This document shows positions 1 to 64,000 of a DNA stretch of 64,000 bases, piece by piece. Source of the DNA: Gaetbulibacter saemankumensis DSM 17032 (GTDB taxonomy: Bacteria > Bacteroidota > Bacteroidia > Flavobacteriales > Flavobacteriaceae); assembly GCF_000425645.1 (NCBI RefSeq), contig NZ_KE384430.1:372001-436000 (forward strand). Direction: 5' to 3'. Numbering within the stretch: position 1 is the stretch's first letter; the number at the start of each line of letters is the position of its first letter. Position numbers and translations under genes: made by a program. The notes below the pieces were generated by a model that did no database searches, was not told where the DNA came from, and worked only from the letters and a program-made list of their open reading frames with translations.

Positions 1-399
1 TTCTGGAATTTGATCCCGCATATTCAAGGCTTTAAAAACAATTTGCGAAGAAATATTATATGGATAATTACCAATAATAGCTAAAGGCTCGTGGTGAAAC
101 ACCTCATTTAAATCGTACTTTAGAAAGTCACGCTCGATAATTCGAGGTGCCAGATTTAAGTAATTTGCCTGAAGATACTCTACCGATTCGGTATCAATTT
201 CTATAACATAGGTCGTTATATCCTTTTTAAGCAAATATTTAGTGAGCACTCCCATTCCAGGACCAATTTCTAGAACATTTTTGTACCCGTTTAAACTAAG
301 GGTATCTGCAATGCGTTTTGCTACCGATTCGTCATTTAAAAAATGCTGCCCCAGATGCTTTTTCGCTTTTACCTGATGTTGATTTGAGTTATTTGCCAC
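1..399 (-). CDS. rsmA (ksgA): 16S rRNA (adenine1518-N6/adenine1519-N6)-dimethyltransferase, C-terminus outside the window
   Basis: This enzyme uses SAM to dimethylate two adjacent adenines in the 3' terminal hairpin of 16S rRNA, late in small-subunit assembly. The first 133 residues are visible. The family opening HLGQHFLND is at residues 15-23, the SAM-binding motif EIGPG at about 44-48 and the catalytic NxPY motif (NYPYNISS) at 111-118. The start is a GTG at 399: an in-frame stop lies about 30 bases upstream and no in-frame ATG lies between. The gene is cut at the left edge, so its C-terminal domain is not seen. It follows the DUF4286 gene on the same strand after 93 bp, but a hairpin over the end of that gene suggests separate transcription. 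Identification is secure. Confidence 0.93.
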
Positions 400-479
400 G
401 TTTAAGGATATTAGCTTAAAATGCCGTTAATTGCGAATATATAAAATATTACGGCCAATTGGCTTTAAGGGTTATTAAT

Positions 480-505
480 AAAATAGCCAGGATTATTCTG
501 GCTTA
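480..505 (-). terminator. Putative rho-independent terminator overlapping a stop codon
   Basis: An AGCCAG/CTGGCT stem with a 7-nt loop lies at 485-503. On the minus strand it is followed by a T-rich run (ATTTTATTAA). It overlaps the last codons and stop of the DUF4286 gene. The U-tract is imperfect, so efficiency is uncertain. Confidence 0.5.
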
Positions 506-825
506 TTAAAACTTACAGAATACTCATCGATAATTTGAAGCTCGGTTCTAAAAGAGAGTACTTTATCTGCAAATCGTTTTAAACCTTCATTTCTTAATCG
601 ATCGGCATCTTCTTTATAATAGGCGTCTAAGGATTCGCGTGAATTGGTTTTGTATTGCACCGAATAGGTAACACCTCCCATTTCTTCTTCTACCAAAACT
701 CTTGTAAGTGTAGCCTTTTCGAACTTTCCTGTTGATAATACTTGTGGGATATGTTCTTTAATCCACTCTAACCATTCTTCATGAATAGACTCATCTATGT
801 TTAGAGTAACGTTATATATGTACAT
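493..825 (-). CDS. DUF4286 family protein
   Basis: This is a 110-residue soluble protein of the DUF4286 family, which is small, single-domain, common in Bacteroidota and without an established function. It has no signal peptide or membrane segment. The MYIYNVTLNID opening, the central GGVTYSVQYK strand and the tail (FRTELQIIDEY) are typical of the family, which is predicted to be an alpha/beta ferredoxin-like (dimeric alpha-beta barrel) fold. It starts 2 bases after the stop of the GNAT gene, so it is the third gene of the TPR-GNAT-DUF4286 operon. A hairpin overlapping its stop codon probably ends the transcript. The family assignment is from recognised sequence; nothing in the context gives it a role beyond proximity to ksgA. 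Confidence 0.82.
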   Translation of the reverse strand: MYIYNVTLNIDESIHEEWLEWIKEHIPQVLSTGKFEKATLTRVLVEEEMGGVTYSVQYKTNSRESLDAYYKEDADRLRNEGLKRFADKVLSFRTELQIIDEYSVSFNKPE

Positions 826-827
826 AA

Positions 828-1337
828 TTATAATATTTTTGCAAATAACAAGAGTTCTTCGTCATCTTCAAAAGGTTTAACTCTTTTTTCATACTCCAAA
901 CCCAGTTTTTCAAGCAATTTAATGGATTTTGCATTTATTGGGAGGGTAATAGCAACAAGTCTGTTTATATTAAATTCCTTCTTAGCTAACTCAATTACTG
1001 CTTGTGACGACTCATAACCAAAGCCTTTCCCCTCATATTCTGGCAACATAGCAAACCCAATATCGACATCTTCTAGCACTTCACGTTTTACTAAACCGCA
1101 AGTTCCAATAGCTATATTATCCGCCGACTTTAAAAGTAATTTATAAAAGCCAAAGCCTTTATCCTCATAACTTTTAATAGGCCCATCTAAAAGATATTGC
1201 TTAGCATCTTCTAAAGAATATACCTGTCGATCTCCAATATATTTTAACCAATTTGGTGTATTTACAAGTTTCAAAAAAAAAGCGGCATCGTCTGGAGTTA
1301 ACTTTTCTAAAATGAGTCGTTCGGTTTCTGCTACCAT
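828..1337 (-). CDS. GNAT family N-acetyltransferase (RimJ/RimL-like)
   Basis: This 169-residue protein is a single GNAT domain that transfers an acetyl group from acetyl-CoA to an amine. The acetyl-CoA pyrophosphate loop (EGKGFG) is at residues 102-107, after the strand DIGFAMLP, and the C-terminal part NAKSIKLLEKLGLEYE is the usual motif B region. It resembles the RimJ/RimL branch, which acetylates protein N-termini or small molecules; the actual substrate cannot be told. The gene lies 5 bp after the TPR gene and 2 bp before the DUF4286 gene, so the three are almost certainly co-transcribed on the minus strand. Length is normal for the family. Confidence 0.85.
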   Translation of the reverse strand: MVAETERLILEKLTPDDAAFFLKLVNTPNWLKYIGDRQVYSLEDAKQYLLDGPIKSYEDKGFGFYKLLLKSADNIAIGTCGLVKREVLEDVDIGFAMLPEYEGKGFGYESSQAVIELAKKEFNINRLVAITLPINAKSIKLLEKLGLEYEKRVKPFEDDEELLLFAKIL

Positions 1338-1342
1338 ATCTG

Positions 1343-3118
1343 CTAATTTATTGAATCACCACGCAGAGCCCGATAGCGTTTTCTGGCTTCAACAAAGAAA
1401 ATACTATCCGCATAACTAAATATAATTTGCTCGTATAAAGGTTTAGCCAAGTCCGGTTGATCTAATTCCCGCTCATAAATTTCAGCTAAAAAAAAGTAAG
1501 CATCATCAGCCAAAATGCCATCAGGATAGTTTTCTATAATGGCCTCATAATTTGTTACAGCTTTATTGAACTCCGATTTTTCTACAAACAATTTAGCCTG
1601 CTTAAATAAGGCCTGAGGTATTATTAGTTCGGTTTTATGATAGTCTATAATAGTATCGAGTAATCTTAAAGCCTCTTCCTTTTTATTCTGAAATTCTAAC
1701 AAATCGGCCTTCGCATAAAGTTTCAATGCCGTTTGAAGTGAATCGCCATATTTATTATCGGTAATCAGTAATTTTAAATCCAAAGCATCGTTAGCGATCA
1801 ACTGAGAAGTAGACGATTTTAATATTTTTAACTGAGATTCCGCCCATTTAAAATCCCCTTTATAATAACTTGCTCTTGCAACTTTAAACCGGGCCTCCTG
1901 AGAAATGGTACTGTTTTTCAGATTCCTTTGAATCTGTGTATAATAAATAAGTGCCTGACTAAACCGTTCCTGTAACACTAAAATATCTCCCAGTTCTAAT
2001 TTTACTTCTGCTTTTTGCAAAGACGATAACGATAAATTAAGTGTGTCTTCTAAAAATGATGTTGCCTTCTTAGAATCGTTTCTGTAAAAAGCCAAAAAAT
2101 GAGCATAGGCAATTTGAAGTTTAAGGGTTTGAGGATTCTTACCAAACTCTACAAACAAATTCTGATACTTACTATCAATAACTTCATATGCATCTTTAGA
2201 ACTATTTTTTGTTTCTATATCTAATAAGTAAAAATGGGCATGTAACAATACATCAAGTTCTTGCGAGGTTTCAATTAGGAATTGAAAAATAGACTTCGCC
2301 ATATCGTCTTCTCCTTCATTTAAAGCTATTAATGCCAGTTCCTCAATTCTATTTAAACTCTCCGGCTGTCTTCTATAAATAGCCTTTTCTTGAATAAATG
2401 CCTTATTAAAATCTTTTTGCTGAATAAACAACCAACTCAACAATTCATTCCATAATAACTTGGGCTCAACTTGTAATTTCTTGAGTAATATTTTCTTTAA
2501 TAGCTGGTTGTTCACGTTGTCGCCATTTTCACTTATAAATTCATTAATAGAACGTTTTATTGTGGATAATGCAATAGGATTTAACTCGGCAAACTCAACA
2601 TAACGTGTAAACATTTTTTCGATATTACCTTGTTCTCCAAACAACTTAGCTAATTGAAGGTTAAAATTATAATCGGGGTTTAACAGCATAGCCTTCTCAT
2701 AGGCCACAATGGTTTCATCTAATAACGAATGATTTTGAAACGTTTTAGCCACCGAGAAGACATTGCTTGGTTTATCATCAATGCTTTTTAATGCCTGCTG
2801 ATAGTAAGTATTTGCCTGTTCCGAATTATTTTTAAGCTGGTAATTATAGCCTAATTCTACCATAAAAGCAGGATAATTTATTCTTGCCATCAAGTTCAAC
2901 AAAAATTCTTCAGCTTCATCATACTGCTCTAACTGCTGATACGTGGCAATAACCTGATAGATATAGTTTATGTTGGAGGGCGACTGGGCGTACAACCGTT
3001 TATACTCATACAACGCCTTCTCGAAATCACCATTTTTAAAATACTCTGTTGCCAGCGCCTCATTTTGCGCATAAACCGACACCCCAATCAACATTAATAG
3101 AATAAAGACTAATCTCAT
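1343..3118 (-). CDS. Exported tetratricopeptide repeat protein
   Basis: This is a 591-residue protein with a clear N-terminal signal peptide (hydrophobic residues 2-15, likely cleavage after VYA near residue 17). Helical TPR-type repeats follow along the entire length, for example ATEYFKNGDFEKALYEYKRL near the N-terminus and a YADSIFFVEARKRYRALRG tail. No enzymatic motif is visible. TPR proteins of this kind act as periplasmic or outer-membrane scaffolds for protein partners; the partner here is unknown. It is the first gene of a minus-strand operon with a GNAT acetyltransferase and a DUF4286 protein. A strong terminator immediately upstream (3165-3190) isolates it from serS, so its promoter must lie in the short stretch 3119-3164, where I see no exact TANNTTTG box. 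Confidence 0.8.
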   Translation of the reverse strand: MRLVFILLMLIGVSVYAQNEALATEYFKNGDFEKALYEYKRLYAQSPSNINYIYQVIATYQQLEQYDEAEEFLLNLMARINYPAFMVELGYNYQLKNNSEQANTYYQQALKSIDDKPSNVFSVAKTFQNHSLLDETIVAYEKAMLLNPDYNFNLQLAKLFGEQGNIEKMFTRYVEFAELNPIALSTIKRSINEFISENGDNVNNQLLKKILLKKLQVEPKLLWNELLSWLFIQQKDFNKAFIQEKAIYRRQPESLNRIEELALIALNEGEDDMAKSIFQFLIETSQELDVLLHAHFYLLDIETKNSSKDAYEVIDSKYQNLFVEFGKNPQTLKLQIAYAHFLAFYRNDSKKATSFLEDTLNLSLSSLQKAEVKLELGDILVLQERFSQALIYYTQIQRNLKNSTISQEARFKVARASYYKGDFKWAESQLKILKSSTSQLIANDALDLKLLITDNKYGDSLQTALKLYAKADLLEFQNKKEEALRLLDTIIDYHKTELIIPQALFKQAKLFVEKSEFNKAVTNYEAIIENYPDGILADDAYFFLAEIYERELDQPDLAKPLYEQIIFSYADSIFFVEARKRYRALRGDSIN

Positions 3119-3164
3119 AATGTAAATATAATAAATGCTCTGAGGAGATATTGCAATGACAGTA

Positions 3165-3190
3165 TAAAAAAGCCCGAAAAAATTCGGGCC
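3165..3190 (-). terminator. Rho-independent terminator (minus strand)
   Basis: A GCCCGAA/TTCGGGC stem (3172-3189) is followed on the minus strand by six T. It ends transcription coming from serS and the small ORF at 3338-3463. Confidence 0.85.
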
Positions 3191-3337
3191 TTAACCAACC
3201 AAAAATAAATGTTTCATTATTAACCGCTAAAATTAAAAACGATGTAATATTTGATTGGGGACAATCTTAAACACCCACAACTGTGCGAGTTTTAAAATTT
3301 CAATAAAACTTTACAACTTAAAAACTAAAGGAGTTCA

Positions 3338-3463
3338 TTAATCATTACTCACAACGGCAATCGTATTGTTTTCAGATTTAAAAAATTCAAAGTCTGAAAA
3401 TAACACTTTACTTGCGAAAAAAATTAATGTAACCAAAATTACAAGGCGCTTAATATTTTTCAT
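3338..3463 (-). CDS. Possible 41-residue peptide with hydrophobic N-terminus
   Basis: An ATG-initiated ORF of 41 codons encodes MKNIKRLVILVTLIFFAS followed by a short polar tail ending in VVSND. The basic start plus a 12-residue hydrophobic core looks like a signal or single membrane segment. It fills part of an otherwise empty 500-bp gap, has the same strand as serS (170 bp upstream), and is followed after about 150 bp by a strong terminator, as expected for a real small transcript. I recognise no family. No ribosome-binding site stands out, which is normal in this phylum. The remaining gap (3464-3632) is AT-rich and shows nothing else. Treat as tentative. Confidence 0.4.
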   Translation of the reverse strand: MKNIKRLVILVTLIFFASKVLFSDFEFFKSENNTIAVVSND

Positions 3464-3632
3464 GGTTAGCAGGTTAAATAGATTTGGTACCTCTAACTTC
3501 CTGAAATAAAATTAATTTTCAAAAGAAACTGACAGAAAATCGTTAAAAAACGTATTTTACCAACACTTTATCGATTAAAAAACAAAAACCATACAACATC
3601 TGTAGGTTTTTACATATATATTTAAAAATGTT

Positions 3633-4904
3633 TTAATCTATAATTTTGAATCCAGTATAAGGCTGAAGAACTTCTGGGATTACGATTCCATCTTTAGTTT
3701 GATAATTCTCCAGAATACCCGCTAGTACTCTTGGCAATGCCAACGAACTACCATTTAACGTATGCGCCAACTCATTTTTACCTTCATTATTTTTAAAACG
3801 CAACTTTAATCGATTTGCCTGGAAGGTTTCAAAATTAGACACTGAAGAAATTTCTAACCATCGATCCTGTGCCGTTGAAAATACTTCGAAATCGTAAGTT
3901 AGAGCCGAAGTAAAACCTAAATCGCCACCACATAGCCTTAATATTCTATAAGGTAATTTTAGTTCTTGAAGTATCGATTTTACGTGCTCAACCATACCAT
4001 CCAAAGCGTCATAAGATTTACTCGGATGCTCAACACGTAAAATTTCAACTTTGTCAAACTGGTGTAACCTATTTAAACCACGTACATGAGCACCATAACT
4101 TCCAGCTTCCCTACGGAAACATGGCGTATAACCTGTAATACCAATAGGCAAATCAGTTTCGTTTAAAACAACATCTCTAAAGATATTTGTTCCCGGAACC
4201 TCAGCCGTTGGTATTAAATATAAATTATCGGCCGTAACATGGTACATCTGACCTTCTTTATCTGGCAACTGTCCCGTACCGAAGCCTGAGGCTTCATTAA
4301 CTAGATGTGGCAACTGATATTCCTTATATCCAGCCTCCGTATTTTTATCCAAAAAATAAGCAATTAAAGCTCGCTGTAAACGCGCTCCCTTACCTTTGTA
4401 AACCGGAAAACCAGCACCAGTAATTTTATTACCCAATTCGAAATCAATGATATCATATTTCTTCGCTAATTCCCAATGTGGTAGGGCATCGCTATCCAAC
4501 TCAGGAATATCTCCTTCACGATAAACCTCTTCGTTATCGGCATCTGTGCCACCTTTTGGAACGATGTCATTTGGCACATTAGGCACCTTGTAAAGCAATT
4601 CATTAAGTTCGTTTGCTTTATTATTTAAGGCTTCTGTAAGCTCTTTTGAAGATTCTTTAAGCTCACTGGTCCTTGCTTTAAGTTCATTCGCTTTTTGAAC
4701 CTCACCAGATTTAAACAAATTACCGATTTCTTTGGATAGAGTATTGGATTCAGCTAAAGTGTTATCTAATTCTGCCTGAATTCGACGTCTGTCTTCATCA
4801 AAAGCAATAATATTATTTATCATTTCGGCAGCATCAATATTTCGTTTTGCTAACCTTTCAATAACCAAATCTTTATTTTCTCTAATAAAAGGGACCTGTA
4901 ACAT
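3633..4904 (-). CDS. serS: Seryl-tRNA synthetase
   Basis: This cytoplasmic class II aminoacyl-tRNA synthetase charges tRNA-Ser (and tRNA-Sec where present) with serine using ATP. The 423-residue length is normal. Residues 1-110 form the N-terminal antiparallel coiled coil that reaches the long variable arm of the tRNA. The serine-binding TAE motif is at 233-235, motif 2 (FRREAGSYG and onward) at 263-287 and motif 3 (NGSSLALPRVLAGILENYQ) at 384-402. It has its own promoter-like TAAATTTG box 20 bp upstream, inside the short gap after ribF. The nearest terminator is beyond the small ORF downstream, so the two may share a transcript. Confidence 0.97.
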   Translation of the reverse strand: MLQVPFIRENKDLVIERLAKRNIDAAEMINNIIAFDEDRRRIQAELDNTLAESNTLSKEIGNLFKSGEVQKANELKARTSELKESSKELTEALNNKANELNELLYKVPNVPNDIVPKGGTDADNEEVYREGDIPELDSDALPHWELAKKYDIIDFELGNKITGAGFPVYKGKGARLQRALIAYFLDKNTEAGYKEYQLPHLVNEASGFGTGQLPDKEGQMYHVTADNLYLIPTAEVPGTNIFRDVVLNETDLPIGITGYTPCFRREAGSYGAHVRGLNRLHQFDKVEILRVEHPSKSYDALDGMVEHVKSILQELKLPYRILRLCGGDLGFTSALTYDFEVFSTAQDRWLEISSVSNFETFQANRLKLRFKNNEGKNELAHTLNGSSLALPRVLAGILENYQTKDGIVIPEVLQPYTGFKIID

Positions 4905-4923
4905 GTCTTTAAAATTTAAGGGA

Positions 4924-4931
4924 CAAATTTA
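4924..4931 (-). promoter_or_regulatory. Promoter -7 element for serS
   Basis: TAAATTTG on the minus strand matches the Bacteroidota TANNTTTG box and lies 20 bp before the serS ATG. No convincing TTG (-33) is seen at 19 nt spacing. Confidence 0.5.
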
Positions 4932-4977
4932 ATGAATTACACCAATACTTAAGCTGCTTTTAAGCCTAAAATCTTAG

Positions 4978-5910
4978 TTATTTCTTATGTGATTCTATAA
5001 ACTTCATCGAGGCTTCTTTATCTTTTTGAAGTTGTTTTTTTAAAGCATCGACCGACTCAAATTTTTGCTCATCCCGAATACGATGTAACAATTCTATTTG
5101 AATACGTTGATCGTAAAGATTCTCATTAAAATTAAAAAAATGTACCTCAATACTTTCACGATTTCCCGCTACCGTTGGGTTGGTTCCAATATTCATCATA
5201 CCATAAACCAAATCATCATTTATATAGGCCCTAACAACATATGAGCCATGTTTTGGTACAAGTTTATAATCATCTTCAATTTTAATATTGGCCGTTGGAT
5301 AATCTAATTGCCTACCCAATGCCTTACCTTTAATAACCTTACCAGAAAGACAGAAGTTATACCCTAAGTAAGCGTTAGCCTTATCTATATCACCATCGCT
5401 TAAAGCCGCTCGAATTTTAGTTGAACTAACAGCCACATCATCAATATCCTGAGCGGAAATCTCCTCAACATCAAAGCCATAGGTTTCTCCATAAGCTTTT
5501 AAATCATTAATATCAGCATTTCGATTTCGGCCAAATCTGTGATCATAACCGATGATTACTTTTTTTGCTTTTAACGTCTCCACCAAAATTTGTTTTACAA
5601 AATCTTCGGCCGAAAGCCTTGAAAATTCTTGAGTAAACTCTTTTACCACCAAACAATCCAATCCGGAATCTTCTAAAATTTTACGTCGCTCGCTTATCGT
5701 ATTAATAAGTTTTATACCCGAATCTTTTTGCAAAACCATGCGCGGATGGGGGAAAAAAGTTAAAATTACTGACTTTAACCCAGATTGTTTTGCGGTATTA
5801 ATTAAGCGTTTAATTATTTTTTGATGACCTATATGAACACCATCGAAAGTTCCTATAGTAACTACAGTACCTACTATTGATTCGTTGTTAAACGTATGGC
5901 AAATTTTCAA
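4978..5910 (-). CDS. ribF: Bifunctional riboflavin kinase / FAD synthetase
   Basis: This enzyme phosphorylates riboflavin to FMN and adenylylates FMN to FAD in the cytoplasm. The 310-residue protein has the N-terminal nucleotidyltransferase domain (GTFDGVHIGH at 20-29, the HxGH-type ATP site, and a SSTKIRAAL segment near 167) and the C-terminal flavokinase domain (GKALGRQLDYPTANI, carrying the PTAN motif, near residue 207). Length and order of domains are those of standard bacterial RibF. It is transcribed away from the metallopeptidase gene, with a TATCTTTG box 44 bp upstream. No FMN riboswitch is seen in the leader. Confidence 0.96.
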   Translation of the reverse strand: MKICHTFNNESIVGTVVTIGTFDGVHIGHQKIIKRLINTAKQSGLKSVILTFFPHPRMVLQKDSGIKLINTISERRKILEDSGLDCLVVKEFTQEFSRLSAEDFVKQILVETLKAKKVIIGYDHRFGRNRNADINDLKAYGETYGFDVEEISAQDIDDVAVSSTKIRAALSDGDIDKANAYLGYNFCLSGKVIKGKALGRQLDYPTANIKIEDDYKLVPKHGSYVVRAYINDDLVYGMMNIGTNPTVAGNRESIEVHFFNFNENLYDQRIQIELLHRIRDEQKFESVDALKKQLQKDKEASMKFIESHKK

Positions 5911-5953
5911 GCTAAAAAGTTTTGCGTAAAATTAATTATAAAAGCTGTAACCG

Positions 5954-5961
5954 CAAAGATA
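5954..5961 (-). promoter_or_regulatory. Promoter -7 element for ribF
   Basis: TATCTTTG on the minus strand, 44 bp before the ribF start. The rest of the 293-bp gap between ribF and the divergent metallopeptidase gene (5911-6203) is AT-rich, with no other structure that I can see. Confidence 0.45.
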
Positions 5962-6203
5962 GATACCAATTAACCAAGTTAAATACTAGGTGAATATCCG
6001 TAATAAAATATGATTTCAAAATGCAGATTGATTATTAAATTCACACACCATTTGAAATAATTAGGCGAACATCATTAAAATCAAAATTCTCCTACACCTG
6101 GTAGCATCTATCTAAAAATAATATCATTTTTTTGTAATTGATAATTTTAGAAGCTATTTTTATTAAATTATTGCATTACCAAAAACAAACCAAGTTGCTA
6201 TAA

Positions 6204-8945
6204 ATGAAATTGATCACCCCCCTTCACACTGCATTTTTTTTCATATTTACGATGTCAATTTTCATTGCTTCGGCACAAAGCAACAATCCGCTTTGGATCA
6301 AAATATCGAAATCATCTGCGATGCAGGGAAAAGCCGCAACTGGGAAACATAAAATAATTGAAGAATCCAATTACTACGAATTAAACACTGAAAACATGCG
6401 TAGTATTCTAGCAAATGCAGCCAACCTCAAAAACCCATCAACCTCAAACATAATAATAAGTGTTCCAAATACTCAAGACGACTTCGAGCCTTTTAGAATA
6501 GTTGAATCGTCAATTTTAGAACCTACTTTTCAAGCAAGCTTTCCAAATATTCGAACTTATGAGGGTGAAAGTATTAAAAATCCAGGAACGAAGATTCGAC
6601 TTAGCATGACTCCTAAGGGTTTACATTCTATGATCATGTATGCTAACAAAAGTACTGAATTTATTGACCCTGTTTCTTACGGCGGAAAAAACTACGTGGT
6701 TTATAAAAAAACTGATTTAAAAAATTTCACAAAAGATTTTACCTGTCATTTTATTGATAATCCATCTGCTTCTAAAAATCAATTATCAAATAAATCATCT
6801 AGCGCAATGAATGCCAACGACGGCATTCTACGCTCTTACGATTTAGCTTTGGCATGCACTCAAGAATATGCTAACTACCACATAAATGCCAATGGATATA
6901 ATGGCGGAAATATAGATATAAAAAAAGACATTGTTATTGCTGCTATGGCTGTAACGATGAATCGTGTTAATGGAATTTTTAAAAGAGATTTGTCGATTGA
7001 AATAATTATGATTAACAACCGCGACATAATTTTTCTTTCAGAACCAGATGGTTATGATAATACTGCTTCAAACGCCATGCTAGACCAAAACCAATCTATT
7101 ATTGACACTGCCATTGGCTCTGCAAATTACGATATTGGACATTTATTTAGCACCAGTTTTGGAGGCATCGCTATGCTAAATTCACCATGTAACAACAACA
7201 ATAAAGCTAAAGGAATCACGGGCTTAGAAAATCCCGTAGGTGATGTATTCGATGTAGAATTTGTTGCCCACGAAATGGGGCACCAATTTGGGGCGCCACA
7301 TACCTGGAGTGCTGATAGCGGCAGTTGTGATCCAGCCTCCGAATGGTCTGCTTCAAATGCTTATGAGCCTGGAAGCGGAAGTACTATTATGAGTTATGCA
7401 GGATTATGCACTCCAGAAAATGTTCAAACAAATGGCGATGATTATTTTCATCAAAAGAGCATCCAGATGATATGGACTAATATTACAGGAGGAACAAGTA
7501 GTGTATGCGACACCGAAACAGCTACAGGAAATACAGCACCAACAGCTAATGCGGGCAACAACTACAGCATTCCTGTTTCCACGCCTTATAAATTAACAGG
7601 TTCTTCTATGGATGCTGATGGTACCGGCTCTCATACTTATACCTGGGAACAGTTTGATTTAGCTCCAAGCCAAGGCAGTATTTCAGAAAGCAACACCTCA
7701 GGTCCTTTAGTGAGATCGTACCCGCCAAGCTCCAGTCCCGTAAGATATATTCCAAATCTAGAGGATTTGGCTACCTCAAACGGATCGACTACCTGGGAAA
7801 AATTAGCTTCAGTTAATCGAAGTATGAATTTTCAATTTACGGTTAGAGATAATGATTCCAGAGGCGGACAAACTGATGCCGACGGTATGGTAATTTCAAT
7901 CGTAAATTCCAACGGCCCTTTTCAAGTGACTTCTCAAAACGATGCCACATTAAGTTACCCGAAAGGCAGCACGCAAACCATAACTTGGGATGTTGCCAAT
8001 ACAGATTTAAATCCTATTAATACATCACAAGTAAATATAAGATTATCAACCGATGGCGGATTAACCTACCCAACCCTTTTAACTACAACTGCCAACGATG
8101 GTAGTGCCGATGTCACCTTTCCTGCTAATATTGCTGCTCCTTATTGCAGAATTATGGTTGAAGCGGACCCTTCGGAAAATATTTTCTTTGCTATAAATAA
8201 AGAAAATTTTGCTCTTGGATATACTATATCAACCACTTGTACAGTTTATGAGGGTGGCAGTAATTTACCACTCCCTATTACTGATAACAGTACCGAATTT
8301 AGCACGAGTACCATAGCTGTATCTGAATCTACTACTATAAGCGATATAAATGTTTCTGTCGATATTAATCATACCTATAAAGGTGATTTACAAATTACTT
8401 TGTTAAGTCCACAGAACTCTCAAACCAATTTATTAACAGCAGGGTATTGTGGGGCCGGTAGTTTAAATATCACTTTTGATGACGATGCCAATACTTTAGA
8501 TTGTAATAATTCTGAAAATAACGAAACCTACAAACCGGTAAACCCTCTTAGTATTTTCAATGGCGAAAATCCTTCCGGAAATTGGACTCTTGGTATTGTA
8601 GACTTAGCGGCAGAAGACACTGGAACCCTTGAATCTTGGTCCATAAAATTATGTACGACAACCATTTCACTATCAAACACTACTTTTGAGAATACTCAAA
8701 AAGATTTAAAAGTATTTCCTAACCCTAATCATGGGGAGTTTACAGTTACTTTTAAAAACAGTAAAGCCAGTAATGTTAATTTAGAAATTTTTGATTTAAG
8801 AGGACGCTTAATATATATAGAGCAATATACAGACGTCATTGATTTTAATGAATCCATAAACCTTAATCATTTACAATCCGGAATGTATATTTTAAATATT
8901 AGTGATGGACCAAGAAATTCGACTAAAAAAATAATTATAGAATAA
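6204..8945 (+). CDS. Secreted reprolysin-like zinc metallopeptidase with P domain and T9SS sorting domain
   Basis: This is a 913-residue extracellular protease. A signal peptide (hydrophobic to about residue 20, cleavage near ASA-Q) leads into a propeptide-like region. The metzincin catalytic motif HEMGHQFGAPH is at residues 356-366 (three zinc-binding His plus Glu357), followed by the Met-turn-like STIMSYAG near 396. A domain of uncertain, probably Ig-like type spans about 440-680. A proprotein-convertase P domain follows (about 685-825, ending GNWTLGIVDLAAEDTGTLES). The last about 75 residues are a type A T9SS C-terminal domain (VFPNPNHGEF, then LQSGMYIL and a basic end KKIIIE). By family knowledge it crosses the inner membrane by Sec and the outer membrane by the type IX system. 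Substrate is unknown; such enzymes digest environmental protein. It is a single-gene unit bounded by a terminator. Confidence 0.92.
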   Translation: MKLITPLHTAFFFIFTMSIFIASAQSNNPLWIKISKSSAMQGKAATGKHKIIEESNYYELNTENMRSILANAANLKNPSTSNIIISVPNTQDDFEPFRIVESSILEPTFQASFPNIRTYEGESIKNPGTKIRLSMTPKGLHSMIMYANKSTEFIDPVSYGGKNYVVYKKTDLKNFTKDFTCHFIDNPSASKNQLSNKSSSAMNANDGILRSYDLALACTQEYANYHINANGYNGGNIDIKKDIVIAAMAVTMNRVNGIFKRDLSIEIIMINNRDIIFLSEPDGYDNTASNAMLDQNQSIIDTAIGSANYDIGHLFSTSFGGIAMLNSPCNNNNKAKGITGLENPVGDVFDVEFVAHEMGHQFGAPHTWSADSGSCDPASEWSASNAYEPGSGSTIMSYAGLCTPENVQTNGDDYFHQKSIQMIWTNITGGTSSVCDTETATGNTAPTANAGNNYSIPVSTPYKLTGSSMDADGTGSHTYTWEQFDLAPSQGSISESNTSGPLVRSYPPSSSPVRYIPNLEDLATSNGSTTWEKLASVNRSMNFQFTVRDNDSRGGQTDADGMVISIVNSNGPFQVTSQNDATLSYPKGSTQTITWDVANTDLNPINTSQVNIRLSTDGGLTYPTLLTTTANDGSADVTFPANIAAPYCRIMVEADPSENIFFAINKENFALGYTISTTCTVYEGGSNLPLPITDNSTEFSTSTIAVSESTTISDINVSVDINHTYKGDLQITLLSPQNSQTNLLTAGYCGAGSLNITFDDDANTLDCNNSENNETYKPVNPLSIFNGENPSGNWTLGIVDLAAEDTGTLESWSIKLCTTTISLSNTTFENTQKDLKVFPNPNHGEFTVTFKNSKASNVNLEIFDLRGRLIYIEQYTDVIDFNESINLNHLQSGMYILNISDGPRNSTKKIIIE

Positions 8946-8951
8946 TAAAAA

Positions 8952-8985
8952 AGGAGGACCTAAAACCCTCCTCATTTATTTTCCA
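8952..8985. terminator. Bidirectional rho-independent terminator
   Basis: The AGGAGG/CCTCCT stem (8952-8972) has a T-rich tail on the plus strand and six T on the minus strand. It lies between the convergent metallopeptidase and pth genes and overlaps the pth stop region. Confidence 0.75.
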
Positions 8986-9599
8986 TTAAAAGCATTCATA
9001 GTTGTTGCCATACCGGCCAACCCAAATGATTTAATCACTTCTATAGACTTATCTAATCGTGCTCCTAGTTTGCCAGATTCCTCTTCGGTCCAGTCTCCCA
9101 AAACATAATCCACTTGGCGCCCTTTGGAAAAAGCATCGCTAATTCCAAATCTAAACCGATTATATTTTGTGGTATTTAGTTTTTCCTGAATATCCTTCAG
9201 TCCGTTGTGTCCACCATCACTTCCTTTGCCTTTTAAGCGAATACTACCAAATGGCAAATTTAAATCGTCGGTAATAACCAGTAAGTTTTCTAAAGGAATC
9301 TTTTCTTTAGTTAACCAATATAACACGGCCTTTCCACTTAAGTTCATATAAGTGCTTGGCTTTATAAAAATAAAAGTTCGTCCCTTTAACTTGTATTCGG
9401 CTCTATCTCCCAGCTTCTGAGTTTCAAATATAAAATCTTCTTTAGCGGCAAATTCATCTAATACTTTAAACCCGATATTATGTCGTGTATTGGCATATTT
9501 TTCACCAATATTACCTAGCCCCACAATTAAATACTTCTTCATATTTTGAAGCGTTTCTTTTTCTTTCTTACTAAATAAATTAATTAAACACCGAAACAT
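8976..9599 (-). CDS. pth: Peptidyl-tRNA hydrolase
   Basis: This enzyme hydrolyses the ester bond of peptidyl-tRNA released by stalled or aborted translation, recycling tRNA. The 207-residue ORF has the Pth core from MKKYLIVGLGNIG: catalytic His40 in NTRHNIGF, the STYMNLSG loop at 82-89 and the catalytic-Asp region DDLNLPFG from 111. The first 19 residues (MFRCLINLFSKKEKETLQN) precede the usual family start. The internal ATG at 9542 would give a 188-residue protein of normal length and is a real alternative. A terminator lies between rplY and this gene, so pth probably has its own promoter although it follows prs-rplY on the same strand. Confidence 0.95.
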   Translation of the reverse strand: MFRCLINLFSKKEKETLQNMKKYLIVGLGNIGEKYANTRHNIGFKVLDEFAAKEDFIFETQKLGDRAEYKLKGRTFIFIKPSTYMNLSGKAVLYWLTKEKIPLENLLVITDDLNLPFGSIRLKGKGSDGGHNGLKDIQEKLNTTKYNRFRFGISDAFSKGRQVDYVLGDWTEEESGKLGARLDKSIEVIKSFGLAGMATTMNAFNGK

Positions 9600-9621
9600 A
9601 CAATACTGTGTATTCGGTAAA

Positions 9622-9657
9622 AATAAAAAAGCATTCTGAATAATACAGAATGCTTTT
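9622..9657 (-). terminator. Rho-independent terminator after rplY
   Basis: A GCATTCTG/CAGAATGC stem (9631-9653) with a 7-nt loop is followed by six T on the minus strand, about 30 bp past the rplY stop. Confidence 0.85.
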
Positions 9658-9682
9658 ATTATTATCCTATGAAAGGATTTAT

Positions 9683-10297
9683 TTATTCTTGAGCTGCTAC
9701 TTCTGCAGTTGCTTCTACTTCATCTTCATCTTCATCATCAACATCTACTGAAGTTCTAGAACGTCTTACCTGACATACAACCGTGTTATCTGGGTGCATG
9801 AATTTGTAAGCATCATTTTCTAAAGTAGTGATGTATAATTTACCACCAATTTTTAATGGTGTAATATCAGCCTCGATAAAGTCAGGTAGGTTAGCTGGTA
9901 AAGCTTTTACTCTTAAGCTACGTTTGTTCTTACGTAAAACACCACCATTTTTAACACCACGAGAGTTACCTACTAATACTACTGGAATTTCCATAGTAAT
10001 TTCTTTATCTTCGAATAACTGATAGAAATCTACGTGTAAGATTTTATCTGTTACTGGGTGAAATTGGATATCCTGTAAGATAGCATTAAATGTAGTACCA
10101 TCTTCTAAAGCAATCACAACTGTATGCGCATTAGGCGTGTATACAAGTTTTGAGAAAGCGATTTCGTCTGCTGAGAAATGAACTGGCTTATCTCCTCCGT
10201 ATAATACGCAAGGAACCTGACCAGCATTACGTAAGGCTTTTGTTGCTTTTTTGCCCACGCTTTCTCTTTGAGATCCGTTGATTGTAATTGATTTCAT
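9683..10297 (-). CDS. rplY: 50S ribosomal protein L25 (CTC/TL5 form)
   Basis: This protein binds 5S rRNA in the large subunit. The 204-residue protein has the L25 RNA-binding domain (about residues 1-93, opening [18 protein letters not shown]) and the longer C-terminal beta domain of the CTC/TL5 type (about 96-185). It ends in a strongly acidic tail ([13 protein letters not shown] then AAQE) that many Bacteroidota L25 proteins carry. The gene starts 24 bp after prs, so prs and rplY form one operon ended by the terminator at 9622-9657. The prs-rplY-pth order is widespread in bacteria and fits a link between nucleotide supply and translation. Confidence 0.96.
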
Positions 10298-10321
10298 TTT
10301 CTATTTATATTAATTATTAAA

Positions 10322-11263
10322 TTACATTACAAAATTAGAACTGATAGATTTGTTGTTATGCACTTTCTCCATAACCCCAGCAAATAAATCTGCACAACTT
10401 AACACTCTAATCTTGTCGCTTAAAGGCTTCACAGGAATAGAGTCTGTTACTATAAGTTCTTCTAATTTAGAATTTTCTAAACGCTCGTATGCGTTACCAG
10501 ATAATAAGGGGTGTGTACAAATGGCACGCACACTAAGTGCTCCACGCTCCATCATTAAATCGGCTGCTTTTGTTAAAGTACCCGCTGTATCGACCATATC
10601 ATCAACCAACACCACATTTTTACCTTTTACATCGCCAATAAGTTCCATATGTGAAATAACATTGGCTTTAGCTCGTTGCTTATAACAAATTACCACATCA
10701 CTATGTAAGGCTTTCGCATAAGCATAAGCTCTTTTAGACCCCCCCATATCTGGCGAGGCAACTGTTAGGTTATCTAAATTAAGACTACGTAAATACGGTA
10801 AAAAGATTGTTGAAGCAAACAAGTGATCTACAGGTTTCTCGAAGAATCCTTGAATCTGATCGGCATGTAAGTCCATAGTAATAATTCGAGTGGCTCCTGC
10901 AGCTTCTAACATTTTAGCTACAAGCTTAGCTGCTATTGGCACTCTCGGTTTATCTTTTCGGTCTTGTCTCGCCCATCCAAAATAAGGCAACACAGCTGTA
11001 ATATGTCTTGCTGATGCACGTTTTGCAGCATCAATCATTAACAGCATTTCCATTAAGTTTTCAGAACTCGGATTTGTAGATCCGATAATAAAAATACGAG
11101 TACCTCTAATAGACTCTTCATAAGATGGTTGAAATTCACCATCACTATAAGTTGAAGTAATTACATTTCCTAATTCAGTTCCAAAAGCCTTCGCAATTTT
11201 CTCACCAAGTACTTTACTTTGTGTACATGCAAAAATTTTGGCTTCGGTTATAACTATTGGCAT
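10322..11263 (-). CDS. prs: Ribose-phosphate pyrophosphokinase (PRPP synthetase)
   Basis: The enzyme makes PRPP from ribose-5-phosphate and ATP, the shared precursor for purines, pyrimidines, NAD, histidine and tryptophan. The 313-residue protein is the class I form. It has the ATP-site flexible-loop region FGWARQDRK (95-103), the metal-binding DLHADQIQGF (131-140) and the PRPP-binding loop VVLVDDMVDTAGTL (217-230). It heads the prs-rplY operon. A TAAATTTG promoter box is 52 bp upstream, and tRNA-Leu is transcribed divergently from just beyond it. Its product feeds the purN and PurF-like genes and nadD-dependent NAD synthesis elsewhere in this window. Confidence 0.97.
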   Translation of the reverse strand: MPIVITEAKIFACTQSKVLGEKIAKAFGTELGNVITSTYSDGEFQPSYEESIRGTRIFIIGSTNPSSENLMEMLLMIDAAKRASARHITAVLPYFGWARQDRKDKPRVPIAAKLVAKMLEAAGATRIITMDLHADQIQGFFEKPVDHLFASTIFLPYLRSLNLDNLTVASPDMGGSKRAYAYAKALHSDVVICYKQRAKANVISHMELIGDVKGKNVVLVDDMVDTAGTLTKAADLMMERGALSVRAICTHPLLSGNAYERLENSKLEELIVTDSIPVKPLSDKIRVLSCADLFAGVMEKVHNNKSISSNFVM

Positions 11264-11315
11264 ACTTAACGTGTTGTTTTATAGTGCACAAGCACCCTTA
11301 TTTTTTAAACGAGTG

Positions 11316-11323
11316 CAAATTTA
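11316..11323 (-). promoter_or_regulatory. Promoter -7 element for prs
   Basis: TAAATTTG on the minus strand, 52 bp before the prs ATG, in the divergent gap with tRNA-Leu. Confidence 0.5.
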
Positions 11324-11388
11324 GGCATTTATTTTAACCTAAAAAGAATATTGCTAGGTATTTTTATTCATAATCTAGAAAAAATATA

Positions 11389-11396
11389 TATTTTTG
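11389..11396 (+). promoter_or_regulatory. Promoter -7 element for tRNA-Leu
   Basis: TATTTTTG matches TANNTTTG and ends 12 bp before the first base of the tRNA, the expected distance for a short 5' leader. No clear -33 TTG is present. Confidence 0.5.
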
Positions 11397-11408
11397 TGCC
11401 GCACTAAT

Positions 11409-11490
11409 GCTCAAGTGGCGGAATTGGTAGACGCGCTGGATTCAAAATCCAGTTTCTTCGGAAGTGTGGGTTCGATTCCCACCTTGAGTA
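11409..11490 (+). tRNA. tRNA-Leu (anticodon CAA)
   Basis: The gene folds as a class II tRNA. The acceptor arm pairs GCTCAAG with CTTGAGT (first pair G-U). The D arm contains GGTAGACGC. The anticodon stem-loop is CTGGA-TTCAAAA-TCCAG, with CAA at the anticodon and reading UUG. A long variable arm has a TTC/GAA stem, and the T arm is GTGGG-TTCGATT-CCCAC. The discriminator is A and the CCA end is not encoded, as usual in this phylum. A strong terminator follows directly. It is the only tRNA I can find in the window. Confidence 0.96.
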
Positions 11491-11494
11491 CGAA

Positions 11495-11539
11495 AAACCC
11501 CATGTTAATTACATAATTAACATGGGGTTTATTTTTTTA
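11495..11539 (+). terminator. Rho-independent terminator after tRNA-Leu
   Basis: A long perfect stem (ACCCCATGTTAATT paired with AATTAACATGGGGT, 4-nt loop) is followed by seven T. It begins about 5 nt past the mature tRNA end. Confidence 0.9.
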
Positions 11540-11606
11540 GCAATAACAATTCATTATTCTCTTCACATGGTTTTTACTCGTAATTAGCACAAAAATGTCC
11601 ATCTAA

Positions 11607-11885
11607 TTATAAGGCTCCATTAAAACATCCTACTCTCACTTTAATAATATTTCCTTCTGAATCCACAGCATCAAAACAAAACACACCACTTACAATAACT
11701 TTTTCTAAATACAAATATATACTAGTTAACTCCCCAATTATAATACTTGTTGTTTGATAAGTTGTTTCATCATAATCATTGCTTCGTGTTATATATTCTC
11801 TGTTTTTTTTTGAATTTTCACCTAACTCTTTTAATTGATAGCTCTGTTCCATCCGGATTTCTTCATCATGGGATACCAAACACAT
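11607..11885 (-). CDS. Hypothetical protein, 92 residues
   Basis: I do not recognise this protein. It starts MCLVSHDEEIRMEQSYQL, has a charged first half (KKNREYITRSNDYDET), then a more regular beta-rich second half (TSIIIGELTSIYLYLEKVIVSG and FDAVDSEGNIIKVRVGCF) ending FNGAL. There is no signal peptide or membrane segment. An internal Met at residue 12 is an alternative start. It stands alone between the tRNA-Leu terminator and yicC, on the opposite strand to both. The second half may be a remnant or a compact domain; similarity searching is needed to decide whether it is conserved. Confidence 0.5.
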   Translation of the reverse strand: MCLVSHDEEIRMEQSYQLKELGENSKKNREYITRSNDYDETTYQTTSIIIGELTSIYLYLEKVIVSGVFCFDAVDSEGNIIKVRVGCFNGAL

Positions 11886-11986
11886 ATTTTCTTAAATTAT
11901 TTCTTTGTAACAATTAATTAACACATTCCAAATAGGTAACCACAAACTATTTACTCACTGTTTTTCTATACTTTATGTTTTAATAT

Positions 11987-11994
11987 TACCTTTG
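11987..11994 (+). promoter_or_regulatory. Promoter -7 element for the yicC-gmk-nadD operon
   Basis: TACCTTTG matches TANNTTTG exactly and ends 21 bp before the yicC ATG. The -33 region is T-rich (CTGTTTTTC). Confidence 0.55.
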
Positions 11995-12015
11995 TAAACT
12001 TTAAAACACGCGTTT

Positions 12016-12873
12016 ATGATATATTCAATGACAGGTTATGGAAAATCTGTATTGCAATTACCTACTAAAAAAGTAACGATAGAGTTAAAATCTCTTAACA
12101 GCAAAAACTTAGATTTAAATGCCCGAATGCCTTCTATTTATAGAGAAAAGGAATTATCGATTAGAAAATTACTAGCCGATAAATTGGTGCGTGGCAAGGT
12201 AGATTTTTCAATTTATGTAGAGGCCACTGCTGAAGATACTTCTACACAAATTAATACCCCGGTTGTAAAACAATATATCGAACAATTACGAAAAGTAGTC
12301 GATGGCAATGATATTGAATTATTAAAAATGGCCGTACGTTTTCCAGATGCCTTAAATACGGTACGCGAAGAAATTGACGAAAATGAATGGCAACTTATCA
12401 ATAATGAAATTCATAAAGCAGTCGATGATTTAAACAACCACCGATTAGACGAAGGTAGAGTACTGGAAAAAGATTTTCATGAGCGCGTTAAAATCATAGA
12501 TGCTTTACTAGACCAAGTTATTGCTATGGACCCTGAACGTGTTCAAGGTGTTCGTGAACGTTTGCTTAAAGGTGTTGAAGAACTAAAGGAAAAATACGAC
12601 GAAAACAGATTCGAACAGGAACTTGTGTATTACATTGAAAAATTTGATATCACCGAAGAAAAAGTCCGTTTAAAGAACCATTTAAACTACTTTTTGGAAT
12701 CTATAAATTCTGAAGATTCTAATGGTAAAAAACTAGGCTTTATAAGTCAGGAAATGGGCCGAGAAATAAATACCATTGGCTCAAAGAGCAACTATGCACC
12801 TATGCAGCAATTAGTGGTTCAGATGAAAGATGAGCTTGAAAAAATTAAGGAACAGCTATTAAACGTTTTATAA
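12016..12873 (+). CDS. yicC: YicC family endoribonuclease / stress-response protein
   Basis: The 285-residue protein has the YicC N-terminal domain (opening MIYSMTGYGKS, then TIELKSLNSKNLDLNARMP) and the C-terminal DUF1732 domain (EFISQEMGREINTIGSKSNYAP-like segment near 252-272, in separate short motifs). E. coli YicC is reported to act as an endoribonuclease on the small RNA RyhB; whether this one does the same is inference. It is the first gene of a plus-strand run with gmk (30 bp gap) and nadD (14 bp gap). Length and both domains are complete. Confidence 0.93.
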   Translation: MIYSMTGYGKSVLQLPTKKVTIELKSLNSKNLDLNARMPSIYREKELSIRKLLADKLVRGKVDFSIYVEATAEDTSTQINTPVVKQYIEQLRKVVDGNDIELLKMAVRFPDALNTVREEIDENEWQLINNEIHKAVDDLNNHRLDEGRVLEKDFHERVKIIDALLDQVIAMDPERVQGVRERLLKGVEELKEKYDENRFEQELVYYIEKFDITEEKVRLKNHLNYFLESINSEDSNGKKLGFISQEMGREINTIGSKSNYAPMQQLVVQMKDELEKIKEQLLNVL

Positions 12874-12903
12874 AAAAAGTACATATCACACAGCGAAATC
12901 TGA

Positions 12904-13512
12904 GTGCTTAAAGTAAAAAAATTGACAAAAGAAAATAACAAGAAACAAGGTAAACTAATTGTATTTTCGGCTCCTTCTGGGTCTGGGAAAACAACCATTG
13001 TTAGACATTTATTAGGTTACGACGATTTAAATTTAGAATTTTCCATATCGGCAACATCACGCGAAAAACGAGGCACCGAAGAACATGGTAAAGACTACTA
13101 CTTCTTATCGCTAAAAGAATTTAAAAACCATATTAAAAACGACGATTTCTTAGAGTGGGAAGAAGTATACCGTGATAATTTCTATGGTACCTTAAAATCT
13201 GAAGTCGAACGCATTTGGGCTTTAGGCAAACATGTTATATTCGATATAGATGTATCTGGAGGGTTACGCATAAAACGTAAATTTCCAGAGCAAACTTTAG
13301 CTATTTTCGTAAAACCACCAAGTATCGACGAGCTTAAAATCCGACTTAAAAAGCGTAAAACTGAAACCGAAGACAAAATCAATATGCGCGTTGCTAAGGC
13401 TTCTGCCGAACTCGCAACAGCCCCTTTATTTGATGTTATCGTGGTAAACGACAACCTTGAAAAAGCCTTAAAAGAAACACATGATCTGGTAAAGGATTTT
13501 GTAAATTCATAA
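12904..13512 (+). CDS. gmk: Guanylate kinase
   Basis: Gmk phosphorylates GMP to GDP with ATP, the step linking purine synthesis to GTP. The P-loop SAPSGSGKTT is at residues 22-31, and the GMP-binding region (SATSREKRGTEEHGKDYYFLS) and the lid-region RLKKRKTET are present. The ORF begins with GTG at 12904, directly after an in-frame TGA, and has no ATG upstream of the P-loop. Besides GTG, a TTG at 12922 is possible and would shorten the protein by 6 residues. The gene sits between yicC and nadD in one operon, with very short gaps. Confidence 0.95.
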   Translation: MLKVKKLTKENNKKQGKLIVFSAPSGSGKTTIVRHLLGYDDLNLEFSISATSREKRGTEEHGKDYYFLSLKEFKNHIKNDDFLEWEEVYRDNFYGTLKSEVERIWALGKHVIFDIDVSGGLRIKRKFPEQTLAIFVKPPSIDELKIRLKKRKTETEDKINMRVAKASAELATAPLFDVIVVNDNLEKALKETHDLVKDFVNS

Positions 13513-13526
13513 AGCGATTAAACCCC

Positions 13527-14105
13527 ATGAAAGTAGGATTGTATTTTGGTTCTTTTAACCCTATTCATATAGGCCATTTGGTTATTGCCAACCACTTTGC
13601 AGAATACAGTGATTTAGATCAGGTTTGGTTTGTAGTAACACCTCTTAACCCTTTTAAGAAAAAGGAAAGTCTGCTTGATAATTATCAGCGGTTAGAAATG
13701 GTGTATCGTGCCACCGAGGAATACGATAAATTAAAGCCTTGCGATATTGAGTTTTCATTACCGCAACCTAATTATACCATAAATACCTTAGTGCATCTTC
13801 AGGAGAAATTTCCTAAAATTGAATTTGCTTTAATCATGGGTGAAGACAACCTGAAAAGCTTTCATAAGTGGAAAAATTTCGAGGTTATTTTAGAAAATTA
13901 CACCCTTTATATTTACCCTAGAATTTCTGAAAATAAAATAAGTACCCGTTTCGATAATCACGAGAAAATTAAACACGTAGATGCACCAATCATGCAATTA
14001 TCTTCAACGTTTATTAGAAAAGCATTTAAAGCGGGAAAAAATATAAAACCCATGTTACCTGATAGCGTTTGGAAATATGCAGACGAAATGAATTTTTATA
14101 GGTAA
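13527..14105 (+). CDS. nadD: Nicotinate-nucleotide adenylyltransferase
   Basis: NadD joins ATP and nicotinate mononucleotide to form deamido-NAD in NAD synthesis. The 192-residue protein has the nucleotidyltransferase opening GLYFGSFNPIHIGH (4-17) with the HxGH ATP site at 14-17. It also has the substrate-site segment FALIMGEDNLKSFHKWKNF and the C-terminal SSTFIRKAFKAGK that carries the ISSTxxR-type motif. It is the last gene of the yicC-gmk-nadD run. A hairpin follows, and then a convergent lipoprotein gene. Confidence 0.95.
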   Translation: MKVGLYFGSFNPIHIGHLVIANHFAEYSDLDQVWFVVTPLNPFKKKESLLDNYQRLEMVYRATEEYDKLKPCDIEFSLPQPNYTINTLVHLQEKFPKIEFALIMGEDNLKSFHKWKNFEVILENYTLYIYPRISENKISTRFDNHEKIKHVDAPIMQLSSTFIRKAFKAGKNIKPMLPDSVWKYADEMNFYR

Positions 14106-14110
14106 AATAA

Positions 14111-14147
14111 GAAACCGCCCAAAGAAGTTTTCTTTAAAGCGGTTTCT
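14111..14147. terminator. Putative terminator between convergent genes
   Basis: A GAAACCGC/GCGGTTTC stem encloses a secondary AAAGAA/TTCTTT pairing. It lies directly after nadD and before the end of the lipoprotein gene. Neither strand has a strong T-run, so termination is inferred from position. Confidence 0.5.
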
Positions 14148-14180
14148 AAACTAAATAACCAACCAAAACTATATGTATTA

Positions 14181-15113
14181 TTAAACCCGAGTATTATCTC
14201 GTGGGTTTGCTACTTTATCTTTTCTATGCTTACGCATTTTATTTGATGGAGGCGTAACACTTCCTTTTCCTCCCAATTGTTTTAAATACTGAATATAACT
14301 TCTACCTGTAAATTCATAAACCGTTTCAGAACTTGGATGAAACAACTCTATCGTTCTGTCATTAATAACGCTCAATTCGAAATATTCATTGTTGAAGAAA
14401 TCATAATCTAATGTTAAAATTTTCAAATACATATCATTAGCTACATTTCCAACCCCATAAACACCTTCATAATCCCAAATCAAATCAGCCAAACTAGTAC
14501 CATTGGGATCTTGAGAACTAAAGAATGTAGAATCATTGCCTCCAGCTAAAAACTGTAAATAATTTTCACTATCAAATTCGTTAATGACGCCAAAAGTACT
14601 TGTATAGGTCTTCTCCCAAGCCACATATTCCTGTAAGAAATAATGAATGTTGTCGTAATACACAAAATCATAATCGAATGTGGTACGTTGATACCCATCA
14701 AGAAAATATGAGGTATCGTTATACGGATTGTACAATTCTATGGTATTATAATCTACCTGATATACGTCGAAGGTTTCAATGCCATCAATGACATGATTTA
14801 CATCTAAAATCATCTCGTAAGCATCAAAATTTCCAATTTTCACACCAAAACCATTTCCTGTATCACCCAAACCTACAATATTATTATTGGCATAAACGGC
14901 ATTACCCAGAAAAGAAATGGTAAAAGCTTTCTGCAAAAATGGTGTTTCACCATAACCCACGGTACTATTTATATCGACATACCACAATTCATAAGAATCT
15001 AATATATCATATAAGGTTACTGGAGGCACTTCTTCAACTACAACTTCATTATAGCAAGATGTTAAAAAGCTGCTCGATAGTATTAAAATTAAAAGTAATT
15101 TTACCCTTTTCAT
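14181..15113 (-). CDS. Uncharacterised lipoprotein
   Basis: A 310-residue protein begins with a lipoprotein signal peptide (basic MKRVK, hydrophobic core, lipobox LTSC with Cys20), so it is expected to be anchored in the membrane facing the periplasm or the cell surface. The mature part is rich in Tyr, Asp and Asn and looks mostly beta-stranded (ELWYVDINSTVGYGE, DYDFVYYDNIHYFLQE). The tail is short and basic (KMRKHRKDK). I recognise no enzyme domain. It converges on nadD. I recall that similar flavobacterial proteins are sometimes labelled as nicotinate-nucleotide adenylyltransferase; nothing in this sequence supports that, since no HxGH motif is present. Confidence 0.75.
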   Translation of the reverse strand: MKRVKLLLILILSSSFLTSCYNEVVVEEVPPVTLYDILDSYELWYVDINSTVGYGETPFLQKAFTISFLGNAVYANNNIVGLGDTGNGFGVKIGNFDAYEMILDVNHVIDGIETFDVYQVDYNTIELYNPYNDTSYFLDGYQRTTFDYDFVYYDNIHYFLQEYVAWEKTYTSTFGVINEFDSENYLQFLAGGNDSTFFSSQDPNGTSLADLIWDYEGVYGVGNVANDMYLKILTLDYDFFNNEYFELSVINDRTIELFHPSSETVYEFTGRSYIQYLKQLGGKGSVTPPSNKMRKHRKDKVANPRDNTRV

Positions 15114-15211
15114 AGTCGCTCGTTTTTAGATTATACTTCTACGTTTTCAAAACCTGTGCCAAAAAATACTTTCTTAATATTCACAACACCTCCTATCATT
15201 AATATTTTATG

Positions 15212-15219
15212 TACTTTTG
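15212..15219 (+). promoter_or_regulatory. Promoter -7 element for gpsA
   Basis: TACTTTTG matches TANNTTTG and ends 24 bp before the gpsA ATG. Confidence 0.5.
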
Positions 15220-15243
15220 ACCACAAATTAAGGATCATTAATT

Positions 15244-16245
15244 ATGGATAAACCTTTGAAGTATGCCGTTTTCGGTGCTGGAAGTTGGGCAACTGCAATT
15301 GTAAAAATGCTTAGTGAAAATTTAAATGAAATTGGCTGGTATATGCGCAGTGTATATACTAAAGAACATTTATTAAAAGAGCAGCATAACCCCAATTACT
15401 TAAGTTCGGTAGAATTTCATATGGAACAACTAAAACTAAGTAATGACATCAATGAAATGGCGGATTACGCCGACGTTTTAATTTTTGTAATTCCTTCTGC
15501 CTTTATACATGAAGAATTAACCAAGCTAAACATCGATATTTCAAATAAAGTTATTGTTTCTGCCGTTAAAGGTATTATTCCAGAATCTGGTTTATTAGTA
15601 GGGGAACATTTCCATGATTATTACAATATTCCTTTTGATAATATCGCCGTTATTGCCGGACCCTGTCATGCCGAAGAAGTCGCTCTGGAACGTTTATCAT
15701 ACCTTACTATTTCTTGTGCCGATCCTTATAAAGCACAAAGTATAGCAAACAATCTTTCCAGTGATTATATAAAAACTAAAATTAGTGATGATATTATTGG
15801 TGTTGAATATGCTGTAATGCTTAAAAACATTTATGCTATCGCTGCCGGAATAGCGCATGGATTGGGATATGGAGACAACTTCCAAAGTGTTTTAATGAGT
15901 AATTCTATACGTGAGATGAAACGCTTCATTAAAAAAATGCATAAAATGAAACGTAACATTAATAATTCGGCTTATTTGGGTGATTTATTAGTTACGGGAT
16001 ATTCGGTATTTTCACGTAACCGTATGTTTGGAAACATGATTGGTAAAGGTTACACCGTAAAATCGGCACAAATGGAAATGAGTATGATTGCTGAAGGTTA
16101 CTATGCAACAAAAAGCGCGCACCTACTTAATGAAAACAACAAAAAGAAAACACGATTACCAATAATTAATGCGGTTTACGAAGTGCTTTATGAAAATAAA
16201 GACCCTAAAAAAGTATTTAAAAAATTAACCGAGCAACTCGATTAA
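15244..16245 (+). CDS. gpsA: NAD(P)H-dependent glycerol-3-phosphate dehydrogenase
   Basis: GpsA reduces dihydroxyacetone phosphate to sn-glycerol-3-phosphate, the backbone for phospholipids. The 333-residue protein has the Rossmann loop GAGSWATA (11-18), the VSAVKGI segment with Lys109, AGPCHAEE (138-145) and the catalytic-Lys region VMLKNIYAIAAGIAHGLG with Lys194. The arrangement is that of a complete cytoplasmic enzyme. It has its own promoter-like box. Its stop codon is directly followed, with no spacer, by the stop of the convergent gene at 16246. Confidence 0.95.
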   Translation: MDKPLKYAVFGAGSWATAIVKMLSENLNEIGWYMRSVYTKEHLLKEQHNPNYLSSVEFHMEQLKLSNDINEMADYADVLIFVIPSAFIHEELTKLNIDISNKVIVSAVKGIIPESGLLVGEHFHDYYNIPFDNIAVIAGPCHAEEVALERLSYLTISCADPYKAQSIANNLSSDYIKTKISDDIIGVEYAVMLKNIYAIAAGIAHGLGYGDNFQSVLMSNSIREMKRFIKKMHKMKRNINNSAYLGDLLVTGYSVFSRNRMFGNMIGKGYTVKSAQMEMSMIAEGYYATKSAHLLNENNKKKTRLPIINAVYEVLYENKDPKKVFKKLTEQLD

Positions 16246-16641
16246 TTATTTAACCAACACCCCTTTTACATCCATTAAAGGCACAGGTTGTAATGCTTTT
16301 AAATTGATGGTGTTTTTTCTAAACAAATAGGTCTTCTCGAACATTTGGTTGCCTTCGAAAAAAGTAATTTTAAACTGATTATTGAGGGCAAACAAGGCTT
16401 CTTGAAGTAATTCTATTTTAGCATAACTTTTGGCTGGTAATTTATCCAGTTTCTTTCTGAAAGTTGAAGAAATTTTTTCTTCATTATATCCATTAGTAAC
16501 TATAAGTACAACATCTAAATCTACATCCTTATCGTTTATGATGTAGGCATTCCAGTCCTGAGTTTTATAAATCTCATTATACTCATTCACTACGGCCACA
16601 TACACTCCTTCTACTTTTGGAATTTCAATATCTTTTTTCAT
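16246..16641 (-). CDS. Conserved hypothetical protein, 131 residues
   Basis: This soluble protein has no signal or membrane segment and starts MKKDIEIPKVEGVYVAVV. It continues with a regular alpha/beta pattern (DWNAYIINDKDVDLDVVLIV, FRKKLDKLPAKSYAKIELL) and ends LMDVKGVLVK. I recognise it as a type of short protein common in Flavobacteriaceae, but it has no established function. I recall that some database entries call it a phenylalanyl-tRNA synthetase alpha subunit; it has no class II synthetase motif, and the true pheS is at 23129-24148. It converges on gpsA with zero bases between the stop codons. Confidence 0.75.
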   Translation of the reverse strand: MKKDIEIPKVEGVYVAVVNEYNEIYKTQDWNAYIINDKDVDLDVVLIVTNGYNEEKISSTFRKKLDKLPAKSYAKIELLQEALFALNNQFKITFFEGNQMFEKTYLFRKNTINLKALQPVPLMDVKGVLVK

Positions 16642-16745
16642 CTTATATCTGTTACTGGTTTAACAAAGAGGAAACTCACATTTAAGCCGCTTTAAAGTTA
16701 AAACGCTGCAAATTTCACGCTGCAAAAATAATAAACCCTTTTAAT

Positions 16746-16777
16746 AAATGAAGGACTTGTCTCCAAGTCCTTCATTT
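16746..16777. terminator. Perfect inverted repeat, likely terminator of the RND operon
   Basis: Two 14-base arms (AAATGAAGGACTTG and its complement) flank a 4-nt loop, about 27 bp past the end of the outer-membrane factor gene on the minus strand. The A/T-rich outer arms can give a short U-tract in both directions. Confidence 0.65.
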
Positions 16778-16803
16778 AAAATTTATACACTTTTATATTT
16801 GTA

Positions 16804-18219
16804 TTATTTCCAGCCACCACCAAGTGCTTCATAAATATTTACGACACTTAATAGTTGTTGCAATTTATTATCTATTACATTCAGTTCGGCATTTAGTGCA
16901 CTTTGTCTAGCGGTTAGCAAATCTAAATATGTAGCATAACCATTTTGTAGCAACTCTTCTGAATTAGTCTCGGCATGACGTAAAGCTTCAACCTCATTTT
17001 GTCGGTACTGAAACTTTTCGGTTTCCGCATTATAAGCATATAAAGCATTAGACACTTCGTTCCCTGCAACTAATAAGGTCTTCTTAAAATGAAGTAAAGC
17101 CTGCTCTTGCTGCGCTTCCGCCACTTCTTTCTGCGTTTTTATTTTACGCTGATTGAAAATTGGCTGTGTTAATCCTCCAACAATATTTGCGAATAAGGAG
17201 TTCGCGCTAAGCAATTGATCCAGTTGTAAACTCTGTAACCCTCCAGCTGCAGTAATAGTCAACGATGGATAAAAATTACTTCGAGCCACGTTAGTCATTT
17301 CAAAAGACTGTATCAATCCGAATTCAGCAGCCATAACATCAGGGCGATTACTTAATAATAATGCTGAAACCCCCAGATTAATTTCAGACTCTAGATGTTG
17401 ATTATTAAGAGCACCCCTTTCTATAACAACCGAGGCTCTTCCTAATAGAAGATTCAAGGTGTTTTCGGTTGTAAAAACCGCGGCTTTTAAATCAACCTCA
17501 AGTGCTCTGGCATTGTTATACTGAGCAATATTTTGATCTACCGCTACTTGATTTACCTGACCTGCATCTTTAAGCGCCTTAATAGTTTCTACACTGCTTG
17601 CTCTGGTTTCAATTGTTCTTCGGGTTACAGCTAATTGTTCATCTAAAGCTAACAATTGATAGTAAACAGAAGCAATGCTAGCTACCAATTGAGTTTTTAC
17701 TGCCTGATGAGCTGCTACACTTTGCAAATAACCCGCCTCACTCGCACGTTTATTACTGCGTATTTTTCCCCAAATATCGGCTTCCCATGATAAATTACCC
17801 GACAACTCGAACTGCTGTAGCGATCCATTAAAGAAAGATCCAAACTGACTATTCTTAGCTAATTCCTGATGAGTAGCAGTCGCTTTAGCTCCTAAACTAG
17901 GGAAGTATGCCGCTTTCCCTTGTTTATAATAAGCTTCGGCAACATCCATTTGTTCAATGGCCACTCGAATATCAATATTGTTTTCTAACCCTTGCTCGAT
18001 ATACTGTCTCAGATAGGGATCGGTAAACATATCCTTCCATGATACATCAGCCATAGACAAACTATCGGTTGAAAGGGCATCCGTTCTATATAAATTTTCA
18101 GTTTCTTCGAACTCGGGTCTCTTATAATCTTTAGCCACGAAACACCCCTGCAGGCTTGTAACAATTACAGTTAAAACCAACGCATTTTGTATTAGCGAAT
18201 TTTTTATGTGCAATTTCAT
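16804..18219 (-). CDS. RND efflux outer-membrane factor (TolC/OprM family lipoprotein)
   Basis: This is the outer-membrane channel of a tripartite drug-efflux pump. The 471-residue protein has a lipoprotein signal (lipobox LQGC, Cys26) and two outer-membrane-efflux (OEP) domains, each a coiled-coil helical pair plus two barrel strands. Recognisable family segments are SWEADIWGKIRSNKRA, LLSNRPDVMAAE and the repeated YLDLLTARQSALNAEL near the C-terminus. It ends LGGGWK, as NodT-family proteins commonly do. It is the last gene of the regulator-adaptor-permease-channel operon, 2 bp after the permease. Confidence 0.94.
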   Translation of the reverse strand: MKLHIKNSLIQNALVLTVIVTSLQGCFVAKDYKRPEFEETENLYRTDALSTDSLSMADVSWKDMFTDPYLRQYIEQGLENNIDIRVAIEQMDVAEAYYKQGKAAYFPSLGAKATATHQELAKNSQFGSFFNGSLQQFELSGNLSWEADIWGKIRSNKRASEAGYLQSVAAHQAVKTQLVASIASVYYQLLALDEQLAVTRRTIETRASSVETIKALKDAGQVNQVAVDQNIAQYNNARALEVDLKAAVFTTENTLNLLLGRASVVIERGALNNQHLESEINLGVSALLLSNRPDVMAAEFGLIQSFEMTNVARSNFYPSLTITAAGGLQSLQLDQLLSANSLFANIVGGLTQPIFNQRKIKTQKEVAEAQQEQALLHFKKTLLVAGNEVSNALYAYNAETEKFQYRQNEVEALRHAETNSEELLQNGYATYLDLLTARQSALNAELNVIDNKLQQLLSVVNIYEALGGGWK

Positions 18220-18221
18220 AA

Positions 18222-21200
18222 TTAATCTACTTTAGTTTCTTCAACAATGGGCTTACTAGTTACTTTTTCCTGTAACCACTGGAATACAATGAATAGCACT
18301 GGAATAATGAATATTCCTAAAATTGTTCCAATTAACATCCCCCCAGCAGCACCGGTACCAATAGAATTATTTCCTTCAGCCCCTACACCTTTTGCTAACA
18401 CCAATGGCATTAATCCCAAAATGAAGGCGAACGAAGTCATTAAAATAGGTCTTAAACGTGCTTTAGCTCCATGAATAGCCGCATCAACTAAACTTTCACC
18501 TTTTCGTCTTCGCTGTAATGCAAACTCTACAATTAAGATGGCATTTTTCGCCAATAATCCAATAAGCATAACTAAGGCTATCTGGAAATAAATATTATTT
18601 TCCAGACCCATCATTTTTGTTGAAAAGAAGGCTCCAAAAATACCTAGTGGTAAAGAAAATATTACTGAAAGTGGCAGCAAATAACTTTCATATTGTGCCG
18701 ATAATAAGAAATATACAAATATCACCACCAGTACAAAAATCATAACGGTTTGATTACCTGCATTAACTTCTTCACGAGATAAACCTGAATATGCTACCTC
18801 GTAATTACTAGGCAGATTACTAATCTCTTCATTTACAATTTTAATGGCATCACCTGTACTAAATCCTGGATTCGCAGCACCATTAATTTTCGCTGAATTA
18901 TATAAGTTGAAACGCGTTACCGATTGCGGACCATAAACACGCTTTAAACTCACAAACTGGGTAATAGGCGTCATCTCTCCGCTCCCTGTTTTAATATATA
19001 ATTCGTTAAGAGCACTTTTATCGGACCGATCTTCCGGAAGCGCCTGAATATACACTCGATATTGCTTACCAAATCGAGCAAAATCTGCTGCATAAATTCC
19101 ACCTATATACCCTTGTAATGTTGAAAAAATGCTACTTACAGATACTCCATATCTTTTCGCAAGTGGGACATCAATTTCCATTTCGTACTGCGGATACTTG
19201 GTGTTAAATGACGATTGCCCATATTGAATTTCTGGGTGCTTCATTAAGTTACCAATAAACTCTTTGGTTGTTTTATCTAATTCATCAAAACTTCCACCAG
19301 ATTTATCTAATAAATTTACTTCGAATCCACCCGATAACCCAAAGCCTGGAATACTTGGTGGTGCAAAGAAAATGATATTAGCTTCTGGAATGGTTGCCGC
19401 AATGCCAAATAATTTACCGATAATGGCATTTGCCGATTCTCCTTCGTCACCACGCTCTTCCCAGTCTTTCAATTTAACAAATCCTAACCCATAATTAGTC
19501 CCAGCACCACTTATTAAACTTCGTCCATTAATAACCGTTACGCCTCTCACTCCAGGAAGCTGGCTTGCTTGTTTATACAACTCTTGAGTAACCATACTCG
19601 TGCGATCCATAGAAGATCCTGCCGGTAATTCTATGTTCATAAATATAATACCTCTATCTTCTGAAGGTACAAATCCTGTAGGAGTTGTATTTGCAGTCCA
19701 CCAGATACCTACACCCGATAAAACCAACATAAATATGGTAATCCATTTATTGCGAGATAAAAACTTTAAGGATCTTCCGTAGCGTTCGGTTGCAGCATTA
19801 AATCCTGCATTAAAAGCATCATAAAAACGCTGAATAAAACTTTTGTTTATATGCTCTTCACTATGCGGCTTTAAGAATAAGGCACACAAAGCCGGACTTA
19901 AGGTTAGAGCATTTACCGCCGATATAAGAATAGCTACAATTAAGGTTACCCCAAACTGTTCGTAAAACACACCTGTAGGCCCTTGAATAAAAGTTACCGG
20001 AATAAAAACGGCAGCCATAACCAGGGTAATAGATATAATTGCCCCAGAAATTTCATGCATAGCATTTAAAGTCGCTGTTTTAGCATTCTTTTCGCCTTCA
20101 TCAATTTTGGCGTGCACAGCTTCTACTACTACAATGGCATCATCTACTACAATACCAATAGCTAATACTAATGCAAATAAGGTTAATAAGTTAACCGAAT
20201 ACCCAAATAAATTCAGAAAAAAGAATGTCCCTATAATAGCTACGGGTACTGCTATTGCCGGAATTAATGTAGAGCGAAAATCCTGAAGAAAGATAAAAAC
20301 CACTAAGAATACCAATAAGAAAGCCTCAATAAGGGTATTCCTAACCTTATTCATCGATGCGGTTAAGAAATCATTAGTATCATAATTAATCACATACTTG
20401 ACGCCATCAGGAAAATCGGCTGACAAACGAATTAACTCCGATTTAATTTCCTTGATAATTTCCTGAGCATTCGATCCTGCCGTCTGGTATATCCCCATAT
20501 TTACACTTGGGTAACCCTCGGTAAACCCAAAAGATTCATAACCCTGTGCATCCATTTGAACCGTAGCTACGTCTTTCAGTCTTAAATATTCACCATTATC
20601 TAAAGCTTTAATAACGATATCTTCATACTGTTCTTCCGTTTTAAATCGTCCACTATATTTAATATTATAAGTAAATGCCTGACCATCATTCTGACCTAAA
20701 GCGCCTGCCGAAGCTTCTAAACTTTGCTCTTTTAATGCCGCCATAACTTCTGCCGGAATTAAATTATAAGCCGCTAATCTCTCGGGTTTTAACCAGATTC
20801 TCATGGCATAATCCTGGTTAGAAAATACATTCACATTTCCTACCCCATTAACACGCTGTATAGCTGGAATTACATTAATTTTTAAATAATTCTGAACGTA
20901 TGTAGCATTATAGTCTTCATTTTCAGAATACACAGAAAAAAACATCAATGCCGATGTCTGCTGCTTTTGAGTTAGCACCCCTGTCTGTTTTACCTCTTGT
21001 GGCAATAGCGGATTAGCCCGAGCCACACGGTTCTGTACATTAACGGCGGCAATATCAGGATCTATATTCTGATTAAAAAATACGGTAATATTCGCGGTAC
21101 CATTATTATCTGCCGAAGAAGTCATATAGGTCATCCCCTCAACCCCGTTAATCTGTTCTTCTATTGGAATGATAACACTCTCTAAAATAGTTTCTGCGTT

Positions 21201-21356
21201 CGCTCCCGGGTAAGTCGCAGTTACCTGAATGGTTGGTGGTGCAATATCAGGATACTGTTCGACCGGTAATGCGGCATAACCCAAAACCCCCAAAATAACA
21301 ATGATAATGGAAATTACGGTTGATAAAACCGGTCTTTCTATAAATGTTTTTAACAT
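18222..21356 (-). CDS. RND efflux permease (HAE1/AcrB family)
   Basis: This inner-membrane proton/drug antiporter drives tripartite efflux. The 1044-residue length matches AcrB. The N-terminus (MLKTFIERPVLSTVISIIIV) is the first of twelve membrane segments. The paired aspartates of the proton relay are at 405-406 in GIVVDDAIVVVEAV, and the second half carries the matching SAQYESYLLPLSVI and LLAKNAILIVEFA segments. Two large periplasmic loops form the porter and docking domains (PFQ-type motif region ANPLLPQEVKQTGV at about 114-127). Substrates cannot be predicted from the sequence. It lies between the adaptor (21 bp) and the channel gene (2 bp). Confidence 0.96.
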   Translation of the reverse strand: MLKTFIERPVLSTVISIIIVILGVLGYAALPVEQYPDIAPPTIQVTATYPGANAETILESVIIPIEEQINGVEGMTYMTSSADNNGTANITVFFNQNIDPDIAAVNVQNRVARANPLLPQEVKQTGVLTQKQQTSALMFFSVYSENEDYNATYVQNYLKINVIPAIQRVNGVGNVNVFSNQDYAMRIWLKPERLAAYNLIPAEVMAALKEQSLEASAGALGQNDGQAFTYNIKYSGRFKTEEQYEDIVIKALDNGEYLRLKDVATVQMDAQGYESFGFTEGYPSVNMGIYQTAGSNAQEIIKEIKSELIRLSADFPDGVKYVINYDTNDFLTASMNKVRNTLIEAFLLVFLVVFIFLQDFRSTLIPAIAVPVAIIGTFFFLNLFGYSVNLLTLFALVLAIGIVVDDAIVVVEAVHAKIDEGEKNAKTATLNAMHEISGAIISITLVMAAVFIPVTFIQGPTGVFYEQFGVTLIVAILISAVNALTLSPALCALFLKPHSEEHINKSFIQRFYDAFNAGFNAATERYGRSLKFLSRNKWITIFMLVLSGVGIWWTANTTPTGFVPSEDRGIIFMNIELPAGSSMDRTSMVTQELYKQASQLPGVRGVTVINGRSLISGAGTNYGLGFVKLKDWEERGDEGESANAIIGKLFGIAATIPEANIIFFAPPSIPGFGLSGGFEVNLLDKSGGSFDELDKTTKEFIGNLMKHPEIQYGQSSFNTKYPQYEMEIDVPLAKRYGVSVSSIFSTLQGYIGGIYAADFARFGKQYRVYIQALPEDRSDKSALNELYIKTGSGEMTPITQFVSLKRVYGPQSVTRFNLYNSAKINGAANPGFSTGDAIKIVNEEISNLPSNYEVAYSGLSREEVNAGNQTVMIFVLVVIFVYFLLSAQYESYLLPLSVIFSLPLGIFGAFFSTKMMGLENNIYFQIALVMLIGLLAKNAILIVEFALQRRRKGESLVDAAIHGAKARLRPILMTSFAFILGLMPLVLAKGVGAEGNNSIGTGAAGGMLIGTILGIFIIPVLFIVFQWLQEKVTSKPIVEETKVD

Positions 21357-21377
21357 GATTATCTTTCTTTCTAAATA

Positions 21378-22511
21378 TTACTGGAATAATGGTTTTATTG
21401 GCTCTACTACACTATCGAAAGCCACCTCGTTAGGAATAATTGGCATCTTATTTCTTAATTTACCAATACCACTTACCACAATTTTATCACCCGCACTAAT
21501 ACCTGATTCAACAATATAAAGTGTGTTAGTTCTATCTTTTACAGTAATTAACTTCGAGGATACGGTATTGTCGGAATTCAGCATATAAACAAATGTTTGC
21601 CCCTGTTGTTCGTATGTAGCCGATTGTGGCACGACATATACTTTATGGTAAGTCGTTGGAATTTCAATACTACCACTACTACCATTGGCCAATATTAAAT
21701 TAGGATTTTCGAACATCGCTCTAAAACTTACCGCTCCTGTAGTTTGATCTACTTGACCGGTTACTGTCTGAATCGCTCCTTTAAGATTGTACATTTGTCC
21801 GTTAGCTAATTGCAAACTCACTTTTGGAAAGTTTAAAATTTTATCATGACGGGTTTCGCCTTCCGTGTTTAAAAGAAAATCTAAATACGCTGTCTCATTC
21901 ATAGAAAAGAATGCATAAACTTGATTCATGCTTGCTACAGTCGTTAAAGGCTTCACACTACTTGCACTGACTAAAGCTCCTTCGCGATAAGAAATGGCTC
22001 CTACATAGCCATTTACCGGGCTGGTTACCGTTGCATAACCGATATTAGCTACAATACTTTTATAATTACTTTTTGCCTGAGCCAGCTTCGCTTTTGCCGT
22101 TTCCAACTGCACTGGGCTGATAATATTTTTTTCTACTAAGGGAATTAATTTATCTACCTCAACTTTAGCCGCATTCATATTAGCTTTTGCAGCCTCAGCA
22201 TCCTGACTTAAGGACTGGGTTTCTAATTTAAATAATGCCTGTCCTTTAGTTACCTTCTCACCTTCATCAACTAATACTTTTTGAATATATCCAGAAACTT
22301 TAGCTCGCACCTCACTGCTTATAGTCCCCTCTATAGTTGTTGGATATTTAACATAGGTAATAACATCTTTTTGAGGAACCGCAGCTACTTGAACGGGTAA
22401 TGCCTGAGATTCTCTTTGGGATCCCTGATTATTACCTTTTCCACAGGCAACGAAAAACATCATGAACAATGCCGTGGACAATATAAAATAGTTATTCTTT
22501 ATCATTTTCAA
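21378..22511 (-). CDS. RND efflux periplasmic adaptor subunit (membrane fusion protein)
   Basis: This adaptor bridges the inner-membrane permease and the outer-membrane channel. The 377-residue protein begins with a lipoprotein signal (lipobox FVAC, Cys23). It then has the lipoyl-like beta segment (GTISSEVRAKVSGYIQKVLVD), an alpha hairpin (AKANMNAAKVEVDKLIPLVE), a second lipoyl half (YATVTSPVNGYVGAISYREG), a beta-barrel domain and a membrane-proximal domain. It starts 1 bp after the regulator stop, so the regulator and pump are one transcript. The internal Met3 is an alternative start. Confidence 0.94.
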   Translation of the reverse strand: MKMIKNNYFILSTALFMMFFVACGKGNNQGSQRESQALPVQVAAVPQKDVITYVKYPTTIEGTISSEVRAKVSGYIQKVLVDEGEKVTKGQALFKLETQSLSQDAEAAKANMNAAKVEVDKLIPLVEKNIISPVQLETAKAKLAQAKSNYKSIVANIGYATVTSPVNGYVGAISYREGALVSASSVKPLTTVASMNQVYAFFSMNETAYLDFLLNTEGETRHDKILNFPKVSLQLANGQMYNLKGAIQTVTGQVDQTTGAVSFRAMFENPNLILANGSSGSIEIPTTYHKVYVVPQSATYEQQGQTFVYMLNSDNTVSSKLITVKDRTNTLYIVESGISAGDKIVVSGIGKLRNKMPIIPNEVAFDSVVEPIKPLFQ

Positions 22512-22512
22512 T

Positions 22513-23013
22513 TTATTGTTTTTTTAAGTGGTTATTTATTATTTTATCTCTGAGCACAGCGACAGAATTTATAACATCCTTTAAATAAACCATAAAGATG
22601 TCATGAAAAGCCATATCAAATTGCTCTTCTATTGGTAAATGTTTGTTTGCTTTTTCTTTGTAAGCTTTTATCTCCTTATGCAAATCCAGTTCTTCATGCC
22701 ACATACCAACCATTTTATCAATATTTTGAACCACAGATTCTCTATTGATTAGATAATATTTTTTTCGATCACCTGATTTTGTGAAATAGTTTAACCTCTT
22801 TAGGTCGGCTAAATAATTTAAATGTGTTGAAATCGTACTTTTACTGGCACATAAATTGGTTACCAAATCTTCAAAAGTTGTTCCGGCGTTTCCTTTTAAA
22901 ATGATATATGCCATAATTCGGGCCGCTACAGGAGCCAGTTGTTCTTTATTTTCCAGAAACACCCCTAATTTTTCTACCAGTGCTTCTCGTTCTTTACATA
23001 CCATTCTTTCCAA
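22513..23013 (-). CDS. GbsR/MarR-type winged-helix transcriptional regulator
   Basis: The 166-residue protein has a winged helix-turn-helix DNA-binding domain at about 25-95 (the recognition region reads TTFEDLVTNLCASKSTISTHLNYL, with the wing FTKSGDRKKYYLI). A helical C-terminal dimerisation part follows. It resembles GbsR/MarR-type regulators found at the head of RND operons in Flavobacteriia. It is the first gene of the efflux operon (1 bp before the adaptor). A perfect palindrome (23035-23056) lies 22 bp upstream of its start, so autoregulation of the pump is the simplest model (inference). The inducing ligand is unknown. Confidence 0.88.
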   Translation of the reverse strand: MERMVCKEREALVEKLGVFLENKEQLAPVAARIMAYIILKGNAGTTFEDLVTNLCASKSTISTHLNYLADLKRLNYFTKSGDRKKYYLINRESVVQNIDKMVGMWHEELDLHKEIKAYKEKANKHLPIEEQFDMAFHDIFMVYLKDVINSVAVLRDKIINNHLKKQ

Positions 23014-23034
23014 AATTTTGTGTAAAAATAAAAA

Positions 23035-23056
23035 TAGTTCGGATAAAACCGAACTA
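23035..23056. promoter_or_regulatory. Candidate operator palindrome of the RND regulator
   Basis: Two 8-base arms TAGTTCGG and CCGAACTA are separated by ATAAAA. The site is 22 bp upstream of the regulator ATG and would overlap the promoter spacer. It is G+C-rich in a very A+T-rich stretch and is not followed by a T-run, which argues for a protein-binding site rather than a terminator. Confidence 0.5.
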
Positions 23057-23078
23057 AACGAAGTTAAGTTTTTTGAAC

Positions 23079-23107
23079 AAAAAAAAGCCGATGATAATCA
23101 TCGGCTT
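23079..23107 (-). terminator. Rho-independent terminator after pheS
   Basis: A GCCGATGA/TCATCGGC stem with a 3-nt loop is followed by eight T on the minus strand, 22 bp past the pheS stop. Confidence 0.9.
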
Positions 23108-23128
23108 AAAAATTATATTTTAACTGAA

Positions 23129-24148
23129 TTAGAATGCAGATTTAAACTGCTCTAAAAACCTTACATCGTTTTCACTTAGAAGTCTAATATCATTAATTTG
23201 ATGCAATAACATGGCAATTCGGTCAATGCCAACACCAAAGGCAAAACCTGTATATTCTTTAGAATCTATTTTACAATTCTCAAGAACATTAGGATCGACC
23301 ATACCACAACCTCCAATTTCTAACCAACCGGTACCTTTTGTTATTCGGTAATCAGATTCGGTTTCCAAACCCCAGTACACATCAATCTCAGCACTTGGCT
23401 CCGTAAAAGGAAAGTACGACGGACGTAATCTAATTTTAGACTTACCAAATAATTGTGTTGTAAAATATTGTAAGGTTTGTTTTAAATCGGCAAAACTTAC
23501 ATCCTTATCTATATATAAACCTTCTACCTGATGAAAAAAGCAGTGCGAACGTGCAGAAATAGCTTCATTTCTATAAACACGACCCGGTGAAATGGTTCTA
23601 ATAGGAGGTTGATTATTTTCCATATAACGCACTTGTACCGAACTGGTATGCGTACGCAATAGCACATCTGGATTTGTTTGAATAAAGAAGGTATCCTGCA
23701 TATCACGTGCCGGATGATACTCTGGTAAGTTTAATGCAGTAAAATTATGCCAATCGTCTTCAATTTCCGGTCCTTCACTCACGTTAAAACCAATGTTTGA
23801 AAAAATATCTATAATTTGATTTTTAACAATAGATATAGGATGACGGGCTCCAAGGTTTACAGGCTCACCAGGACGTGATAAATCACCATAAACACCTTTT
23901 ACTTCTTCCTTACTTTCAAGTTCTTCTTTTAAGGTATTAACTTTAGCCTCAGCCGTTTTTTTTAAGGTATTAATAGCTTGACCAAATTCCTTTTTTTGGT
24001 CGTTTGCTACATTCTTAAATTCAGCAAAAAACTCATTAAGCAATCCTTTTTTACCTAAATATTTTATTCTAAATGCCTCAACCTCTTCTTTAGATTGTGC
24101 TTTAAATGATTCCGCTTCGGCTACAAGCTCTTTTATCTTATCTATCAT
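23129..24148 (-). CDS. pheS: Phenylalanyl-tRNA synthetase alpha subunit
   Basis: This is the catalytic subunit of the alpha2beta2 class II synthetase that charges tRNA-Phe; the beta subunit gene is not in this window. The 339-residue protein has the N-terminal coiled coil (1-90). The class II core includes the motif 2 area (ARSHCFFHQVEGLYID, about 202-217) and motif 3, with GVGIDR at 305-310. Length and motifs are normal. It has a TAAATTTG promoter box 20 bp upstream and a strong terminator downstream, so it is a single-gene unit. Confidence 0.96.
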   Translation of the reverse strand: MIDKIKELVAEAESFKAQSKEEVEAFRIKYLGKKGLLNEFFAEFKNVANDQKKEFGQAINTLKKTAEAKVNTLKEELESKEEVKGVYGDLSRPGEPVNLGARHPISIVKNQIIDIFSNIGFNVSEGPEIEDDWHNFTALNLPEYHPARDMQDTFFIQTNPDVLLRTHTSSVQVRYMENNQPPIRTISPGRVYRNEAISARSHCFFHQVEGLYIDKDVSFADLKQTLQYFTTQLFGKSKIRLRPSYFPFTEPSAEIDVYWGLETESDYRITKGTGWLEIGGCGMVDPNVLENCKIDSKEYTGFAFGVGIDRIAMLLHQINDIRLLSENDVRFLEQFKSAF

Positions 24149-24167
24149 AACATCCTTAAAATGATGG

Positions 24168-24175
24168 CAAATTTA
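24168..24175 (-). promoter_or_regulatory. Promoter -7 element for pheS
   Basis: TAAATTTG on the minus strand, 20 bp before the pheS ATG. Confidence 0.5.
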
Positions 24176-24241
24176 CTATTTTTTGTTGAAATGACTTAGG
24201 CTTACCACGAGTTTATAATGAAAACCAGGTCTTAGGTATAT

Positions 24242-24323
24242 GCGTTAGCGATTGTAATGAAAATCCTTTTTGTTTTCTAACAAAAAGATTGAAATGTAAA
24301 GCGCGACCCGCAGGGGAACGCCC
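24242..24323. repeat. Structured intergenic repeat-like element
   Basis: An 82-bp stretch opens GCGTTAGCG and closes GGGAACGCCC; its ends can pair (GCGTT with AACGC). Inside is a perfect 9-bp hairpin, CTTTTTGTT/AACAAAAAG with a TTCT loop (24266-24287), and a G+C-rich CCCGCAGGGG hairpin near the right end. The overall plan matches an interspersed element that I recall from intergenic regions of many Flavobacteriaceae. Only one copy is seen here, so its repeat nature is from memory and not shown by the window. It fills the gap between pheS and the end of the 118-residue gene. Confidence 0.5.
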
Positions 24324-24329
24324 AAAAAC

Positions 24330-24686
24330 CTATTCGATATACTCGCTTTCCAAAAAGTAGTTTACTATGGCCTCTTTCATTAAAATGGCCTGCTCACCAG
24401 CTTTTAAATGAGGCAGGCTATCCTTTACTTTATAATGGGGCCATTTATCGTCATCGAAATAGTCGAATTCGTAATACCCATAGGGTTCAAGTAATCGACA
24501 AATGGCAATATGCATGAGATCCAATTTATGATCCTTTTTAAAGCGTAAATGTGGCTGACCAAGTTCCTGAACACCTATTAAATAAATGATGGCATCCAAA
24601 TCCAAGCGGTCTCCATCGGCAAACTGATTGGATAATTTATCTACAACCAGTTCCCATCGTTGCTTTAATTCTTCGTCTCTTGCCAT
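24330..24686 (-). CDS. Conserved hypothetical protein, 118 residues
   Basis: This is a soluble protein with no signal peptide. It starts MARDEELKQRWELVVDKLS and has an alpha-rich pattern with segments DLDAIIYLIGVQELG, HIAICRLLEPYGYYEFDYFD and LKAGEQAILMKEAIVNYFL. I recognise it as a type of short protein common in Flavobacteriaceae, with no known function. It is transcribed divergently from cvpA, with promoter boxes only 3 bp apart, and ends next to the structured element at 24242-24323, which may form its 3' UTR. Confidence 0.72.
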   Translation of the reverse strand: MARDEELKQRWELVVDKLSNQFADGDRLDLDAIIYLIGVQELGQPHLRFKKDHKLDLMHIAICRLLEPYGYYEFDYFDDDKWPHYKVKDSLPHLKAGEQAILMKEAIVNYFLESEYIE

Positions 24687-24724
24687 AATTGTTTACTGAA
24701 TAAATACTTTAATATTACAAGTCG

Positions 24725-24732
24725 CAAAGTTA
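24725..24732 (-). promoter_or_regulatory. Promoter -7 element for the 118-residue gene
   Basis: TAACTTTG on the minus strand, 39 bp before the ATG at 24686. It lies 3 bp from the divergent cvpA box. Confidence 0.5.
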
Positions 24733-24735
24733 ACT

Positions 24736-24743
24736 TATATTTG
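24736..24743 (+). promoter_or_regulatory. Promoter -7 element for cvpA
   Basis: TATATTTG, an exact TANNTTTG match, ends 17 bp before the cvpA ATG. Confidence 0.5.
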
Positions 24744-24760
24744 ACAAAATTCGATGACCC

Positions 24761-25288
24761 ATGAGTGTTTTAGATATTGTTTTATTAGCCTTACTATTAT
24801 TTGGTTTAATACGCGGTTTTTTAAAAGGTTTATTTGTTGAAGTTGCCTCGTTGCTAGCTTTAATTGCAGGCGTTTACGGAGCTATACACTTTAGTGATTT
24901 TGCTGGAAACTATTTATACGAATTGACAGATTGGGACGAAAAAACCATTAATATTGTGGCTTTCGCTATAACTTTTATCATCATTGTACTTACTATTTCA
25001 CTAGCAGGTAAAGCACTTACCAAATTAGCCGATTTTGCAGCTCTAGGTATTTTAAACAAACTTTTGGGTAGCGTATTCGGTGCTTTAAAAATTGGCTTAA
25101 TTCTTAGCGTGTTACTTATTGTATTTGACACAATGAATAAAAGCTTGCCTTTTGCCGATGAAGATACTTTAAATGATTCCGAGCTTTACGCTCCAATCAA
25201 AGCTTTAGCGCCGACATTATTCCCTAGCATATTAAACAAAAAATCTATTGGTGAGGAAGAAAACGACCCACGAAATACAATTATCTAA
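24761..25288 (+). CDS. cvpA: CvpA family inner-membrane protein
   Basis: The 175-residue protein is the CvpA fold: four predicted membrane segments (about 5-22, 27-45, 63-85, 103-122) in the first 125 residues, opening VLDIVLLALLLFGLIRGFLKGL, and a soluble C-terminal tail. CvpA was named for colicin V production in E. coli and is linked to envelope stress; no precise biochemical role is established. The stop codon abuts the stop of the convergent carbonic anhydrase gene, with no spacer. In many bacteria cvpA lies upstream of purF; here the PurF-like gene is 28 kb away. Confidence 0.88.
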   Translation: MSVLDIVLLALLLFGLIRGFLKGLFVEVASLLALIAGVYGAIHFSDFAGNYLYELTDWDEKTINIVAFAITFIIIVLTISLAGKALTKLADFAALGILNKLLGSVFGALKIGLILSVLLIVFDTMNKSLPFADEDTLNDSELYAPIKALAPTLFPSILNKKSIGEEENDPRNTII

Positions 25289-25915
25289 TTAATCTAAATG
25301 ATAGATTTCCCTGATACTTTTTAGGATATTTTCAAAATCGATTTTTAAATCGATAAGCTTTCCCGTATGCACATCGAATACCCAACCATGCACTTTTAAA
25401 CCTCTCTGACGTGAAGCTTTTTGTACCGCAGCCGTTTTAATAAGATTGACACATTGCTCTTGCACATTAAGTTCGACTAAGCGATTGTATTTCACATCTT
25501 CATCCTGAATAGCATTGAGTTCTTTTTTATGAATGCGGTAAACATCACGTATATTTCGTAACCAGGGATTGAGAATCCCTAAATCTGCAGATTGCATAGC
25601 TGCTTTAACACCTCCGCAAGCGTAATGCCCACACACAACAATATGATTTACTTTTAAATGAACCACGGCATATTCCACTACCGACATCACATTTAAATCG
25701 GTACCTGTAACCATATTGGCGATATTACGATGTACAAACACCTCACCAGGCCCAAGTCCCATTAACTCTTCGGACGTAACCCGACTATCTGAACAACCAA
25801 TAAATAATAATTCCGGATTTTGACCTTTACCCAATTTTTCGAAATATTCAGAATCTTGAGATAGCCTATCTTTAATCCATTGTTCATTATTATCGAATAC
25901 TTTATCCAGATTCAT
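25289..25915 (-). CDS. Beta-class carbonic anhydrase
   Basis: This zinc enzyme interconverts CO2 and bicarbonate in the cytoplasm. The 208-residue protein has all four catalytic positions: Cys41, the Asp43-Arg45 dyad in CSDSR, and His97 and Cys100 in GHYACGG. The helical N-terminal arm and the VHRNIANMV strand are also typical of plant/bacterial beta-type enzymes. It follows batE on the same strand after 39 bp, so it may be read from the end of the bat operon. It meets cvpA stop-to-stop. Confidence 0.95.
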   Translation of the reverse strand: MNLDKVFDNNEQWIKDRLSQDSEYFEKLGKGQNPELLFIGCSDSRVTSEELMGLGPGEVFVHRNIANMVTGTDLNVMSVVEYAVVHLKVNHIVVCGHYACGGVKAAMQSADLGILNPWLRNIRDVYRIHKKELNAIQDEDVKYNRLVELNVQEQCVNLIKTAAVQKASRQRGLKVHGWVFDVHTGKLIDLKIDFENILKSIREIYHLD

Positions 25916-25954
25916 ATTACAAAATTTAGCAGGATAAAGATAAACTAAAAATCC

Positions 25955-26704
25955 TTAGAGTGACTTGATATCTTGTTTAGAAACCCAGCCCGTTTTACCA
26001 TCGGCTAGTTTTATTTTTTGCCAGTCGGCAACCGTATCTATTACCTGTACTTTAGTACCTTCATGAAGTCTAAAAGCCTCCTCACTACGATTGTTAGGTT
26101 CACTTTTCACTTTACTCTCCTGAACAAAAATAATAGCAGGTTTATCATGCTTATCTAAGTTATATTTATGAAAAGCAAAGGCTAAAGACACACAAACCGA
26201 GGCTAAAGCTATTAAACTACCAACAAATGCCAGTCGCTTTCTCAACGAAGTATAAGCGAAATAGTAGGTTAAAAATAAAATTACGAACACAAATACGAGT
26301 ACTACGGCCACTTTAGCCCAAGCATCGAAAGAAAAGCTATGGGTTATATTCTTTATTAATTTTGGCAAACCCGCTTCAGGAAGTACATCAATAGCATCTA
26401 TAGTCATATTTCTGGCAAATGCCAGATTATTTTTTATCTCATCATCGTTAGGCTCTAACTGCAAACCCTTTTCATAATAATAAATACTAGGCGCTACATT
26501 ATTTAGTTTATAATGCGCATTACCAAGATTAAAATATAATGCTGCCGATTCATTTTTAGTCGCTAAAATAGCTTCATATTTATCTATAGCTTCAGCATAC
26601 TTACCTTCATTATATAAGGTATTGGCTGCTTTAAACAGCTCTTGATTCTGTCCAAAAACTCCAAAACCGAACAAAAACGATAATATGTATAATAACTTTT
26701 TCAT
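25955..26704 (-). CDS. batE: BatE: TPR and SH3-like domain membrane protein
   Basis: This is the last component of the Bacteroides aerotolerance (Bat) locus. It has a signal peptide (MKKLLYILSFLFGFGVFG), TPR repeats over about residues 22-95, a membrane segment pair (about 130-180) and a C-terminal bacterial SH3 domain (VKSEPNNRSEEAFRLHEGTK to GWVSKQDIK). The start is placed at 26704 because MKK begins a normal signal peptide and lies 1 bp after the batD stop; a longer ORF starts at 26725. It presumably assembles with BatD and the von Willebrand proteins in the periplasm. The biochemical role of the complex is not settled. Confidence 0.88.
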   Translation of the reverse strand: MKKLLYILSFLFGFGVFGQNQELFKAANTLYNEGKYAEAIDKYEAILATKNESAALYFNLGNAHYKLNNVAPSIYYYEKGLQLEPNDDEIKNNLAFARNMTIDAIDVLPEAGLPKLIKNITHSFSFDAWAKVAVVLVFVFVILFLTYYFAYTSLRKRLAFVGSLIALASVCVSLAFAFHKYNLDKHDKPAIIFVQESKVKSEPNNRSEEAFRLHEGTKVQVIDTVADWQKIKLADGKTGWVSKQDIKSL

Positions 26705-26705
26705 C

Positions 26706-28481
26706 TTAACGTGCTTGTTTATCAATTAATGAAATAGTTTTAGCGGCCTTATCATAATCTTCTTGCATGGTCACATTATCGATAGGGCTATAACGTGCCA
26801 ATTCACAACTTTCAAGAATACCTAAAAAGTCTTTTATAACAGACGCTTCCACGTCCTTTTCAGAAAGCAAATCACTGATACGTTCCTTACTAAACTCACT
26901 TGTTTCAATAAATAATTTTGCTTTTAAATAATTATGCAAGGCTTTTTCTAAGGCTATATAAAAAGCCTCTTTAGAACCTAAAGATTTCTTCGCATGACTT
27001 AAGTATTTTTTAGCAAGCTTATCGGCTTTTCTAATTTTATTACCATAAACATCTGCATCGCGAACTGCCTTTTTCTTACGAATAACTATTGCCAGAGGAA
27101 TAGCCAAAAACGGTAATAACAATAAACTCCAGAACATTTTTGTTTTAAAAAACACAGAGGTGTTCATGCTACTAAACGTGGCATCAGTTTTTATATAAGC
27201 AAACTGCTCATTATTTAAAACAACAGGTTGTTTCCCAATGGTTGAATTACTAGTGCCAGAGGTCGTTTCAGCAGTATTTGTTGGACCATCCAATACATCT
27301 ACAATAATTTCTTCTGAAGACAAACGTTTATAGCTTTCAGTCTTCAAATCGAAATATGAAAACGAAATACTCGGTATAGGGTACTTGCCTTTATATTGAG
27401 GAACGATGGTATAACTATCGGAAATACTACCCTGCATTCCGGAAAGATTTGTTGTAACATCTTCCTTATGTTCTGGCTCGTAAACCTCTAAAGAACTCGG
27501 CAAAGACACCTTAGGAAGCTTGAATAATTTTAAATTTCCATTTCCTCTTACTTTCACTTGTAACTGAAGAGATTCCGAGGCGCTCAATTCCTTTTTACTC
27601 GCATTCACATCAAAATTGAAATTTCCAACAGCTCCTGTAAAATCTGAAGGTTTCCCCGCTTCAGGTAATGGTTTTACATTAATAGTTTTATTTCCTGCTG
27701 AAACCGTTTTATTAACACGTGTCATTAGCATACCTCCAAAAATATCACGCCTGTTTGTTGGCACACGCAAAGCAATATCCAGGGTTAAAGGCTCAATATT
27801 TAATTTCCCGGTTTTCTGCGGATACAATACAGTTTTTCGTAGTACTAGGAATCGATATTCCTTCCCATTGTACATGCCATTCTCAACCTTTTGATTTTGA
27901 GTATTGATATTCTGACTCCAAAAATCGTTAAATCTCGGACTATCCAGTTCATTCCAATTATCGACTGCTACGGTTGGCGAGACGTATAACTTATAAACTA
28001 CAGTAATCGCTTCGTTTAAATAAGGATTTGATTTTGAAACTTCAGCTACCAGATGTACATTCTCGGAGGCAATATAATCGGGATTGTGTGGATCCTTTGG
28101 AATATCGACTGCTGCCGTAACTTCAACCTTAACAGGCAAAGTTTTATAAACTTCACCATCAATAGTAATGGTTGCCTGCTGAATAGTAAAATTACCGCGT
28201 TGCTTAGGAGCTAAAAAGTAACTGTAGGTCTTTTTATAAGAACGCACTCCGTTAACCCAGGAATTACTTACCGACTGATTAGGCCCTCCTACAACCGTAA
28301 AATTGGAAAAATCTGGCGGGTTAAAATTATCGCCATCCTCATTCATTTCAAAATCGATACGTAAGCGTTCGTTAACGCCTAATCGTTCTTTGCTTACTTT
28401 CGCCTCAAATTTCACTTGTGCTACAACCATACTGGTTGTCAATACAATGAGAAATAATATCGTGTGTTTTATAAATTTCAT
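26706..28481 (-). CDS. batD: BatD family oxygen-tolerance protein
   Basis: The 591-residue protein has a signal peptide (cleavage near VVA-Q, residue 21) and several periplasmic Ig-like BatD repeats (for example VKFEAKVSKERLGVNERLRIDF and SASESLQLQVKVRGNGNLKLF). A membrane segment lies near 445-465 (MFWSLLLLPFLAIPLAIVI), and a cytoplasmic helical tail follows. The domain order is that of standard BatD. It lies 62 bp after batC and 1 bp before batE. Bat proteins have been linked to aerotolerance in Bacteroides and to stress survival in spirochaetes; the mechanism is unknown. Confidence 0.92.
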   Translation of the reverse strand: MKFIKHTILFLIVLTTSMVVAQVKFEAKVSKERLGVNERLRIDFEMNEDGDNFNPPDFSNFTVVGGPNQSVSNSWVNGVRSYKKTYSYFLAPKQRGNFTIQQATITIDGEVYKTLPVKVEVTAAVDIPKDPHNPDYIASENVHLVAEVSKSNPYLNEAITVVYKLYVSPTVAVDNWNELDSPRFNDFWSQNINTQNQKVENGMYNGKEYRFLVLRKTVLYPQKTGKLNIEPLTLDIALRVPTNRRDIFGGMLMTRVNKTVSAGNKTINVKPLPEAGKPSDFTGAVGNFNFDVNASKKELSASESLQLQVKVRGNGNLKLFKLPKVSLPSSLEVYEPEHKEDVTTNLSGMQGSISDSYTIVPQYKGKYPIPSISFSYFDLKTESYKRLSSEEIIVDVLDGPTNTAETTSGTSNSTIGKQPVVLNNEQFAYIKTDATFSSMNTSVFFKTKMFWSLLLLPFLAIPLAIVIRKKKAVRDADVYGNKIRKADKLAKKYLSHAKKSLGSKEAFYIALEKALHNYLKAKLFIETSEFSKERISDLLSEKDVEASVIKDFLGILESCELARYSPIDNVTMQEDYDKAAKTISLIDKQAR

Positions 28482-28543
28482 GATTAATTAACGAATTTTG
28501 ACTTATACTTAATTCAACAATCGTTATTATAATTTTATTTGGA

Positions 28544-29413
28544 TTACCAATCTTTTTCAGTTTTCACTTTAACGCCCTTTTTCTTTTCAGCATTCATCTT
28601 TTCCTGAACTTTTTCTTCCTGATTATTCATGGCCTCCAATAGGTTTTTTATCTGTTGTGGTGATAATTTACCAGGCTGAGGTTTTTGTTGTGGCTGATCT
28701 TTCTTTTCCTCATCTCCTTTACCTTGATCTTCTTTTTCATCTTTAGGTTTTCCTTCATCATCTTTCTCGTCTTCACCATCTTTCTTATCCTGATCTCCTT
28801 CGTCCTGATTATCCTTTTTATCGTCGCCTTCCTTGTCTTGATTATCCTGATTATCCTTGTTTTCCTGATCTTTATTTTGATCCTTGTTATCCTGATTATC
28901 TTGATTATCCTTATTGTCTTTATCCTGGTCGTCCTGATTCTGATCTTGTTGCTGTTCGGCACATATTTTAGCAAGACCTAAATTATATCGTGTTTCCTCA
29001 TCGGCAGGGTTGTTCCTCAAAGCATTTTTGTAAGCTTCCACCGCTTCTTTACATTTCTTATTTTTCATCAGAATATTTCCAATGTTATGAAAAGTCTTGT
29101 GTTTTTCTTCTTTTGAAGTCGCCACTTTTGCTGCCTGTTGATGGCGATATAAGGCTTCTTCAAAATTACCCTTTTCTATATATGAATTACCGAGGTTATA
29201 GATTCCTGCAACAGATGCAGGTTGTTCTGAAACCGCTTTTCTATAAGCCATTTCTGCGGAAATAAAATCCTCATCACTTAATAAATTATTTCCTTCGTAT
29301 ACATATGCATTAGCCCTTTTAGCAGCTAATTTTGCTGTTTCTTCCATAGCTGCATCCTGCGCATATCCAAGCGATGTAATTAACGTTAAAATGATTAATA
29401 CTATATTCTTCAT
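28544..29413 (-). CDS. batC: BatC: exported TPR protein with long charged repeat tail
   Basis: The 289-residue protein has a signal peptide (cleavage near LGYA-Q, residue 18) and about three TPR repeats (ISAEMAYRKAVSEQPASV, FEEALYRHQQAAKVA, KEAVEAYKNALRNNPADE). A low-complexity region follows at about residues 155-245, made almost only of Asp, Gln, Asn, Lys and Glu (short repeats such as DNQDNQDNK). The C-terminal part SPQQIKNLLEAMNNQEEKVQ is the conserved BatC end motif. TPRs suggest binding to the Bat von Willebrand proteins. The antisense strand of the repeat tract opens long hydrophobic ORFs that are artefacts. Confidence 0.9.
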   Translation of the reverse strand: MKNIVLIILTLITSLGYAQDAAMEETAKLAAKRANAYVYEGNNLLSDEDFISAEMAYRKAVSEQPASVAGIYNLGNSYIEKGNFEEALYRHQQAAKVATSKEEKHKTFHNIGNILMKNKKCKEAVEAYKNALRNNPADEETRYNLGLAKICAEQQQDQNQDDQDKDNKDNQDNQDNKDQNKDQENKDNQDNQDKEGDDKKDNQDEGDQDKKDGEDEKDDEGKPKDEKEDQGKGDEEKKDQPQQKPQPGKLSPQQIKNLLEAMNNQEEKVQEKMNAEKKKGVKVKTEKDW

Positions 29414-29508
29414 AATAATTTTATAATTCTAAGGTATAAAACCCTGTATTTTTGACAGTTAAAAATATTATAAAATATAACCCTCTAAATCCAATGACTT
29501 TTAGACTC

Positions 29509-30549
29509 TTAATTATTGTTTTCGTTAAACAAATTAAGTTTTTGTAACCAGGCTGTCTTACGGTCCAACAGAAATATATCCAGTAATAAAAAGAATATTC
29601 CAAAGCCTAAAAACCACTGAAACTGGTCTTTAAAATCTGCAAATTGTTTGCTTTCAAATTCTGTTTTATCCATGTTATTTAAAATCTCTCGAATGCTTTC
29701 TACCACTTCATTAGTGTTTCTTCCATTTATATAAACACCATTAGCTTCAGCAGCAATATTCTTTAATGTCTCCTCATTTAGACGAGTAATTACCGTTTCA
29801 CCCTGGCTATCTTTTTTGTAATTTAACACGACTCCATTGCGCTTTTCCGGTATTGGTCCTCCTTTTACATCTCCAACCCCAATGGTGAAAATGCGAATAC
29901 CTTCCTGATTGGCTTGTTCTGCAACAGAAGCGGCGGCATCACCATGATCTTCACCATCTGAAATAATAATAAGTACGCGATTAGTTTGTTCTTCGTCATC
30001 AAAATAAGTTGTCGCCAACTTAATAGCTTCACTAATGGCCGTTCCTTGTGAAGACAACATATCGGTATTCATATTCTGAAGGAACATTTTCGCTGACGCA
30101 TAATCGGTAGTAATTGGCAACTGCGGAAAGGCTTTACCTGCATAGGCTATAATACCTACACGATCGCTTGCCAAATTATTAATTATCTGCGTAACCAACT
30201 GCTTGGACTTTTCTAATCGATTTGGCGCAATATCTTCTGCTAACATACTTTTAGAAACATCGACCGCAAAAACAATATCAACCCCTTCACGTTTTACTGT
30301 TTCCAGCTTAGTTCCTACCTTCGGATTAACCAGAGCAATGGCTAAACATGCGAAGGCTAAACTTAAAACCACTACTTTTAAAACACCCTTAAAAATGGAA
30401 GTATTAGGACTTAAACGCTTTAATAATTCTTTATCTCCAAATTTTTTCTGGGTTTTATATTTCCATATTTGAAGCACCAAAAAGAACAGCACTATTACTG
30501 GAATAACTGCTAATACCCAAAACCATATTTTTTCTTCTAATTGATACAT
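29509..30549 (-). CDS. batB: BatB: von Willebrand factor A membrane protein
   Basis: The 346-residue protein has N-terminal membrane segments (about 8-27 and 57-75), a vWA domain with the MIDAS metal motif DVSKS at 97-101 (FAVDVSKSMLAEDIAPNR), and a C-terminal membrane segment near 315-333. vWA domains bind partner proteins through a divalent metal. It follows batA by 58 bp and precedes batC by 95 bp. Sequence and layout closely parallel BatA, its paralogue next door. Confidence 0.93.
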   Translation of the reverse strand: MYQLEEKIWFWVLAVIPVIVLFFLVLQIWKYKTQKKFGDKELLKRLSPNTSIFKGVLKVVVLSLAFACLAIALVNPKVGTKLETVKREGVDIVFAVDVSKSMLAEDIAPNRLEKSKQLVTQIINNLASDRVGIIAYAGKAFPQLPITTDYASAKMFLQNMNTDMLSSQGTAISEAIKLATTYFDDEEQTNRVLIIISDGEDHGDAAASVAEQANQEGIRIFTIGVGDVKGGPIPEKRNGVVLNYKKDSQGETVITRLNEETLKNIAAEANGVYINGRNTNEVVESIREILNNMDKTEFESKQFADFKDQFQWFLGFGIFFLLLDIFLLDRKTAWLQKLNLFNENNN

Positions 30550-30607
30550 GTATCTTTTTTATTGTTCGTGTTTTACATGTGACACGAATTCCCTTTTAAT
30601 TTGAAAC

Positions 30608-31615
30608 CTAAATAAAACTTCTAAACACCGTATACCGCAAGAGTAGTTCTAACAGTAATAACAAACCAGCCAATATTACTAAAGCGCGGTATTTCTCATC
30701 GTAGTTGTAATATTTAAATTCTTCTATATCTGTTTTTTCCAGTTTATTAATTTCTTCGTAAATCTCTTCGAGCTTCTTATTGTTAGTTGCTCTAAAGTAT
30801 TTACCCCCGGTAGCTTCAGCTATTTCTTTTAAAAGCTCCTCATCAATCTCAACCTGAATACGTCCGTATTGAAAATTCCCGGTTCTTGGATCGATAGCTA
30901 CTGGCGATAAAGCCATACCGTTTGTACCCAATCCGATTGTATAAGTCTTAATTCCATACTCTACGGCCAATTCGCTTGCAATTTTAGGATCTATAAAACC
31001 GGAATTATTAACACCATCAGTTAATAAGATAATTACTTTACTCTTCGCTTTACTATCCTTTAAACGATTTACGGATGTTGCCAATCCCATACCTATAGCC
31101 GTTCCCCCTTCTATAACCGTATTGTATTTTATACTTTGCAAAGAACGTAATACAATAGCCTTATCGCTGGTAATTGGTGTTTTGGTATAACTTTCTCCTG
31201 CATACTCTACCAAACCTATACGATCGTTTGGACGGCCTTTAATAAATTCGGCTGCTACATTTTTTAAAGCTTCAAGACGGTTAGGTGATAAATCTTTCGC
31301 CAGCATACTCGCCGAAACATCTATAGCCATTACAATATCTATTCCGCGAGTGGTTTTAGTTCTTGTTGAAACATCAACCGTTTGTGGTCTGGCCAAAGCC
31401 ATAATTAATAAAACTAAAGCTAAAATTCGTAATACGAATAAACCATGTTTTAATTTTGGCAACCAACTATTGGTAAGCTTAAAACCTTTTAAACTAGATA
31501 TTTTTAATTCTGGTGTCTGCTTTTGGTTTTTAATAATATACCATAAAATGGCTAGTGGCAATGCCAACAATAACCAGAAAAACTCTTTATTTACAAATTC
31601 GATGCCTTCAAACAT
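30608..31615 (-). CDS. batA: BatA: von Willebrand factor A membrane protein
   Basis: The 335-residue protein has the same plan as BatB: membrane segments near 12-27 and 60-75, a vWA domain with MIDAS motif DVSAS at 99-103, and a C-terminal membrane segment (LVILAGLLLLLELLLRY). Its start codon overlaps the stop of the preceding 554-residue gene by one base (TAATG), which points to translational coupling. It is the first vWA gene of the bat cluster. Confidence 0.93.
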   Translation of the reverse strand: MFEGIEFVNKEFFWLLLALPLAILWYIIKNQKQTPELKISSLKGFKLTNSWLPKLKHGLFVLRILALVLLIMALARPQTVDVSTRTKTTRGIDIVMAIDVSASMLAKDLSPNRLEALKNVAAEFIKGRPNDRIGLVEYAGESYTKTPITSDKAIVLRSLQSIKYNTVIEGGTAIGMGLATSVNRLKDSKAKSKVIILLTDGVNNSGFIDPKIASELAVEYGIKTYTIGLGTNGMALSPVAIDPRTGNFQYGRIQVEIDEELLKEIAEATGGKYFRATNNKKLEEIYEEINKLEKTDIEEFKYYNYDEKYRALVILAGLLLLLELLLRYTVFRSFI

Positions 31616-33279
31616 TAGCTCTCTGATTTTTTAAGTTCAACCGAATTCAAAATACGCTCAACTATTTTATCGGCATACATATCATCCAATTTCCAAGACA
31701 AAATAATCTGTTGAATGACGTTACCCGAGGTAAAGCCAAGAATGACATAATTACCCTTTTGTAGTTTATCGGAGTTTGGCACAGGTAAATCTAAGGTTCC
31801 GAAAACCTTTAATCCTTCAGCTCCATTTGGCGTACTAAACTTTTCGCTTTTCGTTAGAATATTTTGTCCTCCAGCCGATTCTATCATCTTTAAATTATAA
31901 TCGATAGACTGCTTTATATCAATTTTATTTTCACCTGCGTTTTTCAGTTTTGTAGTAGTAACAACAATATTAAATCTATCGATTAAACTCCCATAACTAA
32001 ACTGAGTCACATCCATTTGCTGTGCTAATTCTTCAGGTAATTCCGGGGTCATTCGACGTAATACCTTAGGCGTACTAATAGTAACGGGTGGCACACCGTA
32101 ATCACTGATTACCCATTCTCCTTCTAGCAATTCTTTACTGGCATGACCAATAATAGTATCTTTCACATAACCGAAACCATATTTTATTGAGAACCCCGTT
32201 AACGTAGCTAGCAACAAAAAGAGACTAATAGCAACTGTAATAATAACTTTTTTACGTTTACTTTTTCGCTCTAACTCGGCAAGGTATTGAGCATCCTGAA
32301 GTTTCTCTTCTTCGGTAGGCTCTGGAAGCGCCTCTTTAACATGATCGATTTCAACATCGATAGTCTCTCTGTCTAATTTAGCCAACTCAACATCTACGGC
32401 AGACTTAGCAAATTTCACTAAATCGGCACGCTTTAATATACTTTCCAAATTTTTTATATCGTCTTTACTCAACTCAATTTTATTGGCATCTTTCAATAAG
32501 TTAAGACGGGTAATAAGTTCATCCGTGGTACTTTCTAAAGCGCGATCATAAACCTTCTCTTCAAGATATCGACGAATGATAAATGTAAGTTCAGAATAGT
32601 AACTCTTCATTTCAGAATTTTGTAAATACTGACTTTCATCGAGTTTTTTCAACGCTAATTTCGCACGATCATATGGTGGCAACAAGGCAATTTCTTCAGC
32701 CTCTGTTAATGGTTTCTTTCGCCAAATAAACCAGTATAAAGCAAAAGCCACTAAAGCAATAATAAACAAGACTAATAATAGATATTTCCACCAGTTACTC
32801 ACAGGTTTTTTAACCTGAATTAAGGGCTTTATATCATACAAACCCTGTTTAGTCGTATCGATAAGCACATTATTTACCTCTACTTTAAGAGAATCGGTAA
32901 AAAATGTTTTTTCGCCAATAATTATTTTTTGTCTGGGAATTGTATAATGCCCCGAATCGAATTGTGTTAATCCGTATTTCTTAATTAGATTAAATTTATC
33001 TTTATTTCTAAGCGTATCAACCTCATATGATTCAATCATTTCGAGTGGTGAGAACGTTTGCCCTTCAGGGAAAACCACCAATTGCGTTGAATCGGTTTCA
33101 ACTTGGATATGATAGGTAATCTGCTCGCCAATTTTTATAGAGGTTGAATCGATTGCAGACTTCACCTGTGCATTCGCAACAAATGAAGACAACATAATCA
33201 CTACCCCTAACAACCAAAGCTTCACATTTGAGTAACTCATTATTTTAAACTGCATATTTTCAAACTTCAAACTGCTCAC
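31615..33279 (-). CDS. Membrane protein of the Bat locus with BatD-like N-terminal domain
   Basis: This protein of up to 554 residues is encoded between the DUF58 gene and batA. After a signal peptide (cleavage near VANA-Q) comes an Ig-like domain resembling BatD (IKIGEQITYHIQVETDSTQL). Two membrane segments follow (about 168-188 and 350-370), separated by a charged cytoplasmic region, and then a C-terminal periplasmic domain of unknown type (about 385-550). It is clearly part of the Bat operon (batA start overlaps its stop). Alternative starts at 33255 and 33240 would fit the signal peptide better than the first ATG. Function unknown. Confidence 0.8.
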   Translation of the reverse strand: MSSLKFENMQFKIMSYSNVKLWLLGVVIMLSSFVANAQVKSAIDSTSIKIGEQITYHIQVETDSTQLVVFPEGQTFSPLEMIESYEVDTLRNKDKFNLIKKYGLTQFDSGHYTIPRQKIIIGEKTFFTDSLKVEVNNVLIDTTKQGLYDIKPLIQVKKPVSNWWKYLLLVLFIIALVAFALYWFIWRKKPLTEAEEIALLPPYDRAKLALKKLDESQYLQNSEMKSYYSELTFIIRRYLEEKVYDRALESTTDELITRLNLLKDANKIELSKDDIKNLESILKRADLVKFAKSAVDVELAKLDRETIDVEIDHVKEALPEPTEEEKLQDAQYLAELERKSKRKKVIITVAISLFLLLATLTGFSIKYGFGYVKDTIIGHASKELLEGEWVISDYGVPPVTISTPKVLRRMTPELPEELAQQMDVTQFSYGSLIDRFNIVVTTTKLKNAGENKIDIKQSIDYNLKMIESAGGQNILTKSEKFSTPNGAEGLKVFGTLDLPVPNSDKLQKGNYVILGFTSGNVIQQIILSWKLDDMYADKIVERILNSVELKKSES

Positions 33280-33292
33280 TTTTATTTCTTAA

Positions 33293-34159
33293 TTAGCCTC
33301 TTCTTTTAAAATAACCCAGCATCTTTTTCACATAACTCTCATCCACACGGCAATCGATCGTTCCGGCACCAGATTTGGTAAAACTTTCTTTAAAATACTC
33401 TACCCGATCACGATAGTATCTGGTGTAATTTTGTCTCACTTTTTTAGATCCTGTATTAACAAGCATATACTCTCCTGTTTCACCATCCAGCATTTGAACA
33501 ACTCCTAAATTTGGAATTTCTTCTTCTATCTTATCATACACCCTAATACCAGTTACGTCGTGTTTTCCTGCCACAATTTTCATGGTATGATGATAATCAT
33601 CGGTAACAAAATCTGAGAGAACAAACACAATAGCTTTTTTCTTCATAACATTTTGCATGAATTTTAAAGCTTCTGCTAAATTTGTTTGCTGACTTTCCGG
33701 CTCGAACTCAATAAGCTCACGAATGATACGCAATACATGTGAACGCCCTTTCTTAGGTGGAATATACAATTCTACCTTATCTGAAAATAAAATAAGACCT
33801 ATTTTATCGTTATTCTGAGTTGCTGAAAAGGCTAATGTGGCTGCAATTTCTGTGACAACTTCATTTTTAAATTGCTGATTAGTACCAAACATTTCAGATC
33901 CCGACACATCAACCATAAGCATCATGGTTAGTTCGCGTTCCTCTTCAAAAACTTTTACAAAAGGCTCATTGTAACGTGCGGTTACATTCCAATCGATATT
34001 TCTTACATCATCACCAAATTGATATTGTCGTACCTCACTAAATGTCATACCACGTCCTTTGAAAGTGGAATGATATTCCCCTCCAAATAAGTGATCAGAC
34101 AAGCGACGTGTCTTAATCTCAATTTTACGTACTTTTTTAAGTAATTCTTTTGTATCCAT
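33293..34159 (-). CDS. DUF58 domain-containing protein
   Basis: A 288-residue cytoplasmic protein with the DUF58 signature (VRQYQFGDDVRNIDWNVTAR at about 43-62) and a vWA-like domain whose metal site is DVSGS at 84-88. DUF58 proteins are constant partners of MoxR AAA+ ATPases and are thought to link the ATPase to its client. It is located 95 bp after moxR and just before the Bat membrane proteins. The complete DUF58-moxR-bat order is retained here. Confidence 0.92.
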   Translation of the reverse strand: MDTKELLKKVRKIEIKTRRLSDHLFGGEYHSTFKGRGMTFSEVRQYQFGDDVRNIDWNVTARYNEPFVKVFEEERELTMMLMVDVSGSEMFGTNQQFKNEVVTEIAATLAFSATQNNDKIGLILFSDKVELYIPPKKGRSHVLRIIRELIEFEPESQQTNLAEALKFMQNVMKKKAIVFVLSDFVTDDYHHTMKIVAGKHDVTGIRVYDKIEEEIPNLGVVQMLDGETGEYMLVNTGSKKVRQNYTRYYRDRVEYFKESFTKSGAGTIDCRVDESYVKKMLGYFKRRG

Positions 34160-34254
34160 CTATTCAGCAAACAAGTTCAGTATCAGTTATCATTAAGAAT
34201 ATAAGGCGTGGTTTTCACAAACTTTTTGTGTAATCAACCCAATACTTTTAACTA

Positions 34255-35259
34255 TTATGGCACCTCTATTTCGTTTACTATTTTGTTGATGATATCCACT
34301 GAAGTTACATTTTCGGCTTCAGCTTCATAGGTAATACCTATTCTATGTCTTAAAACATCATAAACTACCGCCCTAACATCTTCAGGAATTACATAGCCTC
34401 TACGTTTAATAAAAGCATAACACTTAGCTGCTGTTGCTAAGTTGATACTTCCACGAGGTGAAGCCCCAAACGATATTAATGGTTTTAAATCGGCTAGTTT
34501 ATATTTTTCAGGATATCTAGTAGCAAAAATGATATCAAGAATATATTTTTCAATTTTCTCATCCATGTAAACCTCTCTTACAGCCTTTTGAGCTTTTAAG
34601 ATCTGCTCTAAAGACACAACAGGGTTTACTTTTTCCCAGGCACCTTTTAAATTGGCACGCATAATTAATTGCTCTTCGGCAATTTTTGGATAATCGATAA
34701 CTGTTTTTAACATAAAACGATCGACTTGCGCTTCAGGTAGCGGATAAGTTCCTTCCTGCTCTACCGGGTTTTGAGTAGCCATTACTAGGAATGGTTTATC
34801 TAATGGAAATGTTTCATCGCCTATAGTAACCTGTTTCTCCTGCATAGCCTCCAGTAAAGCAGCTTGCACTTTGGCCGGAGCCCTGTTTATCTCATCGGCT
34901 AATACAAAATTAGCAAATATGGGACCTTTCTTTATTGAAAAGTCATTCACTTTCATATTGTAGATTAAAGTACCCGTAACATCGGCTGGTAATAAATCTG
35001 GAGTAAACTGAATTCTACTAAAACTTCCTTGTACGGCCTGCGACAACGTATTAATTGCTAAGGTTTTTGCCAATCCGGGAACACCCTCAAGTAAAATATG
35101 CCCCTGACCAAGTAGTCCTATAAGCAAACGTTCTACCATATGTCTCTGACCTACAATCACTTTGTTCATTTCTAACATTAGTAAATCAACAAAAGCACTT
35201 TCTTTTTCTATTCTTTCATTAATAGTTTTAATATCAATTGTACCTGTATCTTCCATCAT
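34255..35259 (-). CDS. moxR: MoxR family AAA+ ATPase
   Basis: The 334-residue ATPase acts as a chaperone-like motor for vWA-domain clients. The Walker A motif GVPGLAKT is at 59-66, Walker B is in FVLADEINR (118-126), and the MoxR-specific segments ATQNPVEQEGTYPLPEAQVDRF and the C-terminal lid (SFGASPRGSINLA) are present. It is the promoter-proximal gene of the bat locus and is separated from the upstream DUF4382 gene by a terminator. An adjacent second ATG would shorten it by one residue. Confidence 0.95.
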   Translation of the reverse strand: MMEDTGTIDIKTINERIEKESAFVDLLMLEMNKVIVGQRHMVERLLIGLLGQGHILLEGVPGLAKTLAINTLSQAVQGSFSRIQFTPDLLPADVTGTLIYNMKVNDFSIKKGPIFANFVLADEINRAPAKVQAALLEAMQEKQVTIGDETFPLDKPFLVMATQNPVEQEGTYPLPEAQVDRFMLKTVIDYPKIAEEQLIMRANLKGAWEKVNPVVSLEQILKAQKAVREVYMDEKIEKYILDIIFATRYPEKYKLADLKPLISFGASPRGSINLATAAKCYAFIKRRGYVIPEDVRAVVYDVLRHRIGITYEAEAENVTSVDIINKIVNEIEVP

Positions 35260-35380
35260 TTAAAGTTTTTTCAAGCCCGAATATAACACGCTTATTCGAG
35301 CAATGCAAATTCATATTTTTTTTCTTTGATTGCTGTTAACAATAGGTTAAAAAACTTGAAAACCGGAAATAACATGCTAA

Positions 35381-35416
35381 AAAAAAGCGCATTACAAATT
35401 GCAATGCGCTTTTTTA
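35381..35416 (-). terminator. Rho-independent terminator after the DUF4382 gene
   Basis: The arms AAAAAAGCGCATT and AATGCGCTTTTTT are separated by 8-10 nt, with a T-run on the minus strand. It lies 18 bp past the stop at 35434. Confidence 0.85.
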
Positions 35417-35433
35417 AAAATTATTTATGAATA

Positions 35434-36546
35434 CTATGCTTCTTCCAACACCAAAGTAATAGCCTCTAAAACTGTTTCAGCATCTACTTCTACCGTAGCT
35501 TCCACCTCTACAGACACATAACCTTCTGCTCCAACGGTTACTATATAAACTCCTGCTGGTAGATCTTCAATTAAAAATTCCCCATTTTCATTCGAGTTTA
35601 ATGTAGCAACAACTTCATCTGTTTCTTTTAATTTCACAGATACATTAACCACCATATCGTTTGTTACATCCCCGCTAATAGCACCTGGTTTCAACATTAA
35701 TTCAACAGGATCCATTGTGGTAATTTCTCCGTTAGTCACTACAACGCCTTCAATACTGGTTGCAGCATAATCTGATTCTGCATTAACAGGCGCTATCATA
35801 ACTTCATATGTTCCTCCAGGAACTCCCCATAAAGCAAAGGCTCCATTTTCGTCGGTTGTTGCTGAAATAACAAAATCATTTTCCGGATCGTTATCACCCA
35901 TATCATCCACTAAAACAGAAGCTACTGCTGGCAATGCTTCAGCAGGCCCTACAGTTCCTTCAATAATACCTGAACTTACTTCTGCACTTGCATACAATAC
36001 TGGCTTTAGGATTATATTACCTGAATTACCAGCCATAACTATAGACTTTTGAACATCAAAATCTAAAACATAGTTATATGTAAACCCTTCTTCAATCAAA
36101 GCATCTATTTTAACTTTTAAACCAGATTGCTGAGCACTTGGCGTTTTAAGATCGAATGTTTCGGCAACTTCTTGATCATTTAAAATTTCAATAGTGTTGC
36201 CATCACCTAATACCAAACGCATTTGACTTAATGTCCCTGCAGGAATTGGAAAACGATCTACAAGTACTTTGCTAAACCCTCCGGTAAAATCTAATAAATT
36301 TACAATACCAGATTCAGCCTCTAATGACATCCAACCTTCATCACCTTCCCCCGAGTCATTCATTTTAATCATGACATCTACAATCTCAACATTAACCGCT
36401 TCGTACGCTCCAGGAGCATCCACAAGCCTTACAGAAATCGTTGGACTTTCAGGATTGACAGAACTCGAATCATTCTTATTACAAGCAAAGAACGACACTA
36501 ATACCAAGGTTAATAAAAGCATTTTTAATTTTTCTAATCTTTTCAT
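35434..36546 (-). CDS. DUF4382 lipoprotein with carboxypeptidase-regulatory-like repeats
   Basis: From the ATG at 36546 the protein is 370 residues. It has a lipoprotein signal (MKRLEKLKMLLLTLVLV, lipobox FFAC, Cys22) and a DUF4382 domain (SVRLVDAPGAYEAVNVEIVDV, about 38-180). Two Ig-like CarboxypepD_reg domains follow (about 190-285 and 288-365; AFALWGVPGGTYEVMIAP and FLIEDLPAGVYIVTVGA). It is predicted to sit at the cell surface or periplasmic face of the outer membrane. A longer ORF starts at 36579, but the signal peptide fits the internal start. No function is established for DUF4382. Confidence 0.85.
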   Translation of the reverse strand: MKRLEKLKMLLLTLVLVSFFACNKNDSSSVNPESPTISVRLVDAPGAYEAVNVEIVDVMIKMNDSGEGDEGWMSLEAESGIVNLLDFTGGFSKVLVDRFPIPAGTLSQMRLVLGDGNTIEILNDQEVAETFDLKTPSAQQSGLKVKIDALIEEGFTYNYVLDFDVQKSIVMAGNSGNIILKPVLYASAEVSSGIIEGTVGPAEALPAVASVLVDDMGDNDPENDFVISATTDENGAFALWGVPGGTYEVMIAPVNAESDYAATSIEGVVVTNGEITTMDPVELMLKPGAISGDVTNDMVVNVSVKLKETDEVVATLNSNENGEFLIEDLPAGVYIVTVGAEGYVSVEVEATVEVDAETVLEAITLVLEEA

Positions 36547-36900
36547 CGGTTTTTTTGTTTTATTATAATTTAAACTCATGTTTATATATCTTTATATACG
36601 ACACAATACAATTTTTAGATCAAACTTTAATATTTCCAAAATCAAACTTCGTATAATCAACTTACAATCAATCACTTTAAAATTTGATGCTTATTTTAAA
36701 AGATTCATCAATTTCAACGTAATAAACCTTTAAATATTTTACACTATACTTAACACCAAATAAATCATTATTTCAAGATGACTTAAAACCATATCTACAA
36801 ACAATGTTACAATTTTAAAACTGTTTTAAGTACTTTTATATGTGAATTACATATAATTTCTATAAGTAACATAAAACCCTAATTTAAAGACAGTTATTGA
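36547..36900. other. Divergent intergenic region, 354 bp
   Basis: A very A+T-rich gap between the DUF4382 lipoprotein and the SDR gene. I see no ORF of note and no exact TANNTTTG on either strand. TACTTTTA (36831-36838) is one mismatch away and could serve the SDR gene. The only clear structure is the inverted repeat at 36836-36856. Confidence 0.6.
36836..36856. promoter_or_regulatory. Inverted repeat upstream of the SDR gene
   Basis: Perfect 8-base arms TTATATGT and ACATATAA flank GAATT, 44 bp before the SDR start and next to the near-consensus box. It could be a repressor site; its A/T-rich composition makes chance possible. Confidence 0.35.
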
Positions 36901-37653
36901 ATGATCCAAACAGCTTTAATTACCGGAGCAACTAGTGGTATTGGACATGCTACCGCCTATGAATTTGCAAAACATGGCATAAACCTCGTTTTATGCGGAC
37001 GCCGTTTAGAGAGGTTAAACGCTTTAAAATCAGCCCTAAAAAGCCAGACTGAAGTTCATATTTTAAATTTCGATGTTAGAAATAAACAAGACACATTTAA
37101 CGCCATTTCATCACTTCCAGAAACATTTAAAAACATTAATATTTTAATAAATAATGCAGGAAATGCGCACGGTTTAGACCCCATACAAGAAGGGAATATA
37201 GATGATTGGGATGCCATGATTGATATAAATGTCAAGGGACTTCTTTATGTAAGCAAAGCCATAATACCACAGATGACCGCACGGCAATCTGGACACATCA
37301 TAAATATTGGCTCTTCAGCCGGCAAGGAAGTTTACCCCAAAGGCAATGTATACTGCGCTAGTAAACATGCCGTATTAGCTATTACCGAAGGAATGCGAAC
37401 AGACTTAAACCCCTTCGGAATAAAAGTTAGCGCCATCAATCCTGGTCTTGTTGAAACCGAATTCTCCAAAGTAAGATTTAAAGGCGACTTAAAAGCAGAT
37501 GCTGTTTACAAAGGCTTTAAAGCCCTGCAGGCAGAAGATATTGCTGAAATCATTTATTTTGTGATATCCCGTCCGAATCATGTTAACATCGCTGATTTAT
37601 TAGTATTCCCAACAGCACAAGCCAATTCAACAACAGTAAAAAAAGAACTATAG
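36901..37653 (+). CDS. SDR family oxidoreductase (YdfG-like)
   Basis: This 250-residue NAD(P)-dependent classical short-chain dehydrogenase is probably a serine/3-hydroxy acid type by resemblance to YdfG. The coenzyme loop TGATSGIG is at 8-15 and NNAG at 84-87. The catalytic residues are Ser138/139 in IGSSAG, and Tyr151 and Lys155 in YCASK. The RR after the second strand (CGRRLERL) favours NADP over NAD. The substrate cannot be fixed. The AlbA_2-domain gene follows 19 bp later and is likely co-transcribed. Confidence 0.92.
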   Translation: MIQTALITGATSGIGHATAYEFAKHGINLVLCGRRLERLNALKSALKSQTEVHILNFDVRNKQDTFNAISSLPETFKNINILINNAGNAHGLDPIQEGNIDDWDAMIDINVKGLLYVSKAIIPQMTARQSGHIINIGSSAGKEVYPKGNVYCASKHAVLAITEGMRTDLNPFGIKVSAINPGLVETEFSKVRFKGDLKADAVYKGFKALQAEDIAEIIYFVISRPNHVNIADLLVFPTAQANSTTVKKEL

Positions 37654-37672
37654 ACTTAAGCATCGGTAATAT

Positions 37673-38806
37673 ATGATTAACAAACGCCTACTAATTAAAC
37701 ACCTTTTAGCTCATAACGACGAAAACAGCTTTTACGATAAAAAGCGTAAAATTGATATTAGTTTTAAAGAAGGAAAAGCTAAGTTTTTAAAACATGTTTG
37801 TGCGCTTACAAATAGTAATCCTAAAAACAATTCATATATAGTTATAGGTGTTGAGGATACCGATAATAATATTGTAGGTGTTGATTTTTTTGATGACAGC
37901 AAAATTCAAAACCTTATTAATGCCTATTTAAGCAATCCTCCTATTGTTCAATATGAAAATATTCCCTTTCCTCACTTACCAGATAATAAAGTGGTTGGGC
38001 TAGTTACTATTAGACCAAAATCAGGATTAACTTCATTACGGAAAAACATCTGGAAATATTATGGTGGCTCCGTATTTTTTAGAGACGGCAGCATGAGCAT
38101 GCCAAAGGTTTTCGATATCGAAATTAAAGATGTTAACTCTACCATTGTCGCTTCTATTGAAAATAATGCGCAAAATAATATAGAACACACCCTAAACGGC
38201 GTGTTCGATTTTTTAAACAACCGGAAAGATTACAATCCTAAATACAAGGTTTTCAAAGAATATTTTGTGGTTTGCTGGGCTGGACAAAAAAAGATCGTAA
38301 AAGACGAAGTATTCTATTCGCGGGTAGATATTGAATTAATTAACGAACAGGTACGCCTGTTTTTTTCCGCTTTAGATGAAGTCGCAATTTTTATAAACGA
38401 TGATTCCTTTAGAATAATAGAATATGTAAATCTGGGATTTCAAAACGTAAACCGGTATTATCAACTAGAAGAAACCATTATAACCTTTGATGAAAATGCC
38501 CAATACAACATTAATACTAAACTACTCTTTGAACCGCCTCAATATGATAAAAAAGTATTACATCATATTTACAATACCAATAATATCATTTTAGAAAAAC
38601 TAAAAAAAGGCTTGTCTCTTACAAAAAATGAAGAACAAGACTTAAAAACGCTTCCCGTGACTTATTTAATTTGTTATTTGAATTTATTTCATGAAGCTAT
38701 TGACAAACTAGACGAGGCAAAATATTATTTAAAAAATTACAACGAAGAATTATTTCAATTACATAAAGAAACTATGCGAATTTTACGTAAAGTAAAATAT
38801 AGCTAA
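37673..38806 (+). CDS. AlbA_2 (Schlafen-like) domain protein
   Basis: The 377-residue protein has an N-terminal AlbA_2/Schlafen-type ATP-binding domain at about 25-155. It shows the family pattern ISFKEGKAKFLKHVCALTNS, the hydrophobic YIVIGVEDTDNNIVGVD and YYGGSVFFRDGS. The C-terminal half (about 165-377) is an uncharacterised mixed domain ending in helices. Related proteins are often labelled ATP-binding or putative transcriptional regulators; no catalytic role is shown here. It is the second gene after the SDR gene, and a terminator-like hairpin follows. Confidence 0.8.
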   Translation: MINKRLLIKHLLAHNDENSFYDKKRKIDISFKEGKAKFLKHVCALTNSNPKNNSYIVIGVEDTDNNIVGVDFFDDSKIQNLINAYLSNPPIVQYENIPFPHLPDNKVVGLVTIRPKSGLTSLRKNIWKYYGGSVFFRDGSMSMPKVFDIEIKDVNSTIVASIENNAQNNIEHTLNGVFDFLNNRKDYNPKYKVFKEYFVVCWAGQKKIVKDEVFYSRVDIELINEQVRLFFSALDEVAIFINDDSFRIIEYVNLGFQNVNRYYQLEETIITFDENAQYNINTKLLFEPPQYDKKVLHHIYNTNNIILEKLKKGLSLTKNEEQDLKTLPVTYLICYLNLFHEAIDKLDEAKYYLKNYNEELFQLHKETMRILRKVKYS

Positions 38807-38897
38807 TAACATTTAGATAATGATTATTTAACTTAAAACATTCTATTATTCATCAAAAATCATTAAATTTACAGTGCTATTAATCTTTTTAGATATG

Positions 38898-38940
38898 ACC
38901 TTGCTACTTACCTGTGAAGGATTTTGGAGCAAGGTTTTTA
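38898..38940 (+). terminator. Putative rho-independent terminator
   Basis: An ACCTTGCT/AGCAAGGT stem with a long 22-nt loop is followed by TTTTTATTT on the plus strand, after the AlbA_2 gene. Confidence 0.45.
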
Positions 38941-38941
38941 T

Positions 38942-40132
38942 TTAAATAAAGTTCAATTTAGAAAACGATTTATTAAGAACTTTCGCATCGTTCACCTCTA
39001 ACCATTTATCTAAAACAGTAGCATAAATGGTTCTAAAATCAATTTCAAATCTAAGATCACCATTATCATCTAAATCACTTAAGTTAGGCATCTTATTAAA
39101 TAATCCCGGATTTTTTAATTTATTTCCAATAACAAATACATTATTAGATGTCCCATGATCCGTTCCTACATTGGCATTTTGTTTTACACGACGACCAAAT
39201 TCAGAGAATGTCAATATAAGCGTATCGTCGAAAGCTTGATTCTTTTTTAAATCGTCAACAAAAACTTCAACCGATTCTGCATATATCTTTAATAATCGCT
39301 TTTGTGTATTCAATTGATTGACGTGCGTATCAAAACCTCCTAATGAAGCATAAAATACTTTTGTATCTATCCCTGAATTAATAAACTGTGCAGTAGTTTT
39401 TAATTGTTTTCCAAATTTAGTGTCAGGGTAATCTTGAGTAGAAGAAACTGTCTTGCTGGTTTCATAAATATATTTTGCCGAAGAATGAGCCTCTATCATT
39501 GATTTATAGAGATATCCTAAATTATGCTCATTAAGATGTGCTTCGTTTTGATGTTTGATTATATTATTAAAATAGGGGTCTTTAGACATATTATAAAGCA
39601 CCGATGGATTTTGAGTCGCGATGCCATTCATATTATTCCCCTTAAGAGCCAATGATAAAGAATCGTCTATTTCAATAGCTGCATAAGGATGCTTTGCATA
39701 GTTATCTAAATAACGCCCAAGCCAACCAATTTGTGAAAATTTATCGGAATCTGTAGCGGTTTGCCAGATATCCATCGATCTAAAATGCGACCTAACTGGA
39801 TTCGGGTAACCTACATTGTTTATAATAGACAGATTGCCATTTTCATACAAACGCTTAAGCGGCATTAAACTTGGATGTAAGCCTACCTCATCGGTAAGTT
39901 TAATGGTTTCATTTTTAGAAACACTTAAAGAAGGACGTGCTCGATAATATAAATCGTTATGAAAAGGAATCACGGTGTTTAACCCATCATTCCCTCCTGA
40001 CAACTGAATTATTACGAGTCTCTTGTATCCCAGTGTATTCGACGCTACTTGTTCGAATGCTTTTACAAAACTTGGCACGAAAAACAAACTACTGGCTAAT
40101 GAAGATTGTTTTAAAAATTTTCTTCTATCCAT
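38942..40132 (-). CDS. DUF1501 domain-containing protein with Tat-type signal
   Basis: From the ATG at 40132 the protein is 396 residues. It starts MDRRKFLKQSSLASSLFFV, a twin-arginine motif (RRKFLK) followed by a hydrophobic stretch, so it is probably exported folded by the Tat system. The DUF1501 core shows VIIQLSGGNDGLNTVIPF and FSEFGRRVKQNANVGTDHGT, which resemble sulfatase/alkaline-phosphatase-like metal sites. Function unknown. It starts 2 bp after the DUF1800 stop; the two families are usually neighbours. An upstream ATG at 40177 is less likely because it would bury the Tat motif. Confidence 0.88.
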   Translation of the reverse strand: MDRRKFLKQSSLASSLFFVPSFVKAFEQVASNTLGYKRLVIIQLSGGNDGLNTVIPFHNDLYYRARPSLSVSKNETIKLTDEVGLHPSLMPLKRLYENGNLSIINNVGYPNPVRSHFRSMDIWQTATDSDKFSQIGWLGRYLDNYAKHPYAAIEIDDSLSLALKGNNMNGIATQNPSVLYNMSKDPYFNNIIKHQNEAHLNEHNLGYLYKSMIEAHSSAKYIYETSKTVSSTQDYPDTKFGKQLKTTAQFINSGIDTKVFYASLGGFDTHVNQLNTQKRLLKIYAESVEVFVDDLKKNQAFDDTLILTFSEFGRRVKQNANVGTDHGTSNNVFVIGNKLKNPGLFNKMPNLSDLDDNGDLRFEIDFRTIYATVLDKWLEVNDAKVLNKSFSKLNFI

Positions 40133-40134
40133 AA

Positions 40135-41517
40135 CTAACACATTTGATATTCTGGCAACGACATTAACTGAATACAATATTCTTTCTTAGATATTTTATC
40201 TAATTTCTTCAAATATTCTGAAGTTTCAGGCTGCAAATCACAACACAATATAAATTCTGATAAATCTTCAATTGAAACATTTTTAAATTGCTTTTCAAAA
40301 GCATCCCAATTAACATCTGTTTTAAACTGTTTACTTACACGCTTTTTAAAAGCAGAACGAATCATTTCTGAAGCTTCATTTGAAAACTGATTGTCTTCAG
40401 ATTTCGATATAAATGCATCATTTAATATCAGCGATGGTAACTTTAATCGAATTACAATGGTGTTACTGTCGATCCAATTCTTGCCGCCTTTCCAACCAGC
40501 TACATTAGGCGGATCTAACAACACTTGCCCTAACTGCTTTTGAATAAACATTAACTGCCGTTTATTTTTAAAAGTGACAGGAACCACTTTTTGAAGTCCT
40601 ACTAAAAACTCTATAGGCGATTTAATTTTAGAACCCATATGATCTTGATTATAAAACCAATCAGACAACATAACAAACCGCATCAATTTTTCAATATCAT
40701 AATCTCGATAAAACACCTTAACCATACTTTTTACGTGGTTTTGATTAATCCTATCATGTACAAAATAACTATATATCTTTTCACAAATAAATTGGGCACA
40801 CTGTCTCTGTTCTAGAATAATGTCAATGATATCATCCCCCTTAAAGATTCCCGTTTTACCAAAAAAGGTTTTATTACCATTATCATGCTGAAACTTCCGA
40901 AAAACAAAATCTCCTTTAAGATTATGGCTATATCCTGTAAAAGCCCTAGCACTTTCCTTTATATCTTGTTCTGTATAGTGCCCTTCACCAAGCGTAAATA
41001 ATTCCATAAGTTCTCGTGCAAAGTTCTCATTTGGTTTTTGCTTCCTATTTTGCTTGGTATTTAAATATTTGGTCATTGCTGCTTCTTTAGAAACAGCCTT
41101 TACAAATTCTCCAAAATTTCCCAATGCGTACTTACGAAGCATATTATTGTAACGTTGGATATATATGGTGTTATTATCTTCACATACAAACACATTCGCC
41201 CAGAATAAGGTCATCTTTTCTCGTAACATTTCCTTTGACGTTACCAAACGATTAATCCAGGCCTGATTCAATTCGATACTCTTTTTACGTGAAAGTTCCT
41301 GTATTTTTCTTCGGTTATCCGACGACAATTTTTCACCTAAGTTCAATATAGATTGTATTTCGGAAGTATCCACAGTAAGCAAGGTTACACTAGCAGAATC
41401 ATCAAACAATTTATTTACAACAACTTTACGTTTTAAGTGACGCAGCGATTCTATCGTAACTGGTGATATTCCAAATCCCGCCCGCCAATATAAATGTTGA
41501 ATCTCTGACCGTCTCAT
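40135..41517 (-). CDS. DUF1800 family protein
   Basis: The 460-residue protein is a DUF1800 member: LYWRAGFGISP opening, REKMTLFWANVFVCEDN, ARELMELFTLGEGHYTEQDIKE and AFTGYS, all recognisable family blocks. No signal peptide or lipobox is visible, although its partner DUF1501 protein carries a Tat signal. It precedes the DUF1501 gene by 2 bp. The family has no assigned reaction. It is preceded by a terminator, so this pair is a separate transcription unit. Confidence 0.88.
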   Translation of the reverse strand: MRRSEIQHLYWRAGFGISPVTIESLRHLKRKVVVNKLFDDSASVTLLTVDTSEIQSILNLGEKLSSDNRRKIQELSRKKSIELNQAWINRLVTSKEMLREKMTLFWANVFVCEDNNTIYIQRYNNMLRKYALGNFGEFVKAVSKEAAMTKYLNTKQNRKQKPNENFARELMELFTLGEGHYTEQDIKESARAFTGYSHNLKGDFVFRKFQHDNGNKTFFGKTGIFKGDDIIDIILEQRQCAQFICEKIYSYFVHDRINQNHVKSMVKVFYRDYDIEKLMRFVMLSDWFYNQDHMGSKIKSPIEFLVGLQKVVPVTFKNKRQLMFIQKQLGQVLLDPPNVAGWKGGKNWIDSNTIVIRLKLPSLILNDAFISKSEDNQFSNEASEMIRSAFKKRVSKQFKTDVNWDAFEKQFKNVSIEDLSEFILCCDLQPETSEYLKKLDKISKKEYCIQLMSLPEYQMC

Positions 41518-41590
41518 GATATTTGAATATTAATTTTATTGAAATACAATGTATTAGACCTTTAAAAAATAGAAAAGTTTAATTCCAAAT

Positions 41591-41624
41591 AAAAAAACCG
41601 TTTCTATATATGAAACGGTTTTTA
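41591..41624. terminator. Bidirectional rho-independent terminator
   Basis: An AAAACCGTTTC/GAAACGGTTTT stem with a 7-nt loop has seven A before it and T after it, giving a T-run on both strands. It ends the aldehyde dehydrogenase transcript on the minus strand. Confidence 0.85.
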
Positions 41625-41642
41625 CTTATATCTTTTCACATA

Positions 41643-43196
41643 CTACAAATCAAACTTAATACCCTGGGCTAATGGTAGTTCGGTAGTATAATTTATAGTA
41701 TTTGTCTGACGCCTCATATAGACCTTCCAGGCATCAGATCCAGATTCCCGTCCTCCACCAGTTTCTTTTTCTCCACCAAAAGCTCCGCCAATTTCTGCTC
41801 CCGAGGTACCAATGTTTACATTTGCAATACCACAATCTGAACCTGCCACTGACAAAAAGCGTTCGGCCTCACGTAAATTATTAGTCATAATTGCCGAGCT
41901 TAAACCCTGTACAACATTATTTTGAATAGCGATGGCATTTTCAACATCTCCAGAATACTTTAATAAATACAATATAGGAGCAAAAGTTTCATGCTGAACA
42001 ATCTCAAAATCTGGTTTTGCTTCGGCTATGGCTGGCTTTACATAACATCCGCTTTGATAATCATTGCCTGAAAGCACACCGCCTTGGACAATAATACTTC
42101 CACCTTCCTCAACCACTTTATTTAAAGCTGCTTTATACATATTTACAGCCTCTTTATCTATTAATGGCCCTACATGATTATTTTCATCTAGAGGATTACC
42201 GATTCGCAATTGACCATATGCATCAACCAAGGCTTGTTTTACCTTTTCATAAATACTTTCATGAATGATTAAACGACGTGTACTAGTACAGCGTTGCCCT
42301 GCTGTTCCTACCGCCCCAAAAACAGCTCCTACAACGGTCATTTTAATATCGGCATCTGGAGTCACAATTATGGCATTATTTCCACCCAATTCTAACAAAC
42401 TCTTCCCCAATCTACCAGCAACTTCTTTAGCTACAATTTTACCCATTCGGATACTGCCCGTAGCAGAAATTAGTGGAATTCTAGAATCTTTGCTCATAAA
42501 CTCCCCAACCTTATAATCGCCATTAATTAAAGATGATATACCTTCGGGCAAATTATTTTCGGCAAACACTTCGGCCGCAATTTTCTGACAAGCCACTCCG
42601 CACAGCGGCACCTTTTCACTAGGCTTCCAAACACATACATCACCACATACCCAAGCTAGAGCGACGTTCCAAGCCCAAACAGCAACAGGGAAATTAAAAG
42701 CAGATATTACGCCAACAACTCCTAAAGGATGATACTGCTCGTACATACGATGCCCAGGCCGTTCGCTATGCATCGTTAAGCCGTGTAATTGTCTAGACAA
42801 ACCAACGGCAAAATCGCAGATATCTATCATTTCCTGAACTTCTCCCAAACCTTCCTGATAACTTTTACCCATTTCGTAAGAAACCAGTTTTCCTAAAGCT
42901 TCCTTTCTTTGTCTTAGCTTATTACCAAACTGACGCACTATGTCTCCTCGTTTTGGAGCAGGAACGGTTCTCCAAATTTTAAAAGCTTCGGTAGCTGTAG
43001 TTATTACTTGTTCATAATCAGCAGCAGAGGTCGATTTAACTTTGGCGATTAAGTGTCCGTCTACAGGAGAAATTGATTCTATTATTTCACCATTTGAAAA
43101 GTTTTCTGAACCCGTTGATGTACCATCATTAATAAGATTAACGCCAAGAATTTCTAAGGTTTTCTTTATTTCAACATTTATCGTTTGTACTTGCAT
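41643..43196 (-). CDS. ALDH7-type aldehyde dehydrogenase (probable alpha-aminoadipic/piperideine-6-carboxylate type)
   Basis: This 517-residue NAD(P)-dependent aldehyde dehydrogenase has all key residues: Asn168 (FNFP), Lys191 in WKPSEK, Glu269 (LELGG) and the nucleophile Cys303 in GQRCTSTRR. The C-terminal GGAFGGEKETGGGRESGSD is characteristic of the ALDH7A1/antiquitin branch, which oxidises alpha-aminoadipic semialdehyde in lysine breakdown; that substrate is inferred. The gene is an isolated unit downstream of an nhaA remnant and has its own terminator. Confidence 0.92.
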   Translation of the reverse strand: MQVQTINVEIKKTLEILGVNLINDGTSTGSENFSNGEIIESISPVDGHLIAKVKSTSAADYEQVITTATEAFKIWRTVPAPKRGDIVRQFGNKLRQRKEALGKLVSYEMGKSYQEGLGEVQEMIDICDFAVGLSRQLHGLTMHSERPGHRMYEQYHPLGVVGVISAFNFPVAVWAWNVALAWVCGDVCVWKPSEKVPLCGVACQKIAAEVFAENNLPEGISSLINGDYKVGEFMSKDSRIPLISATGSIRMGKIVAKEVAGRLGKSLLELGGNNAIIVTPDADIKMTVVGAVFGAVGTAGQRCTSTRRLIIHESIYEKVKQALVDAYGQLRIGNPLDENNHVGPLIDKEAVNMYKAALNKVVEEGGSIIVQGGVLSGNDYQSGCYVKPAIAEAKPDFEIVQHETFAPILYLLKYSGDVENAIAIQNNVVQGLSSAIMTNNLREAERFLSVAGSDCGIANVNIGTSGAEIGGAFGGEKETGGGRESGSDAWKVYMRRQTNTINYTTELPLAQGIKFDL

Positions 43197-43290
43197 AATT
43201 TTCAGAATTACTACTTAAAGATATATTTTACATGAATATAGCAATAAAAATATGCATTATTTAACATTCTTTCAAAATGAATACTATTTC

Positions 43291-43772
43291 CTATAGGTCA
43301 TCTTTAACCAAATTTCGAATAACGAAATACCCCAATACTCCGGACACAAAGGAACCTGCCAATATGCCAACTTTTACCGAGCTTAAAAGAACTTGATCTG
43401 TAAATGCTAAATTGGCAATAAATAAAAACATTGTAAAACCTAAACCACCAAATAGTGCCGCTCCTAAAATATGCTTAAAACTAACTCCATAAGGCAAATG
43501 GGCTATTTTTAATTTTATCGCTATCCATGAAGTTATACTGATACTTAAAAACTTCCCAACTATTAAAGCTAAACATATAGAAAAGGCTCTGTTAACTCGA
43601 ATCCCGATTCAAGAAAACCGAAGGTAAATTCACTTTTTAAAAGCTCATGGTAATATATACTCCAGGGAGAATTTGCAATCATTAAAGCTAATACCGTTGC
43701 AAACAACAATAAAAAACTAGCGGAATTTGAAGATTTTACAAAGCGATTGAAGGGTACTATGATTTTGTTCAT
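43291..43772 (-). pseudogene. nhaA (remnant): Decayed Na+/H+ antiporter gene (internal deletion)
   Basis: Only the two ends of an NhaA antiporter remain. The 5' part (from 43772) encodes MNKIIVPFNRFVKSSNSAS, a membrane segment (LLLFATVLALMIANSPW) and about 64 recognisable residues. The reading frame then shifts into NhaA C-terminal sequence: a GKFLSISITSWIAIKLKIA segment from about 43600, then LPYGVSFKHILGA and the last membrane segments to the stop at 43291. About 160 codons remain where a complete NhaA has about 380-440, so a large middle part, with the transport aspartates, is gone. The two parts are in different frames (482 bp in total). It cannot make a working antiporter. Confidence 0.88.
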
Positions 43773-43859
43773 TAAATGCTATTTTGAATTTCAAGTTACT
43801 AATAACATTTTTTAAAAAATATGACAGCAATCAGTCTTATTATAAAATAATTAAGTTCT

Positions 43860-43896
43860 AAAAACCCCCAATTCCTAGTAATAAGGAGGGATCCCC
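43860..43896 (-). terminator. Putative terminator after the YCII-like gene
   Basis: A bulged hairpin (CCCTCCT pairing with AGGAATTGGGGG) is followed by five T on the minus strand. It lies about 65 bp past the stop at 43962. Pairing is imperfect. Confidence 0.4.
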
Positions 43897-43961
43897 ATGA
43901 TATTTATAAACCAGATTACGTCTTTTATCTAAATGGATAAAATTAATACAAGATATTTACC

Positions 43962-44507
43962 TTATCTAAGTCCATAGCCTTTAGCCGCCCACCAGGGATG
44001 TATTTCTATAATTAATCGCCCAGCCTTTACCATAGGGTCGGCATTAGCCAAACTATCGGCCATCTTAAGTGTTGGCACATTATAAATAGTAATTCCACGA
44101 ATTTCAGAATTATCACCCAAAGGCCCTGAAATATCAGCATAGCCCATTTCATACATTTTAGTAAGGTGTGCTACATGAGCCTCCTGTAATAACTCAGCCT
44201 CTTCTTCATTCTGTGAACGTATAGGGCCAGCCTTTAAAAAGGCAATAAAATATTGTTGCATTAAAATGGTATCTGCGGTCTTCTCAACAATATAGTCGAA
44301 AGTTTTAAAGCCTTTAGCCGCTAATTCTTTTTTAATTTCTTTTATAGGGCGTTTAGCAGGTTCTACAGGGACTTCGACAAATAAGGTATCTGTTTTAACC
44401 ATAGCATCAAGCTCTCCTGTATTCCTAACAGATTTATTATCATTTTTACAAGCTACAACTAACGAGCTAAAAAGAATAGCATACCAAAATGTTTTATTAC
44501 TTACCAT
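43962..44507 (-). CDS. YCII-like lipoprotein
   Basis: The 181-residue protein begins with a lipoprotein signal (hydrophobic 8-18, lipobox VVAC, Cys20). After a spacer it has a YCII-related domain at about 80-175 (YFIAFLKAGPIRSQNEEEAELLQEAHVAHLTKM and DSLANADPMVKAGRLIIEIHPWW, given as separate motifs). YCII proteins are small dimeric alpha-beta barrels, some with enzymatic activity, usually cytoplasmic; a lipoprotein version is less common. It overlaps the upstream CYTH gene by 7 bp. Substrate unknown. Confidence 0.75.
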   Translation of the reverse strand: MVSNKTFWYAILFSSLVVACKNDNKSVRNTGELDAMVKTDTLFVEVPVEPAKRPIKEIKKELAAKGFKTFDYIVEKTADTILMQQYFIAFLKAGPIRSQNEEEAELLQEAHVAHLTKMYEMGYADISGPLGDNSEIRGITIYNVPTLKMADSLANADPMVKAGRLIIEIHPWWAAKGYGLR

Positions 44508-44968
44508 AATTTATAAGGGCTTTTACTTAATTCTGAATTATAATATTTCACCTCTCCAGTAACCTCTTTTCCTAACCAATCCGGTTTTAAAAAAAATTCC
44601 GTTTCAGAATTTAATTCTACTTCTGCAATTACTAAACCTTCATTTTCACCAAAAAACTCATCAACTTCAAAAGTATGACTACCGACAAAAACTTCGTAAC
44701 GCACTTTATCAATAACACCTGGCTCACATATTTCCAGTAAATCTTTCGCTTCAGATTTCGAAATTTCCGTTTCCCACTCAAAACGCGACAACCCATCTTT
44801 GGAGGACATACCTTTAACAGTTAAAAAACCTTGTTCGCCTTTTAATCTTATACGTACTGTTCGCTCTTTATGCGTATTTAAAAACCCTTGAATAATGCGG
44901 GTGCTTTTTACTGATTCTTCTTTATATTTTGGAGAAGTTACCAAAAATTTACGTTCAATTTCAATCAT
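44501..44968 (-). CDS. CYTH domain protein (triphosphate tunnel metalloenzyme)
   Basis: The 155-residue protein is a single CYTH domain: the signature ExExK motif is EIERK at residues 3-7. It is followed by charged strands (RIIQGFLNT, RTVRIRLKGEQGFLTVKG, YEVFVGSHTFEVDEFFGEN) that build an eight-strand tunnel. Family members hydrolyse inorganic triphosphate or ThTP, or make cAMP; short bacterial forms of this size are mostly triphosphatases. The 7-bp overlap with the YCII-like gene indicates co-expression. The gene is divergent from dinB, with a 91-bp gap. Confidence 0.86.
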   Translation of the reverse strand: MIEIERKFLVTSPKYKEESVKSTRIIQGFLNTHKERTVRIRLKGEQGFLTVKGMSSKDGLSRFEWETEISKSEAKDLLEICEPGVIDKVRYEVFVGSHTFEVDEFFGENEGLVIAEVELNSETEFFLKPDWLGKEVTGEVKYYNSELSKSPYKLW

Positions 44969-45059
44969 TAATAAATTTTAATCTGCTCTTAATTTCTTAA
45001 TTCAATTTGCACATGACTTAGACATCAAATTAAAGCCATATTATGTCTAAATTTACGGT

Positions 45060-46157
45060 ATGTTAAGCGATTTACCAATTCGAAAAATTATTCATGTTGA
45101 TATGGATGCTTTTTATGCATCGGTAGAACAAATGGATCATCCAAATCTTAAAGGAAAACCATTGGCCGTAGGAGGCTCAGAAACTCGTGGAGTAATAAGT
45201 GCCGCCAGTTATGAAGCTCGAAAATATGGGGTAAAAAGTGCCATGTCTGGTAATTTAGCTATTAAATTATGCTCAGAACTTATTTTTGTAAAACCACGAT
45301 TTGACAGATACCGAGAAATCTCTAAAAAAATACAAGCCATTTTTTACGATTACACCGATTTGGTTGAGCCTCTCTCTTTAGACGAAGCTTATTTAGATGT
45401 AACCCATAATAAAAAAGGAAACCCAAGTGCCTCGAAGATAGCACAAGAAATTAGAAAGCGTATTTATAATGAAATAGGATTAACAGCATCGGCTGGTATT
45501 TCTATAAACAAGTTTATTGCCAAAATTGCCAGTGATGTAAATAAACCAAATGGACAAAAAATAGTATCTCCCGAAGAGGTCATCTCCTTTCTTGAAAACT
45601 TGGAAATAAGAAAATTTTACGGTGTTGGAAAAGTTACGACCGAAAAGATGTATCAATTAGGCATTTTTACTGGATTAGACCTAAAACTAAAACCTCTCGA
45701 ATTCCTTGAAGCACACTTTGGAAAATCAGGAGTTTACTATTATTATGCCGTTCGAGGTATTCACAACAGTCCTGTAAAACCCGACCGTGTTAGAAAAAGC
45801 CTAGCTGCAGAGCGTACCTTCAATGAAAATTTATCTTCTGAAGTATTTATGCTCGAAAAATTAAAACACATTGCTAAAGAGGTTTCAAATCGATTAGAAA
45901 AAACCAATATTACTGGAAAAACGGTTACCTTAAAAATTAAATACAGTGATTTCTCTCTTCAGACCCGCAGTAAAACATTGCCTTATTATATAAGTGATGA
46001 AGCACTTATTTTTGAAACCTCAAAAGAGCTTCTATATCAGGAAAAATTAAGTAATTCGGTTCGTTTACTAGGCATTTCATTATCGAACCTAAACACAGAA
46101 GTGAAACAGAAAACCCATAATAAATCTGTAAGTGTTCAACTAAAGTTTGAATTTTAA
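45060..46157 (+). CDS. dinB: DNA polymerase IV (Y-family translesion polymerase)
   Basis: This is an error-prone polymerase for bypass of DNA lesions. The 365-residue protein has the metal-binding Asp14 in HVDMDAFYASVEQ and the SLDE pair Asp108-Glu109, the thumb helix-hairpin-helix near 185-215 and the little-finger domain to about 350. The last residues (SVSVQLKFEF) do not contain an obvious beta-clamp box. The gene is single, divergent from the CYTH gene. A TAAATTTA box lies only 5 bp before the ATG, so the real start of transcription may be further upstream. Confidence 0.94.
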   Translation: MLSDLPIRKIIHVDMDAFYASVEQMDHPNLKGKPLAVGGSETRGVISAASYEARKYGVKSAMSGNLAIKLCSELIFVKPRFDRYREISKKIQAIFYDYTDLVEPLSLDEAYLDVTHNKKGNPSASKIAQEIRKRIYNEIGLTASAGISINKFIAKIASDVNKPNGQKIVSPEEVISFLENLEIRKFYGVGKVTTEKMYQLGIFTGLDLKLKPLEFLEAHFGKSGVYYYYAVRGIHNSPVKPDRVRKSLAAERTFNENLSSEVFMLEKLKHIAKEVSNRLEKTNITGKTVTLKIKYSDFSLQTRSKTLPYYISDEALIFETSKELLYQEKLSNSVRLLGISLSNLNTEVKQKTHNKSVSVQLKFEF

Positions 46158-46172
46158 TTTCACAATCTTGAA

Positions 46173-46206
46173 AAAAAAAGCGTTATTTAAAAATTAAATA
46201 ACGCTT
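46173..46206 (-). terminator. Rho-independent terminator after pyk
   Basis: An AGCGTTATTTAA/TTAAATAACGCT stem with a 3-nt loop is followed by nine T on the minus strand, 23 bp past the pyk stop. The same stem could also serve dinB on the plus strand. Confidence 0.85.
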
Positions 46207-46228
46207 AAATTATATTAAACAACGACTA

Positions 46229-47665
46229 CTAATCGTTTGCAATTTCTCTTACTCGAAGGGTATTTACCATACCTTTTTCTGCAATTGGCATAGATGCTAA
46301 ACTAATTACCATATCTCCTTTGGCTACATAATCATTCTTTTTAGCAATTCTATTGATATCACCAACTGTTTGGTCTGTTGAGACAAATTTATCATAATAA
46401 AAAGCCTTTACACCCCATAACAAACTTAACTGTGTTAAGATTCGTTTATTAGAAGTGAACACTAAAATATTACACGAAGGCCTCCATGCAGAAATTTGAA
46501 ATGCTGTATAACCACTATTTGTTAAAGTAGATATTGCTTTCGCATCAATTTCATTTGCCATTATTGCGGCGTGGTAACAAATTGATTTTGTTATATAACG
46601 TTTGGTTCTAATATGAGGTGGCATTTGCGGCACCTTAATTAAAGGTGAATCTTCAACACTCTTCAAAATAGCCGCCATTTGTTTAATTACCTGAACCGGA
46701 TAACTACCAACTGAGGTTTCTCCAGATAGCATTACAGCATCGGCACCATCCATAACCGAGTTAGCTACATCATTTACTTCGGCTCTTGTAGGAGTTAAAC
46801 TAGAAATCATAGTCTCCATCATCTGGGTGGCTATAATTACAGGGATACGTGCTTTCTTCGCTCTTAATACTAATTGCTTTTGAATAAGCGGTACTTCCTG
46901 TGCAGGAACTTCAACACCTAAATCACCTCGAGCTACCATTAAACCATCACAATTAGATACAATTTTATCAATATTTGTTACGGCTTCCGGCTTTTCAATT
47001 TTAGCCACAATAGGAATTCTATAATCACTATGCTTATCAATTAATTCTCGTAATTGCATTAAATCTTCTGCATGACGAACAAACGATAATGCAATCCAAT
47101 CTACTTCCTGACTAATAGCGAAAATAGCATCTTCAATATCTTTTTCGGTTAAAGCAGGCTGCGAAATATTTGTATTTGGCAGGTTTACTCCTTTTTTAGA
47201 TTTTAAAGGACCTCCTTGAATAACCTTGGCTTTTACTTCAGCCTTCTTATCTGTAGAAACAACCTCAAAAATTAACTTTCCGTCATCTAAAAGAATACGT
47301 TCTCCTGGCTTTGCATCTTGTGGAAATCTATCATAAGTCATGTAAACACGCTCCTTAGTTCCTTCGAAACGCTCACCAGTGGCGAAGATAATTTCATCAC
47401 CAGGATTTACAACAACTTCTTCCTTCATTACGCCTACACGTAATTTAGGTCCTTGTAAATCGGCTAATATAGCAGCATTGTATCCAAATTCTTCATTCAA
47501 CTCACGTATCATTTTAATACGTTCTGCCACATCATTGTAATCGGCATGCGAGAAGTTAATTCTAAATACATTAACTCCCTCATCCAACATTCCTTTCAAC
47601 ACTTCCTTAGTACTGGAAGCCGGCCCTAACGTTGCTACTATTTTCGTTTTCTTTCTAATTGACAT
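46229..47665 (-). CDS. pyk: Pyruvate kinase
   Basis: This is the glycolytic enzyme that makes ATP and pyruvate from phosphoenolpyruvate and ADP. The 478-residue protein has the active-site Arg35 and Asn37 in RINFSH (35-40), Lys222 in AKIEKPEA, the MVARGDLGVE loop (243-252), ATQMMETMI (279-287) and an allosteric C-terminal domain. It is placed directly after the IPExxxVDY gene: stop and start codons are adjacent (TAA then ATG), so the pair is one operon. Confidence 0.96.
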   Translation of the reverse strand: MSIRKKTKIVATLGPASSTKEVLKGMLDEGVNVFRINFSHADYNDVAERIKMIRELNEEFGYNAAILADLQGPKLRVGVMKEEVVVNPGDEIIFATGERFEGTKERVYMTYDRFPQDAKPGERILLDDGKLIFEVVSTDKKAEVKAKVIQGGPLKSKKGVNLPNTNISQPALTEKDIEDAIFAISQEVDWIALSFVRHAEDLMQLRELIDKHSDYRIPIVAKIEKPEAVTNIDKIVSNCDGLMVARGDLGVEVPAQEVPLIQKQLVLRAKKARIPVIIATQMMETMISSLTPTRAEVNDVANSVMDGADAVMLSGETSVGSYPVQVIKQMAAILKSVEDSPLIKVPQMPPHIRTKRYITKSICYHAAIMANEIDAKAISTLTNSGYTAFQISAWRPSCNILVFTSNKRILTQLSLLWGVKAFYYDKFVSTDQTVGDINRIAKKNDYVAKGDMVISLASMPIAEKGMVNTLRVREIAND

Positions 47666-48151
47666 TTAGTTAAAAATTAAATTATCTTTTGATTTCAATT
47701 GACTGCTATCAACACTAAAAGCTGTGACAACTTGAGGAATTTTTAAAATATTATTTAAAATAATTTTTTCTTTACTCACACTGTATTCACTATCTATTTT
47801 TAAAAAATAGCTCACCCTTTTATATTCAGGTATCAAATGGTTTGTTTGAATGATACGCTCCGGAGTATCGAATAATGATTTGTTTCCACGCTGTTGAAAA
47901 ACTTCTGTTTTACAAACGTTAGAAACCAAACTCCAAGTTGTTAATTCCCGACAATCTTCCCACTCGAAAATTGAATATGTCGACCCTACTAAACTAAATT
48001 CTATATCGGACGTCCTTCTAGAAAGACTTATGCCTAAATGTTTGTTTAAAAGATACGCTAAGCGAAAATCTTCAACCGAGCAATGAATTGCTATTAAAGT
48101 GTATAAAACTTCATCGAAAACATCGTCTAGAATAAGTTTGTGAACAGCCAT
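47666..48151 (-). CDS. IPExxxVDY family protein
   Basis: A 161-residue cytoplasmic protein of a small Bacteroidota family named after the motif IPExxxVDY. Here the motif reads IPEYKRVSY at residues 107-115, so the signature Asp is replaced by Ser114. N-terminal helices (LILDDVFDEVLYTLIAIH, YLLNKHLGISLSR) and a C-terminal strand region match the family pattern. The function is unknown. It is tightly coupled to pyk (adjacent stop and start), which suggests a link to glycolysis or simple co-transcription. Confidence 0.82.
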   Translation of the reverse strand: MAVHKLILDDVFDEVLYTLIAIHCSVEDFRLAYLLNKHLGISLSRRTSDIEFSLVGSTYSIFEWEDCRELTTWSLVSNVCKTEVFQQRGNKSLFDTPERIIQTNHLIPEYKRVSYFLKIDSEYSVSKEKIILNNILKIPQVVTAFSVDSSQLKSKDNLIFN

Positions 48152-48270
48152 AACTTATATTATACGACGTAAATATAATATATAAAACTATCAGTTTTAA
48201 TAAGTTTATGTTAATCTTAATAACAAAAACAACTCAAACGTTGTAGTTAATTGATATAAATTTAACATTT

Positions 48271-49011
48271 TTATATCATTTTTGATATTTTATTCTGAAA
48301 GGCATAAAAGGCGCGTTTTGAAGCTTTTTCTTCGGCCTTCTTTTTTGAGGTTGCTCTGGCTTTAGCAACCACTTTATTATCAATGGAAAGTTTGACAGAA
48401 AAATGCCTAACATCATCATTTCCAGTATCCTCATAAACATTATAGCTAAAAGTTTTTTTCTCCTTTTGGCACCACTCTATAAGTAAACTTTTATAGCTGA
48501 TTACTTTACCCTCTAATTTTTCGATATCAACATAAGGAATAATAACACGCTTATAAATAAATTTTTCGCAAAATTTATAACCGCGATCTAAAAAAATGGC
48601 TCCAACTAAAGCTTCAAATAAATTACCATGAATATTATCTCCGAACTGCCCTGGGGGAATTTTACTTTCAACTAAATCTATCAGATTCAGCTCCTTACCT
48701 AATTCATTGAGATGCTCTCTACTTACAACCTTAGAACGCATTTTAGTTAGATAACCTTCATCGCCGCTTGGCACTTCAAGATATAAATGAGAAGCAATTA
48801 CAGAGCCCAGCATGGCGTCTCCTAAAAACTCGAGCCGTTCATAATTAATAGCATTTCCCTTACTATCCTTAATATTCATAGAACGATGGGTAAAAGCTTT
48901 TCTATAAACTTTTTCAGATTTCGGTCTGAAACCAAGAATGTTAGTTAACTGCACAAAAAAATTCCCGTTACGTTTGAAACGGGAATTTAATATGTTACGA
49001 ATGTTTTTCAT
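48271..49011 (-). CDS. rnc: Ribonuclease III
   Basis: Double-strand RNA endonuclease for rRNA maturation and mRNA/antisense decay. The 246-residue protein has the signature ERLEFLGDA (58-66), the second active-site block NLFEALVGAIF (130-140), and a C-terminal double-stranded RNA-binding domain (about 170-240, ending RATSKKKAEEKASKRAF). One oddity is position 130. The residue three before Glu133, where E. coli RNase III has the metal-binding Asp114, is Asn in this gene (AAT codon). It is the third gene of acpP-fabF-rnc, 7 bp after fabF. Confidence 0.93.
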   Translation of the reverse strand: MKNIRNILNSRFKRNGNFFVQLTNILGFRPKSEKVYRKAFTHRSMNIKDSKGNAINYERLEFLGDAMLGSVIASHLYLEVPSGDEGYLTKMRSKVVSREHLNELGKELNLIDLVESKIPPGQFGDNIHGNLFEALVGAIFLDRGYKFCEKFIYKRVIIPYVDIEKLEGKVISYKSLLIEWCQKEKKTFSYNVYEDTGNDDVRHFSVKLSIDNKVVAKARATSKKKAEEKASKRAFYAFQNKISKMI

Positions 49012-49018
49012 TCGGGAT

Positions 49019-50269
49019 TTAGTCTAATTTCTTGAATAATACACAAGCGTTATGTCCGCCAAATCCAAATGTATTACTCATTGCTATTTTAATATCTCGC
49101 TTTTGCGCCTTGTTTAAAGTTAAATTTAACTCAGGATCGATATTTTCATCTACAGTAGTATGGTTAATTGTTGGAGGTACGATGCCGTTCTCCATGGCCA
49201 ATATAACCGATATAGCTTCTATAGCTCCTGCCGCACCTAATAAGTGACCAGTCATCGATTTTGTTGAATTAATATTTATATGCTTTGCGTGGTCACCAAA
49301 AACTTCAGAAATTGCTTTAAGTTCTGCGACATCTCCCAGTGGTGTAGAAGTACCATGAGTATTGATATGATCTACATCTTCAGGGTTTAAGCCTGCGTTT
49401 TCTAAACAATTCTTCATTACAGCAACAACACCTTTCCCTTCTGGGTGTGGCGCCGTCATGTGGTAAGCATCAGAAGATAAACCTCCACCTATAAACTCAG
49501 CATAAATTCTTGCTCCTCTAGCTTTTGCATGCTCATATTCTTCAAGAACCAGAGCGCCTGCTCCTTCACCAAGTACAAAACCATCTCTAGAACCATCAAA
49601 TGGACGAGAGGCCGTTTCCGGACTTTCGTTTCTTGTCGATAAAGCGTGCATAGCATTGAAACCACCCATACCAGCAATAGTAACAGCTGCTTCACTTCCC
49701 CCTGTAACAACTACATCACAATGTCCTAAACGTATAGAGTTTAATGCATCGAACATAGCATTAGCTGAAGAAGCACAAGCCGAAACTGTGGTATAGTTAG
49801 GTCCCATGAATCCATGTTTAATGGAAATGTTACCAGGAGCAATATCTGCTATCATTTTAGGAATAAAGAACGGATTGAATCTTGGGGTACCATCTCCTTT
49901 TGCAAAGTTTAAAACTTCGTCTTGAAATGTTTCCAAACCTCCAATACCAGCTCCCCATATAACACCTACTCTTAACTTGTTAATAGCGTCTAGATCTAAA
50001 TTTGCATCCGCAATTGCTTCATCTGAAGCAACCATTGCATACTGCGTAAATCTATCCATTCTACCAGCAAGTTTTCGGTCTATAAAGTCTGTGGCTTTAA
50101 AGTCTTTTAACTCACACGCAAACTTCGTTTTAAACTTTTCGGTATCAAAATAGGTTATAGGCGCAGCACCACTTTTACCACTAATTAAGGCTTCCCAATA
50201 TGAATCTTTGGTATTCCCAATCGGTGTTAAAGCGCCCAATCCTGTGACTACAACTCGCTTTAATTCCAT
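49019..50269 (-). CDS. fabF: 3-oxoacyl-[acyl-carrier-protein] synthase II
   Basis: This condensing enzyme of fatty acid elongation joins malonyl-ACP to the acyl chain. The 416-residue protein has the catalytic triad Cys165 (VSACASSAN), His305 (NTHGTST) and His342 (GHLLGAAGA), and the KS-specific tail FGFGGHNACVLFKKL. It lies 13 bp after acpP and 7 bp before rnc, the usual acpP-fabF-rnc operon. Confidence 0.96.
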   Translation of the reverse strand: MELKRVVVTGLGALTPIGNTKDSYWEALISGKSGAAPITYFDTEKFKTKFACELKDFKATDFIDRKLAGRMDRFTQYAMVASDEAIADANLDLDAINKLRVGVIWGAGIGGLETFQDEVLNFAKGDGTPRFNPFFIPKMIADIAPGNISIKHGFMGPNYTTVSACASSANAMFDALNSIRLGHCDVVVTGGSEAAVTIAGMGGFNAMHALSTRNESPETASRPFDGSRDGFVLGEGAGALVLEEYEHAKARGARIYAEFIGGGLSSDAYHMTAPHPEGKGVVAVMKNCLENAGLNPEDVDHINTHGTSTPLGDVAELKAISEVFGDHAKHININSTKSMTGHLLGAAGAIEAISVILAMENGIVPPTINHTTVDENIDPELNLTLNKAQKRDIKIAMSNTFGFGGHNACVLFKKLD

Positions 50270-50282
50270 AAAGTAAACTGGC

Positions 50283-50516
50283 TTATTTTGCTTCTTCTAT
50301 GTATGATATAGCTTGACCAACTGTAGCGATGTTCTCTGCTTGATCGTCTGGAATTTGAATATCGAATTCTTTTTCGAATTCCATGATTAATTCTACAGTA
50401 TCTAAAGAGTCTGCTCCTAAATCGTTTGTGAAGCTCGCTTCAGTAACAACTTCGTTTTCATCAACTCCTAATTTGTCTACGATAATCGCTTTTACTCTTG
50501 ATGCAATGTCTGACAT
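50283..50516 (-). CDS. acpP: Acyl carrier protein
   Basis: This 77-residue acidic carrier holds fatty-acyl intermediates on a phosphopantetheine arm attached to Ser37 in [14 protein letters not shown]. Length and helix pattern are standard. It is the first gene of the acpP-fabF-rnc operon. A TATTTTTG promoter box lies 32 bp upstream, and the purN gene is divergent. Confidence 0.97.
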
Positions 50517-50548
50517 AATCTTTTAATTTTAAGTTTTAATTTAGTTGG

Positions 50549-50556
50549 CAAAAATA
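50549..50556 (-). promoter_or_regulatory. Promoter -7 element for acpP
   Basis: TATTTTTG on the minus strand, 32 bp before the acpP ATG. The rest of the 187-bp divergent gap to purN is A+T-rich, with no other clear structure. Confidence 0.5.
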
Positions 50557-50703
50557 AAAAACTTTATTTTTAAAACACACGTTTGTTATAAAAATGTGAT
50601 TGTAAATTACTAAATAAGTTTCAAGTATTTAAATTTTACCTATTAATTGTTAATAATTATTCTTTTTTTTGCTGCATATTCACAACCTTTTATATAGTAC
50701 AAC

Positions 50704-51270
50704 ATGAAGCGCATTGTAATTTTTGCATCGGGAGGAGGCACAAATGCCGAAAATCTAATTAAGTTTTTTCAAAATAGCGAAAAGGCTTCTGTAGTACAGA
50801 TTCTTACGAATAATCCAAAGGCAAAAGTTTTAGATCGCGCAAAAAAACTAAAAGTTAGTGCCCTTTCATTCAACAAAATAGCCCTTACAGAAACAGATGA
50901 TGTCCTTAATATATTACGTGCTACAGAACCTGACTTAATCATACTTGCTGGTTTTTTATGGAAATTCCCGGAATTTATTTTAAACGAATTCCCTAATAAA
51001 GTAATTAATGTACACCCGGCGTTATTACCTAATTATGGAGGCAAAGGCATGTACGGCATGCATGTACATAATGCTGTCGTTGAAAATAAGGAACCCAAAA
51101 CAGGCATTACCATTCACTACGTAAACGAACATTACGATGAAGGAGCTATCATTTTTCAAGCGAGTTGTGATGTTACTCCTACTGACACAGCCGACGATGT
51201 AGCTGCAAAGATTCACGAATTAGAAATGGAACATTTTCCTAAAGTGGTTGACAAATTATTAGATGAGTAA
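50704..51270 (+). CDS. purN: Phosphoribosylglycinamide formyltransferase
   Basis: This purine biosynthesis enzyme transfers a formyl group from 10-formyl-THF to GAR. The 188-residue protein has the phosphate loop SGGGTNAEN (9-17), catalytic Asn102 and His104 in INVHPALLPNYGG, and Asp145 in HYDEGAII. It overlaps the rnhA start by 8 bp, so the two are translated together. Confidence 0.95.
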   Translation: MKRIVIFASGGGTNAENLIKFFQNSEKASVVQILTNNPKAKVLDRAKKLKVSALSFNKIALTETDDVLNILRATEPDLIILAGFLWKFPEFILNEFPNKVINVHPALLPNYGGKGMYGMHVHNAVVENKEPKTGITIHYVNEHYDEGAIIFQASCDVTPTDTADDVAAKIHELEMEHFPKVVDKLLDE

Positions 51271-51904
51271 AAAAAAGAAAAAATATTACACCGTTTGGAA
51301 AGGTCACAAAGTTGGTGTTTTTGATTCTTGGAACGACTGTAAAGCTCAAATTAACAACTATGAAGGCGCACAATATAAATCGTTCGAAACTTTCGATGCC
51401 GCGAAAAAAGCATTAGATGGCAATTACAAAGATTACATAGGGAAGAAAAAAGTGTTCCAAAGTTCTTTATCTGAAGAACAATTAAAAAAAATAGGACAAC
51501 CCAATTACAATTCCATTGCCGTAGATGCTGCTTCTAGTGGCAACCCAGGCATTATGGAATATCGCGGCGTAGATACAAAAACCAAAAAACAATTATTCAT
51601 TCAGGGTCCTTTTGAGGAAGGCACTAATAATATTGGTGAGTTTCTTGCTATAGTACACGGATTAGCCTTCTTAAAAAAACACAACAGCAACCGTATTATT
51701 TATACCGATTCCAAAACTGCTATTAGCTGGGTAAAACGTAAAACCTGTAACACGAAACTCGAACGCAACATTAAAAACGAAAAACTTTTCGAACTGGTAG
51801 ACAAAGCCGTTAATTGGCTAAAAACCAATACCTATAAAACCGTTATAGTGAAATGGGAAACCAAAGCTTGGGGAGAAATTCCGGCAGATTTTGGTCGAAA
51901 ATAA
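51263..51904 (+). CDS. rnhA: Ribonuclease H1 with N-terminal hybrid-binding (viroplasmin-like) domain
   Basis: The enzyme removes RNA from RNA-DNA hybrids. The 213-residue protein has the N-terminal RHBD/viroplasmin domain (KYYTVWKGHKVGVFDSW, residues 7-23) that grips the hybrid, and an RNase H fold. The active-site residues are Asp88 (VDAASSGNPG), Glu126 (NIGEFLAI), Asp149 (YTDSKTAISWV) and Asp209 near the C-terminus (EIPADFGRK). The gene overlaps purN by 8 bp. The protein ends at the last helix without the usual extra tail, which fits this family in the phylum. Confidence 0.93.
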   Translation: MSKKKKKYYTVWKGHKVGVFDSWNDCKAQINNYEGAQYKSFETFDAAKKALDGNYKDYIGKKKVFQSSLSEEQLKKIGQPNYNSIAVDAASSGNPGIMEYRGVDTKTKKQLFIQGPFEEGTNNIGEFLAIVHGLAFLKKHNSNRIIYTDSKTAISWVKRKTCNTKLERNIKNEKLFELVDKAVNWLKTNTYKTVIVKWETKAWGEIPADFGRK

Positions 51905-51930
51905 ATGTGGTATTTAGTATTTAAAACACG

Positions 51931-51938
51931 TATATTTG
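51931..51938 (+). promoter_or_regulatory. Promoter -7 element for the PfkB kinase gene
   Basis: TATATTTG, an exact TANNTTTG match, ends 22 bp before the kinase ATG. Confidence 0.5.
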
Positions 51939-51960
51939 CACAAAATTTTAGCAAACCTTT

Positions 51961-52887
51961 ATGGGTAAATTAGTCATTGTAGGTACTGTAGCTTTTGACG
52001 CTATTGAAACACCTTTCGGAAAAACCGACAAAATCCTTGGTGGAGCAGCCACTTTTATTGGACTTTCGGCTTCACATTTTAATGTTGATGCTACTGCCGT
52101 ATCCGTTGTAGGTGGAGATTTTCCACAAACCTATTTAGATTTACTATCGAATAAAAAGATTGACATTTCCGGTATTGAAGTTGTAAAAGACGGAAAAACA
52201 TTCTTTTGGAGTGGTCGTTACCATAATGATATGAACACACGCGACACCCTAGTTACAGAATTGAATACTTTAGCCGATTTTAATCCGGTTGTACCTGAAG
52301 ATTACAAGGATTCCGATGTGGTTATGTTAGGAAACTTACATCCGCTCGTCCAATTAAGCGTATTAGAACAAATGGCACAAAAACCAAAATTGGTAATTTT
52401 AGACACCATGAATTTTTGGATGGACTGTGCTCTAGATGATTTGCTGAACGTGATTAAAAAAATTGACGTAATTACCATAAATGATGAAGAAGCCCGACAA
52501 TTAACCGGCGAATACTCGTTAGTAGTTGCGGCTCGAAAAATTTATGAAATGGGACCTAAATATGTGGTAATTAAAAAAGGAGAACACGGTGCTCTTTTAT
52601 TCCATGAAGAAAACATCTTTTATGCACCGGCATTGCCTTTAGAAGAAGTTTTTGACCCAACAGGAGCAGGAGACACCTTCGCAGGAGGATTTGCAGGTTA
52701 TCTTGCAAAAACCGAAGATTACTCATTTGAGAATATGAAAAATGCTGTTATTTATGGTTCTACCTTAGCTTCCTTTTGTGTTGAGAAGTTTGGAACGGAA
52801 CGCATGCAGGATTTATCGAATAGCGAGGTCCATAAAAGACTAATGCAGTTTAAACAATTAACGCAATTTGAAATAGAATTAACATAA
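51961..52887 (+). CDS. PfkB family carbohydrate/nucleoside kinase
   Basis: The 308-residue protein is a ribokinase-fold sugar or nucleoside kinase. It has the GG pair in GGAATFIG (27-34), the NDEEARQLTGE segment (174-184) and the anion-hole/catalytic motif DPTGAGDTF at 232-240 with base Asp238. The substrate (ribose, adenosine, fructose-6-phosphate or other) cannot be assigned from the sequence. It lies between purN-rnhA and the PurF-like gene, which would suit a nucleoside or ribose role (inference). Confidence 0.9.
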   Translation: MGKLVIVGTVAFDAIETPFGKTDKILGGAATFIGLSASHFNVDATAVSVVGGDFPQTYLDLLSNKKIDISGIEVVKDGKTFFWSGRYHNDMNTRDTLVTELNTLADFNPVVPEDYKDSDVVMLGNLHPLVQLSVLEQMAQKPKLVILDTMNFWMDCALDDLLNVIKKIDVITINDEEARQLTGEYSLVVAARKIYEMGPKYVVIKKGEHGALLFHEENIFYAPALPLEEVFDPTGAGDTFAGGFAGYLAKTEDYSFENMKNAVIYGSTLASFCVEKFGTERMQDLSNSEVHKRLMQFKQLTQFEIELT

Positions 52888-52892
52888 CACAG

Positions 52893-52917
52893 CGCGCTCG
52901 TAAAAGAGTGCGTTTTT
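52893..52917 (+). terminator. Rho-independent terminator after the PfkB gene
   Basis: A CGCGCTC/GAGTGCG stem (one G-U pair) is followed by five T, about 6 bp past the stop. Confidence 0.75.
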
Positions 52918-52971
52918 AATTTAACATAATTATTTCCGAAATAGCCTTAAAACATAATATAATCTAGAGAA

Positions 52972-54870
52972 ATGAGCGACGCTTTAAAACACGAATGTGG
53001 TATAGCCATGATTAGGCTTTTAAAACCCTTAGAATATTATAAAGAAAAATACGGCAGTGCATTCTACGGTGTAAACAAAATGTATTTAATGATGGAAAAA
53101 CAGCACAACCGTGGACAAGACGGCGCTGGTTTTGCTAGTATTAAATTAAATACTAATCCTGGAGAACGTTATATAAGTAGAGTTCGCTCAATTGCTCAAC
53201 AGCCTATACAAGACATTTTTGCCCAAATAAACGACAGAATAAACAAGGAATTAACCGAGCATCCAGAATATACCGATAATGTTGCTTTACAGAAAAAAAA
53301 CATTCCATATATAGGAGAAGTATTATTAGGACATGTGCGTTATGGAACCTTTGGTAAAAATAGTGTGGAAAGTGTACACCCATTTTTAAGACAAAACAAC
53401 TGGATGCACAGAAACTTAATTATGGCCGGAAACTTTAACATGACTAATGTTAAGGAATTATTCGGAAATTTAATTGAGTTAGGTCAGCACCCAAAAGAAT
53501 ATACCGACACCATAACTATCATGGAAAAGATTGGTCATTTCTTAGATGATGCAGTAAGCAAAATTTACAAAGACCTAAAAAAAGAAGGCTATAACAAGCG
53601 TGAAGCTTCTCCTCTTATTGCCGAACGCCTTAAAGTTGCTAAAATTTTAAGAAGAGCTGCTAAAAACTGGGATGGCGGTTATGCTATGGCCGGTCTGATT
53701 GGTCATGGAGATTCTTTTGTCTTAAGAGACCCTGCGGGTATTCGTCCGGCATACTATTATAAAGACGACGAGATTGTTGTAGTTGCTTCAGAACGTCCAG
53801 TTATTCAAACGGTTTTCAATGTTAAATTTGAAGATGTTCAAGAATTAAAACCAGGACAAGCTATTATAACAAAAAAATCTGGCGAAGTAAGATTTAAACA
53901 AATATTAGAACCTTTAGAAAGAAAATCTTGTTCTTTCGAACGCATATATTTCTCTCGTGGTAGTGATGCTGAAATTTACCAAGAACGTAAAATGCTTGGT
54001 AAATTAGTAATGCCTGAAGTATTACAAGCTATAAATAATGACACTAAAAATACGGTGTTCTCATTTATTCCTAACACAGCTGAAACTTCGTTTTATGGGA
54101 TGGTAGAAACAGCCGAGGCCCACCTTAACGAGAGAAAAACAGCTGCCATACTAGATGGTCAACGTTCTTTATCCGCAGAAAAAGTAACAGAAATTTTATC
54201 GGAGCATATCCGTGTGGAAAAAATCGCAATTAAAGACGCTAAATTAAGAACCTTCATTACTGAAGATAGTAGTCGTGATGATTTAGTGGCACACGTTTAC
54301 GATATTACTTATGGTGTAATTAAGCCTGAAGACAATTTAGTTATAATAGACGATAGTATTGTTCGAGGTACAACGCTAAAGAAAAGTATTTTAAGAATGC
54401 TTGATCGCTTAGGGCCCAAACGAATTGTTGTTGTGTCTTCAGCACCACAAATTAGATACCCTGATTGTTACGGTATCGACATGGCAAACTTAGAGAGCTT
54501 AATTGCTTTTAGAGCTGCTTTAGAATTATTAAAAGATGCTGGTAATTACGGCATAGTTGAAGAAGTATACAAAAAATGTATCGAGCAAACCGATTTAGAC
54601 GATAAGCACGTACAGAACTTTGTAAAAGAAATATACGATCCGTTTACAGATGAACAAATATCTGATAAAATTGCTGAATTATTAAGTCCGGAAGACATTA
54701 ATGCAGAAGTAAAAATTATTTTCCAACCGGTTGAAAACCTACATAAAGCCTGCCCAGAACATCTGGGTGATTGGTACTTTACAGGTAACTACCCAACCAA
54801 CGGAGGTAATCGCGTTGTAAACCGTGCATTCATTAATTTTTACGAAGGCAACAACGAACGAGCCTATTAA
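52972..54870 (+). CDS. Large PurF-like amidophosphoribosyltransferase
   Basis: The 632-residue protein has a class II glutamine amidotransferase domain with Cys9 as nucleophile (HECGIAM); this implies removal of the first 8 residues, as in PurF maturation. A phosphoribosyltransferase domain follows, with PRPP loop VIIDDSIVRGTT at 457-468. PurF makes phosphoribosylamine, the first committed purine step. This version is about 130 residues longer than usual PurF (about 470-510): a helical insertion lies near 190-230 and the C-terminal part (540-632) is extended. I believe such long forms occur in Bacteroidota in addition to a standard PurF; only this one is seen here. It is the last gene before the tandem sRNA region. 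Confidence 0.88.
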   Translation: MSDALKHECGIAMIRLLKPLEYYKEKYGSAFYGVNKMYLMMEKQHNRGQDGAGFASIKLNTNPGERYISRVRSIAQQPIQDIFAQINDRINKELTEHPEYTDNVALQKKNIPYIGEVLLGHVRYGTFGKNSVESVHPFLRQNNWMHRNLIMAGNFNMTNVKELFGNLIELGQHPKEYTDTITIMEKIGHFLDDAVSKIYKDLKKEGYNKREASPLIAERLKVAKILRRAAKNWDGGYAMAGLIGHGDSFVLRDPAGIRPAYYYKDDEIVVVASERPVIQTVFNVKFEDVQELKPGQAIITKKSGEVRFKQILEPLERKSCSFERIYFSRGSDAEIYQERKMLGKLVMPEVLQAINNDTKNTVFSFIPNTAETSFYGMVETAEAHLNERKTAAILDGQRSLSAEKVTEILSEHIRVEKIAIKDAKLRTFITEDSSRDDLVAHVYDITYGVIKPEDNLVIIDDSIVRGTTLKKSILRMLDRLGPKRIVVVSSAPQIRYPDCYGIDMANLESLIAFRAALELLKDAGNYGIVEEVYKKCIEQTDLDDKHVQNFVKEIYDPFTDEQISDKIAELLSPEDINAEVKIIFQPVENLHKACPEHLGDWYFTGNYPTNGGNRVVNRAFINFYEGNNERAY

Positions 54871-55007
54871 TTGATAATATATCAATAAACTATAAGAAAA
54901 ATTAGACTAAATGCATTTTAAAAAATTCGGATTTACATTTCATCCAATATAAATGCATTTTATCTAAAAAAAAACCGGATTACTCTTATTTAGAGTAATT
55001 TAGAGCC

Positions 55008-55080
55008 ACCATAACATAAGTAGGTTAAGTTCATGGTAGATTTGGGGCAAAAAAAGGTGAACTCTTGTTCGCCTTTTTTT
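55008..55080 (+). ncRNA. Candidate small RNA, copy 1
   Basis: A 73-nt unit with a 5' hairpin: ACCAT pairs with ATGGT and AAC with GTT around a 13-nt loop, with one bulged C at 55032. A linker AGATTTGGGGC plus A-run follows, then a terminator hairpin (GGTGAAC/GTTCGCC, loop TCTT) and seven T. A TAATTTAG box (54996-55003), one mismatch from TANNTTTG, lies 4 nt before the unit, placing transcription start at about its first base. The core is nearly identical to copy 2. The family is not recognised; a known flavobacterial motif such as Flavo-1 cannot be excluded without a covariance search. Confidence 0.7.
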
Positions 55081-55140
55081 ATGGCATAAACTGAACTAAA
55101 TAAATCTACTCGATTTTCTAAAAAACCTTCTTCTAAACCC

Positions 55141-55166
55141 ATTTATTAGTCGTTTAACTAATAAAT
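55141..55166. repeat. Perfect 10-bp inverted repeat between the two sRNA units
   Basis: The arms ATTTATTAGT and ACTAATAAAT flank CGTTTA. Very A/T-rich. It could be a regulator site for copy 2 or a weak terminator; no run of T follows that fits either strand well. Confidence 0.5.
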
Positions 55167-55201
55167 TTTAGCAAAATAAATTCTCAATATATTTTAGCAG
55201 A

Positions 55202-55270
55202 ACCATAACATAAGTAGGTTAAGTTTATGGTAGATTTGGGGCAAAAAGGTGAACTAACGTTCACCTTTTT
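55202..55270 (+). ncRNA. Candidate small RNA, copy 2
   Basis: A 69-nt unit with the same layout as copy 1. The first 46 bases differ by one substitution, T for C at the bulged position of the 5' hairpin. The A-run is shorter by two. The terminator is GGTGAAC/GTTCACC with loop TAAC, where a G-U pair of copy 1 becomes an A-U pair. A TATTTTAG box (55190-55197) lies at exactly the same 4-nt distance from the unit as in copy 1. Conservation of structure and of the single-stranded linker supports an RNA function. Confidence 0.7.
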
Positions 55271-55296
55271 CACTTTAAAAACCTTAGAGTTAAGCA

Positions 55297-55325
55297 CAAA
55301 AAAAGCGCCCAAAACTAGGCGCTTA
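55297..55325 (-). terminator. Rho-independent terminator after sodA
   Basis: An AAGCGCC/GGCGCTT stem with an 8-nt loop is followed by seven T on the minus strand, 24 bp past the sodA stop. Confidence 0.85.
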
Positions 55326-55348
55326 ATTCTATGAAATTATTTTAACTC

Positions 55349-55957
55349 TTATTTAGCCGCAGCATAACGTCTTTCAGCTTCATTCCAGTTTACTACATTA
55401 AAGAAGGCTTTAATATAATCTGGACGACGGTTTTGATAGTTTAAGTAATAAGCATGCTCCCAAACATCAAGACCCAAAATAGGAGTTCCTCCGCAACCAA
55501 CACCTGGCATTAATGGATTATCTTGATTAGGTGTAGAACAAATATCTACTTTACCTCCTTCGTGCACACACAACCAAGCCCATCCAGACCCAAAACGTGT
55601 TGCAGCTGCCTTACTGAAAGCTTCCACAAACGCATCTTTAGAACCAAAAGCTGCTTCGATTGCATCTTTTAGTTCTCCGGATAAATACCCTCTATCTTCT
55701 GGATTCATTACTGTCCAGAATAATGAGTGATTATAAAATCCACCTCCATTATTTCTAACAGCAGCATTGTTCATATCTAAATTAGTAAGAATATCTTCAA
55801 TAGATTTCCCCTCTAAGTCAGTTCCTTCAATTGCATTATTTAAGTTATTAGTATATCCTTGGTGATGTTTAGTATGGTGTATCTCCATAGTACGAGCATC
55901 CATATGAGGTTCTAAAGCATCATAAGCATATCCTAATTCTGGTAATTCAAAAGCCAT
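55349..55957 (-). CDS. sodA: Superoxide dismutase, Fe/Mn family (Mn-type features)
   Basis: This cytoplasmic enzyme converts superoxide to oxygen and peroxide. The 202-residue protein has the metal ligands His27 ([10 protein letters not shown]), His77 (YNHSLFW), Asp164 and His168 ([12 protein letters not shown]). Gly at the position before the NHSLFW strand (NNGGGF) and Gln in TPNQDNPLM are features of the Mn rather than the Fe type. No signal peptide is visible. A TAAATTTG promoter box lies 38 bp upstream, and a terminator follows. Confidence 0.95.
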
Positions 55958-55995
55958 AATTTATTTATTTTAAAAAATTAATATTTAATTCTTTC

Positions 55996-56003
55996 CAAAT
56001 TTA
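55996..56003 (-). promoter_or_regulatory. Promoter -7 element for sodA
   Basis: TAAATTTG on the minus strand, 38 bp before the sodA ATG. Confidence 0.5.
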
Positions 56004-56084
56004 CGCATAATACCATTCAATTAAAAATAATTAATAGCTATCAAATCATCGATAGTTTTTATCTTGGAAGCAAATTTTCATTTT

Positions 56085-59000
56085 ATGTTTCGCACCCCTT
56101 CATTTACAATTTACAATGCTTCGGCGGGCAGTGGTAAAACATTTACTCTGGTTAAAGAATATCTAAAAATTTTATTCGAGTCGAAAAGTAACGACACCTT
56201 TAAACGTATTTTAGCCATTACCTTTACCAACAAGGCCGTAGCCGAAATGAAAGAACGGATTATAGATACTCTAAAACATTTTTCAGATGAAAAGATTTTA
56301 GAACACCCCGAAGGAATGTTTGCAATTATTTGTGAAGAATTAAACTTTACACCTGAGGTTCTTCATAAAAAATCACAACAGATTTTAAATACTATTATGC
56401 ATAATTATGCAGCGTTTGATATTTCCACCATTGATGGTTTCACCCATAAATTAATTCGAACCTTTGCTTACGACTTAAAATTACCTTTAAATTTCGAAGT
56501 GGAACTAGACCAAGAATCCTTAATCAATGAAGCCGTAGACAGTTTAATTTCCAAAGCTGGAAAAGACAAAACGCTTACTAAGGTTCTTTTAGATTTTGCC
56601 ATTGAAAAAGCCGATGAAGACAAAAGCTGGGATGTTGCCTTCGATTTTAATAAAATCGCCAAACTCCTACTAAATGAAAATGACATTCCTTATATATTAA
56701 CCCTAAAGGCCAAAACCTTAAACGACTTTAAACTTCTTAAAGATCAACTGAGAAAAGACATAAAAGCGAGTGAAGAACATATTAAACAAAACGCCAATGA
56801 TGTGTTGAGTTTAATTGAAAATACCGGATTGGAACATGCGAACTTCTCAAGAAGCACCTTACCAAACCATTTTAAAAAAGCAGCCAAATTAGATCTCGAC
56901 ACTTTATACAACAATAAACTGGAAGAAAACATAGTCGAGCGTAAAGGCATTTATAATAAATCATTAAACAGTGATATAGCTAATAGTATTGAGAGCATAC
57001 TTCCGGAAATTGAACTTTACTATAAAATTGTTAAACGAGAAGTTTACAATTTAAAATTTTTAAGAGCGGTATATAAAAACATAACACCTTTGTCGGTAAT
57101 TAACGCTATAAATAATGAACTGACATCTATTAAATCTGAACAGAATAAAATGCTCATTTCAGAGTTTAATACGCTTATTAGCAAAGAAATTAGCAATCAA
57201 CCAACACCTTTTATTTATGAACGGATTGGTGAAAATTTCAAACATTATTTTATTGATGAATTTCAGGACACTTCGGTATTGCAGTGGCAAAATTTAATAC
57301 CTTTATTAGACAATGCTCTATCGGTTGAAAACGGTACAACCATGTTAGTTGGCGATGCAAAACAAGCCATTTACAGATGGCGTGGCGGTAAGGCGGAACA
57401 GTTTATAAAATTATTTAACGATGATAATCCATTTCAAGCAGAAAAAAGTATTGAAAACCTTCCAACAAACTACCGAAGTTCTAAACAAGTGGTATCGTTT
57501 AACAACGCATTTTTTAAATTTTTGGCATCGGAAGTTTTCTCTAATAAAACCTATCAGGAACTTTATGTTAAGTCAGGCCAAGAAATAAGTAAGACTTTAG
57601 AAGGGTATGTAGAATTAACCTTTTTAGATATTAAAAGTGAAGATGATCGCGATGCCTTATATTGTGAAGAAGCGTTAAAATCAATACAAACCAACTTAGA
57701 TCAAGGGTATGCTCTCAAAGATATTTGTGTCTTAGTACGTAAAAAAAAGGAAGGCGTAGCCATAGCAAAATATTTAAGCACCAATAACATTCCTATTATT
57801 TCTTCAGAAACACTGCTATTGTACAATGCGCCGGAAGTAGGATTTATCAATAGCGTATTAGAACTTTTAATTCAACCAAAAAATAATGAAATAAAAATAA
57901 AAGTTCTAAACTATTTTTGTCAGCTTTTAGATATAACAAACAAACATGATTTTTTTACTGACCACCTGAATTTATCAATATCAGAACTCTTTAAAAGCTT
58001 AGAAGAATTTAATGTCTTTATCCCAAGTATTAACCTACTGCAATTACCGCTTTACGATTTGGCTGAAACGATTGTAAGAACCTTTAATCTAATAGAAAAA
58101 TCAAACGCGTATGTCCAGTTTTATTTAGATATTATATTAGATTTCACAAATAAAAACGGATCCGATATTCCAGCCTTTCTAGACTATTTCAATAAGAAGA
58201 AAGAAAATTTAAGTATTGTATCTCCTCAGGGACAAAATGCCGTGCAAATTATGACTATTCATAAATCTAAAGGTCTGGAATTTCCAGTGGTTATTTTCCC
58301 TTATGCCGATTTGGATATATATCGTGAAATTGAACCGAAAGAATGGTTCCCAATACCTCCAGAAAAATTTCAGGGATTTTCACATATGTTACTAAATTTT
58401 AACAAAGACTTTGAGGCATACGACACTACAGGGGCAGACATTTTTAATAAGCATAAATCCGAACAGGAATTAGACAACATCAATCTGCTGTATGTTGCTT
58501 TAACCCGTGCATCGGAGCAGTTATTTATAATTTCTAACAAGGATGTTTCAACTAAAGGGGAGGTAAATACCAATCGATACTCCGGATTATTTATTAGCCA
58601 TTTACAGCATTTGGACCTATGGAATAACTCCCAATTTAAATATAGTTTCGGAACACCAAAAGAAGCTGGTTTAACCAAACAACTAGGTGACACCATTTTC
58701 CAAAACGAATTTATTTCGACTTCTAAAGAATCACACCAAATAAACATAGTAACAAAATCTGGCATGCTATGGGATACTAGCCAAGAAGAAGCTATTGAAA
58801 AAGGAAATTTAATACATAACCTAATGGCTAAAATTGTTTCTGAAAAGGATATCGATTCGGCAATTCACGAGTTTATCTCTGACGGAACTATTAATGGAGA
58901 TCAAGCAAACAGTTTAAAAGATATTATGCTACAAATAGTAAGACATCCCAAGCTAGAAAATTATTTTAACGACCATCATACTGTCATTAATGAACGAGAC

Positions 59001-59216
59001 ATAATAACCAATGAAGGCATTATTTTACGACCTGACCGTTTAGTTATTAATTCAAATAATGAAGCTGTAATAATCGATTTCAAAACTGGACTTCAAGACA
59101 AAAAACATTTTCAACAGCTACAATCCTATCAGGACGTTTTAGAACAAATGAACCTTAAAGTCCTGAAAAAGATACTGATATACACAAATGACGCAATTCA
59201 AATTTCAGAAGCTTAA
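56085..59216 (+). CDS. AddA/RecB-like helicase-nuclease
   Basis: From the ATG at 56085 the protein is 1043 residues. It has UvrD-type helicase motifs: Walker A ASAGSGKT (12-19), DExQ box FIDEFQDTS (389-397), the PTNYRSSKQVV and TIHKSKGLEFPVVIF blocks, and VALTRASEQLF. A C-terminal PD-(D/E)XK nuclease follows, with IIDFKTG (Asp998, Lys1000). By family it processes double-strand breaks to load RecA, with an AddB-type partner. A matching AddB-like gene lies downstream at 62284, separated by two ompA genes. The longer reading frame begins with TTG at 56064; ATG is preferred. Confidence 0.9.
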   Translation: MFRTPSFTIYNASAGSGKTFTLVKEYLKILFESKSNDTFKRILAITFTNKAVAEMKERIIDTLKHFSDEKILEHPEGMFAIICEELNFTPEVLHKKSQQILNTIMHNYAAFDISTIDGFTHKLIRTFAYDLKLPLNFEVELDQESLINEAVDSLISKAGKDKTLTKVLLDFAIEKADEDKSWDVAFDFNKIAKLLLNENDIPYILTLKAKTLNDFKLLKDQLRKDIKASEEHIKQNANDVLSLIENTGLEHANFSRSTLPNHFKKAAKLDLDTLYNNKLEENIVERKGIYNKSLNSDIANSIESILPEIELYYKIVKREVYNLKFLRAVYKNITPLSVINAINNELTSIKSEQNKMLISEFNTLISKEISNQPTPFIYERIGENFKHYFIDEFQDTSVLQWQNLIPLLDNALSVENGTTMLVGDAKQAIYRWRGGKAEQFIKLFNDDNPFQAEKSIENLPTNYRSSKQVVSFNNAFFKFLASEVFSNKTYQELYVKSGQEISKTLEGYVELTFLDIKSEDDRDALYCEEALKSIQTNLDQGYALKDICVLVRKKKEGVAIAKYLSTNNIPIISSETLLLYNAPEVGFINSVLELLIQPKNNEIKIKVLNYFCQLLDITNKHDFFTDHLNLSISELFKSLEEFNVFIPSINLLQLPLYDLAETIVRTFNLIEKSNAYVQFYLDIILDFTNKNGSDIPAFLDYFNKKKENLSIVSPQGQNAVQIMTIHKSKGLEFPVVIFPYADLDIYREIEPKEWFPIPPEKFQGFSHMLLNFNKDFEAYDTTGADIFNKHKSEQELDNINLLYVALTRASEQLFIISNKDVSTKGEVNTNRYSGLFISHLQHLDLWNNSQFKYSFGTPKEAGLTKQLGDTIFQNEFISTSKESHQINIVTKSGMLWDTSQEEAIEKGNLIHNLMAKIVSEKDIDSAIHEFISDGTINGDQANSLKDIMLQIVRHPKLENYFNDHHTVINERDIITNEGIILRPDRLVINSNNEAVIIDFKTGLQDKKHFQQLQSYQDVLEQMNLKVLKKILIYTNDAIQISEA

Positions 59217-59310
59217 TTCTTACATATTGTTACAATATTTCACTTTATCGGTTATTATTGTCATTTTGTCGAATTAATATGATTCATCTTTCAGAAAAGT
59301 TGTAAAGATG

Positions 59311-59318
59311 TAAATTTG
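59311..59318 (+). promoter_or_regulatory. Promoter -7 element for the first ompA-like gene
   Basis: TAAATTTG, an exact TANNTTTG match, lies 37 bp before the ATG. The -33 region is T-rich (CTTTC). Confidence 0.6.
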
Positions 59319-59355
59319 CCGACTTAAATATATTGTTTTTCAAACAAATCGACCC

Positions 59356-60675
59356 ATGAAAAAATTAATTACACTATTTTTTGCTTTTGTTATTGTAGGT
59401 TTAAGCAGCCTAAACGCTCAAGATGCTAATAATCCTTGGTTAATAGGGATAGGCGTAAATGCAGTAGACAGTTATCCAACAAATGTTGGAGACAGCAATT
59501 TCCCAGGCCAGAGTACTTGGTTTGATGAGTATTTCAACGCTACAGATCATTGGAATATTTTACCATTCCCTTCATCAGTTTCTGTATCACGTTACTTAGG
59601 AAGTAACTTTTCTGCTGGTATTTTTGGTTCTGTAAATAAAATTACCAAAGTTGGGGACGCATCAACTTATTCAGGAAAATCAATCAACGACTTTTCATAT
59701 TATGGTGTTGATGGTTTTTTCAAGTACAGCTTTGCTCAATTAATTAATTCAGAAAGCTTTGAACCATTTATTAAAATTGGAGGAGGTTACTCTTGGATTG
59801 ATAAAATTGGTGCTGGTACCGTTAATGGAGGTCTTGGATTTAACTGGTTTTTCACTAACAAGAAAAACATCGGATTAAACGTACAATCTACTTACAAACA
59901 TGCGTTTGAAGATTATTTAATTCCTCATTTCCAACACAACGTAGGTATTACGTTCAAATTAGGATCTAAAGACACTGATAAAGATGGCATTAAAGACAAA
60001 GATGATGCTTGTCCAGAAGTACCTGGTTTACCTGAATTTAATGGTTGTCCAGATTCTGATGGCGATGGTGTTCAAGACAGCGAAGATGAATGTCCTGAAG
60101 TTGCTGGTTTACCAGAATTTAACGGTTGTCCTGACACAGATGGTGATGGCATAGCTGATAAAGATGACAGATGTCCTAAGGTAGCAGGATTAAAAGAACT
60201 TAATGGTTGTCCAGATTCTGATGGTGATGGTATTGCTGATATCGATGACAAATGTCCTAACGAAAAAGGAACTGCAGCAAATAATGGTTGCCCTGAAGTT
60301 GAAGTTGACAATACTCAAGATTTAATCGACGCCTTAGCGAAGACTATTTTCTTTGAATTTGACAGTGCTGAATTAACCCCTGAAAATCAAATTACTTTAA
60401 ATAAAATTGCTGATTTAATTGAGCAAAACAATAAAGTATATAACTTAACAATCGAAGGTTATGCTGACAACGTAGGTGCTAAATCTTACAACCAGACTTT
60501 ATCTGAAAGAAGAGCTCAAGCTGTTGCAGATTATCTAACAAGAACAGGTGTTACTCCTGAAAATGTTTCAACAGTAGGTTACGGTGAAGAAAATCCTGTA
60601 GCCGCTAATAACACTAAAGAAGGAAGAGCACAGAACAGACGAAGTGAAGTAAAAATTAAGGTTACTTCTAAATAA
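59356..60675 (+). CDS. OmpA family outer-membrane protein with four TSP3 repeats
   Basis: The 439-residue protein has a signal peptide (cleavage near NA-Q, residue 22) and an N-terminal beta-barrel-like domain (about 22-200). Four calcium-binding thrombospondin type 3 repeats follow (about 205-320, each with a DxDGDG-type core and a Cys-Pro pair). A C-terminal OmpA peptidoglycan-binding domain follows (about 325-439; IFFEFDSAELTPENQ and the LSERRAQAVADYL helix). It ties the outer membrane to the cell wall. It is similar end to end to the next gene, so the pair arose by duplication, and each has its own promoter and terminator. Confidence 0.93.
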   Translation: MKKLITLFFAFVIVGLSSLNAQDANNPWLIGIGVNAVDSYPTNVGDSNFPGQSTWFDEYFNATDHWNILPFPSSVSVSRYLGSNFSAGIFGSVNKITKVGDASTYSGKSINDFSYYGVDGFFKYSFAQLINSESFEPFIKIGGGYSWIDKIGAGTVNGGLGFNWFFTNKKNIGLNVQSTYKHAFEDYLIPHFQHNVGITFKLGSKDTDKDGIKDKDDACPEVPGLPEFNGCPDSDGDGVQDSEDECPEVAGLPEFNGCPDTDGDGIADKDDRCPKVAGLKELNGCPDSDGDGIADIDDKCPNEKGTAANNGCPEVEVDNTQDLIDALAKTIFFEFDSAELTPENQITLNKIADLIEQNNKVYNLTIEGYADNVGAKSYNQTLSERRAQAVADYLTRTGVTPENVSTVGYGEENPVAANNTKEGRAQNRRSEVKIKVTSK

Positions 60676-60697
60676 AACAAGTCAATTTTATATTTAT

Positions 60698-60726
60698 AAA
60701 AGCCTCACAGTGTGAGGCTTTTTTTA
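60698..60726 (+). terminator. Rho-independent terminator between the ompA-like genes
   Basis: An AAAGCCTCAC/GTGAGGCTTT stem with a 3-nt loop is followed by seven T. Confidence 0.9.
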
Positions 60727-60737
60727 TTATATTTATT

Positions 60738-60767
60738 TTGTTAATAAATTTTAACAACTTACATTTG
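60738..60767 (+). promoter_or_regulatory. Full consensus Bacteroidota promoter of the second ompA-like gene
   Basis: TTG (60738-60740), a 19-bp spacer and TACATTTG (60760-60767) match the flavobacterial consensus TTG-N17-23-TANNTTTG exactly. The ATG at 60803 is 35 bp downstream. It is the clearest promoter in the window, as expected for an abundant outer-membrane protein. Confidence 0.8.
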
Positions 60768-60802
60768 TTTGACGATTAACACTTAAAATTAAACTTTTGA
60801 AT

Positions 60803-62206
60803 ATGAAAAATCTTAGCAGATTATTGCTTGCGATGCTACTTGTACTAGGTATTAGTAGTGTAAATGCGCAAGACAAAAATAACCCTTGGCAAATATCTAT
60901 AGGAGTCAATATGGTTGATGCCTATCCTACAGGAGCTGGTAATTTATATACCGGTGGTGGCTACAGTAGTGAAACAATTTTTGGTGAGTATTTCAATGCG
61001 ACCGACCATTGGAACATTTTACCTTCGCTATCTACGATATCTGTATCTAGATATTTAGGAGATGGATTCTCTTTAGGAATAGCAGGATCATTGAATAAAA
61101 TTGATAAATGGGGAGACATTAGTTCTAATCCAGATATGACCAATAAAGTTGACGATTTATCATATTACGGACTTGACGGTACTATAAAGTACGGCATTGG
61201 AGAAGCTCTTGATTGGGGTGTATTCGATCCATTCATTGGTGTTGGTGGTGGTTACACATGGGTTGATGAAATTGGAGCTGGCACAATCAATGGAACTTTA
61301 GGTTTTAATGTATGGTTTAGTGAAAATATTGGTCTTACTTTACAATCTGCATACAAACATGCCTTTGAAGATTATTTAGATACACACTTCCAACACACAG
61401 TAGGTGTTTCTATTCGTTTTGGAGGTACTGATACCGATGGTGATGGTATTTACGACAAAGATGATGCTTGTCCAGATGTTCCTGGTATAGAAGCTTTCAA
61501 CGGTTGTCCTGATACTGATGGTGATGGTATAGAAGACAGCAAAGATGATTGTCCTAACGAAGCTGGTCCTGCTGAGTTTAATGGTTGTCCAGACTCAGAT
61601 GGTGATGGTATTCCAGATAAAGATGACGATTGTCCAAACACTCCAGGTTTAAAAGCTTTAAATGGTTGTCCTGATGCTGATGGTGATGGTATTGCCGATA
61701 AGGATGACAAATGCCCTAATGTAGCTGGACCAGCTGCTAACAATGGATGTCCTTGGCCAGATACAGACGGTGATGGTGTTGCTGATAAAGATGATAAATG
61801 TCCTACTGTAAAAGGAACCGTTGCCAATAACGGATGCCCTGAAGTTTCTGAAGCCGTACTAAAAACACTTAACGAATACGCTAAAACTATTTTATTCGAT
61901 ACAGGTAAAGCAACTATCAAAAAACAATCTGCTGGTGTATTAAACGATATCGTAGGTATCTTAAAAGAATACACTAATGCTAAATTTACTATCGACGGAC
62001 ATACTGATAGCACAGGCAGCGACACTCTAAACCAAAAATTATCTGAATCTAGAGCAAACGCTGTTAAAGATTATTTAGTTGAAAACGGAATCGATGGTTC
62101 TAGACTTTCAGCTGCAGGATACGGTGAATCTAAACCAATCGATACTAACGCTACTAGCGAAGGAAGAAGAAACAACAGACGTGTTGAAATTAACTTAGTA
62201 AAATAA
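60803..62206 (+). CDS. OmpA family outer-membrane protein with five TSP3 repeats
   Basis: From the ATG at 60803 the protein is 467 residues: signal peptide [19 protein letters not shown] (cleavage near NA-Q), a barrel-like domain (about 24-205), five TSP3 calcium-binding repeats (about 208-345; [15 protein letters not shown] and similar), and an OmpA C-terminal domain (about 350-467; [27 protein letters not shown]). It has one more TSP3 repeat than its upstream paralogue. The frame also opens with TTG at 60797, but the ATG begins the signal peptide. Strong promoter upstream and strong terminator downstream. Confidence 0.93.
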
Positions 62207-62240
62207 GAAGTCTCTAAACAGACCTTTAAAATAAGTTTGA

Positions 62241-62277
62241 AAAAAACGCTTCGGAAATCCGAAGCGTTTTTTATTTT
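62241..62277 (+). terminator. Rho-independent terminator after the second ompA-like gene
   Basis: An ACGCTTCGGA/TCCGAAGCGT stem with a 2-nt loop and A/T-rich outer arms is followed by TTTTTATTTTTA. It ends only about 7 bp before the next start codon. Confidence 0.9.
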
Positions 62278-62283
62278 TATCAA

Positions 62284-64000
62284 ATGACAAGTTTTATATT
62301 CGATGTTCTCAAAGACTTACAAAATAAAGGGGTTAACATCCCTGAAACAACCTTTATTTTACCAAGTAAACGTGCTGGTTTATTCTTAAAACATCAACTC
62401 CCAAAAATATGTAAGCAAACCATCTTCTCCCCAAGAATAATTAGTATAGAAGAATTTGTCGAAGAATTATCTGAACTTAAAAGCATTTCGAATACTGAAC
62501 TCCTTTTTGAATTTTATAACTGTTATAAAGCACTTAACAAACCCGAAAGAACAGATAGTTTTGAAGTATTCTCTAAATGGGCACAAATACTCCTTCAGGA
62601 TTTTAATGAAATAGATCGCTATTATATTCCACATATCCATATTTTTGATTATCTAGCGGCCATTAAAGAAATTGAAACAGACCACTGGTCTTTAGAAGAA
62701 AACCAAACGGAATTCATAAAAAATTATCTTGAGTTCTGGTATGGACTCCCCATTTTATACCGCAGTTTCACCAACCAGCTTCGGACAAAAAACATAGGTT
62801 ATCAAGGATTAATTTATCGTGAAGCCGTTGAAAATCTGGATAAATACCTTGATAATAATTCAGAAAACAAATATGTGTTTCTTGGATTCAATGCCCTTAA
62901 CACTTGCGAAGAAACCATCATTCAAAAGCTATTAAAAAATAATTCAGCTACTATTTACTGGGATATCGATACTGCTTTTATTGAAAACCCCAAACATGAT
63001 GCCGCACTTTTTACTAGACAGCATAAACCAAACTGGTCGTATTTTAAATCGCACCCTTTTAATTGGTTTACCAATAACTATAAACAACCCAAAAATATTT
63101 CTGTTTATGGCATACCTAAAAATATAGGCCAAGCCAAGCATATAGGCTCTTTATTAAAAGAGCTACAATTAGAAAATCCTTTACTGGAGAAAACCGCAGT
63201 GATTCTAGGTGATGAAAATCTACTAGTACCGGTTTTAAACAGTCTACCAATAGGCATTGGCCCCTTAAATATAACCATGGGATTTCCTTTAAAGTCAATT
63301 CCATTAGCATCTCTCTTCGAAGCCTTATTTCACCTGCATAAAACAAATAAAGAAAGTTTTTACTATAAAGATGCACTAAAGATTATTTCTCATCAGTACA
63401 TTAGACCTCTACTCCAGTCTCAGGATATCGATTATGCTTCAAAAATAATTGAAACGATTGATGGTAACAATATTATATATCTAAATGCGCAACGCATAAA
63501 AGAACTGTTTCCAGAAACCCTACAAACCATTGCAGATCTTTTATTTAATCTTTGGGATTCATCAATCACAAAAGTTTTAGACAACTGTTTTCAACTGATT
63601 CTAACCATAAAAGGGCATCTTGACCAAAACAAGGAGGACAACTTATTATCATTAGAATATTTATACCGATTTCATAATTTATTTAATGAATTAAACCGAC
63701 TTAACAGCACGTATAACCACATTACGGATATTTCAACATTATTTAATATATACAAAGAATTATTAAGCTCAGAAACCCTAGATTTTCAAGGAGAACCTTT
63801 AGAAGGCCTACAAATTATGGGTATGTTGGAATCCCGTGTATTAGACTATGACACCGTAATTATTGCATCTGTAAATGAAGGCATTTTACCCTCTGGAAAA
63901 AGTAATAATTCATTTATTCCATTCGATGTTAAAATAGAAAACAAACTGCCTACATATAAAGAAAAGGACGCCGTTTACACTTATCACTTTTACCGATTAT
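62284..64000 (+). CDS. AddB-like PD-(D/E)XK nuclease family protein, C-terminus outside the window
   Basis: The first 572 residues of an AddB/RexB-type protein. It opens MTSFIFDVLKDLQNKG and has TTFILPSKRAGLFLKHQL, typical of the inactivated helicase part of AddB. Later segments are ISIEEFVEEL, VILGDENLLVPVLN and LDYDTVIIASVNEGILPSG, the last being a relic of a helicase motif. The C-terminal nuclease domain lies beyond the right edge. Together with the AddA-like protein at 56085 it would form a recombination helicase-nuclease. The ATG lies only about 7 bp past a terminator, so the source of its transcript is unclear. Confidence 0.88.
   Translation, partial: MTSFIFDVLKDLQNKGVNIPETTFILPSKRAGLFLKHQLPKICKQTIFSPRIISIEEFVEELSELKSISNTELLFEFYNCYKALNKPERTDSFEVFSKWAQILLQDFNEIDRYYIPHIHIFDYLAAIKEIETDHWSLEENQTEFIKNYLEFWYGLPILYRSFTNQLRTKNIGYQGLIYREAVENLDKYLDNNSENKYVFLGFNALNTCEETIIQKLLKNNSATIYWDIDTAFIENPKHDAALFTRQHKPNWSYFKSHPFNWFTNNYKQPKNISVYGIPKNIGQAKHIGSLLKELQLENPLLEKTAVILGDENLLVPVLNSLPIGIGPLNITMGFPLKSIPLASLFEALFHLHKTNKESFYYKDALKIISHQYIRPLLQSQDIDYASKIIETIDGNNIIYLNAQRIKELFPETLQTIADLLFNLWDSSITKVLDNCFQLILTIKGHLDQNKEDNLLSLEYLYRFHNLFNELNRLNSTYNHITDISTLFNIYKELLSSETLDFQGEPLEGLQIMGMLESRVLDYDTVIIASVNEGILPSGKSNNSFIPFDVKIENKLPTYKEKDAVYTYHFYRL

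Follow-up and report, generated by a model that had tools for sequence, protein, structure and literature searches.

In Gaetbulibacter saemankumensis DSM 17032, two near-identical units separate a purF-like gene from a superoxide dismutase gene and are best read as paralogous trans-acting sRNAs repressing a co-regulated small protein. We assign this reading a probability of about 0.62, and both the expression of the RNAs and the repression remain unproven. It rests on the anatomy of the genes, their conservation in the Flavobacteriaceae, the complementarity to the mRNA of a predicted partner and an operator that sRNA and partner genes share, all of which are features of the DNA sequence. The window, i.e., the whole stretch of DNA that was analyzed, comprises 64,000 nucleotides (contig NZ_KE384430.1, positions 372,001 to 436,000), and coordinates below refer to the window unless a contig is given.

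Anatomy of the Putative sRNA Genes

Both units lie on the + strand, between the purF-like gene (52972..54870, +), which encodes a glutamine amidotransferase domain (Pfam), and the convergent gene for an iron/manganese superoxide dismutase (55349..55957, - strand). Copy 1 (55008..55080, +; predicted RNA of ~73 nt) starts with ACCATAAC at 55008 and ends with its T-run at 55080, and copy 2 (predicted RNA of ~69 nt) occupies 55202..55270 (+). Each consists, in this order, of a 30-nt hairpin, the linker AGATTTGGGGC and an intrinsic terminator. In copy 1 these parts correspond to 55008..55037 (+; 11 pairs), 55038..55048 (+) and 55049..55080 (+), while the linker of copy 2 lies at 55232..55242 (+). 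The linker is unpaired in the MFE folds of both copies, and the T-run of both terminators belongs to an A/U-extended stem. From ACC to GGGGC, a stretch of 41 nt, the copies differ only at C55032/T55226, in the bulge of the 5' hairpin, and a U-G pair in the terminator of copy 1 has become U-A in copy 2. A promoter-like box ends 4 nt before ACC in both. The first-pass annotation had described two near-identical tandem units with a box and a terminator each, a shared core with one substitution at a bulge, an unpaired linker, a terminator G-U pair replaced by A-U and a box at identical distance, and all of these features were recovered.

As whole units the copies fold with z-scores of -3.99 (copy 1) and -4.05 (copy 2), and none of 200 dinucleotide shuffles was as stable. 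The 5' hairpin alone is unexceptional (z -1.95 and -1.54, with 10/200 and 16/200 shuffles equally stable), so that much of the excess stability of the whole unit is due to the terminator. The 18-nt linker motif was found twice in the window, against a mean of 0.10 expected by chance (at most three mismatches). Generic scans did not pick up the units: no sigma-70-type promoter was predicted on the + strand at their positions, and the terminator scan listed neither of their terminators, only one on the - strand there.

Putative Transcription Signals

The -7 boxes of the two copies are TAATTTAG (54996..55003, +) and TATTTTAG (55190..55197, +), each with one mismatch to TAnnTTTG. To see how general this is, it is useful to consider the promoters of 225 non-redundant copies from 135 loci, two of which were left out for want of a recognizable stem start. 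A box with at most one mismatch to TAnnTTTG precedes 211 of the remaining 223 copies (best of nine positions), and in 166 cases 4 nt separate the best box from the stem. In Flavobacterium psychrophilum, a mapping study places the TAnnTTTG box at -12 to -5 (PMC9723704), and transcription should therefore start at ACC. No -33 element was seen in the promoters of the 223 copies. SM6 promoters were considered and rejected, having an ECF-type CGT box that is unlike the box of the units (PMC9723704).

Further upstream lies a predicted direct-repeat operator composed of two copies of a motif close to CnkTTnAnCnAA, near -72 and -52 from the stem. When each half was fitted within a 13-position range, the halves were 20 bp apart in 188/223 copies. 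With a score threshold, 91 repeat pairs were found at 20 bp and 14 at 21 bp, and none in 20 mononucleotide shuffles. In copy 1 the distal half CATTTCATCCAAT (54936..54948, +; PWM 13.3) and the proximal half CATTTTATCTAAA (54956..54968, +; PWM 11.8) are exactly 20 bp apart. Copy 2 has a proximal half TCGTTTAACTAAT (55150..55162, +; PWM 10.3) and a weak distal half, with a best PWM score of 2.7 compared to 13.3 for copy 1. LytTR operators, a possible counterpart, have a consensus of 9-bp half-sites 21-22 bp apart; the half-site described here is partly alike by eye only, and its spacing is mostly 20 bp. TAACTGA heptamer repeats were discarded as a counterpart, these being head-to-tail heptamers located mostly beside start codons (PMC4679880). 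With a promoter-like box and an intrinsic terminator of their own, the units meet a criterion for trans-acting sRNAs, as judged by sequence alone.

Distribution and Covariation

A 29-nt core with one free position is present without mismatch in 102 of 199 sampled Flavobacteriaceae genomes (one per genus), and a reversed control gave no match. Among the matches listed, the named carriers include Winogradskyella, Algibacter, Tamlana, Lacinutrix, Aquimarina, Christiangramia, Aequorivita, Salinimicrobium, and Flavobacterium. Two or more copies of the core occur in 69 of the 102 genomes, often ~200 nt apart, and the source genome contains a third copy (G000:C1:905073), whose terminator stem differs by compensatory changes. 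Allowing three mismatches raises the number of genomes to 104, at least one extra match (G034:C1:1254507) being the leader of the partner on the other strand. In 26 of 30 loci of 3 kb from relatives, the copies have the purF-like gene on one side and the dismutase gene on the other.

A covariance model was built from 48 copies, on which copies 1 and 2 score 98.2 and 92.3 bits, and was searched with stricter filters in 246 genomes of the order. It reached at least 61.9 bits in 32 genomes, all of them Flavobacteriaceae, with the next best match at 36.9 bits; only weak matches were obtained in 24 further genomes, 23 of which belong to other families. The absence from relatives that, according to the first-pass annotation, would have argued against an RNA was thus not encountered, neither with the exact core nor with the model. 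The model also finds the RNA where the core pattern misses it, namely in the genomes G001, G032, G159, and G175, as well as in many genomes of the large genus g128, which by inference is probably Flavobacterium. Strong matches number six in G001 and at most five per genome in g128. Since the core pattern served to retrieve most copies, part of the near-invariance of the core is an effect of sampling; in copies taken from loci fetched by the covariance model the exact core is found in only 31 of 65. Likewise, the linker AGATTTGGGGC shows no variation in the 48 aligned copies, and it was itself part of the pattern used to collect them.

The two helices differ in how they vary. In the terminator helix, five of 14 pairs have changed on both sides among the 48 copies, which none of 500 shuffles attains. 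The 5' helix is paired in 99.4% of cells in the same copies, 7 of its 11 pairs never vary, and no pair shows changes on both sides, hence no two-sided covariation. A small peptide encoded in the sRNA itself (ATGGTAGATTTGGGGCA...) was considered and rejected: the A-run that follows is 5, 6 or 7 long and shifts the frame, so that no stable reading frame exists.

Some copies deviate from this general picture. In L009, L018, L034, and L036 (CATAGCAT or CATTAGCAT lineage) the complement of the linker, full or partial (e.g., GCCCCAAATC), directly follows the T-run of the terminator, which gives a longer inverted repeat in the DNA. Repeated elements with a GGTAGATTTGGGG linker and different flanks occur in one genome (G007; L223, L230), and another (G005) has, outside the main locus, variant sRNA copies with a linker ending in GGGTA and not in GGGGC (L391, L392).

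A Small ORF as the Predicted Partner

Outside the sRNA genes, a search for the complement of the linker in 40 genomes returned pairs of sites ~40 bp apart in four genomes. The paired sites, as well as some single sites, fall at the start of a 41-42-aa ORF, with MNIATNLPEQPTNDESKFKETLKENLQFLKSLVYLTKKIFML as a typical sequence. A profile of six seed ORFs detected this ORF at E<1e-3 in 79 of the 199 family genomes (six being the seeds), some matches covering the C-terminal half only. The source genome is among them: its ORF, unannotated and located at 689142-689267 of contig C1, was found by the profile and missed by the linker-complement search. The ORF lies downstream of a CoA-transferase gene in the eight loci inspected, and at the loci inspected an oligopeptide-type ABC ATPase gene mostly faces it in convergent orientation. 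Neither Pfam nor NCBIfam gave a significant match (one member at chance level, Pfam E 0.16), and a PDB sequence search with the small protein returned weak matches only, the best at E 0.014. The sRNA and the ORF occur together in 77 of the 199 genomes, with 25 genomes having the sRNA only, 2 the ORF only and 95 neither (Fisher p 3e-30, uncorrected for phylogeny). In one of the ORF-only genomes (G015), an sRNA-like copy exists that has diverged but retains the linker (L218).

The partner mRNA carries two long sites that are complementary to the sRNA, the first spanning the start codon and the second within codons ~5-12. The region of the sRNA predicted to be involved comprises the 3' side of the hairpin plus the linker (GUAGGUUAAGUUYAUGGUAGAUUUGGGGC). 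The GGGGC linker had been proposed earlier as the recognition part; it does take part in the predicted pairing, together with the 3' side of the hairpin. Duplexes were predicted between the first 46 nt of copy 1 and the leader plus first 15 codons of the ORF at 28 of 30 fetched ORF loci (the ORF of L257 was not located and the start of L236 was outside the range), five of the 28 having been found by complementarity. At all 28 loci the duplex, at -33.7 to -52.7 kcal/mol, is more stable than every one of 200 dinucleotide shuffles. In the source genome, the leader site and the ORF site yield -34.5 and -37.5 kcal/mol. Net binding to the partner of the own genome, from which the folds of both RNAs were subtracted, amounts to -27.2 kcal/mol, compared to -15.6 kcal/mol at best (mean -6.5) among 51 ORF leaders of the window and -26.1 kcal/mol at best among 200 shuffles. 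The pairing site contains a leucine codon, which is CTA in 29/29 ORFs, whereas CTA is used in 33/155 cases at other leucines (29 of the 30 fetched ORF loci, without L257; 6 of the 29 are seeds).

A genome-wide view is less clear-cut. In six ORF-carrying genomes searched with 20-mer complements, the partner was the best non-self match in G000, G034, and G154, tied for first place in G115, came second to a single better site in G014 and went undetected in G174; a reversed control yielded similar numbers of 3-mismatch matches. Conserved complementarity to a trans-encoded mRNA above chance, as seen at the fetched loci, meets a criterion of trans-acting base-pairing sRNAs. The proposal of the first-pass annotation that the units are trans-acting sRNAs is hence supported by the box, the compensatory changes in the terminator, the conserved core, the lack of a stable reading frame and of an Rfam match at cutoff, and the predicted partner, with transcription itself unobserved.

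Further Genes behind the Operator and a Candidate Regulator

A model of the operator trained on the sRNA promoters alone, with 16 spacings allowed, places the best repeat pair upstream of 29/29 partner ORFs at a spacing of 20 (26 ORFs) or 21 bp (3 ORFs). The scores exceed the best of 1000 shuffles for 19 of the 29 and fail to do so for the other 10. A comparable score at spacing 20-21 was seen at only 2 of 51 ordinary ORFs of the window, one of which belongs to the OmpA family. Just two repeat pairs in the window have a summed score of at least 15 at this spacing, that of copy 1 and a second strong operator-like pair with 21-bp spacing at 59241..59274 (+; PWM pair score 23.5), behind which lies the OmpA-family gene (59356..60675, +). 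This gene is a weak candidate for a second target of the sRNA. Its leader forms, by a narrow margin, the best duplex of the 51 window leaders (-26.7 vs. -25.7 kcal/mol for the next), and 0.7% of 300 shuffles reach -26.7 kcal/mol.

The operator is also present upstream of a histidine-phosphatase gene followed by a polyphosphate kinase gene in 6/6 genomes searched. The phosphatase is SixA-like by eye, and Pfam was run on the pair of the source genome. At the phosphatase loci L281, L282, L283, L284, L309, and L317, two or three operator repeats in 20-bp steps stand just before the start codon.

The operator likewise precedes operons encoding a TPR histidine kinase and a response regulator, with a spacing of 20-21 bp in 19 of 23 operons. 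Three of the 23 were found via the operator itself; among the 20 not chosen in this way the spacing holds in 16. Operator scores were not above the best of 20 shuffles in 3/23. In many cases the kinase and regulator genes are preceded by an ORF for a lipoprotein of 46-56 aa, recognized by a script in 13/20, which might be a signal or sensor partner of the TPR histidine kinase. The lipoproteins of L323:860-1006 (G000:C1:911659-911805), L324, and L325 are 48-56 aa long and have a conserved SCTKQDLNEDD-like start.

The response regulator, which is encoded at G000:C1:913935-914606 in the source genome and has a GerE/LuxR-like region below the Pfam cutoff, was detected at E 1e-60 or better in 78/199 genomes. 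It occurs together with the sRNA in 72 genomes, while 30 have the sRNA only, 6 the regulator only and 91 neither. Because its operon carries the operator and because it co-occurs with the sRNA, it is a candidate activator of both sRNA and ORF. We give this assignment about one chance in three, since the link is weakened by operator-bearing sRNA genes that exist without a close regulator and by the presence of the operator at other genes.

Alternative Readings

Many genomes have the sRNA without a recognizable partner ORF. None of the 25 exact-core genomes concerned gave a convincing ORF with a 29-row profile (best E 0.003), and no convincing ORF was seen either in at least four more genomes (G001, G032, G159, G175), in which only the covariance model finds the RNA and which bring the sRNA-only genomes to at least 29, or in five further g128 genomes. 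Applied to 36 ORF-less genomes, the 29-row profile gave weak matches at E<=0.1 in 12 (best 0.003), and the 20-mer complement search revealed no partner ORF in 22 ORF-less genomes. As no convincing ORF is found there, the RNA must have another role in these genomes. In g128, two complement matches with 1-2 mismatches are located inside one long ORF that is conserved (L380, L381); other complement matches, of a recurrent CCAAATTTCCCAGAAACTTA type, fall in a shared stretch.

These genomes bear on the question of whether the small-ORF transcript acts mainly as a sponge, whose tandem sites titrate the sRNA off other mRNAs with the peptide being secondary. We regard this as a serious rival, if an unlikely one. 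The transcripts offer two or three tandem anti-sRNA sites each (three in L214, by eye), and the sites can outlive the ORF: G196 (L376) has kept the operator, the promoter box and two 20-nt sites without an ATG-started ORF of at least 25 codons, and G005 (L215) has kept exact sites with the ORF cut to 25 aa, a state more in keeping with a sponge than with a target. An sRNA that exists without a recognizable ORF in many genomes should, moreover, have other targets. However, the coding sequence is not free to drift. In the 22 of 29 ORFs that form the ungapped 42-aa class, third-position diversity is 0.12 in the pairing codons 5-12 and 0.41 in codons 13-42, where position-2 diversity is 0.11. Third positions are quiet in codons 5-12 and position 2 is conserved later, so that constraint from pairing and from coding are both visible, the latter clearly so outside the pairing codons. 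In addition, one of the sites covers the start codon, a position typical of translational repression.

If the ~42-aa peptide were toxic and the sRNA its antitoxin, the pair would resemble a type I toxin-antitoxin system, an idea that infers the toxicity and that we consider improbable. Known pairs such as TisB/IstR-1 and ZorO/OrzO involve a trans-encoded RNA with long complementarity to the mRNA of a small ORF. The extended antisense pairing of such systems is present here, i.e., a small peptide and an sRNA that is encoded in several copies and complementary to the start site over at least ~20 nt. The hydrophobic, membrane-spanning peptide is missing: the maximum 19-residue Kyte-Doolittle mean is 0.32-0.72 in five sequences, compared to a usual threshold for membrane spans of ~1.6, and no stretch is transmembrane-like. 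With a moment of 0.49-0.64 in five sequences, the peptide is amphipathic, and by hydropathy it does not span the membrane, which makes a toxin less likely. The studied pair further differs from these systems in that one operator is common to both genes, in the constant chromosomal place behind the CoA-transferase gene in the eight loci looked at, and in the persistence of the sRNA without the peptide.

Similarly poor prospects are given to an RNA that chiefly binds a protein, of the RbpB type or another, with the core as protein site and base pairing as a secondary matter. The strong sequence conservation of the paired region, even where no partner ORF was found, would fit this. In g128, however, CATTAGTAGG replaces CATAAGTAGG on one side of the stem and the 3' side is mostly fixed, as expected for a seed, and the way in which codons of the partner are constrained indicates that pairing is under selection. 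Finally, it is hardly tenable that there is no independent RNA and that the units are merely terminators in repeated form, the 3' ends of the purF-like transcript or a repeat in the DNA. The purF-like gene does precede the copies at most loci inspected. However, nearly all copies have their own box at a near-fixed distance and most an operator too, copies exist away from that gene (L003, L022), and the terminators change in a compensatory manner with the core being kept.

Relation to Known sRNAs

A scan of both units against Rfam gave no family at the gathering cutoff. In a permissive search the best model was STnc40 (RF02057) with 25.4 bits against a cutoff of 45, and the FopS model (RF04319) scored 20.0 bits on copy 1 against a cutoff of 56. 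Flavo-1 (RF01705, cutoff 42 bits) does not match the units. A match to a known family, Flavo-1 included, would, according to the first-pass annotation, have taken away the novelty, and none reached its cutoff. The sole Flavo-1 RNA of the window lies at 24236-24312 and scores 59.1 bits.

For Qrr and LhrC, multiple gene copies of almost the same sequence exist, and every copy has a regulated promoter of its own; their regulators and targets are others. The RNA studied here resembles them in having near-identical copies with a regulated promoter each. Qrr of Vibrio and LhrC of Listeria are named as multicopy regulated sRNAs in a study on Bacteroides thetaiotaomicron (PMC11697453). In that organism, which belongs to the same phylum, the FopS and GibS sRNAs are also multicopy, paralogous and ~65-70 nt long, and they act at translation start regions, as predicted for the flavobacterial RNA; FopS (RF04319 BTncRNA_FopS) targets susC-type mRNAs (PMC11697453). 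FopS nevertheless differs from the flavobacterial RNA in core, linker, genomic site and partner, in line with its 20 bits.

In F. psychrophilum, Rfp18 and other Rfp RNAs have been described, likewise conserved flavobacterial sRNAs, and 85 RNAs are listed in that study (PMC9723704). A homologue of the studied RNA may figure among the 85, and expression in F. psychrophilum may already be on record without a function. Rfp18 is said to pair via its third stem-loop, whereas the studied RNA has two stem-loops, and neither purF nor sodA is present in the main text (PMC9723704). Searches of the open-licence literature for the RNA's sequence strings, for flavobacterial sRNAs and for Rfp18 gave no description of the RNA among the matches listed; the sequence strings had one chance match, in a paper on papillomavirus typing. 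The RNA family of flavobacteria is apparently undescribed so far. It works like other multicopy base-pairing sRNAs but belongs to none that could be compared here. What we regard as new is an sRNA family with a dedicated, co-regulated small-ORF partner and tandem sites that reach into the coding sequence.

Proposed Mechanism and Implications

For the preferred reading, repression of the small protein by the paralogous sRNAs, the following course of events can be envisaged. An activator, for which the response regulator of the operator-carrying operon is the candidate, would switch on the ORF along with the sRNA copies. The sRNA would then open its hairpin and pair with the leader through the 3' side of the hairpin and the linker. 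Pairing is predicted to cover the ribosome-entry region and to block translation of the small protein, and would probably destabilize the partner mRNA as well. Repression is the likeliest outcome because the two sites together cover the ribosome-entry region. Such an arrangement would be an incoherent feed-forward loop, giving a pulse or a threshold, in which the copy number of the sRNA sets the dose. Effects on other mRNAs, e.g., that of the nearby OmpA-family gene, are possible. That sRNA and ORF are activated together, that the two RNAs pair in the cell, that the start region is occluded and that the small protein is repressed is all inferred.

A more far-reaching version, which we put forward as a tentative idea only, is a two-RNA switch that operates throughout the family. 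One to six almost identical sRNA copies and the small-ORF mRNA, whose genes lie far from each other, would be placed under one direct-repeat operator and one kinase-regulator system and, by binding through the tandem sites, each would limit the other, the leader sponging the sRNA and the sRNA silencing the peptide; in some lineages the ORF would have been lost and the RNA-RNA part kept.

To our knowledge, as well as from the literature searched, few sRNAs of Flavobacteriaceae have a known partner. The RNA described here comes with a predicted mRNA partner, binding sites, an operator and a candidate regulator, and its exact core is found in about half of the genera sampled. The partner represents a family of small proteins to which neither Pfam nor NCBIfam has a significant match and which is present in 79/199 genera sampled, and its first codons appear to be constrained by RNA pairing and protein sequence alike. 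If the switch were true, it would provide a threshold response for a regulon that includes the histidine-phosphatase/polyphosphate-kinase pair and surface proteins.
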